Source: Saprospiraceae bacterium (GTDB taxonomy: Bacteria; Bacteroidota; Bacteroidia; Chitinophagales; Saprospiraceae). From it: a stretch of DNA of 37,245 nt. A program made the position numbers and the translations under genes. The stretch's first letter is position 1. Every line of letters starts with the position of its first letter. This document shows positions 1-37,245 of the stretch, piece after piece. The stretch spans positions 1-37,245 of the forward strand of contig JAHDDR010000018.1 of the NCBI GenBank assembly GCA_020629255.1, given 5' to 3'. Below the pieces are notes generated by a model that saw only the letters and a program-made list of their open reading frames with translations, ran no database searches and had not been told where the DNA came from.

Positions 1-283
1 GCCTTGTATCTTTTCAAAACCTCTAATTTCCCTTCCATAAAAAACTATTCGTGGTAAAGTCTAATCATGAATTCTATATTTTAGTATGAAAAAAAGATCA
101 TTTCACTCCTTTTAATTAACCATCTGAATACATTCCCCTATCATTAACAAATTTCTTTTGATAATGCAGTTCGATTTCATTAGATTTGTCTCGAACTTAC
201 GCTAATGCACTGCACTCCTCAACTCCTTAGAGGACATATTTTTTATCGCCTTTTTTGTTGACAAAAAAATCAAAAACTTAAAC

Positions 284-640
284 ATGCCTTACAGTGAATT
301 ATTAGCTGATCGACTTCGACAAGTCTTAAACGAGAAAAAAAGTCCCTTTGAAGAAAAAAAGATGATGGGAGGACTCTGCTTTATGGTCAATGGGAAAATG
401 TGTGTCGGAATTGTAAAAGAAGATCTCATGGCTCGAGTAGGACCTATCGTTTATGAAGAAGCGTTGGAAATGGAAGGTGCCCGAGAAATGGATTTCACCA
501 AACGCCCCATGAAGGGCTATGTTTTCGTTTCTCCCGAAGGAACGGATTTGTACGAGGATTTATCCGACTGGGTGCAAATGGCTCTGGATTACAACCCTCT
601 GGCAAAAGCATCCAAGAAAAAAAAGAAAAAAGCCGTGTAA
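284..640 (+). CDS. TfoX/Sxy N-terminal domain family protein with Lys-rich C-terminal tail
   Basis: ORF 118 aa; MMGGLCFMVNGKMCVGIVKEDLMARVGP and MDFTKRPMKGYVFVSPEG match the TfoX_N pattern; ends SKKKKKKAV. Confidence 0.85.
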   Translation: MPYSELLADRLRQVLNEKKSPFEEKKMMGGLCFMVNGKMCVGIVKEDLMARVGPIVYEEALEMEGAREMDFTKRPMKGYVFVSPEGTDLYEDLSDWVQMALDYNPLAKASKKKKKKAV

Positions 641-660
641 TTATTTTTAGAAAATATCAC

Positions 661-697
661 AAAAAAGCCGCCTCAAAAATTTGAGGTGGCTTTTTTG
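661..697. terminator. Bidirectional rho-independent terminator-like hairpin
   Basis: AAAAAAGCCGCCTCAAA-AA-TTTGAGGTGGCTTTTTT between convergent genes. Confidence 0.85.
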
Positions 698-717
698 TAT
701 TTGACTACACGCCAGAA

Positions 718-2268
718 TTAAAAATTGATTTTTTCAATTCTCATATCCAATCTTTTCTCTTTTTTGATATAGTCAACAATAAGAACATGGCCATCTTTTG
801 CTTTGAAGACACGGGTTCTTGCTCCTTTGGTTTTCAAATCGATTTCATCCTTACTATACTCACCATCAGCATTACTAATTGCACCAAAATACGTTTTATT
901 CTTTTCGCCCTTCACTCTTAAATAATCGGTATAACCAATAATAAAATAAGAACCATCTTCTGCTTCTTGCGTAAATTGATAGTCAAAGCCACCTAGTGCT
1001 TTTATATAAAGCCCCAATAATTGTGAACTTGCCAATCCTGCTCCTGGTGGCAAGCCAAAATCTGATTTTCCTTTTTTAAATACTTCAATATTCGTCAAAT
1101 CAAATTCAGGAGAAAATTCAAAAACCAACATGTCTTTTACTACCATCTTTACTAACGAAGCTTTCCCTCCTAAAGCTGCAATGGCAATACCAGCTCCACT
1201 TGCTGCTTTTTTGTACGACTCTGCAATACCATATATTTTTCCTCCCTCGCCCTTTACAAACCTATGGAAATAAACATGCCCCATGTCTTTTATTTTCCCG
1301 GATTTATTAATATCCAAGAACTTCTGGGCCTTTGTCCAAGCTATCGTCCTCTTATCAGAGATTTCACCTTTTTTGTCCATTGCCATCGTTATAATTCCTA
1401 AGCTTGGAGCTTTGGCTTCTTTAGCTCCTTTTTCATAATATAAACCAATCAATCGAATATTCTCTCCTTCTAAATAAGCATTAATGACACTCACTTCATA
1501 TTTAGAATCACTCACTTGCTTTTCAAATAATTTCTTACCTGTTGCTGCATCATTTCCCAACAAGTAAAAATCCATATCTCGAGTCATTAACGATTTTTTC
1601 TTTACTACATTCGACAACACTATTTCATCATTGGCTGCAAGAAAATTAGCAAATTCCAACTCTTTGGATTCAGTACTCGAGCCTTTGGTCCAACTTCTTT
1701 CTCCTTTTGTATCCGGATAGAATTTCATTTGATAACCAAATTTTTTATTCTTTACTTTCTTATAATCTACAAAACCTCTAGAACCCACTGCATGTAAATC
1801 TGCAAACTTACTTGCTTCTTCATTCAAATCTACCGAGCCAAATAACAACTGTGCCTCCTTATTTGTTAATTCCATTTCTTTTTTACGAATCAAGGTTCCA
1901 TCATTTCCATACATTCGATGTTGCAACAACTTTTCTTTACTTTCGTAAAATTTCAAGATAATTGCATCACCATTATATGCCCCTTCTAATAGTGCTAAAT
2001 ATTTACTATCTACGATTTTTGTAGATTTAACAACTTCAAGATTCTGGTCTAAGATATCAAGTGCATAAGAATTATTTTTTCTATCTACTTTATCAAGCTT
2101 ATAAAACATGTAATACCCTGTTACATCATTACCTTTTGTAATGGCTCCCATGTTTTTCAACTGGATATGCTTTACGCCATCAAATGATTTTTTTTGGGCA
2201 TGGATAAAAGCTCCTGAACAAAGGAACATCAACACTGATAATAAAAGTGTTTTTGAAAAGAATTTCAT
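718..2268 (-). CDS. Secreted hypothetical protein (516 aa)
   Basis: Long ORF with N-terminal signal peptide MKFFSKTLLLSVLMFLCSGAFIHAQ; no family recognised. Confidence 0.8.
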   Translation of the reverse strand: MKFFSKTLLLSVLMFLCSGAFIHAQKKSFDGVKHIQLKNMGAITKGNDVTGYYMFYKLDKVDRKNNSYALDILDQNLEVVKSTKIVDSKYLALLEGAYNGDAIILKFYESKEKLLQHRMYGNDGTLIRKKEMELTNKEAQLLFGSVDLNEEASKFADLHAVGSRGFVDYKKVKNKKFGYQMKFYPDTKGERSWTKGSSTESKELEFANFLAANDEIVLSNVVKKKSLMTRDMDFYLLGNDAATGKKLFEKQVSDSKYEVSVINAYLEGENIRLIGLYYEKGAKEAKAPSLGIITMAMDKKGEISDKRTIAWTKAQKFLDINKSGKIKDMGHVYFHRFVKGEGGKIYGIAESYKKAASGAGIAIAALGGKASLVKMVVKDMLVFEFSPEFDLTNIEVFKKGKSDFGLPPGAGLASSQLLGLYIKALGGFDYQFTQEAEDGSYFIIGYTDYLRVKGEKNKTYFGAISNADGEYSKDEIDLKTKGARTRVFKAKDGHVLIVDYIKKEKRLDMRIEKINF

Positions 2269-2329
2269 AATTGGATTTTTTATGATGAATAAATTTGTTT
2301 ATTGATTGAACAAGCTCACAAAACAAACA

Positions 2330-3757
2330 TTAAACTTTATTGATTTGCTCCTTGTATTTTCCTTCAGGAAATAATTTTTTATAATTTTTTTTCAATATAT
2401 CTAAATCTTCCTGTTTGGCTTTTTTAGACAATAAAATTAATTGATATAAAAAATTTTCATTCTTATGAAATTGCTCTTTTTCTTTTAAATAATGATACCC
2501 GACCAAAGCCATTTCCCGAAGTCTTAAATTTTGTACCATTAATAAAATTTTATTGTACTCTCCATCATGTCTTTTAGAGGGTTTTTCTACGAACTTACTG
2601 AGTTCGTGATTTTTCTGAGACATATACAATGCATTAAAACATTGACCTACTATCGTATGAAGGAAAACATTATCTGGATTATTTTGCAACAATTGCAATG
2701 TATGGAAAAGAGCTTTGCCATACATCCTGAATTCTCGTTCAAACAAAATAATTTCCTTATCTGCCGCTTCTGCAAAAGACAAGAATTTTTCATCTTTTAT
2801 TTTCGACTCATTGGGCTTGATTTTATCTGACAATAATTCAATTCGTTTTTGGCAATCGGGATGAGTTCTTAATGAATCGGAATTCCAATCTCCTTCTTCC
2901 TCTTTCGATACACCTCCCATCATGGTTTGCTCTTCCATGAGCCATCTTTTTCTAAATGGATAATTTTCTGCATTAAAAATATTTCCCACAGGTAAAGGCA
3001 TCGAATATTTTTCACCATCTATTTCATCTAAAATAGAAAGGAGAGAAATAATCTCGGAAGGGTCATATTTTGAGTTTTTAATAATCTCATAGCCCAAAGC
3101 ATCCGCTTCTGCTTCGTGTTCACGACTGTGTTTCCTATCGTCGTACACCATTTTTTTCATTAATTGGGCTGTCCGTTCAAATTGATTGAATTCGCTTTTG
3201 GAAATTTTCTTTAGTTCTTTTTGTGTTTCTTTGGAATATAATTCTTCATAATAATCTCGAACCCCTTGGTTAACATGATCCAAATAATAATGTGCCATTT
3301 CGTGGGCAATGACAAAGGCCACCTGGCTTTCGTTCTCCAAATGTCGAATCAAACCTAAATTTAGGAGCAAGGTTCCTTCACCTAAACAACTGGCATTGGG
3401 CCAAGCATATCTGGTCACAAATAATTTTAATTCCTTATGTTCGAATTTTGGATTTTTTTCAATCAAGTGAGATAAAATCGAATTAAAATAATCATTGATT
3501 TTTGGATCAAAAATCAAATGTTCGTTTTTAATCTTATCTATGATACGTTGGGTTCTTGCCTTATAAAAATCTTTCAACTCTTCTTTATAAGACGTTTTTT
3601 CAAGAAGTTCCAAATCTTTTTTCAGTCGTTCTATATAATCTTCTTTAAGCTCTTCCTGATTTTCAGGTAAAGTGTTGTAAGGAATATATTGGGCATTCAA
3701 TAAGAAAGGGAAAAATAATAGAAGTGTATAAAATATAAAATGAGTTGTGTGAAACAT
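2330..3757 (-). CDS. M48-like metalloprotease, secreted/exported
   Basis: Signal peptide; HEMAHYYLDH (HExxH) and downstream EHEAEADALGYEI third-ligand motif. Confidence 0.85.
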   Translation of the reverse strand: MFHTTHFIFYTLLLFFPFLLNAQYIPYNTLPENQEELKEDYIERLKKDLELLEKTSYKEELKDFYKARTQRIIDKIKNEHLIFDPKINDYFNSILSHLIEKNPKFEHKELKLFVTRYAWPNASCLGEGTLLLNLGLIRHLENESQVAFVIAHEMAHYYLDHVNQGVRDYYEELYSKETQKELKKISKSEFNQFERTAQLMKKMVYDDRKHSREHEAEADALGYEIIKNSKYDPSEIISLLSILDEIDGEKYSMPLPVGNIFNAENYPFRKRWLMEEQTMMGGVSKEEEGDWNSDSLRTHPDCQKRIELLSDKIKPNESKIKDEKFLSFAEAADKEIILFEREFRMYGKALFHTLQLLQNNPDNVFLHTIVGQCFNALYMSQKNHELSKFVEKPSKRHDGEYNKILLMVQNLRLREMALVGYHYLKEKEQFHKNENFLYQLILLSKKAKQEDLDILKKNYKKLFPEGKYKEQINKV

Positions 3758-3802
3758 TTGAGGAAATATTTATCATGCAATATAAAACTAATTTCGATTA
3801 AA

Positions 3803-3851
3803 TAAAAGAAACGGGGATCTCCATTTTTTTTTGAAATCCCCGTTTCTTTTA
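3803..3851. terminator. Terminator hairpin overlapping the stop codon of the next minus-strand gene
   Basis: Perfect 16-bp inverted repeat TAAAAGAAACGGGGAT ... ATCCCCGTTTCTTTTA with T-rich loop. Confidence 0.8.
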
Positions 3852-4400
3852 TTGTCTTACGTCTACATCATAAACAAAGTAATTGGTATCTCCTTGCCAG
3901 GGCATCGCCCTATTGATTTCTTTGTATTTAATCGTAACTTCTTTTCCTTGCAAAGATTCAAGTCTTTTATACAATTCATCATCTTTTACAGAAAAATTCC
4001 AAACCGAGGATAAACCGCCGTTTTCATCGGGTTGCATACCTTCCATTCCGAGTTGGCCTTCATAGGTCTTGAACACATATCCTTTTTTGGAAATTTTCAT
4101 TAAATTCCCTGCCCTTGTTCCTTCGCTGAATGTCCAATTGCTGTATAGCATAAAAACACCCAAAGCGAGAATCGCCAAAACGAATAAACCAATAATTAAT
4201 TTCTTGAAAAAATTCTTAGTAGCTTTTACACCAGTCTTTACAGATTCATTGATGTTCTCCTTGGTTTCATCAATGCTTTCTTTCAAGTTATCGGTTACTT
4301 CCTCGTATTTTTCTTGGATGGAATCTTTGGTTTCATCCAATTTATCGCTCCACTTTTTTTCTGGTTCTTTGTTGGGGTCTTTATTGTCATTGATATTCAT
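3849..4400 (-). CDS. Single-pass membrane protein with charged amphipathic N-terminal region
   Basis: ORF 183 aa; E/K-rich helical segment (DKLDETKDSIQEKYEEVTDNLKESIDETKENINESVKTG), one TM helix, conserved-looking C-terminal domain. Confidence 0.75.
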   Translation of the reverse strand: MNINDNKDPNKEPEKKWSDKLDETKDSIQEKYEEVTDNLKESIDETKENINESVKTGVKATKNFFKKLIIGLFVLAILALGVFMLYSNWTFSEGTRAGNLMKISKKGYVFKTYEGQLGMEGMQPDENGGLSSVWNFSVKDDELYKRLESLQGKEVTIKYKEINRAMPWQGDTNYFVYDVDVRQ

Positions 4401-4498
4401 AATGGCAACTTTTTACTTGTAATAAATAAGGATTATTTGTTGGAATATAAAGATAAGGATTAAATCATGACATCATATGTATTCCTTTTACTTTTCGA

Positions 4499-5107
4499 TT
4501 ACGGCACATTCATATACTTATGACTTTGTAGCAGGACCCTCCATTTTGGATTATTTTTCGCATAATCAATCATCAAAGGGAGCATTTCTTTTTCTTTGCT
4601 CCATTCGGGTTGTAAAATCAAAGCACAATCAGGTTTTACTTTAGCAGCATGTTCTTCTGCCCACTTAAAATCTGATTTATGATACACAATGATTTTTAAT
4701 TCGTCGGCATAAGGATAAAATTCTTCTACAGGAAATTTGAATTTTTTAGGCGACAAACAAATCCAATCCCAACTTCCAGTCAAAGGATGTGCTCCCGACG
4801 TTTCGACATGTGTTCTCAATCCAGCTTTCTTTAATTCGGAGGTGAGGTAAGTCAAATCATACATGAGGGGTTCCCCTCCAGTAATGACCACTATCTTTCC
4901 CTCAAATTTCTGGGCATTTTCCACCAATTCCTGAACAGATGCCAAAGGATGCTTATCTGCATCCCAAGATTCTTTCACATCACACCAAACACAACCTACA
5001 TCACAGCCCCCCAAGCGGATAAAATATGCCGGTTTACCCTGATGCACCCCTTCACCTTGAATGGTGTAGAACTGCTCCATAACCGGCATTTCCTTCACTA
5101 AATTCAT
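4499..5107 (-). CDS. queE: 7-carboxy-7-deazaguanine synthase (radical SAM)
   Basis: EQFYTIQGEGVHQGKPAYFIRLGGCDVGCVWCD (CxxxCxxC), VVITGGEPL, THVETSG. Confidence 0.93.
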   Translation of the reverse strand: MNLVKEMPVMEQFYTIQGEGVHQGKPAYFIRLGGCDVGCVWCDVKESWDADKHPLASVQELVENAQKFEGKIVVITGGEPLMYDLTYLTSELKKAGLRTHVETSGAHPLTGSWDWICLSPKKFKFPVEEFYPYADELKIIVYHKSDFKWAEEHAAKVKPDCALILQPEWSKEKEMLPLMIDYAKNNPKWRVLLQSHKYMNVP

Positions 5108-5140
5108 CCTACAATAATTAATATTATGCGATGTAATTTC

Positions 5141-6610
5141 CTAGTATGCTTTGGCAAAAAGAACCCTTTGTCTAGAAGGCTTTCCTGTTAAAATACAAGA
5201 ACCCTCCTCTTCTTGGGCATCCAAAGGAAGACATCGTATAGTTGCCTTGGTCAGTTCCTTGATTTTCAATTCCGTTTCTGTCGTTCCATCCCAATGAGCA
5301 GAAATAAATCCGCCTTTGGTTTCCAATACTTCCTTGAATTCATCAAATGTATCCACAACCGTTGTTTTTTCCGATCTGAAATTCTTGGCTCTAGTCAATA
5401 AATTCTTTTGGATATCTTCAAGCACTTGTTCTATATGATCCGCCAAACCATCCAAGGACGGTTGTGAAACTTCCATCGTATCCCTTCGCTTCAATTCTAC
5501 GATATTTTTCTCCAAATCCCTTTTCCCGATGCCGATACGAACAGGAACACCTTTCAACTCATATTCATTGAATTTGAAGCCCGGTCTTTTCTTTTTGTCG
5601 GTATCATATTTCACAGAAATTCCTTTTGCTCGAAGTTCCTTCACCAATTTATCCGCAGCTTCGTTGATCACTTCGTTCGGTTTTGGAATTGGAACAATCA
5701 CCACTTGTATCGGCGCTAATTTTGGAGGCAAAACCAAGCCATCGTCATCCGAATGGGTCATGATCAAGCCGCCCATCAAACGGGTGGAAACGCCCCAAGA
5801 GGTCGCCCATACAAATTCTTCTTTGTTGTTTTCATTTAGGAAACGCACATCGAAGGCTTTGGCAAAATTCTGCCCCAAGAAGTGAGATGTTCCGGATTGA
5901 AGGGCTTTACCGTCCTGCATCAACGCTTCTATCGTGTAAGTATCCACAGCTCCGGCAAACCTTTCATTGATGGTCTTCACACCCTTTACGACCGGCATGG
6001 CCATCCACTCTTCGGCGAATTGCGCATAAAGATCCAAAATCATTCTCGTTTCTTCCTCTGCCTCTTGCTGTGTGGAATGTGCGGTATGCCCTTCCTGCCA
6101 AAGGAATTCGGCCGTGCGTAAAAAGGCTCTGGTTTTCATCTCCCAACGAACGACATTCGCCCATTGATTGATCAATAAGGGCAAATCCCGATAAGATTGA
6201 ATCCAATTTCTATAGGTATCCCAAATAATGGTTTCGGATGTAGGCCTTACCACCAATTCTTCTTCCAATTTTGCCGTTGGATCGACTACTACACCATCGC
6301 CATCTGGGTTCTTCATCAATCGGTGATGAGTCACCACTACACACTCCATAGCAAAGCCTTCTACATGATCCGCTTCTTTACTTAAAAAACTTTTGGGTAT
6401 GAACAACGGGAAGTAAGCATTTACGTGTCCGGTTTCCTTAAACATTTTGTCTAGCTGATCCCTCATTTTTTCCCAAATGGCGAATCCATAGGGCTTGATG
6501 ATCATACAACCTTTCACTGGTGAATTTTCTGCCAAACCTGCATGTTTAACAATACCATTGTACCATGCAGAATAATCTTCGCTCCTTTCCGTAATGATGT
6601 CCTTTGCCAT
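5141..6610 (-). CDS. proS: Prolyl-tRNA synthetase (archaeal/eukaryal-type)
   Basis: [67 protein letters not shown]-terminal FAKAY. Confidence 0.96.
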
Positions 6611-6734
6611 GTTTATTTTTTATCTTCTGTAATGATGATTATAAATAAGGGAAATAGCGTTCTGTTCTAACTATTTCTCTTATCTCTCGTTCTTTGATTT
6701 TAAAAGCAACCTAGATCCCTTCAAAATGATTCCC

Positions 6735-6786
6735 TTAACAGTTGTTAAAGGGAGTCAAGGCAAAAGATTAACACTTTTCTTGTTAA
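6735..6786. promoter_or_regulatory. Pair of TTAACA/TGTTAA inverted repeats upstream of proS
   Basis: TTAACA-GT-TGTTAA (6735-6748) and TTAACA-N7-TGTTAA (6768-6786). Confidence 0.35.
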
Positions 6787-6933
6787 AAGAATGAGAGTTT
6801 AATGCCCTTTTAACTAAAAATGACGGGCAAAAGTAATAATTTGTGGATGACTATTAAAGATGATGTCCGTCTTAATTATTGAAAGGATTCATCTTGGATG
6901 GTTCTAGACCATTTTTTATTAAAATTTATCAAA

Positions 6934-7992
6934 ATGAAAATTTATCGTTATCTAAGTGCATGGGCTATCATCTTTACTTTGGTTTTCAGCTCTACTTTAA
7001 CTGCACAAGATGATTTGTACTTCAATCCTTCTACCGATGAAGATTTTTCTTATAAAAAAGAAAAATACTCTGACGAAGGCATCAGTGACGATTATGTAGA
7101 TTCTTCATTCGATGAGGAAGACTATTATTATGAAGATGATTTTTATTATGCCCGTAGAATCCAACGATTCAACCGTTCATTCGGTCCTTCTTTCGGATTT
7201 TATGATCCTTGTTATGCAAACAATTTTTATTATGACCCCTTTTTCTCGGGTCCTAGTGTATATGTTGGATTTGGAAATTCTTTTGCTGTAAATCCTTGGG
7301 GATATTCTCCCTGGGGCAATTATTATGGCTATGGCAATCCATATTACAATCCTTGGAATTCGTGGAACTCCCCTTATGGGTCGCCATATGGATACAACCC
7401 TTACTCTCCTTATGCTTATAATCCGTATTATAGCAATAATAATTCTTACGGATATTCTTATTACCCGGATTATAATGTCCAACCGGCCAATTATGGCCCT
7501 AGAGGAACTAGAGGAGGAATCAGTAGCGGAGTTATCGATTCGGAAGGGAATGGCAGAGTGGGAACTGTACGAGGGGGGCGTGGAGATGTAGAAGGAACCA
7601 ATGATGGTCCGGTTAGGGGCGAAAGTACACGTCCAACAGGTGTCATTACCATTGGAGAAAACGGAGTCGTTAAAGATGGGCGAGATGTTAGAAACAACAC
7701 TATTAATACAGATGGTGAAACGGAGACTCGTCCTATTAAGACCACACGTCCCACTTCTCGTCCTCAAGAAGTAGAAGATAGTAGGGATACCAGAAATAAT
7801 ACCACTAGAGGAAACTCTAGAAATATTAAACGGGACGACACCCGTTCTCCTCGCAGCAATACGAGAAGCAAAACAAATACGACTAGGGACAGAAGTTCAA
7901 ATTCAAGGAATTACTATAACAATGATAGAAATTCTTCAAGAGGTTCAAGCTCGAGCCCTCGAAGCAGTCGTTCCTCAAAAGGTCCTAGGTAA
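6934..7992 (+). CDS. Secreted low-complexity protein: Tyr/Gly/Asn/Pro-rich segment followed by Arg/Ser/Thr/Asn-rich tail
   Basis: ORF 6898-7992; internal Met at 6934 gives signal peptide MKIYRYLSAWAIIFTLVFSSTLTAQ; compositional bias throughout. Confidence 0.75.
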   Translation: MKIYRYLSAWAIIFTLVFSSTLTAQDDLYFNPSTDEDFSYKKEKYSDEGISDDYVDSSFDEEDYYYEDDFYYARRIQRFNRSFGPSFGFYDPCYANNFYYDPFFSGPSVYVGFGNSFAVNPWGYSPWGNYYGYGNPYYNPWNSWNSPYGSPYGYNPYSPYAYNPYYSNNNSYGYSYYPDYNVQPANYGPRGTRGGISSGVIDSEGNGRVGTVRGGRGDVEGTNDGPVRGESTRPTGVITIGENGVVKDGRDVRNNTINTDGETETRPIKTTRPTSRPQEVEDSRDTRNNTTRGNSRNIKRDDTRSPRSNTRSKTNTTRDRSSNSRNYYNNDRNSSRGSSSSPRSSRSSKGPR

Positions 7993-8032
7993 TATAAAAT
8001 TTGATAAAGGTTATACTTTATCTCAAAAATAT

Positions 8033-8077
8033 AAAAGGCGGATAGATAGGTTTTGCACCAATATTGTCCGCCTTTTC
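8033..8077. terminator. Terminator-like hairpin
   Basis: AAAAGGCGGA (8033-8042) / TCCGCCTTTT (8067-8076). Confidence 0.6.
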
Positions 8078-8122
8078 TTTATCCCAAAAAGAAGGAAATC
8101 AATTAAAAAATCACGTTTATAA

Positions 8123-9634
8123 ATGAGTAGAATAGCAATCGTAATTTGTTTTTTTTGGATTAGCTTCTGTAATCTTTCAGGTCAAACTCCGGGGGATGCC
8201 CTCAGGTATTCCTATTGGCAATATAGTGGCACAGCCCGACATATGGGAACCTCTGGTTCTATGGGAGCATTAGGAGGTGATTACTCTGCCATCATCAGTA
8301 ATCCGGCGAGTTTAGCGGCTTTCAGACGATCTGAAATTACCATTACTCCCGGGCTTTCTGTATATGGAACCCAGTCGAATTTTGCCAACAATCAAATTTC
8401 AGAGAGCAAAACATCGGGCAATTTCAATCAAGCAGGAGTTGTTTTCGCTTCTCCTAAGGAGGGCAAATGGAAAACTGTAAATTTCAGTCTGGGGTATAAT
8501 CGGCTGATGGATTTTGATCAAGAGTTTTATTTTGATGGTACGACAGAAGGCTCTATCGCAGATTATTTTGTAGAACTGGCTAGTGGACTACGACCCGAAA
8601 ATCTTAGCAACTATGATTCTGGGTTAGCTTTGGATTCTTATTTAATATATCAATTGGATCCCGACCACCCTCTTTATACCCCTGTTTATTACGAAAATGA
8701 TTTTATTCTAGGAGATGTAACCCGGAAATTTCAAAGGGTCAGAACCAATGGTTCCTTGGGAGAACTGAACCTTGCTTTGGGGGGTAATTTAGACCACAAA
8801 TTATACCTAGGTATGAGTATAGGTATTCCATTTTTAGATTATCGTTTAAGAAAAAATTATGAAGAATCAGATGAAGCAGGGGAAGTTAATTTCTATGAAC
8901 GTTCTTCATTTACGGAATTCCTAAATACATCCGGTGTGGGCATCCATTTAAATTTGGGTGCTATATATCGAGTGAACCAAGCGATAAGGGTAGGTGTTGC
9001 CGTACATACTCCAACTTGGTTTACTCTTACTGATAGTTATGGTTCTGAATTGACTTTTGTTTATGACAATTTAGGAACACTCGGTTCAAATACCGAAGAA
9101 TCTCCTGTTGGCACATTCGAATATAAATTAAAAACGCCTTGGCGATTTATTGGAAATGCAGGATTCATCATAAAGAAGAGCGGTTTCATTTCTATCGAGG
9201 CGGAATGGGTAGATTATTCCAAAAACACTTATAACTATGGCTCTGATTTTGCCACTCAAGAAATTTTGGAAATCGAACAATATACAAATGGGAAAATCCA
9301 TTCCCTTTACCAAGGGGCATTGAATTTAAAGTTTGGTGGAGAATATGTAATTAAAGAAAAATTCCGATTGAGGGGAGGTTATGCCCTTTTTGGAAATCCT
9401 TATGTCAATAATTCTGGAATGTTTGACAATTCTCAGTTCAGTGCCGGACTAGGTTATCGAAAAGAAAATTATTTTGTGGATTTGGGATATGTAAGAAGAA
9501 TAGGAGAACAGACCTATGCTCCTTATGTTCTTAATTCAGAGATAATAGATAGCCCTGTCGTTCAAAATGACACTTCTACAGATCAAATCCTGATTACCTT
9601 AGGGTTTAAATTTGGAGGAAAAAGGGCTAGGTGA
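8123..9634 (+). CDS. OmpP1/FadL-like outer membrane beta-barrel protein
   Basis: Signal peptide; GTSGSMGALGGDYSAIISNPASLAAFRRSEITITPGL typical of FadL-like barrels; C-terminal barrel-like strands. Confidence 0.8.
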   Translation: MSRIAIVICFFWISFCNLSGQTPGDALRYSYWQYSGTARHMGTSGSMGALGGDYSAIISNPASLAAFRRSEITITPGLSVYGTQSNFANNQISESKTSGNFNQAGVVFASPKEGKWKTVNFSLGYNRLMDFDQEFYFDGTTEGSIADYFVELASGLRPENLSNYDSGLALDSYLIYQLDPDHPLYTPVYYENDFILGDVTRKFQRVRTNGSLGELNLALGGNLDHKLYLGMSIGIPFLDYRLRKNYEESDEAGEVNFYERSSFTEFLNTSGVGIHLNLGAIYRVNQAIRVGVAVHTPTWFTLTDSYGSELTFVYDNLGTLGSNTEESPVGTFEYKLKTPWRFIGNAGFIIKKSGFISIEAEWVDYSKNTYNYGSDFATQEILEIEQYTNGKIHSLYQGALNLKFGGEYVIKEKFRLRGGYALFGNPYVNNSGMFDNSQFSAGLGYRKENYFVDLGYVRRIGEQTYAPYVLNSEIIDSPVVQNDTSTDQILITLGFKFGGKRAR

Positions 9635-9660
9635 TTTTTTTGTCCAAAAAATTCAACTCC

Positions 9661-9698
9661 ATCACAAAGATGTTGTCTTTTGGCAACATCTTTGTGAT
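9661..9698. terminator. 15-bp perfect hairpin, terminator-like but without a clean T-tract
   Basis: ATCACAAAGATGTTG-N8-CAACATCTTTGTGAT. Confidence 0.5.
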
Positions 9699-9787
9699 TT
9701 ATAATATGTTATGAGTATCTTTTTTTAATTACTTATAACCCATCAAATAGAACTTTGCTTAATAAGAAATCGTTTGGATTTACCCCT

Positions 9788-9867
9788 TAGAATTTGTTCT
9801 AACAAATTTCAAACAGCTTCTAAGAACTTATACTTCCCGAATTGATTTAGAATAAGAACATTCTTAT
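9788..9867. promoter_or_regulatory. Cluster of palindromes upstream of the 9935 gene
   Basis: AATTTGTT-CT-AACAAATT (9791-9808), overlapping TTAGAA-TTTG-TTCTAA (9788-9803), and ATAAGAA-CA-TTCTTAT (9852-9867). Confidence 0.4.
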
Positions 9868-9934
9868 CTTAGGGCATTGGTTCCAGACAAATTTGATGGT
9901 TTTGGCGTTTGTTTATTCACTAGCATATTAAACT

Positions 9935-10942
9935 ATGGCTCGACTAAAATATGTCCTGTTCACATTCCTCATTGTGGGATGGCACTCTACTTTAGCCGGA
10001 CAAGATGTTCCGGAAACTTTAGATCCTTACTACCCTAAAGTAGATGAAAACCGATTGATCGAAACCAAATGGAAATACACCTACGCCCTACATGTTGAAT
10101 CCAATACTACAATTCACCAAGCGGGCGACGAATACGATTTTTTCATCCATTTCAAGTATGATTACTCTTATCAACAGTTTCTCAATGGTAAGATGTTGAG
10201 GGGTAATTGGAGTTTGAATGGTTCTGAGTTGTTTTACAATTTCAAACACATCAAGAAATTCTATATAGCTGATGTCTCTAGGGAACGACTTGTGCTAGAA
10301 TTCACCCAACCCAATAGCAAGGGTGCCTACCAATATCATTTCATCCCCGTTTCTGATAAAGATGCTCCATTTGTGAAGCCTGAGAATGAATTACCCGTGG
10401 TGGATGTAGAAGATATCGACCCCAGGGCTTTGGCTCTATTCAACAAAGGGAAGAAAAAGAAAGGCAAAAAGAAAAAGAAGAAAAAACGGAAGGATAATGA
10501 AGAGGAAAAACTGGAATACATTAGCATAGAATTAATTGGTGGAGGGTACTATGGTGGCATTGACCCTATTCTTAGGGATTATATCCAAATTAAGAGTACG
10601 GGTCGATTAATCAAAGAATTCCAAAGTTTGCACAATGGGCTGGTGGTTACCAAAAAAGACATTCCTCGTGATGAACTGGAATCCTTCGCAGAATATATTA
10701 TGTCTAAAGACTTTTTTGGTTTGGAACGCATTTATGATTGTGAAGATGAGATGTGCCAGAAAAGAAAAAGACAAAAACCTACTCCTGTTCCTTTGAGGCT
10801 ATCTGTATCTTATGGGCAAAAAAAGAAAGTGGTTACCATTACCGTTTGGGGCAAAGATCGGAACAATGTGAAATATGTTCCCTACCCTAAAGAATTAGAT
10901 GACATTATCGTATCTATTCAAAAGATGGCTGATCGTTTTTAA
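9935..10942 (+). CDS. Secreted hypothetical protein with internal polylysine tract
   Basis: ORF 335 aa; signal peptide ...LAGQ; NKGKKKKGKKKKKKKRKDNEEEKLE linker between two apparent domains. Confidence 0.75.
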   Translation: MARLKYVLFTFLIVGWHSTLAGQDVPETLDPYYPKVDENRLIETKWKYTYALHVESNTTIHQAGDEYDFFIHFKYDYSYQQFLNGKMLRGNWSLNGSELFYNFKHIKKFYIADVSRERLVLEFTQPNSKGAYQYHFIPVSDKDAPFVKPENELPVVDVEDIDPRALALFNKGKKKKGKKKKKKKRKDNEEEKLEYISIELIGGGYYGGIDPILRDYIQIKSTGRLIKEFQSLHNGLVVTKKDIPRDELESFAEYIMSKDFFGLERIYDCEDEMCQKRKRQKPTPVPLRLSVSYGQKKKVVTITVWGKDRNNVKYVPYPKELDDIIVSIQKMADRF

Positions 10943-10960
10943 GGGATTAGCCTAATGGCT

Positions 10961-11007
10961 AATAAAAAAGCGGAATTTCCAATTCTTGGAAATTCCGCTT
11001 TTTTATT
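10961..11007. terminator. Bidirectional terminator between convergent genes
   Basis: 22-bp perfect inverted repeat AATAAAAAAGCGGAATTTCCAA-TTC-TTGGAAATTCCGCTTTTTTATT. Confidence 0.9.
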
Positions 11008-11019
11008 ATTCTATTTTTT

Positions 11020-11565
11020 TTATTCCGTATCTTTCCCTTTATGTTGGATACCTGGTCCCTGCATGATGGGAAAAGAGGTCGTTCCATAATGGGAAAATTT
11101 CTCATCTGCTTTCACTGGAAAGGTATAACCCGATATAAAACTCATGAAAAATGCTTTCAATTCATCTGCATCAAAGTTTTTGGATCTCGGTTTCAGATAA
11201 TAACCAATATGATCAATTCCTCCCTCTTCATTCCAGAAAACCTTCACCCACATTTTTAAGCCCATAATATCTACATTCAAATCTGCGGCATAATCTTCGA
11301 TATCATATAAAAAGGTCATCCATTTGATATATGCCATTCTCATATCCTGTCCACAAGCATCCATTAGAGATTTTCCGTAATCTTCAGATGCTCGTTCGAA
11401 TTCTTCTGAGTATTCCCCAATAAGGAATACTTTAGGAAGCTCAACTCCTTGTTCTTCACATACCTCTTCCTCCTCTTTGCAGCCATCTCCATCAGTTGCA
11501 AAAGCCATGAATGGAAGTGTAAAAAACAGTAAGAGATAAGTAGTTTTAATGATTGTGTCTTTCAT
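11020..11565 (-). CDS. Secreted hypothetical protein (181 aa)
   Basis: Signal peptide MKDTIIKTTYLLLFFTLPFMAFA; no family recognised. Confidence 0.7.
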   Translation of the reverse strand: MKDTIIKTTYLLLFFTLPFMAFATDGDGCKEEEEVCEEQGVELPKVFLIGEYSEEFERASEDYGKSLMDACGQDMRMAYIKWMTFLYDIEDYAADLNVDIMGLKMWVKVFWNEEGGIDHIGYYLKPRSKNFDADELKAFFMSFISGYTFPVKADEKFSHYGTTSFPIMQGPGIQHKGKDTE

Positions 11566-11807
11566 TTCTAAACACTTTAGAGAACTAATATACGATTTTT
11601 GTAGCTATCTTGTTATGAATCAGTTTACATTAACTTTACAAAAACCTATCCAAAGTATTCGAATATATCACAGATATTATATGGAATTTTGATAGGAAAA
11701 GCCCTGATTGTTATGATTTTAACGCTATTTTGATAGTTCTTGGTTCAAATGAAACCTATTTTCAGATAACATTAATACATTTCTCAAATTAATTTAACAA
11801 TTGAACA

Positions 11808-11846
11808 TAAAACCCCTTCGTTGATTCATTCAACGAAGGGGTTTTA
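11808..11846. terminator. Terminator hairpin downstream of the yceI-like gene (minus strand)
   Basis: 17-bp arms TAAAACCCCTTCGTTGA / TCAACGAAGGGGTTTTA. Confidence 0.8.
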
Positions 11847-11875
11847 GCCTCGATTATTCTAGCAAAGCTCCTTTT

Positions 11876-12559
11876 TTACAAAGCCGCTTTCAAGGAAATT
11901 CTCAGTCCGATATTATCATTCAAGAATTTCTCTTTTAGGTTCAATGCTGTAGGAGACATAAAGGTAATGCCCCATTTTGTTCGATCAATCGTGAAATCAG
12001 CAGATTCTGCTGAAACACCTGTTTCTGAAATTTCTACTTTTGCCGGAAACGTAACACTGTATGTCGTTCCTTTCATGGCCAAATTACCTTTGATATTATG
12101 GGTCATACCATTCGCATCGCCGGTAAGAGCCGTCACCTCCGCAATTTTGAAAGACGCTGTGGGGAATTCTTCCACATTAAAAAAGTCATCTTTTTCTTCA
12201 GGAGAACGAGTTCCTTTCAGATGTGCTTCCAAACTTGCTTTCTTATCGCCTTCAAGATCGGTACAACTAATCGAATTCATATCAATCAAGAACTTACCAG
12301 ATTCTATCTTCCCATCTTTCACAGAGACCGAACCCTCTTTCATATTCAAGGTTCCCGTATGCTCTCCATTAGGTTTGGATCCTACCCAATTGATGACACT
12401 CCCTTCGGTATCTAATTTATATAATTGGGCCGTAGCAGTACTTTCTGCTGTTTTTGTTGCTTCTGAAGTTGTTGCCGCCTCTCCTTGTGGTGCATTATTA
12501 CATGCTATGAAACATGAAAAGAACAAGGTCAAGGATAAAAAAGAAATAAATACTCTCAT
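11876..12559 (-). CDS. YceI family lipoprotein
   Basis: Lipobox-like FSCFIACNN; YKLDTEGSVINWVGSKPNGEHTGTLNMKEGSVSVKDGKIESGKFLIDMNSI, DDFFNVEEFPTASFKI. Confidence 0.9.
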   Translation of the reverse strand: MRVFISFLSLTLFFSCFIACNNAPQGEAATTSEATKTAESTATAQLYKLDTEGSVINWVGSKPNGEHTGTLNMKEGSVSVKDGKIESGKFLIDMNSISCTDLEGDKKASLEAHLKGTRSPEEKDDFFNVEEFPTASFKIAEVTALTGDANGMTHNIKGNLAMKGTTYSVTFPAKVEISETGVSAESADFTIDRTKWGITFMSPTALNLKEKFLNDNIGLRISLKAAL

Positions 12560-12651
12560 TGTTGGAAATTGTTTTGTTTGAAAATGAATTGCAAAAATAA
12601 AAACATATGAACAGATTTTCTCAAATAAAGTTCTACTTCCTTTCTTTTCCC

Positions 12652-13974
12652 TTACAAAAGAACTTTGAAAACATAAAGTAAACTAAAGCCGGTCAAAAAT
12701 ATCATCCCGGCTATACTCAATACTTTCATTTTCATTCCTGGGCGGGCAAATTCTGGTGTATGTTCACTATTGATCAACAAATAGTTCAGCAAGGCATAAA
12801 AAGGAGTGGTGAGAAAAGAAAGAACCGTTGCTATCTTTAATAATGTTCCCATTTCTTGAGCTAAGAAAAGCAGGATAATCATACTACCTGCAACAAGTAT
12901 CGCCATCCAAATCCAATATGCCTTTTGATCTTTTTCATTGAATTCCTTTTCGTTGAAATTACCGATTTTTTGATCATCCAATGTTGTTCTGGTTCCCATG
13001 TGATTAATATCTGGCAATTCCGTTCCTGCAAGCACTGATGCCCGACCCATCACCCTGGGCAAAGCATCCAAGCACGTAAGTGTTGTGCTGAACATGGTTG
13101 TAATGGCTGCTATTCCTACCAGCCAAAAAGCCCATTGGCTTTCGCCGAAAGCTCCAGCATACATACCGAACAATTGTTTAGAAAAACCCAACCCGGACTT
13201 TTCGATGGTCGCTCCGGCACCATACATCACCAAAGCTCCAAGGGAAAGAAAGAAAATAGCCAATACCAATGTAGACCAATACCCGACATTGAAATCGAAA
13301 ATGGACGAACGGTAATCAAAATCTTCTTGGGTTGCTTTTTGTTTGGATTCTGCCCAAATCGAATTCCAAACCGACATATCCACCGGAGCGGGCATCCAAC
13401 CCATGAGTGAAATTAAGAACGCTAGGGTTATTGTATCCGTGGGTATGATTTGTTGCATCTGGATTCCCCCTTCTACTTTTCCGAATGCTAATATTACGGC
13501 TACAAATGTGGATAGGGTGAGTAGTATGATGATGTATTTGATGATATTATCCAAGATGGAATATTTTCCGACATAAAGAATCAGCAAACATAGGGCTAGT
13601 AAAAACCCGGAAACCCACGCCGCACCCAAAGGAATATTGAACATATACATCAATAAATTAGCCGTAAGGGATGTTACTGCCGCTTGGATGGTAAACATAG
13701 TAATCGGTGTAATGAGCAAGTAAGCCCATAGCACCCATTTTCCCATTCGTTTGTATCCCGACAAAATGGTCTCGCCTTTCGCTGCGGTATAACGGGTGCC
13801 GAATTCGAAGAAGGGATATTTAAAAATTAAGATGAGGACAATCGCCCAGAAGAAAGCGAAACCATATTCGGCTCCCGCCCTTGTAGACCAGTATAAGTGC
13901 GATGTGCCTACGGCTGCTCCGGCGAATAAAAGCCCTGGTCCCAGCATTTTCAAAATTTCTCTAACTCGGTTCAT
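12652..13974 (-). CDS. Nramp (SLC11)-family transporter with non-canonical metal-binding motifs
   Basis: Multi-TM 440 aa; GPGLLFAGAAVGTSHLYWSTRAGAEYGFAFFW aligns with Nramp TM1; TM6 region SLMGWMPAPVDMSVW. Confidence 0.85.
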   Translation of the reverse strand: MNRVREILKMLGPGLLFAGAAVGTSHLYWSTRAGAEYGFAFFWAIVLILIFKYPFFEFGTRYTAAKGETILSGYKRMGKWVLWAYLLITPITMFTIQAAVTSLTANLLMYMFNIPLGAAWVSGFLLALCLLILYVGKYSILDNIIKYIIILLTLSTFVAVILAFGKVEGGIQMQQIIPTDTITLAFLISLMGWMPAPVDMSVWNSIWAESKQKATQEDFDYRSSIFDFNVGYWSTLVLAIFFLSLGALVMYGAGATIEKSGLGFSKQLFGMYAGAFGESQWAFWLVGIAAITTMFSTTLTCLDALPRVMGRASVLAGTELPDINHMGTRTTLDDQKIGNFNEKEFNEKDQKAYWIWMAILVAGSMIILLFLAQEMGTLLKIATVLSFLTTPFYALLNYLLINSEHTPEFARPGMKMKVLSIAGMIFLTGFSLLYVFKVLL

Positions 13975-14044
13975 TTCGTTAAGTTGATGGATAATTATTG
14001 ACTAAAAGACCCTAAATTAGCAAACTTAAAAAATTATCACGGAA

Positions 14045-14830
14045 ATGAATTTGAATTTAGAAGGTAAAAATGCTTTGGTAGGAGGCGGAAGCAGAGGCAT
14101 TGGCAAAGGTATTGCCATCGAATTGGCAAAATTAGGAGCTAATATCACTTTATTATCCAGAGATGCGGAAAAATTGGCTGCTGTTGTCCAGGAATTGGAT
14201 CGGAGCAAAGGACAGAAACACAATTTTCTAGCCGTCGATTTTTCAGATATTAAAGATTTGAGGAGCAAAGTACACCATTTGGTTCTTTCGAATCCTATTC
14301 ATATTTTGATTAATAATACTGGAGGGCCTGCTGGGGGGAAATTAACCGAAGCAGATCCTTTACAATTCCTACAAGCCTTCAATAACCATTTGGTTTGTAA
14401 TCAGATTCTTGCTCAGACTGTTATTGATGGTATGAAAAAAGAAGGTTATGGACGTATCATCAATATCATTTCCACTTCGGTAAAACAACCGATAGATGGA
14501 TTAGGCGTTTCCAATACCATTAGAGGTGCCGTAGCCAATTGGTCCAAAACAATGGCTAACGAATTAGGAGCCTTCGGTATTACCGTTAATAATCTGCTGC
14601 CGGGGTTTACCGCTACAGAGCGTCTCATGTCTATTGTAGAATATAGAGCAAAACAATGGAACACGTCCAAGGAAGAAGCCCAGAAAAAAATGGAATCTTC
14701 TGTACCGATGGGTCGCTTCGGAGCTGTTGAGGAAATTGGTGCCGCTGTGGCATTTTTGGCATCGCCGGCGGCTTCTTATATCTCAGGCATCAATCTACCA
14801 GTAGATGGTGGACGAACCAAAAGTTTGTAA
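14045..14830 (+). CDS. Short-chain dehydrogenase/reductase family protein, YxxxK position reads SxxxR
   Basis: GGGSRGIGKGIA nucleotide-binding motif, NNTGGP, GRIINIISTSVKQP, SNTIRGAVANWSKTMANELG, VNNLLPGFTATERL. Confidence 0.9.
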   Translation: MNLNLEGKNALVGGGSRGIGKGIAIELAKLGANITLLSRDAEKLAAVVQELDRSKGQKHNFLAVDFSDIKDLRSKVHHLVLSNPIHILINNTGGPAGGKLTEADPLQFLQAFNNHLVCNQILAQTVIDGMKKEGYGRIINIISTSVKQPIDGLGVSNTIRGAVANWSKTMANELGAFGITVNNLLPGFTATERLMSIVEYRAKQWNTSKEEAQKKMESSVPMGRFGAVEEIGAAVAFLASPAASYISGINLPVDGGRTKSL

Positions 14831-14834
14831 GTTC

Positions 14835-15878
14835 TTATCGCCGTCCTTTGTATTTGGATTGATTCAAAATTTTTTGGGCATCTTTGATGGCTATTAAATC
14901 CTGAACCGTTTTTTCGGGATGGTTCTGCATGTATTTATTTACAATTTGCCATCCAATATAATTGGCTACTTTCCCAGGAGCATCGGGTGGCATACCCGGC
15001 GAATGTGGTCCGGGCAATATATATTTCATATAATCTCTTTTCTTCGAATTATAAATCAAATCTTCATTGATTAAGAAACTCCAAATTTCAAATTCATTGT
15101 CCTTGGTCCATTGGGTCTGTGCTCCTGTATATTGAAGTTTCAAAGAATCGGGGGTGTGGGGCAACAGCAAATCCATGAGGTATAATTTTTTCCCATTTTG
15201 AATCATGGCATCCAAAAGGTTTTTTTCTACATTTTCCCCAACTAATTCACCAGCGAATGTTTCCATACTTGCGGTGACCAAATGTTCTGGTGTGAATTTA
15301 GAATATTGGTAATTCGGAAAAATAGATTTATACGCGGGGAAGTCGCTTCCCATATGATGCTCAATTCCAATAGCCAGAATATCATCACCATAAGTAAATC
15401 CTTGGTACGCGAATTCTGTTATACAAGTATAAATCTTAGGTGTTTCCTTCTCCGGAAAATAATATTGATAATATTGCATCGCACTTCCTAATTGTTTTTC
15501 AAAAGATGAAAAATCATTAAAAGCGACCATGCAGGTATCATATAGCATTTTTAATTGAGGCCCTCTCATGAGCCAATCCATTACAAATAATTGTGAAGAA
15601 TCCCTTTGGTTCCGTTCCCTCATGATCTGAGTATAAATTTCAGCAAATTCGGGATGTTCCTCTATTATTTGCTTTGCTTTATTTGCTATCTCAGACGAAT
15701 CCGTATCATACATTTCTTTTTCGAATCGGATAAGTTTCAATTCCGGATTGATGTGTGATACATCCGGAATCTTTTTACCTTTGTCGCAACTCCCCAGTAT
15801 AGATAAAACAATTAATAACATGGCAGCAAATACCCATGCTCTACGTTTGATGTTTGTTATGCCCAATTTATCATTCAT
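14835..15878 (-). CDS. gldB: Gliding motility lipoprotein GldB-like
   Basis: Internal start MNDKLGITNIKRRAWVFAAMLLIVLSILGSC (lipobox); YFPEKETPKIYTCITEFAYQGFTYGDDILAIGIEHHMGSDFPAYKSIFPNYQ and GKVANYIGWQIVNKYMQNHPE. The longer ORF to 16148 would overlap the divergent gene. Confidence 0.75.
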   Translation of the reverse strand: MNDKLGITNIKRRAWVFAAMLLIVLSILGSCDKGKKIPDVSHINPELKLIRFEKEMYDTDSSEIANKAKQIIEEHPEFAEIYTQIMRERNQRDSSQLFVMDWLMRGPQLKMLYDTCMVAFNDFSSFEKQLGSAMQYYQYYFPEKETPKIYTCITEFAYQGFTYGDDILAIGIEHHMGSDFPAYKSIFPNYQYSKFTPEHLVTASMETFAGELVGENVEKNLLDAMIQNGKKLYLMDLLLPHTPDSLKLQYTGAQTQWTKDNEFEIWSFLINEDLIYNSKKRDYMKYILPGPHSPGMPPDAPGKVANYIGWQIVNKYMQNHPEKTVQDLIAIKDAQKILNQSKYKGRR

Positions 15879-15966
15879 TTTAACAACTCGATTTAGGATA
15901 TATATTTCCTCTTTGGATATATTGAGTAATATTAAATCAAAGAAATCAATTTTAAAACACCCGTTT

Positions 15967-16692
15967 ATGAAAAAAATTGCACTTATGTTTGTTTTTGTAG
16001 CTTTCTCGATGATGGCTGCATTCTCCCAAGATGACGGATTCAGGTTTGGAATCCATGCAAGCCCAGGGATCACTTGGTTAGCCAACAATAGCGATAGCGA
16101 AGCTGTTGTTAGTGATGGTACTAGTTTCGGTTTCAAATTCGGAGGCATCGGAGAACTTTATTTCCGAGAAAATTATGCCATCAAATTTGGTGTTGGTATG
16201 TCTTTGGCACAAGGAGGGAATCTTGTTTTCAATACTATTAATTCAGCTATTGATACAGCGGGAGTTGTTCTTTTTGCCGATTCACAACCCGACATCCGTA
16301 CCAATAGCGACAGCCCGAAAGTAAAATTCAGATACCAATACATTGAAGTTCCTATCGGGCTGAAAATGAGAACCAATGAAATGGGTAGTTTCAGATATTA
16401 CGCAGAAATTCCTATTTTGACCATCGGTGTTAACATAGCCGCTCGTGGAGAAATTGATGGTGTAGAGGGAGGAGATTTTAAAATTGCCAAAGATACCGGG
16501 CTCTTCCAAATTTCTTGGGGCTTGGGCGGTGGTGCCGAATATGCCATCAGTGAAACGGTTTCCCTTACAGCAGGGCTGTTTTTCCAAAGCGGTATGGCTA
16601 ACACTTATTTTTCAAAAACCAACAAAGAAGAAATCGATGAGTCAAAAACCATATTGAATGGTATCGACATTCGATTTGGTGTCATGTTCTAA
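15967..16692 (+). CDS. Outer membrane beta-barrel protein (porin/PorT-like)
   Basis: In-frame ATG at 15967 gives signal peptide MKKIALMFVFVAFSMMAAFSQ; alternating barrel pattern, C-terminal IRFGVMF. Confidence 0.75.
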   Translation: MKKIALMFVFVAFSMMAAFSQDDGFRFGIHASPGITWLANNSDSEAVVSDGTSFGFKFGGIGELYFRENYAIKFGVGMSLAQGGNLVFNTINSAIDTAGVVLFADSQPDIRTNSDSPKVKFRYQYIEVPIGLKMRTNEMGSFRYYAEIPILTIGVNIAARGEIDGVEGGDFKIAKDTGLFQISWGLGGGAEYAISETVSLTAGLFFQSGMANTYFSKTNKEEIDESKTILNGIDIRFGVMF

Positions 16693-16713
16693 TCCAAGAA
16701 TTTTATATCAAAA

Positions 16714-16761
16714 AACATGAATCCCGAATTTTCAAATAAATGAAAGTTTGGGATTCATGTT
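16714..16761. terminator. Terminator-like long hairpin between convergent genes
   Basis: AACATGAATCCC ... GGGATTCATGTT. Confidence 0.6.
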
Positions 16762-16770
16762 TACATGACA

Positions 16771-17622
16771 TCAATTCCAAAAATTATGGTATCGATCATA
16801 ATATTTCGTTTCCTGTCCAAAGTTCACTTTGAATTGATTTTGGCAATCATTATTCCCCATATCCATCTCAAAGGTATTATCGCCATTAGAAACCCTTACC
16901 AACCCTCTTTCATACCAGCGGCAGCCTTCCTCTCCATGTGATAGCCCAGCCACAATTCTGAAATTCCATTCTCCTTCCTCATTTAAATTGCCAGTCATTT
17001 CCCCTTCAATATAATAGACCAACCTGCCCTGCTCTTCGTACAATTTCTTGTCTAATATTTTGGAAACGCAGCCTCCTAGATCCAATGTCCCATCCGGTGT
17101 TGACAACCTCATTCCCCTATTAGGTTTTTCTGGCGACTGTTCTCCCTCGGGTTCTTCTTCGCACCAATTAACTTTAGAAATTTCTCTTCCATCATCTGTC
17201 ATTTCAACAATAGAAGACACCTTTTCTCCATCCACACCTACCCCATTGATAGAAAAATTATGGAATACCATTTTCTCTCTCTTTCCTGCTGTCATGCCTT
17301 CCATATTAGTCGTGTATGTAATGGATCCTTGATAAAGGTTTCCTTGAGAATCTTTATACCCTTCTGGATAACGGATTAGGGATTGGCTTGTATACTCCCC
17401 CGATGGAGCTTGGGATTCGATTTGTCCTGAGGGAATGCTTGAACCACCGGACATGACGAGTTTCACATCTGATTTGACCAAGCCTGCCAAATCAAAATGT
17501 GAGGTCATTATTCTGGGTAAATTATCATTGGGAATAAAGGGTTGTTCCGCCTCCCTGCATCCAAACAGAATCATTGAAATGAGGAATAAATATCCTCCTA
17601 GGATAAGATTGTTTCTCTTCAT
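16771..17622 (-). CDS. Hypothetical lipoprotein
   Basis: MKRNNLILGGYLFLISMILFGCREAE lipobox; 283 aa. Confidence 0.7.
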   Translation of the reverse strand: MKRNNLILGGYLFLISMILFGCREAEQPFIPNDNLPRIMTSHFDLAGLVKSDVKLVMSGGSSIPSGQIESQAPSGEYTSQSLIRYPEGYKDSQGNLYQGSITYTTNMEGMTAGKREKMVFHNFSINGVGVDGEKVSSIVEMTDDGREISKVNWCEEEPEGEQSPEKPNRGMRLSTPDGTLDLGGCVSKILDKKLYEEQGRLVYYIEGEMTGNLNEEGEWNFRIVAGLSHGEEGCRWYERGLVRVSNGDNTFEMDMGNNDCQNQFKVNFGQETKYYDRYHNFWN

Positions 17623-17764
17623 TTTTTTAGAATTTAATTATTGGTTAATAGTAGTACAGACGATTCGATTACGAAATTCTCTGCTTTTATTGTTTAAATT
17701 TTATTTCACTTTTTTTAATCGATATGATTACCGAATTAAATGGTATAGTTGAAATTTATCTTAC

Positions 17765-18260
17765 ATAACGTGAGCTAAGAAAATTAAATGCAATAGTAAA
17801 CCTACTAATCAGCCACTTATCATGCTCTATCCTTTTATCTTGATACAAAAGGGCCCAAAAATCAAAGCTGTGAGCCTTTCTTTACGCCAGAAAAAATTGT
17901 AAATACTACATTCAAAAAACTCGCATCAGCTCCATTTTTCACTTAACCCTAGTGAGCACGAAATGGATAAAGCTACTGTTTACTTCGTTTTCAGCTCAAA
18001 CAGTTTTGGATTCTTAACGTATTTCCTGCTTTGTTTCGACTAAAAGTCTCAAGGTCGAATGCATTTAAAATATTTTCTAATCCTTCGTGCACGTTATATT
18101 CAGCATAATTCTAATAACGAAGTGATTTAAACTTTTGGAATTAGACTTAAAGTGAATGCTTGGTTTTCAGAACAAGGATCATTTTAAGTTCCGTACTTGG
18201 AAGGTACGGAAGGCAAAATAGCCAAAGAATCTGGAAAGCAATGATTTTGCTTTAAGGCAG
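17765..18260. other. Non-coding block with possible dispersed Bacteroidota intergenic repeat element
   Basis: No ORF in any frame of the supplied track beyond 17752; contains TTTTATCTTGATACAAAAGGGCCCAAAAATCAAAGCTG (17833-17870) and hairpin TTCCGTAC-N7-GTACGGAA (18189-18211). Confidence 0.4.
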
Positions 18261-18344
18261 TTAGAATAAATTTAAATCACTTCAATGTGATATCAATTTA
18301 ATAAAAATTGATGAATTACTTGCAATAAAGTAAAAAATATATTT

Positions 18345-18361
18345 ACTTTGAATCTCAAAGT
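18345..18361. promoter_or_regulatory. Palindrome ACTTTG-N5-CAAAGT, candidate operator
   Basis: ACTTTGAATCTCAAAGT, 10 nt before the ATG at 18372. Confidence 0.55.
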
Positions 18362-18371
18362 TCTTTTTAAA

Positions 18372-19013
18372 ATGGACAACCAAAAGAATCACATAGAAGA
18401 ATTGAGCTATATCCGCTCTATGATGGAACAATCCTCAAGGTTCATTTCCTTGAGTGGTCTATCGGGTGTAGGAGCCGGCGTTGTTGCCCTGCTAGGAGCT
18501 GTGGCTATTTATGTTTATTTAGGAACCACGCCATTCAGCGGTCGGAAATGGTATTATGTAGAATCCTACCCTTACGAAAAATGGGGTATGGGTCCGGAGT
18601 TTTTCTTTTTACTGGTTGCTGGAACCGTTTTGGTTTTGGCTACTACCATTGGTCTTTTCTTTTCATTGCGTAAAGCTAGGAAAGCCCACCAAAAATTAGT
18701 GACAAAATCATCCATCCGCTTGTTCTCTAATTTTATGATTCCGTTAGTTTCGGGTGGTATTTTTTGTTTAATGCTTTGGCGTTTGGGCTATTTCGGGATC
18801 ATTGCTCCCAGCATGTTGATTTTTTATGGATTGGCTCTTATCAACGGAAGTAAATATACCTTGGATGATATTCGTTATTTGGGAATGGTCGAATTATTTT
18901 TGGGATTGTTAGCTACTTGGTTCATTGGTCATGGTCTTTTATTTTGGGCCATTGGCTTTGGTGTTATGCACATCGTATATGGATTAAGAATGTACTTTAA
19001 ATACGATCGATAA
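18372..19013 (+). CDS. Multi-pass membrane protein encoded next to a wHTH regulator
   Basis: Track ORF starts at a TTG (18348); ATG at 18372 is more likely; about 5-6 hydrophobic segments. Confidence 0.8.
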   Translation: MDNQKNHIEELSYIRSMMEQSSRFISLSGLSGVGAGVVALLGAVAIYVYLGTTPFSGRKWYYVESYPYEKWGMGPEFFFLLVAGTVLVLATTIGLFFSLRKARKAHQKLVTKSSIRLFSNFMIPLVSGGIFCLMLWRLGYFGIIAPSMLIFYGLALINGSKYTLDDIRYLGMVELFLGLLATWFIGHGLLFWAIGFGVMHIVYGLRMYFKYDR

Positions 19014-19060
19014 TTTTTTTCTAAATACGATTTTTCGAAAGGTTGAATTGACATAATCAG

Positions 19061-19357
19061 ATGAAGGACATCATCAATAAATTGAATAAAATTTTTGACA
19101 GCCGGATGAGGCTGGGGATTATGTCTGTGCTTGTGGTGAACGATTGGGTAGAATTCAAAACATTAAAAGAAAACCTAGATGCTTCCGACGGCAATTTGGC
19201 AAGCCATATAAAAGCTCTAGAAAAGCATGAATACATTGAAGTACGAAAAATGTTTGTAGGAAGAAAACCACAAACTTCGTATCGAGTTACCAAAATTGGA
19301 AAAAAAGCATTCAAAGAACATTTAGATGCTCTCGAAAAATTATTAAATAACAGATAG
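19061..19357 (+). CDS. Winged-helix transcriptional regulator (MarR/HTH_34-like)
   Basis: SRMRLGIMSVLVVNDWVEFKTLKENLDASDGNLASHIKALEKHEYIEVRKMFVGRKPQTSYRVTKIGKKAF. Confidence 0.9.
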   Translation: MKDIINKLNKIFDSRMRLGIMSVLVVNDWVEFKTLKENLDASDGNLASHIKALEKHEYIEVRKMFVGRKPQTSYRVTKIGKKAFKEHLDALEKLLNNR

Positions 19358-19381
19358 CGGAAGCTATTTTTTTTAACAACA

Positions 19382-19400
19382 TACTTTGTGATTCAAAGTA
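19382..19400. promoter_or_regulatory. Second palindrome TACTTTG-N5-CAAAGTA, candidate operator
   Basis: TACTTTGTGATTCAAAGTA, 25 nt before ATG at 19426; same arms and spacing as 18345-18361. Confidence 0.55.
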
Positions 19401-19425
19401 ATTTGTAAAATAAAACAACTGAATT

Positions 19426-19926
19426 ATGAAAAAGTCATTTGTGAAATTCAGAACCCAACTCTTACAATGGTTGGTCAATTTTACGGCTCCTATTTATTTA
19501 AACCTTGTAAAGAAAAACAAAGCCCCCTGGAAATATAGTAAAGATGATTTAGCTAATTTCCCTTCGGGCTCTTTGGGAAAAGAATTATTCTTGTTTTTGG
19601 AACAAAGAAAATTCGATCTCATTCCCAAAGCCGAACGACACGACATTTTCCATTTATTAACCGGATATGATACCACGCCTGAGGAAGAAACAAAAATGCA
19701 ATTTTGGCTTTTGGGTAACGGAAAATGGACTCCCTACACCATTGGTACATGTATAATAGGTTTCTTTTTAATTCCTGAATATTCAAAATCGTTTTTTGCG
19801 GCATATAAAAAAGGGTGTGCATCTATTTCTATTTCAGATTGGCGTTTCGAACCGCTGCTTTACATGAATTTCAATTCTATTGTACAACAGATCCACCAAC
19901 CTTTATTTTTGGCTTTTAAAAAATAA
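19426..19926 (+). CDS. Coq4-like protein with intact HDxxHx11E motif
   Basis: FPSGSLGKELFLFLEQRKFDLIPKAERHDIFHLLTGYDTTPEEETKMQFWLLGNG; H72-D73-x2-H76-x11-E88. Confidence 0.75.
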   Translation: MKKSFVKFRTQLLQWLVNFTAPIYLNLVKKNKAPWKYSKDDLANFPSGSLGKELFLFLEQRKFDLIPKAERHDIFHLLTGYDTTPEEETKMQFWLLGNGKWTPYTIGTCIIGFFLIPEYSKSFFAAYKKGCASISISDWRFEPLLYMNFNSIVQQIHQPLFLAFKK

Positions 19927-19932
19927 ATCATC

Positions 19933-20700
19933 ATGGGAATGAATCAAATCATGAATATGGAAATCAGTCCTGTTCTAAAAAATAAAAAAATAATAATTTC
20001 GCAACAAACAAAATTATTCATATGGCTGTCGACTGCTTCGATCCTTTCGGTTTTTTTGATTATTTATAGATTGGAATTATTAGGAATAAACCAGCCTATT
20101 ATTTTCAATATAAATGATTCTAATTTCTTTATTACGAAGAAAGGATCTTTTATTTTTTTAATTTGGAATTTAATATTAGCATGGATTCCTTACCTCCTTG
20201 CAATTGTGAGTCCTATAATTTATAACAAGACAAAATCAAAGATTTTTTTATTTTTTATTTTGATGATTTGGTTGTTTTTCTTTCCGAATGCCCCATACAT
20301 CCTCACCGATTTTGTGCATCTGAAACAGCGTGTTCAACTACCATTCTGGTACGACATAACCCTGCTTACTTCTTTTGCAGGAATCGGTTGGATGTTGGGG
20401 CTTCTTTCTTTATGGGAAGTAGAGAAGACTTTAAAAAAAATCATGAATAAACAAATAGCAACGTCCTTCATATACTGCACAATCCTTTTGACCGGAATTG
20501 GCATTTGGATAGGTCGTTACCTCCGTTGGAATTCTTGGGACATCGCCACCCGCCCCCAAGCATTAATCCACGACATTTCACAACATCTATCGAATCCTTT
20601 GGCACATATAGACAGTCTAGGTATTTCAATCGCAATTAGTGGCCTTTTATTTATTTCTTATTTCTTTTTAAAAACGTTGGTCAGCCCTACAACTAAATAG
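19933..20700 (+). CDS. DUF1361-like multi-pass membrane protein
   Basis: FFPNAPYILTDFVHLKQRVQLPFWYDITLL, GIGIWIGRYLRWNSWDI; multiple TM segments. Confidence 0.8.
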   Translation: MGMNQIMNMEISPVLKNKKIIISQQTKLFIWLSTASILSVFLIIYRLELLGINQPIIFNINDSNFFITKKGSFIFLIWNLILAWIPYLLAIVSPIIYNKTKSKIFLFFILMIWLFFFPNAPYILTDFVHLKQRVQLPFWYDITLLTSFAGIGWMLGLLSLWEVEKTLKKIMNKQIATSFIYCTILLTGIGIWIGRYLRWNSWDIATRPQALIHDISQHLSNPLAHIDSLGISIAISGLLFISYFFLKTLVSPTTK

Positions 20701-20707
20701 TATAGAC

Positions 20708-22177
20708 ATGAAACAAAAAATCATTTTAACCGGCTTTGTCATTATTGCCTCCCTTGCCTTCAACATTCTATTTTGGAAAGAAGGATTCGGCATCAATACA
20801 ACTATATTCACGCTCGTATCATTGCTTGGAATTTATTTATCAGATAAATCAACTTTCAAGAACAGGAACATGCAAATTATTTCCCTCGGAACACTAACAT
20901 TGAGCATTGCCATTCTTTTCACCCACTCTTTTTTCTCGATCTTTATTTTCTTATTTTCTTTTGTTTTCTTAATCGGTTTTTCCCAACAGCCGTCGATCTC
21001 TTTTTTAGGAAATTCTAGTTTCACAGGATTAATGAGTTTAATAGAAGCCCCTATTAAATTTTTCTACAACCTGCCCCACCCCCAATGGAAACGACCTAAC
21101 CTTGGCCGTTCCATTTCTTTGCTTTCCATTCCTGCGGCAATTTTTATTTTATTCTTTTTTATTTATGCTTTAGCCAATCATAAATTAGCTCTTTTTGTAA
21201 CCGATGCTATACAGAAAGCATATGATTTTTTCTTTGCGATGGATATTTCTTGGGCTCGTTTACTTTTTATAGGAATTGGTTTTTTCATTGCTGCCGGTTT
21301 AGGCATTAAAAATAGAAATAAAATAGATTTTGGAATATTCCCTGAAAACATCAAAAGGGAAAAGAAGCCTAAAACCGAAGGCATTCCGAACAATTTTCCG
21401 ACAATTGGTTTAAAGAATGAATACAAAATTGCATTCATGACCATCCTATCTCTTAACGGGTTATTACTCCTTGTCAACATTCTTGACATTAATCATGTTT
21501 GGATGAAAGAAGTAGAACAATTAAATATATGGGAATTAAAAGAATTCGTTTACCAGGGTACGTATGTATTAATATTTTCCATTGCCTTAGCCATGGGTAT
21601 TTTAATTTATTTTTTCAGGAAGAACCTGAATTTTTTCCCTAACAATAAATGGCTGAAACATGCTTCTTATTTTTGGATTGCACAAAATGCATTCCTCACA
21701 TTATCCGTAGGTGTAAGGAATTTCCAATATGTACAATATTATGGTCTAGCCTACAAAAGGATTGGAGTTTTTATTTTTCTATTCCTTACTTTACTAGGAT
21801 TTATTACTATGCTCATAAAAATAAATCAAAAAAAATCATTACAATTTTTATTGAATAAAAATGCTTGGATATGGTATTTTGTATTCTGGTCTTTATCTTG
21901 GGTTAACTGGGACAGCTCTATTACAAAATATAATATATACTCCCATTATGAAACCGATATAGATTTGGATTTTTTATTCAAAGAAGTCTCTGATAAAAAT
22001 ATTCTTATCTTAGAACAGGAAAAAGATATTTTAGAAGAGAGGAGCAAATATTCTTTAAGCGAAATCCAAAACAAGATAGACATAAAAAAGAAAAATTTCA
22101 TGGACAGAAAAGAAACCCAAACTTGGCTATCTTGGAATTACAGCGATCTCACGATTATTAAAAATATCAATAAATAA
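20708..22177 (+). CDS. DUF4173/DUF4153-like multi-pass membrane protein
   Basis: 489 aa, many TM segments; VGVRNFQYVQYYGLAYKRIGVFIFLFLTLLGF and VNWDSSITKYNI. Confidence 0.75.
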   Translation: MKQKIILTGFVIIASLAFNILFWKEGFGINTTIFTLVSLLGIYLSDKSTFKNRNMQIISLGTLTLSIAILFTHSFFSIFIFLFSFVFLIGFSQQPSISFLGNSSFTGLMSLIEAPIKFFYNLPHPQWKRPNLGRSISLLSIPAAIFILFFFIYALANHKLALFVTDAIQKAYDFFFAMDISWARLLFIGIGFFIAAGLGIKNRNKIDFGIFPENIKREKKPKTEGIPNNFPTIGLKNEYKIAFMTILSLNGLLLLVNILDINHVWMKEVEQLNIWELKEFVYQGTYVLIFSIALAMGILIYFFRKNLNFFPNNKWLKHASYFWIAQNAFLTLSVGVRNFQYVQYYGLAYKRIGVFIFLFLTLLGFITMLIKINQKKSLQFLLNKNAWIWYFVFWSLSWVNWDSSITKYNIYSHYETDIDLDFLFKEVSDKNILILEQEKDILEERSKYSLSEIQNKIDIKKKNFMDRKETQTWLSWNYSDLTIIKNINK

Positions 22178-22189
22178 AAAGATGGTATC

Positions 22190-23320
22190 ATGGATGTGAT
22201 TTTTTATTTTATCGGAGGAATTATTTTTATTATCACTCTTATTATTTCAGGAGGAGCATTTATCCGTTTTGTAAAAAGTTTCAAACACAATTATATTCCA
22301 TTAGACAGCCCAAATCCTTATGTTCAATGGATCACCCGATTTAATTACAAAGCCGCTCCTTTTATTATTTCAACATTGGGTCCTCTGGGAGGTTTTCTTA
22401 TTAGTTGGACGGCCAACGATCACACAAAACATGATATATTTTACACACCGATTAATCACGATCATTTTCTCACCATTTTTATTTTTTATCTCATTTCCCT
22501 TGTAGCTTTTTGGCTCTCCATCCTTTATAAAAATAAAATGCCTCCTTTACTCGAAGTATTTTCTCTTTTGGGTATGGCACAAGGGTTTATTTTGTGTACT
22601 TTCCTAAGCATACATTTTGCACATTTTATGTTGGTTGCTTTTATTCCGATGCTCATTACTTTTCCATTAATTTGTCCTTTACTTTTTGGTATGTTGCTCT
22701 TCGTACAAATAAGGAAACATTTTTATGGATTCAGAGAAAAGCAACGGGATGAAGATCCTGTTTATGATAGTTTGATTTTAGACCATGCCCATAAATTCGT
22801 AGCGAATGATACCGTAAATAATCCTTTCATTTTTTTCCTTTTATTACCCTTCATCGCCATCCAACAAAGTGTGCTGATTCTCTTTGGGCAAGTTCCTTTG
22901 TCGGCGATCAAAGCATTTACGGAAACCACGACTTATACCTTTTCCCAATATGCCCCACCCCCCGATCTAGGAGGTCATTATCTTTGTACGATTGCATCAA
23001 GGGGAAGCCACTGGCTAGTTAGACCTCTTCGAAAAGGGATAAGGAGAGGAAAAATCATTGATGTGAACCGACAATTGCTGGTTGCCAACGCTTTTGAAGA
23101 ATGGCTCGAACAGAATACCCCCAATTTTCATCGTTTCCTAAGAAAGAATTACAACAAGGTAGGCATTCCCCTCAATCAGATGGTCAACAACAAATGGATG
23201 TCAAACCTGATGTTCATTATCATGAAACCCTTTGAATGCTTTTTTCTGATTTGGCTCTATACCTTTGATATCGCTCCAGAGAAAAGAATCCAAAGACAAT
23301 ATCTTCCAAAAGACCATTGA
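22190..23320 (+). CDS. Membrane protein of unknown function (possibly DUF6688)
   Basis: 376 aa; CTIASRGSHWLVRPLRKGIRRGKIIDVNRQLLVANAFEEWLEQ motif; family number from memory only. Confidence 0.6.
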   Translation: MDVIFYFIGGIIFIITLIISGGAFIRFVKSFKHNYIPLDSPNPYVQWITRFNYKAAPFIISTLGPLGGFLISWTANDHTKHDIFYTPINHDHFLTIFIFYLISLVAFWLSILYKNKMPPLLEVFSLLGMAQGFILCTFLSIHFAHFMLVAFIPMLITFPLICPLLFGMLLFVQIRKHFYGFREKQRDEDPVYDSLILDHAHKFVANDTVNNPFIFFLLLPFIAIQQSVLILFGQVPLSAIKAFTETTTYTFSQYAPPPDLGGHYLCTIASRGSHWLVRPLRKGIRRGKIIDVNRQLLVANAFEEWLEQNTPNFHRFLRKNYNKVGIPLNQMVNNKWMSNLMFIIMKPFECFFLIWLYTFDIAPEKRIQRQYLPKDH

Positions 23321-23415
23321 TTCTTATCAATAGAACCTTCGAGTGTAAAACAATCATTTACTTTGCCTATCTTTACACACCCAAATTTTATGAACATCAT
23401 GTGGCAGAATTTTAG

Positions 23416-24384
23416 ATGAAAGTAGTCCAAAGAGCCAGTAATATTATTTTCTATCCGTTAGTAGCACTATTGTTGCTCACTACTGCCTTGATTATTATCC
23501 AACCTGAAGGAAGCCAATTCCGCATATTTACCAATAACGCTGTAGAATTTTTATTAGGCATCCTAGGCTTCAGCCTTCTTTGCATGCTTCTCCGTTGGCA
23601 CAAACTGATGTTTACCGCTTTCGGGTGTGTGGGTGTCTTATGCTTTTTTCTGAAATCCAGCTCTAACCCCGAGCCCATTTATGCCGCCCCTAGCCAAGCT
23701 ATAGATTTTGAAGTTTTCCAATTGAACATTCAAAACCACGATTGGAACAGTTACGAAGAATTATCCGACCTGCTTATCCGTTCTTCTGCTGATGTCATTT
23801 CCATACAAGAAGTTACACCGGATTGGGATTTTGCCTTAATGGAACTCTTACAGGACTCCTTCCCTTACTCCATCTCCATTCCTACAATTAGTTTCAATGG
23901 TCTAGCCGTTTATTCCAAACATCCCATCCTAGAAACCGATACCTTTTACCACAAGGATACTCCCAACATATCCGGCTTGGTGAAAGTAAGTCGAGACAAC
24001 AACCATAGAACCATGAGGTTTGTATCCACTTACACCAGTCCTACCTTTAATAGTGACAAATCCTATTCTATATTGAAGGAACATTTTAGTTTGATTATTG
24101 ATGAAATGAAAGAACGCAAAGAAGCTTTAACCGCTTTTGGCTCCTTCAATACGGTTGCTTGGTCATCCGAAATGAAGTTTTTCACCAATATGCTAGGGCT
24201 ACAAAACAGCAAGCGTTCTCTAAATCCTTTTTCATTGGGCTCTTACGAACACATTTTCCATTCCAAACATTTGGAATGCAGTGATTTTGATGTCATCTAT
24301 TCCGAAAATGGAGACGAAATAGGAATCAAGGCCACTTTGCAATTTAAGAATACAATCATGGTAGAGGATGCGAAAGAGATTTAA
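23416..24384 (+). CDS. Endonuclease/exonuclease/phosphatase-fold protein, apparently catalytically degenerate
   Basis: N-terminal TM segments, then FEVFQLNIQNHDW, VISIQEVTPDWDF, NGLAVYSKHPI; GDFN reads GSFN, C-terminal SDH reads GDE. Confidence 0.8.
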   Translation: MKVVQRASNIIFYPLVALLLLTTALIIIQPEGSQFRIFTNNAVEFLLGILGFSLLCMLLRWHKLMFTAFGCVGVLCFFLKSSSNPEPIYAAPSQAIDFEVFQLNIQNHDWNSYEELSDLLIRSSADVISIQEVTPDWDFALMELLQDSFPYSISIPTISFNGLAVYSKHPILETDTFYHKDTPNISGLVKVSRDNNHRTMRFVSTYTSPTFNSDKSYSILKEHFSLIIDEMKERKEALTAFGSFNTVAWSSEMKFFTNMLGLQNSKRSLNPFSLGSYEHIFHSKHLECSDFDVIYSENGDEIGIKATLQFKNTIMVEDAKEI

Positions 24385-24739
24385 AAGTTTCTTATTTGCA
24401 TTTAAGGGTATTGCCGATTTATTCAAGAACACACCCAATGCACAAATCCATCTCATGTTTGCCATCGCTGTTGTGGTTTGTGGTTTCATTTTCGATATTT
24501 CCAAAACAGAATGGATGTTCTGTATTCTTAGCATATCCTTGGTTTTAATGGCGGAGGGTTTCAATACTGCCCTCGAATATCTAACGGATTTGGTATCGCC
24601 CGACTATCACGAACTAGCCGGAAAAACCAAAGATGTAGCAGCTGGTGCTGTATTCATTATGGCAATTGGTGCAGCCATCATCGGTTTTTTGATCTTTGCT
24701 CCAAAAGGTTGGAATATGTTGCTAGAATTTATCCAATAA
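24368..24739 (+). CDS. dgkA: Diacylglycerol/undecaprenol kinase family protein
   Basis: NAQIHLMFAIAVVV, EGFNTALEYLTDLVSPDYHELAGKTKDVAAGAVFIMAIGA. Confidence 0.93.
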   Translation: MRKRFKSFLFAFKGIADLFKNTPNAQIHLMFAIAVVVCGFIFDISKTEWMFCILSISLVLMAEGFNTALEYLTDLVSPDYHELAGKTKDVAAGAVFIMAIGAAIIGFLIFAPKGWNMLLEFIQ

Positions 24740-24801
24740 TGAATTTCCTCTTTTATTCAAAAAAATATTATCTTTAAAATCACATCACCATTCAAAATTA
24801 C

Positions 24802-25275
24802 ATGGAAAGAATTCAAGTTACAGTGGACGATGTCGTTCCCGGCGATTCGGATGATGCATTCGATATCATGCTCCGCTTTGATAAATACCATGAATGGTGG
24901 CCTAAAACCCTCCCTATTATTTGCGAAGATTACAAAGATGTTTTTGTCGGCAACAAATTATTAATCCGCCCTTATCCTTTTGTGGATGTCGGATGGAAAA
25001 TCCATTCTTATGACCCCGGCAGGGAAATCATTATACATTATTATAAAGGAATGCATACCGGCATGGGAGTTTGGATTTTTTCAGAAACCGATGACGATCA
25101 AGCCGTTATTTCTTTCGAAATAGACATACTCCCTAAGAACCGTCTTTACAATTGGGCGTATAAATTATTTAATGTTGAACAAACCCACATCCGCCATGTG
25201 AAGATGGTGATTTCTGCCCTTGCATCACGAATAAAAAATTTACCGCCAAAAGAACCTTCTTCCGATGTTGCTTAA
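24802..25275 (+). CDS. SRPBCC (START-like) family protein
   Basis: ERIQVTVDDVVPGDSDDAFDIMLRFDKYHEWWPKT; polyketide-cyclase/SRPBCC-like pattern. Confidence 0.65.
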   Translation: MERIQVTVDDVVPGDSDDAFDIMLRFDKYHEWWPKTLPIICEDYKDVFVGNKLLIRPYPFVDVGWKIHSYDPGREIIIHYYKGMHTGMGVWIFSETDDDQAVISFEIDILPKNRLYNWAYKLFNVEQTHIRHVKMVISALASRIKNLPPKEPSSDVA

Positions 25276-25984
25276 AACCCGTGGAATTGTTGTCAGAAGC
25301 ACCAAATATGGTGAAACGAGCCTTATTTTAGATATCTACACCCTAGACAGGGGAAGGCAATCTTATATCATCAATAGTGTAAGAACGCCTAAAGCTCGGG
25401 TAAAACAAAGTATCGTAAATTTGGCATCTTTCGTGGATTTGGTGGTTTATCAAAGGGATCAAAAAAATGTAAATAGGATTAAAGAGGTGAAACCCGCCCA
25501 AATCTATACGTCCATTCCTTTCGATGTCATTAAGGGAACTGTTGCCTTATTTATGGTCGAATTGATAGAAAAAACAATCAAAGAATCCGAAAGCAACCCC
25601 GCTCTTTTTGAATTCGTCGAGCATAGTTTTGTTGCTTTGGATCAAGTAGAAAAAGCCAGCTTGTTCCCCTTGGTTTTCCCGATTCTCCTCATGCCTTACT
25701 TAGGTTTTTCTCCTGGTAATGATTGGTCAGAGAATACACCATATTTTGATATTAGAGAAAGTTTGTTTGTCAAGAATAAACCTCTCTTATTGTTCATGGA
25801 TGAAGAGAAAAGCCGAATTTTCGCCTCATTGCTCCAAACAGATTTGAGAACCATGGATCATTTTTCCGTTCCTAAAAACCAAAGAAACGAACTGCTCAAC
25901 CATGTACTTGAATATTATCAATGCCATGTCGAGAACTTCAAATCTTTAAATTCTCATGTAGTTCTAAGAGAAGTATTAGGATAG
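25265..25984 (+). CDS. recO: DNA repair protein RecO
   Basis: MLLKTRGIVVRSTKYGETSLILDIYTLDRGRQSYIINSVR; overlaps upstream ORF by 11 nt. Confidence 0.9.
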   Translation: MLLKTRGIVVRSTKYGETSLILDIYTLDRGRQSYIINSVRTPKARVKQSIVNLASFVDLVVYQRDQKNVNRIKEVKPAQIYTSIPFDVIKGTVALFMVELIEKTIKESESNPALFEFVEHSFVALDQVEKASLFPLVFPILLMPYLGFSPGNDWSENTPYFDIRESLFVKNKPLLLFMDEEKSRIFASLLQTDLRTMDHFSVPKNQRNELLNHVLEYYQCHVENFKSLNSHVVLREVLG

Positions 25985-25994
25985 GACGACCACC

Positions 25995-28712
25995 CTACTC
26001 CACTACAAATCGCCCAATGCTTACTTGTTCCCCATCCGATAATCGATAAATATACATTCCTGCACCAAAGGTTGACACCGGCAAAATGATTTCATTGTCA
26101 TCCACATCATTCTGGGTATAAATTTCCTTTCCGGAAACGTCCAGAATTTCTAATGTCATAGATTGGTTCTTGACACTTGCAAAACTCAAGATGGCTCTAT
26201 TTGTTGACGGATTAGGAACCACCTTTGCTCCGAATGGATTCAAGGAAAGGTCCAAAACAGCAGTCGCCTGGGGAACATCCAAACAGGCTTCATCAATTTC
26301 TTTCATCATTTCCTCGTGATCATCATTCACAAAATCCGTGATATTCGCAATACAGATTTGCTCATCAGTTGTTGCACTATAATATACCCGAAGGAAGGGC
26401 ACATAATCTGCATTTTTATCAATATAACTCTCATCATATGACACCCCTATTATTTCATTATTATCATGAAGGATATTCGGATAATAATTCGGAATATGAT
26501 TTGTAATATGACTGATAACCAAACCACTCATATCAAATTCGAAAGAAAGTATTTTACCCGAAGTATTTTTAATTTGGACTTCCACATATCCTTCTTCATC
26601 ATTGATTTCTGAAAGCGTAAGGACTGCCTTGTCGTTAGGGTTGACAATTGAATGGGGGTATTCGCAAGGGGTATGTTGATGATCCGGCGGCAATGATCCC
26701 GTTCCATGTAGTACACAATCATACAATAAGGTCGCATCCATAACGGTAACTTCTCCATCGGCATTCAAATCATTACAGGGTGTGGGTGTTATCGTATCCA
26801 GAAGGCTTTCCAACATATATAAGGTCAGGTCGGAAACGGTTCTAGCCGTATCGGCATTTATGTCTCCTTGCAAAGCAACTCCTGCACAAATGCCCTCACA
26901 ATCGGGTTGGGCATCTCCATACAACACCCCGAGGCAATCTTCATAAGGAGCACATTCTTCCAAAAAGGTAAATGTGGGTTCATTCGATACAGGATCTCTA
27001 CTAATATTGAGGCAAACCTGAGACCAATTGTTTTCATAATCCATTTCTATCCGCCCCAATACATCCGGGCTCTGATCCCAATTCACGCGAACCACAAACA
27101 TGTAATCTCCATCCTCCACGTCAGTGATATCTATCCATTGGCACTCAAGCCCTGAATCATAAATATCACCACATTGTTTCGAAATCCCTTGATCGCCACA
27201 TCCATATTTGGCATCCCCCCCATCGCTACATTCCAAATCCATAACACAGAATCCATTTTTGAATCCGATGGGTAATTCTGTACCATCATCCATATCATAT
27301 AAAACGTATTCTGCATAACCTTCATAATGCCAGTGGTTGTGGCAAGGGTCCCACTCCCATTGGTCATTGGCTTGGGGAGCACCTATATAATAATCGGCAT
27401 TACCTATATTTTTGATGTGGGTGGTAAATCGGATAATATCCCGTTGACCATATCCACTTACACAACCCTCCTCTATAAGACAAGCATCGTTATTGGTGAG
27501 TGTCGTGACATACATGCTTGATACCAAAACATCATCAACAATGATCAAATCCGGACCATCCGGACAATTCGGATCGCCAGGATAAATACAAGAGCCATCA
27601 TCTGAGGTAGCAAGGGGAGAAAAATTGCATGCCATTTCGTCCGTGCATCCTGAAACAGGCCCACCGTATGTCAATGTCCAATTCATTTGTTCATTTGAAC
27701 ATGCCGCATTATCATATTTTATTCTGACATAATAGGTTTGTCCAGCTCCGAATGGAACATTCAAATAAGCGAAATCTGTACTTCCACAACCATCATCCGA
27801 ATAATATATGGTTCCAGCGTTGGTGTCATCCCAATCTAATCCTGAGCAATAATCATATACCCAAATGGTAGAACCACCACAAGTGTTTCCATTACAAGTA
27901 TTAAACTCATACATGCCGGTTTGGGTTGGCATGAAAATATACCATACATTTCCTGCATCAGATGCTTGATTGCCTTCTGCCAAGGGAAAACCATCGCTAC
28001 AAGTCGAACCAGGAGCACAATTGAAATTCGTCGATTCCGAATAACCATAATTTCCGCCGCCTGAAGCCACTTCTTGCCCCGCAACGAGAACCGTATAATT
28101 CGCATTGCCTAACATCCCATCTCCATAACTATCATAAATAGTAAATGTCATACAACCATCTAAAATGATACAATCTGAATACACAAAATCTTGGCCCGAA
28201 CCACTACTTTGATGTATGATTTGTCCATTTGCATCTTTTAAATCCCAAGTAATTTCTCCTGGGTATTCATCTGGATTAATCATCACTTCAAAAGAAATGG
28301 TATTGGGATTGGTACAATCTATTGTCGGGGGATTTCCCGGATTATCGGCACAATTTATTGCTGTCGATTCTTCGTGGCCATAATTTCCACCACCATTGGC
28401 AACTAGTTCTGTTCCCATATAAACCATATAATTTGCCTCACCCAACAAGCCATCACCGAAAGTATCATAAATAGTAAAGACCAGGCATTGTCCATCTGGA
28501 ACACATCCTGTGTAATTAAAATCCGAACCTAGAGCACTTTCATAAATAACATTACCTAGGCTGTCTTGAATATCCCAAGAAATCTCATTCGGAAAACCAT
28601 CGGGTACAATCTGAACCTGAACTTCGATTTCGCCAGTATTGCACTGGGACATCAATGATTCTGAGAATGCAAATAAGAGGAAAAGGGTCAAAAGTTGGTT
28701 AAGGTATTTCAT
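25995..28712 (-). CDS. Secreted multidomain protein: tandem repeats, lysyl-oxidase-like domain, dockerin-like repeats, T9SS C-terminal sorting domain
   Basis: Signal peptide; WEWDPCHNHWHYEGYAEYVLYD, GFKNGFCVMDLEC, CGDIYDSGLECQWIDITDV; GDINADTARTVSDLT...NDLNADGEVTVMDATLL; C-terminal VPNPSTNRAILSF...GMYIYRLSDG. Confidence 0.88.
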   Translation of the reverse strand: MKYLNQLLTLFLLFAFSESLMSQCNTGEIEVQVQIVPDGFPNEISWDIQDSLGNVIYESALGSDFNYTGCVPDGQCLVFTIYDTFGDGLLGEANYMVYMGTELVANGGGNYGHEESTAINCADNPGNPPTIDCTNPNTISFEVMINPDEYPGEITWDLKDANGQIIHQSSGSGQDFVYSDCIILDGCMTFTIYDSYGDGMLGNANYTVLVAGQEVASGGGNYGYSESTNFNCAPGSTCSDGFPLAEGNQASDAGNVWYIFMPTQTGMYEFNTCNGNTCGGSTIWVYDYCSGLDWDDTNAGTIYYSDDGCGSTDFAYLNVPFGAGQTYYVRIKYDNAACSNEQMNWTLTYGGPVSGCTDEMACNFSPLATSDDGSCIYPGDPNCPDGPDLIIVDDVLVSSMYVTTLTNNDACLIEEGCVSGYGQRDIIRFTTHIKNIGNADYYIGAPQANDQWEWDPCHNHWHYEGYAEYVLYDMDDGTELPIGFKNGFCVMDLECSDGGDAKYGCGDQGISKQCGDIYDSGLECQWIDITDVEDGDYMFVVRVNWDQSPDVLGRIEMDYENNWSQVCLNISRDPVSNEPTFTFLEECAPYEDCLGVLYGDAQPDCEGICAGVALQGDINADTARTVSDLTLYMLESLLDTITPTPCNDLNADGEVTVMDATLLYDCVLHGTGSLPPDHQHTPCEYPHSIVNPNDKAVLTLSEINDEEGYVEVQIKNTSGKILSFEFDMSGLVISHITNHIPNYYPNILHDNNEIIGVSYDESYIDKNADYVPFLRVYYSATTDEQICIANITDFVNDDHEEMMKEIDEACLDVPQATAVLDLSLNPFGAKVVPNPSTNRAILSFASVKNQSMTLEILDVSGKEIYTQNDVDDNEIILPVSTFGAGMYIYRLSDGEQVSIGRFVVE
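28014..28643 (-). repeat. Two tandem ~100-aa protein repeats within the 25995-28712 CDS
   Basis: ...FTIYDTFGDGLLGEANYMVYMGTELVANGGGNYGHEESTAINC versus ...FTIYDSYGDGMLGNANYTVLVAGQEVASGGGNYGYSESTNFNC. Confidence 0.9.
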
Positions 28713-28991
28713 TATGGAATGATTTTTTGTATTGAATCCCTCCTAAGATAGTATTTAAAGTCTAATCCTAAGTCAGTTATATTGAATATTGTAAAGTTTT
28801 AGGCATTAAATCCTATAAATATTTTATCTAATGTGTAAAATCTTATCCATTTCCTAACAAATAGCTTTATTTCACAATAGCAATAAATAAAAATTTGACC
28901 GATATTTGTCTCTTGATTCTACACTCCCTTTCCTTTGGGAATCAGAAACGGCTAATACTTTAAATATAAGGAAATAATTAAACCATAAATA

Positions 28992-31754
28992 ATGAGCGAC
29001 TACTCTCATGTTTTCAATGCGCATCCTTCTTTTATTGAAGCGATGTATCAGCAATACCTAGACGACCCACAATCCATAGAACAAGGATGGAGATTATTTT
29101 TTGAAGGATTTGATTTTGCTTCTCTTTCTGCCAATGGCAATGGTGCTTCTGCCAATGGCGTTTCTTCCGGAACAGAAAAAATTGATAAAAGAGAATTTAG
29201 AGTTCTTTCTCTAATCAAAGCCTATAGGAACCGAGGGCACTTGGAATCCAAAACCAACCCTATCCGAGAAAGAAAAGATCGAAAAGCATTATTGGCACTA
29301 AAAGATTTCAATCTTTCGGAAGCAGATTATGATGCCAAATTCATGATCGGCAAAGAAATAGGCATGGAGAATGCCACTTTGAGAGAAATCGAAGCTCGAT
29401 TAAAACAAATTTATACGACCTCTATTGGTTATGAATACCACAGTATTCAAGATAGGGAAAAGAGACGATGGCTCAGAGAAAAAATCGAACGTCGTTCCTA
29501 TCATGATAAAGGGCTTTCTATTGAGAAGAAGAGAAGAATTCTAGAAAAATTGAATGGAGCCGTTGTCTTTGAAGAATTCCTTGGGAAAAAATATGTCGGT
29601 CAAAAACGTTTTTCGCTTGAAGGGGGCGAAACGACCATTCCTGCATTGGATTCCATCATCAATAAAGCTGGAGAATTAGGTGTTGAAGAGGTGGTAATTG
29701 GAATGGCACACAGAGGGCGTCTGAATGTCCTTGCCAATATTATGGGAAAAACCTATGAGCATATATTTTCCGAATTTGAAGGAACAGCCAAGAACGAGCA
29801 AAGTTTCGGAGATGGTGATGTAAAATATCACTTGGGATATTCATCGCAAGTCAAGACTACATCCGGAAATATGATTGATTTAAAATTGGCTCCCAACCCT
29901 TCCCACTTGGAATCTGTCGATCCTGTAGTACAAGGATTTTCTAGGGCAAAAGCCGATATTAATTTCAAGAGTGACTATGATAAAATCCTTCCCATCCTCA
30001 TTCATGGAGACGCTGCTGTTGCCGGGCAAGGCGTGGTATACGAAACAGCACAAATGAGCCAACTAGAAGGATACCACACCGGCGGAACGGTTCACTTTGT
30101 CATCAACAACCAAATTGGTTTTACCACCGATTTTGATGATGCCCGTTCATCTACTTACTGTACCGCTGCTGCGGGGATTGTCCAAGCTCCGGTATTCCAT
30201 GTAAATGGGGATGATGCCGAAGCTGTCATTTTCGCAGCTGAAATTGCAATGGAATATCGTCAGAAATTCAATTCTGATGTTTTCATTGATATGGTTTGTT
30301 ATCGGAAGCATGGACATAACGAAGCCGATGATCCCGCGTTCACCCAACCGGAAATGTATACATTCATCAAGAGCCATAAAAATCCACGAGAAATTTATGT
30401 AGACTATTTAGATCAAAAAGGTGAGGTTGAAAAGACTTTGTCTGAAAAAATGAAAAAGGAATTCAATGACTTGCTGCAAGCTCGTTTGGATATGGCGAAA
30501 GAAAAGGAGCTTCCCTATAAATATCAAGAAGTTGAGAAGGCATGGCAAGAATTGACAATTGGCATACAAGACCCAAAGGATTTCTTTCCTTCTCCTGCCA
30601 CAGGTATCAAGAAAAAAACAATCGACTCCATTATTCATCACTTGATGACCATTCCTGAAGGATTTACTCCCAATCGAAAAATTGGCCGCCTTCTTAAAGG
30701 AAAGCAAAAATTATTGGACGAAGGTGTTTTGGATTGGGCGATGGGCGAATTATTGGCTTATGGTTCTATCCTATTAGAAGGGAAAGATGTTCGGATGAGT
30801 GGGCAGGATGTAAAAAGAGGTACGTTCTCCCATAGGCACGCTGTGCTGAATGATGTGGTGACTTACGAAGAGTACAACCGCCTAAGCGGCATGAATAAAA
30901 AACAGGGCACATTCAGGATTTTCAATTCTTTGCTTTCTGAATTTGCTGTTCTAGGTTTTGAATATGGCTACTCTTTGGCATCGCCTCATTCTTTGGTGAT
31001 TTGGGAAGCCCAATTTGGTGATTTCTACAATGGTGCCCAGACAATAGTAGATCAATATATCTCTGCCGCCGAATCGAAATGGGGCAGGATGAGTGGCTTG
31101 GTCATGTTACTTCCTCATGGTTATGAAGGGCAAGGTCCGGAACATTCCAGTGCTCGGATGGAACGCTTTTTACAAATGTGTGCAGAATTCAACATGACAG
31201 TAGCCAACCCTTCCACTCCTGCAAATTTGTTCCACATTTTGAGAAGGCAGTTGGCTCGTCCTTATAGAAAGCCTTTGGTCATCATGTCTCCTAAGAAATT
31301 GCTTCGTTTACCTAAATGTGTTTCTCCTTTGAGTGCATTTACCGAAGCGGAAACTTTCCAGGAAGTTTATGATGACCCAGAAGTGACTACCAAAGCGAAG
31401 GCAAAGAAAATCAAACGTGTATTATTCTGCACAGGTAAAGTTTATTATGATTTACTAGAGAAAAAAGAAGCTGACAAACGCAAGGATGTTGCCATTGTTC
31501 GGATAGAACAATTATATCCTTTCCCCAAGGAGGAAATGGATCAATTAGTGAATGAGAAATATAAAGGAACAGAAATGTTCTGGGTGCAAGAAGAACCTTC
31601 CAATATGGGAGCTTGGCAATATATTCTTGCCTTCTACAGGAATTTCAAAATTGATTTGATTTCTAGAAAATCATCTGCTTCGCCCGCTACCGGTTATAAA
31701 GGTCAACATGATCAAGAACAACAAAGTATTGTTGCTCGAGCTTTTGGCAAATAA
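28992..31754 (+). CDS. sucA: 2-oxoglutarate dehydrogenase E1 component
   Basis: 920 aa; SFIEAMYQQYLDDPQSIEQGWRLFFEGF, GMAHRGRLNVLANIMGK, DVFIDMVCYRKHGHNEADDPAFTQPEMY, LLPHGYEGQGPEHSSARMERFLQ. Confidence 0.97.
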   Translation: MSDYSHVFNAHPSFIEAMYQQYLDDPQSIEQGWRLFFEGFDFASLSANGNGASANGVSSGTEKIDKREFRVLSLIKAYRNRGHLESKTNPIRERKDRKALLALKDFNLSEADYDAKFMIGKEIGMENATLREIEARLKQIYTTSIGYEYHSIQDREKRRWLREKIERRSYHDKGLSIEKKRRILEKLNGAVVFEEFLGKKYVGQKRFSLEGGETTIPALDSIINKAGELGVEEVVIGMAHRGRLNVLANIMGKTYEHIFSEFEGTAKNEQSFGDGDVKYHLGYSSQVKTTSGNMIDLKLAPNPSHLESVDPVVQGFSRAKADINFKSDYDKILPILIHGDAAVAGQGVVYETAQMSQLEGYHTGGTVHFVINNQIGFTTDFDDARSSTYCTAAAGIVQAPVFHVNGDDAEAVIFAAEIAMEYRQKFNSDVFIDMVCYRKHGHNEADDPAFTQPEMYTFIKSHKNPREIYVDYLDQKGEVEKTLSEKMKKEFNDLLQARLDMAKEKELPYKYQEVEKAWQELTIGIQDPKDFFPSPATGIKKKTIDSIIHHLMTIPEGFTPNRKIGRLLKGKQKLLDEGVLDWAMGELLAYGSILLEGKDVRMSGQDVKRGTFSHRHAVLNDVVTYEEYNRLSGMNKKQGTFRIFNSLLSEFAVLGFEYGYSLASPHSLVIWEAQFGDFYNGAQTIVDQYISAAESKWGRMSGLVMLLPHGYEGQGPEHSSARMERFLQMCAEFNMTVANPSTPANLFHILRRQLARPYRKPLVIMSPKKLLRLPKCVSPLSAFTEAETFQEVYDDPEVTTKAKAKKIKRVLFCTGKVYYDLLEKKEADKRKDVAIVRIEQLYPFPKEEMDQLVNEKYKGTEMFWVQEEPSNMGAWQYILAFYRNFKIDLISRKSSASPATGYKGQHDQEQQSIVARAFGK

Positions 31755-31782
31755 ATCAGAAAATTCATTCGCCTGGTTTCCA

Positions 31783-32472
31783 TTAATGGAGACGCATGCG
31801 GATGAATTTTATTTTCAATCCGTTTTCTAAGTGCATTTTTTCATAGTAGGTCTTCACTTCCAATTCTGGCATGATGAGGGCTTGGGAATAAATATCATTT
31901 TCGTGATAAAACAGTTCGCAATTGTCGTCTTGGGCAATGGTTTCCAATGTAAATTCGTACAAAGGAGAGCTATCTGTCTTTAATTGGACAACACCCCCTT
32001 TCTTTAAAATTTTTCGATATTGATTTAGAAAAAATGAACTCGTCAACCTTCGATTTTCCTTACTATCCCTTAGAAAAGGATCAGGGAATGTAATCCAAAT
32101 TTCATCTATTTCTCCTTGTTCAAAAAATTCATGAATCTGCTCTATCCGACAGCGGAGAAAAGCAGCATTCGCTAAATTTTCATTTTTGGATTGAGTCGCT
32201 CCCTTCCAGATTCTCGCCCCTTTCACATCTACCCCTATGAAATTCCTTTCCGGGTACATTCTGGCCAAATTCACGGTGTATTCTCCTCCTCCGCAAGCCA
32301 GCTCCAACGTAATGGGGTGATTATTTTTAAAGTGAAGTTGGTTCCAATTCCCCTTCAAAGCAAATTCTTCCATTCCTATTCCATGCAAGACGGGGTTGTG
32401 CCAATCGAAACATTGGTACACATGCGGATAGGTTAATAATTCGCTGAATTTCCTTAGTTTGTTCTTACTCAC
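31783..32472 (-). CDS. trmB: tRNA (guanine-N7-)-methyltransferase
   Basis: LELACGGGEYTVNLARMYPERNFIGVDVKGARIWKGA, EIWITFPDPFLRDSKENRRLTSSFFL. Confidence 0.92.
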   Translation of the reverse strand: MSKNKLRKFSELLTYPHVYQCFDWHNPVLHGIGMEEFALKGNWNQLHFKNNHPITLELACGGGEYTVNLARMYPERNFIGVDVKGARIWKGATQSKNENLANAAFLRCRIEQIHEFFEQGEIDEIWITFPDPFLRDSKENRRLTSSFFLNQYRKILKKGGVVQLKTDSSPLYEFTLETIAQDDNCELFYHENDIYSQALIMPELEVKTYYEKMHLENGLKIKFIRMRLH

Positions 32473-32544
32473 AATTTCAAATTTGGTGCAAAAATACGAA
32501 AGCGATCATTTATCTGAACAAGTATTTCAAATACAGATATAAAA

Positions 32545-32576
32545 AACGAGTCCCTTTACTTCGAAAGAGACTCGTT
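32545..32576 (-). terminator. Terminator hairpin downstream of the DUF937 gene
   Basis: AACGAGTC...GACTCGTT, followed by a T-tract on the minus strand. Confidence 0.75.
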
Positions 32577-32609
32577 CTATAAATTATGATTTAGCTTATG
32601 GTGAGTTCC

Positions 32610-33275
32610 TTATTTTTTACGGAACAACTTTCCTAACATGCCCATGGCATCATCCAAGCCGCTTCCATCACCATCGAAATCCAACAATTTCATCAAGTTG
32701 CCCATTCCGGCTTGTTGCTGCCTTTGTGCTTCGATACGTCTTTGTTCTTCTTCCAATCTTCTTTGTTCTTCCAATTGTCTCTGTCTCATAGACTGGTTTT
32801 CATTCGAAAGAAAGCCCATTAAATCTTGGATATTGAAACCTCCTTGTTGCTTTTGTTTCCCTAAAGCCGCTAAAACAATAGGAGCCAATTTAGCCATTAG
32901 GCCCAAGGCATTTCCTTTGCCCAATCCTGTTTCTTTACCAATGAGTTGAGAAATCAATTCTGCTTTATCTCCTAAAAGATGCCCCAAAATACCTAGTCCA
33001 TTGGCGGTACGCTCAGATACCGGATGGGGTGCTTTAGGATCGATATAATCGCTCAAATTATCTAAGAGACTGCCATCATGATCTTTTTCTAATGCATTGA
33101 ACAAAGATTCAGCCCCCTGCTGGTTGCTTGTATTCTTTGCCAAGGCTCCGATCAGAGTATTTAAAATACCATGTGAAGCTGAAGTTGTTTGTTCTCGGGT
33201 TCCGCCCACTTCGCCAGCAATTTGGTCCATTACGACATCAGTTAATTGGCTTTGGATGATTTTCATTAAATCCAT
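32610..33275 (-). CDS. DUF937 domain-containing protein
   Basis: MDLMKIIQSQLTDVVMDQIAGEVGGTREQTTSASHGILNTLIGALAKNTSNQQGAESLFNAL. Confidence 0.85.
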   Translation of the reverse strand: MDLMKIIQSQLTDVVMDQIAGEVGGTREQTTSASHGILNTLIGALAKNTSNQQGAESLFNALEKDHDGSLLDNLSDYIDPKAPHPVSERTANGLGILGHLLGDKAELISQLIGKETGLGKGNALGLMAKLAPIVLAALGKQKQQGGFNIQDLMGFLSNENQSMRQRQLEEQRRLEEEQRRIEAQRQQQAGMGNLMKLLDFDGDGSGLDDAMGMLGKLFRKK

Positions 33276-33470
33276 GAATATAAAATTGTATTGGTTCTAG
33301 AATTTTGACGCAAGTCTGGTGCAAAAGTCAACATTTTAATTCAAAAAAGAAAGGGGGTGTTCTTCATCCATTAGATTTAGCCTAAGATAATTAAGGATTA
33401 CTATTCCAATCCATATCATAAAAAACTTTCATAAATCGTACATTTGTCATCTCATAGTATATAACATATA

Positions 33471-34562
33471 ATGGCTCAAGAAAAAGAACAAATTCTCCGA
33501 CTCCATGCAGAGCAAGCCTTTCAAGCAGAATTGGAAGCCCTCTCTAAAATTGATGATAGGCATAGACCTCCAGGATGGAATTTATCTCCTTGGGCAGTGG
33601 TGACCTATTTGCTTGGAGGGAAATTAGACAATGGGGTCGAAATCGAACCCAAATATTTTGGTAGCCGCAGGCTCATTGAAGTAGCCGTTGCCACTTTGGC
33701 AACCGATAGGGCTTTATTATTGATTGGCATCCCGGGTACAGGAAAGACTTGGGTGGCGGAACATTTGGCGGCTGCTATTTCTGGAAATTCCACTCTTTTG
33801 GTGCAAGGAACTGCCGGAATGAGCGAGGATTCGATGCGGTATGGTTGGAATTATGCCAAGCTTCTTTCGCAGGGTCCTAGTACTGATGCCTTGACACCTA
33901 GCCCCATCATGAATGCAATGCAAAATGGTAAAATTGCACGGATAGAGGAGTTAACGAGGATTCCTTCAGATGTTCAGGATACGCTTATTACTTTATTGTC
34001 TGAAAAAGTATTGCCCATTCCTGAACTGAATACCGAAGTCCAAGCCCAAAGAGGTTTCAATGTGATTGCTACGGCTAATGATCGGGACAAGGGGGTGAAT
34101 GATCTGTCTAGTGCATTGAGACGAAGATTCAATACTGTTGTTTTGCCTTTGCCTGATAGTCTGGAAGAAGAAGTTAAAATTGTACGGACTCGGGTGGAGA
34201 AAATAGGGAAAACATTAGAACTGCCTGCGGATGCTCCGCCTGTAAAAGAGATCAAGCGTTTGGTGACTATTTTCAGGGAGTTAAGGCAAGGAAAGACAGA
34301 AGATGGAAGAACCAAAATCAAATCCCCTTCTTCTACCCTTAGTACGGCCGAAGCCATTTCGGTTATTAATTCGGGACAGGCTTTAGCGGCTCATTTTGGC
34401 GATGGTTCTTTGAACGCCCATGATTTAGCCGCTGGTATTACAGGAGCGATTATAAAAGATCCGGTTCAAGATAGGAATGTGTGGGAAGAGTATTTGGAAA
34501 CAGTTATGAAAGAACGAAAGGATTGGAAAGATTTATATCGAGCTTGCAAAGAGTTCATCTAA
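33471..34562 (+). CDS. MoxR-like AAA ATPase
   Basis: Walker A GIPGTGKTW; Walker B region IARIEELTRIPSDVQDTLITLLSEK; VIATANDRDKGVNDLSSALRRRFN. Confidence 0.9.
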   Translation: MAQEKEQILRLHAEQAFQAELEALSKIDDRHRPPGWNLSPWAVVTYLLGGKLDNGVEIEPKYFGSRRLIEVAVATLATDRALLLIGIPGTGKTWVAEHLAAAISGNSTLLVQGTAGMSEDSMRYGWNYAKLLSQGPSTDALTPSPIMNAMQNGKIARIEELTRIPSDVQDTLITLLSEKVLPIPELNTEVQAQRGFNVIATANDRDKGVNDLSSALRRRFNTVVLPLPDSLEEEVKIVRTRVEKIGKTLELPADAPPVKEIKRLVTIFRELRQGKTEDGRTKIKSPSSTLSTAEAISVINSGQALAAHFGDGSLNAHDLAAGITGAIIKDPVQDRNVWEEYLETVMKERKDWKDLYRACKEFI

Positions 34563-34574
34563 TACCCGCCTATT

Positions 34575-35261
34575 ATGAAATACGATTGGATTCTTTTCGA
34601 TTTGGATAATACACTCATGGATTTTCATGAAGCCTCCAAGTTATCTTTTTATGATTTGATGAAATCTCATGGAATTTTGCATGGTCCCGAACTTTATCCG
34701 ATTTATCAACAAGTCAACTTTTTGGTTTGGAAAGATTTTGAGGCTGGAAAAATTGATGCCGTAACCTTACGAGCCAAAAGATTCCAAGATTTTTACCTGA
34801 AGACCAAAATCAAGGGAATGGATCCTATGGAGAGCAATGCCACTTATCTACAGAACTTGATCCGTTTTTCTACGATGTTGGAAGGCTCTATCGAATTACT
34901 CGATTTTTTGAAGGGTAAAGTAAAAATGGCCATCATCACGAATGGGCTTCGAGAAGTGCAGCGCCCCCGACTGGATGCCCTTAATATCACATCTTATTTT
35001 GATGCCATTGTTGTTTCTGATGAAATTGGTTGGGCAAAACCTCAAAAGGAATATTTTGATTATGCCATGAACGAATGTAACCAACCCAGAAAAGAACACA
35101 CATTGGTTGTTGGGGATAGTTTGCATTCGGATATCAAAGGTGGATTGGAGTATGGATTGCCTACTTGTTGGTGCAATCTATTTGGGCAAGAACCACCGAA
35201 AGACATCCTTCCAGATCAAGAAATCAATGCACTTCATGAGCTGAAGGAGATAATTTTATAA
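34575..35261 (+). CDS. HAD hydrolase, YjjG-like nucleotidase
   Basis: DLDNTLMDFHEAS, AIITNGLREVQRPRL, GWAKPQKEYFDYAM, VVGDSLHSDIKGGLEYGLPTCWCN. Confidence 0.88.
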   Translation: MKYDWILFDLDNTLMDFHEASKLSFYDLMKSHGILHGPELYPIYQQVNFLVWKDFEAGKIDAVTLRAKRFQDFYLKTKIKGMDPMESNATYLQNLIRFSTMLEGSIELLDFLKGKVKMAIITNGLREVQRPRLDALNITSYFDAIVVSDEIGWAKPQKEYFDYAMNECNQPRKEHTLVVGDSLHSDIKGGLEYGLPTCWCNLFGQEPPKDILPDQEINALHELKEIIL

Positions 35262-35669
35262 TTTTTTTCATTTTTTTTGAAAAATTTTTAAACCCTACAA
35301 TTAACCTACTCCTATATTTTTCTTCCGAATATGACATTATTCTAACATGTATATTTATTTGACGATCTAATTCTTCTTCAAAGAGAACAAACCTCCGTTT
35401 AAGCTGAAATTTGTGACAAAAATTCATTTGTTAAATTTATTCTGAATTTGGCTTGGTTTTTGCTCGGTGAAATTTCTTTTTTTTTTCTGACTTTCTGTTT
35501 TACCTTTGTTTTATCACAAAATCACAATCATTACCCTCCTTTTTCATTTTGTGATACCAAATAAACTTTTATCCGAACTATTCCAAGACTGAAATTTTGC
35601 ACTATCCACCCCCTCTATTTAATTATTGTGACATAGCAAAAATCTAAAATTCATTCAAAAACTAGGGCA

Positions 35670-37245
35670 ATGAAAAATCTCTACCTCACTTTCTTAGGAT
35701 TGTTCTGCTTCGGCTCAACATTAATCGGACAACACGAACACGCTGGCTTCAGATGCGGTTTCGACATGGCAGATAGCCATTCATCGCCCAAATCCATTCA
35801 GTTTGAAGAATGGCTATCTTCGAAACAACACGAAGCCTCTTTTAAAGGAGAGAACAATGAGGAGACTTTGCTTCAACTCCCTATTGTATTCCATATTATA
35901 CATACTGGTGAAGCAATTGGAGTAGGTAAAAACCTTAGCGAAGCCCAAATCCAAGCTCAATTAGATCAAGTGAATTTTGACCTAAGAAGAACGGTTGGAA
36001 CCAGCGGTCACAATACCGATTCGAGAGGAGCAGATACATTCATTGAACTTTTGCCTGCCCTATATGATGAGGATTACAACACGTTACCCGAACCGGGCAT
36101 TAATAGAATCAATGCGGCAGATTTAGGTCTTGGCACAGGAACCTATTCCAAGAGCTACATCAATTCAACCATCAAACCCCTTACACAATGGGATCCTACA
36201 CAATACATCAACGTATGGGTGTGTAATATTTCGGGCATATTGGGTTTTGGTCAATTCCCTGATATTGATCCTACAGTATTAGATGGCATTACCCTAAATG
36301 GAACTGCTACAACCGATGGTCTTGTTTTAACCTATAAGGCTGTCGGTAGTACAGACTCCCCTAACCCTTTGGCGACCGGTTCTTATCTTCCTTACGGAAT
36401 GGGAAGAACATTAACCCATGAATTAGGACACTTTCTAGGTCTTCGCCATATATGGGGCGATGGAGGTTGTACTGTAGATGATTTTTGTGCAGACACCCCT
36501 ACCTCGGATGCGGCTAACTATGGTTGCCCTTCCAGCCATGTTTCTTGCGGAAGCACGGATATGGTTCAAAACTATATGGATTACACCTACGATAACTGTA
36601 TGAATATTTTTACCCAAGATCAAAAATCCAGAATGAGAACCGTACTATACAACTCAGTAAGGAGGGTAGAGCTTTTATCTTCGGATAAAGCTTCACCCCT
36701 TCCCAGCCTTCCGGTAGAATTGATTGATTTTAATGTTAAGCCTACCTCTGACAACAGTGCCTTAATCCAATGGACTACCGCCACCGAATCCCAAAATGAT
36801 TTTTTCATCATTAGCAAGAGTACAGATGGCAGAAACTTTGAGGACATATTCCAAGTACGGGGCCAGGGCGAATCATCTTCGGTAACAGAATATGAATATT
36901 TAGATTCCCATTTAGAATTCGGAGAAACTTATTATCGACTTACACAAGTAGATTTTAATGGCACTACCACTATTTTAGGAACAAAAAGCATTAAGAACGC
37001 CAAAGGTTTTTCTTTTTCCTTGTTTCCCAATCCGATTAGAAATTGGGTAAGTATCAATACTTATGCTACAGAACAAAGCTCTGCCACGGTTAGTATTTTT
37101 GATGCCCAGGGCAAACACATCCACGAACTTGAAATAGAATTCCAACTAGGAGAAAACAACATTCCTATCATATTAAACGATTTGGAAGTCGGAATTTATT
37201 TTATACGTATCACATGTAACAATATCCAGAAATCTATGAGATTTC
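35670..37245 (+). CDS. M43 (pappalysin-like) secreted metalloprotease with T9SS C-terminal sorting domain, 3' end truncated by the window
   Basis: Manual translation from ATG 35670: MKNLYLTFLGLFCFGSTLIGQ...; HELGHFLGLRH at 36417-36449; NYMDY Met-turn; C-terminal FPNPIRNWVSINTY...GIYFIRIT...; open to the window end and absent from the ORF track. Confidence 0.88.
   Translation, partial: MKNLYLTFLGLFCFGSTLIGQHEHAGFRCGFDMADSHSSPKSIQFEEWLSSKQHEASFKGENNEETLLQLPIVFHIIHTGEAIGVGKNLSEAQIQAQLDQVNFDLRRTVGTSGHNTDSRGADTFIELLPALYDEDYNTLPEPGINRINAADLGLGTGTYSKSYINSTIKPLTQWDPTQYINVWVCNISGILGFGQFPDIDPTVLDGITLNGTATTDGLVLTYKAVGSTDSPNPLATGSYLPYGMGRTLTHELGHFLGLRHIWGDGGCTVDDFCADTPTSDAANYGCPSSHVSCGSTDMVQNYMDYTYDNCMNIFTQDQKSRMRTVLYNSVRRVELLSSDKASPLPSLPVELIDFNVKPTSDNSALIQWTTATESQNDFFIISKSTDGRNFEDIFQVRGQGESSSVTEYEYLDSHLEFGETYYRLTQVDFNGTTTILGTKSIKNAKGFSFSLFPNPIRNWVSINTYATEQSSATVSIFDAQGKHIHELEIEFQLGENNIPIILNDLEVGIYFIRITCNNIQKSMRF

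Follow-up and report, generated by a model that had tools for sequence, protein, structure and literature searches.

A lysyl oxidase domain in a multi-domain T9SS-type protein of Saprospiraceae and its Bacteroidota relatives

Lysyl oxidase (LOX) is a copper enzyme that functions in collagen cross-linking in animals. A 37,245-nucleotide stretch of a Saprospiraceae bacterium genome (assembly GCA_020629255.1, contig JAHDDR010000018.1; hereafter the window) carries a gene whose product resembles this enzyme, which raises the question of whether a working lysyl oxidase is encoded and, if so, what it may do outside a bacterial cell. The gene is one intact ORF of 905 amino acids on the minus strand (25995-28712) and the only PF01186 match in its genome (4.38 Mb, 271 contigs). 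The LOX family is already known in bacteria: prokaryotic LOX, including those of Bacteroidetes, were reported in 2015 by Grau-Bove et al. (PMC4448552), as the preliminary description of this DNA had stated in general terms. The T9SS-exported, dockerin-bearing subfamily with animal-type disulfides is little described, and a search of the open literature (subscription literature was outside its scope) found no description of it.

The lysyl oxidase domain and its cofactor residues

The gene holds a true lysyl oxidase domain at residues 386-572, as confirmed by sequence and structure comparisons. Over residues 409-567, the Pfam profile PF01186 (Lysyl_oxidase) scores 118 bits, far above its cut-off of 20.4 (E = 5.8e-34), human LOXL2 (5ze3) is the sole PDB sequence match of the protein (E = 3.7e-24), and a profile of 52 family members matches LOXL2 at E = 5.8e-33. 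An AlphaFold2 (AF2) model of residues 386-572, built from the 52-member alignment, has a mean pLDDT of 92.3 and a pTM of 0.87. In the structural comparison with LOXL2 that the preliminary description had proposed, both chains of 5ze3 are the best Foldseek matches (E = 7.5e-14 to about 1e-13, TM 0.82-0.84, 32% identity), and the next, a CARDB domain, lies far behind. The domain had been placed at 26995-27557 with no strand given; the end of this span is correct, while the in-frame start is 26997, so that the span was two bases too long.

In LOXL2, copper is bound by H626, H628, and H630, and the lysine tyrosylquinone (LTQ) cofactor arises from K653 and Y689 (PMC10532419). The three motifs that had drawn attention to the domain (WEWDPCHNHWH, GFKNGFCVMDLEC, and CGDIYDSGLECQWIDITDV) are all present on the minus strand within the single ORF. 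Residues were mapped through the LOXL2 alignment counted from K653, in which H626, H628, H630, and Y689 fall exactly, and K485 and Y518 are positionally equivalent to K653 and Y689, as expected from the earlier reading that the LTQ Lys/Tyr pair is kept. All five residues (H458, H460, H462, K485, and Y518) are invariant in the 52 family members. The same LOXL2 positions are also invariant in 52 of 52 LOX in a broader comparison, which consists of LOXL2, two Bacteroidota subfamilies, Streptomyces, and Gemmatirosa.

The Asp of WEWD does replace a histidine and the other histidines are kept, as first described, but the replaced residue does not belong to the copper site. It aligns with LOXL2 His623, which is no metal ligand, and loss of a copper ligand through the change from WEWH to WEWD was therefore rejected. 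Bacterial, fungal, and amoebozoan LOX all lack this first histidine, and replacing it reportedly does not eliminate copper binding or activity (PMC4448552). Three non-ligand histidines of LOXL2 (His623, His637, and His652) are not conserved in bacterial LOX; in the Saprospiraceae protein, all three are replaced, His623 by Asp and His652 by Phe. In LOXL2, the substitutions H623Q and H652Q each lower LTQ to less than 50% (PMC9694262), and the absence of these two residues would fit a LOX fold that has been retained as a catalytically dead binding module. However, no member deviates at any of the five cofactor residues, not even divergent ones that lack some of the disulfides; had catalysis been lost, these residues should have disappeared in some of the divergent lineages. 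A dead domain is therefore considered very unlikely.

Export, module order, and distribution

Table 1. Features of the LOX gene with their positions in the window and the basis of each assignment
Feature	Position	Strand	Basis
Whole gene, putatively T9SS-exported multi-domain lysyl oxidase, 905 aa	25995..28712	-	Single intact ORF; PF01186 and T9SS tail; relatives' architecture alike
Signal peptide, residues 1 to ~22	28647..28712	-	By eye from MKYLNQLLTLFLLFAFSESLMSQ; homologues begin alike
N-terminal repeat 1 (SWDI...YDTFGDG...), residues 24-121, unnamed	28350..28643	-	Internal repeat by eye; module also in relatives, e.g., L085
N-terminal repeat 2, residues 133-232, unnamed	28017..28316	-	As repeat 1; aligned across family
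Putative PPC/adhesion-like beta module, residues 233-352	27657..28016	-	By eye; WYxF...TxxWIYDYC...YYxRI conserved in family alignment
Cys-rich linker GCTDEMACNFSPLATSDDGSCIY, residues 355-385	27558..27650	-	Cys conserved in family alignment
Lysyl oxidase domain, residues 386-572	26997..27557	-	PF01186; LOXL2 sequence and profile matches; AF2 model
Copper site C457-H458-N-H460-W-H462 (LOXL2 C625, H626, H628, H630)	27327..27344	-	Invariant in 52 family members
LTQ lysine K485 (LOXL2 K653)	27258..27260	-	Invariant
D516 (LOXL2 D687), candidate active-site residue	27165..27167	-	Apart from the Ca2+-site Glu, the sole acidic residue invariant in 52/52 LOX
LTQ tyrosine Y518 (LOXL2 Y689)	27159..27161	-	Invariant
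Dockerin-like module, residues 611-669	26706..26882	-	Family profile against type I dockerins; two helices in model
Cohesin-like beta module (tentative), residues 687-812	26277..26654	-	AF2 model and Foldseek
T9SS type A C-terminal sorting domain, residues 832-904	26001..26219	-	TIGR04183; profile and structure matches

The T9SS tail noticed at the outset is matched by TIGR04183 with 46.8 bits (cut-off 23; E = 2.1e-12), by a profile comparison with the solved T9SS substrate CTD 8glk (E = 2.1e-8), and by its model, whose structure matches are the T9SS CTDs 8qb1 and 8glk. The genome has a T9SS translocon component, as indicated by a SprA_N match (E = 5.1e-164), and at least 150 T9SS-tail matches. 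The dockerin-like repeats claimed from the letters alone are weak in the single sequence, where the Pfam match lies below its cut-off (E = 0.044), and gain support from the family profile, which matches the type I dockerins 1daq (CelS; E = 2.5e-4) and 2mte (E = 2.7e-4). Residues 687-812 are modelled with confidence (pLDDT about 91-96 for the greater part of the module), and Foldseek ranks the cohesin-FnIII construct 2w1n first (E = 4.2e-9) but with a low global TM (0.25), so the module is called cohesin-like only tentatively. This module has no sequence match, the PPC/adhesion-like module has no Pfam match, and N-terminal repeat 1 has no Pfam family above its cut-off.

The combination with dockerin-like repeats and a sorting tail had seemed unusual; it is instead the standard layout in a large subfamily of Bacteroidota proteins, for which 80 loci were retrieved, and not the oddity of one genome. 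The order of parts is common to 39 full-length relatives (the window's protein included), with PF01186 in 39 of 39 and the T9SS tail in 31-32. In about 16 marine loci (among them L017, L018, L020, L023, L027, L028, L033, L034, L039, L042, L048, L050, L051, and L055), a GC-type dockerin-like tail (...LLVLSAFGTVC) replaces the T9SS type A tail, which suggests an alternative anchoring route.

Relatives of the gene were confirmed 155 times in GTDB representative contigs, and 80 of these loci were kept. The organism names of the 80 loci with the LOX domain fit Bacteroidota, except for two contigs (L023 and L072) that carry an archaeal label (PBNL01, 'Euryarchaeota archaeon isolate SP189') and LOX genes close to those of Flavobacteriales; PBNL01 is probably a misassigned or contaminated MAG. 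The nearest relatives are Saprospiraceae MAGs with 83-72% identity across the LOX domain. The domain occurs in 65 of 299 genomes of the order, and any PF01186 match in 4 of 393 genomes drawn evenly across the phylum (the window's own genome counted). Within one genus, the gene is present in some genomes and missing from others: in the congener G005, recO adjoins sucA with no LOX gene between them, while in G007 the LOX gene adjoins sucA. Since about four in five genomes of the order are without the gene and the congener shows a clean absence, the LOX gene is accessory, with precise presence and absence. The gene was sought in phage records and viral contigs and was not found there, and spread by viruses or phages was rejected on this basis. 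At L014 and at L060, a pair of subfamily LOX genes lies close together on a single contig, and the second copy in L014 has 47% identity to the window's LOX domain.

The LOX gene is flanked by recO and sucA, and the neighborhood also includes a diacylglycerol kinase and a tRNA-methyltransferase-like gene, so a functional operon was rejected. Neither a copper chaperone nor an obvious substrate gene was found next door; a Nramp-type metal transporter-like protein is encoded 13 kb from the LOX gene (12652-13974, minus strand), with no sign of linkage. At relatives' loci, an S46-like peptidase (by eye; 30 loci) and a large secreted protein (18 loci) recur as neighbors, mainly in marine Flavobacteriales, and are read as shared descent. 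These surroundings also bear on whether the sequence could derive from animal DNA or resemble LOX by chance, for which the human enzyme being the sole PDB match might be taken as a hint. The ORF is intact, ends in a bacterial T9SS tail, and sits between recO and sucA; moreover, the same domain occurs in the 80 kept Bacteroidota loci, and its identity to LOXL2 is 37%. Animal contamination was rejected on these grounds, and we give it, together with chance resemblance, practically no weight.

Relation to known lysyl oxidases

The Saprospiraceae protein shares with LOXL2 the fold, the three copper histidines, the LTQ Lys/Tyr pair, the eight cysteines of the core disulfides, and the Ca2+-site residues D549, E722, and D724. 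Unlike LOXL2, it has no SRCR domains and bears repeat, dockerin-like, cohesin-like, and T9SS modules. With the prokaryotic LOX of Grau-Bove et al., it has in common the family, the copper His triad, the LTQ pair, and the missing first histidine; in contrast, all but three of the prokaryotic proteins in that survey consist of a LOX domain alone, with or without a signal peptide or membrane segment, and its main text says nothing of disulfides or dockerins (PMC4448552).

LOX-domain identity to LOXL2 is 36-39% in typical members of the subfamily and 34% in one divergent member, compared to 27-30% in Streptomyces and Gemmatirosa and 21-26% in a second Bacteroidota subfamily. The Streptomyces and Gemmatirosa proteins (L107-L110) keep the copper triad and LTQ Lys/Tyr but lack several of the four LOXL2 disulfides: three are missing in Streptomyces, which keeps at most the 657-673 pair, and two in Gemmatirosa, where 573-625 and 657-673 remain. 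Long secreted proteins make up the second Bacteroidota subfamily (L095-L104, e.g., L099, L098, L100, and L097), which also occurs in the order; they keep the copper and LTQ residues, have a different set of cysteines without C625, C685, and C695, and form a separate clade; one locus (L097) has two neighboring copies.

In trees, LOXL2 is placed beside the window's subfamily with support of 99/97, or 90/80 with more rows, and the support drops to 61/52 once one long row and the columns of the eight cysteines are taken out. Clear sisterhood with animal LOX was not upheld, as the tree signal lies mostly in the cysteine columns. Because of this signal, the long branch of LOXL2, and the absence of non-animal eukaryotic LOX from the rows, the claim is limited to the subfamily being the most animal-like among the prokaryotic LOX tested. 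A bolder reading, in which the subfamily is both an extracellular protein cross-linker with the disulfide-braced core of animal LOX and the nearest living prokaryotic relative of animal LOX through a horizontally transferred ancestor, appears unlikely; if true, the cross-linking of animal matrix and of bacterial surfaces or matrix would derive from that common ancestor.

The core disulfides of LOXL2 are 573-625, 579-695, 657-673, and 663-685, with an additional fifth at 732-746 (PMC9180022). All eight core cysteines are present in the Saprospiraceae protein and invariant across the 52-member alignment, and the corresponding bonds 411-457, 417-524, 489-505, and 495-514 are predicted; of the fifth pair, C732-C746, the bacterial side keeps C567. 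As the number of disulfides is highly variable among LOX according to the authors of the study of HTU-LOX, a Haloterrigena turkmenica enzyme (PMC6452851), the complete conservation of the eight cysteines is notable. Covariation of cysteines across the whole family was uninformative, since those of the second subfamily align unstably, and losses within the window's subfamily were used instead. Three subfamily members (L111, L112, and L113 from G485, G465, and G476) have lost both Cys 657 and Cys 673, and L112 and L113 have lost both Cys 579 and Cys 695 as well, while all catalytic residues are retained. Cysteine losses within the subfamily thus occur solely as LOXL2 disulfide partners. Only 3 of the 105 possible pairings of eight cysteines leave no half-pair in the subfamily, a count that rests on about two loss events because L112 and L113 are closely related; the LOXL2 pattern is among the three and the bovine LOX pattern is not. 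These losses support the disulfide pairing of the LOXL2 crystal structure over that reported for bovine LOX.

The alignment also bears on a second question about human LOX, the active-site base, which is still to be assigned and for which 13 conserved acidic candidates have been listed (PMC9659206). The residues identical in 52 of 52 LOX are H626, H628, H630, K653, D687, Y689, Y708, E722, and N728 (LOXL2 numbering). E722 is part of the LOXL2 Ca2+ site (PMC9659206), and Y708 and N728, within GxY and NN motifs, are what we take to be structural residues. D687 lies two residues ahead of the LTQ tyrosine and is, as a prediction from conservation, a candidate active-site base; it could equally have a role in LTQ formation instead. 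Its invariance would narrow the 13 acidic candidates to Asp687, a residue unmentioned in PMC9659206, and an open-literature search for D687 with LOXL2 returned no paper about the LOXL2 active site. Because the literature examined holds no structure of mature, catalytically competent human LOXL2 (PMC9659206), bacterial homologues with a LOXL2-type cysteine core may be useful for the study of the human enzyme.

Possible roles outside the cell

The protein is probably an active, copper- and LTQ-dependent amine oxidase that is exported through the T9SS to the cell surface or beyond. Homology, the predicted fold, the invariant copper, LTQ, and disulfide residues, the export signal, SprA, and the many T9SS cargos form the basis of this reading, from which we infer copper loading, formation of LTQ and of the disulfides, and catalysis. 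Amine oxidase activity is likely by analogy, because an archaeal homologue of simple architecture, HTU-LOX, is an active amine oxidase that is stimulated by copper, inhibited by 3-aminopropionitrile, and able to oxidize lysine polypeptides (PMC6452851). According to its authors' description, HTU-LOX has cofactor residues like those of the Saprospiraceae LOX. It differs in being archaeal, in its simple architecture and relaxed substrate range, and in its cryptic native role. H. turkmenica cells have no detectable amine oxidase activity (PMC6452851); this counts against the reading, as do the replaced His623 and His652, the lack of a match to a collagen-like protein in the genome, and the accessory distribution of the gene.

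In the proposed sequence of events, the Sec signal would be removed and the LOX domain would fold in the oxidizing periplasm, where the four LOXL2-type disulfides may close and one copper may be bound by the three histidines. K485 and Y518 would self-process with O2 to lysine tyrosylquinone. At the cell surface, primary amines, most likely the epsilon-amino groups of protein lysines, would be converted to aldehydes with release of H2O2 and NH3. More tentatively, the aldehydes could form cross-links in surface or matrix proteins of the same cell, and the repeats and the dockerin-like and cohesin-like modules around the LOX domain might place the enzyme on its substrate or anchor it.

Cross-linking of surface or matrix proteins, which the tethering modules fit, is proposed with caution, its chance being put at a little under even, and stands slightly ahead of a role in using amines, making H2O2, or deaminating antibiotics. 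An active secreted LOX could alternatively serve nutrition or competition, by drawing on polyamines, peptides, or polymer-bound lysine for their amine nitrogen, by producing H2O2, or by destroying amine antibiotics, which we regard as possible at roughly one chance in three. The relaxed specificity of HTU-LOX, which oxidizes many amines including aminoglycosides and polymyxin (PMC6452851), is consistent with such a role, as are the patchy distribution suited to an accessory trait, the housekeeping neighbors with no matrix operon, and a search of the genome for a collagen-like partner, in which none was found. On the other hand, the subfamily is closer to the animal-type core than the other bacterial LOX compared, the substrates of animal LOX are proteins, and the regular adhesion and anchoring modules resemble a surface-tethered protein modifier more than a free amine scavenger. 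The preferred reading of cross-linking concerns a large, conserved LOX group that is clearly addressed outside the cell, and the idea is testable in a culturable relative.

The window also encodes an M43 (pappalysin-like) metallopeptidase, which is another T9SS cargo and is truncated by the window end (35670-37244, plus strand), and a GldB-like gliding motility lipoprotein (14835-16148, minus strand; PF25594, E = 3.5e-93).
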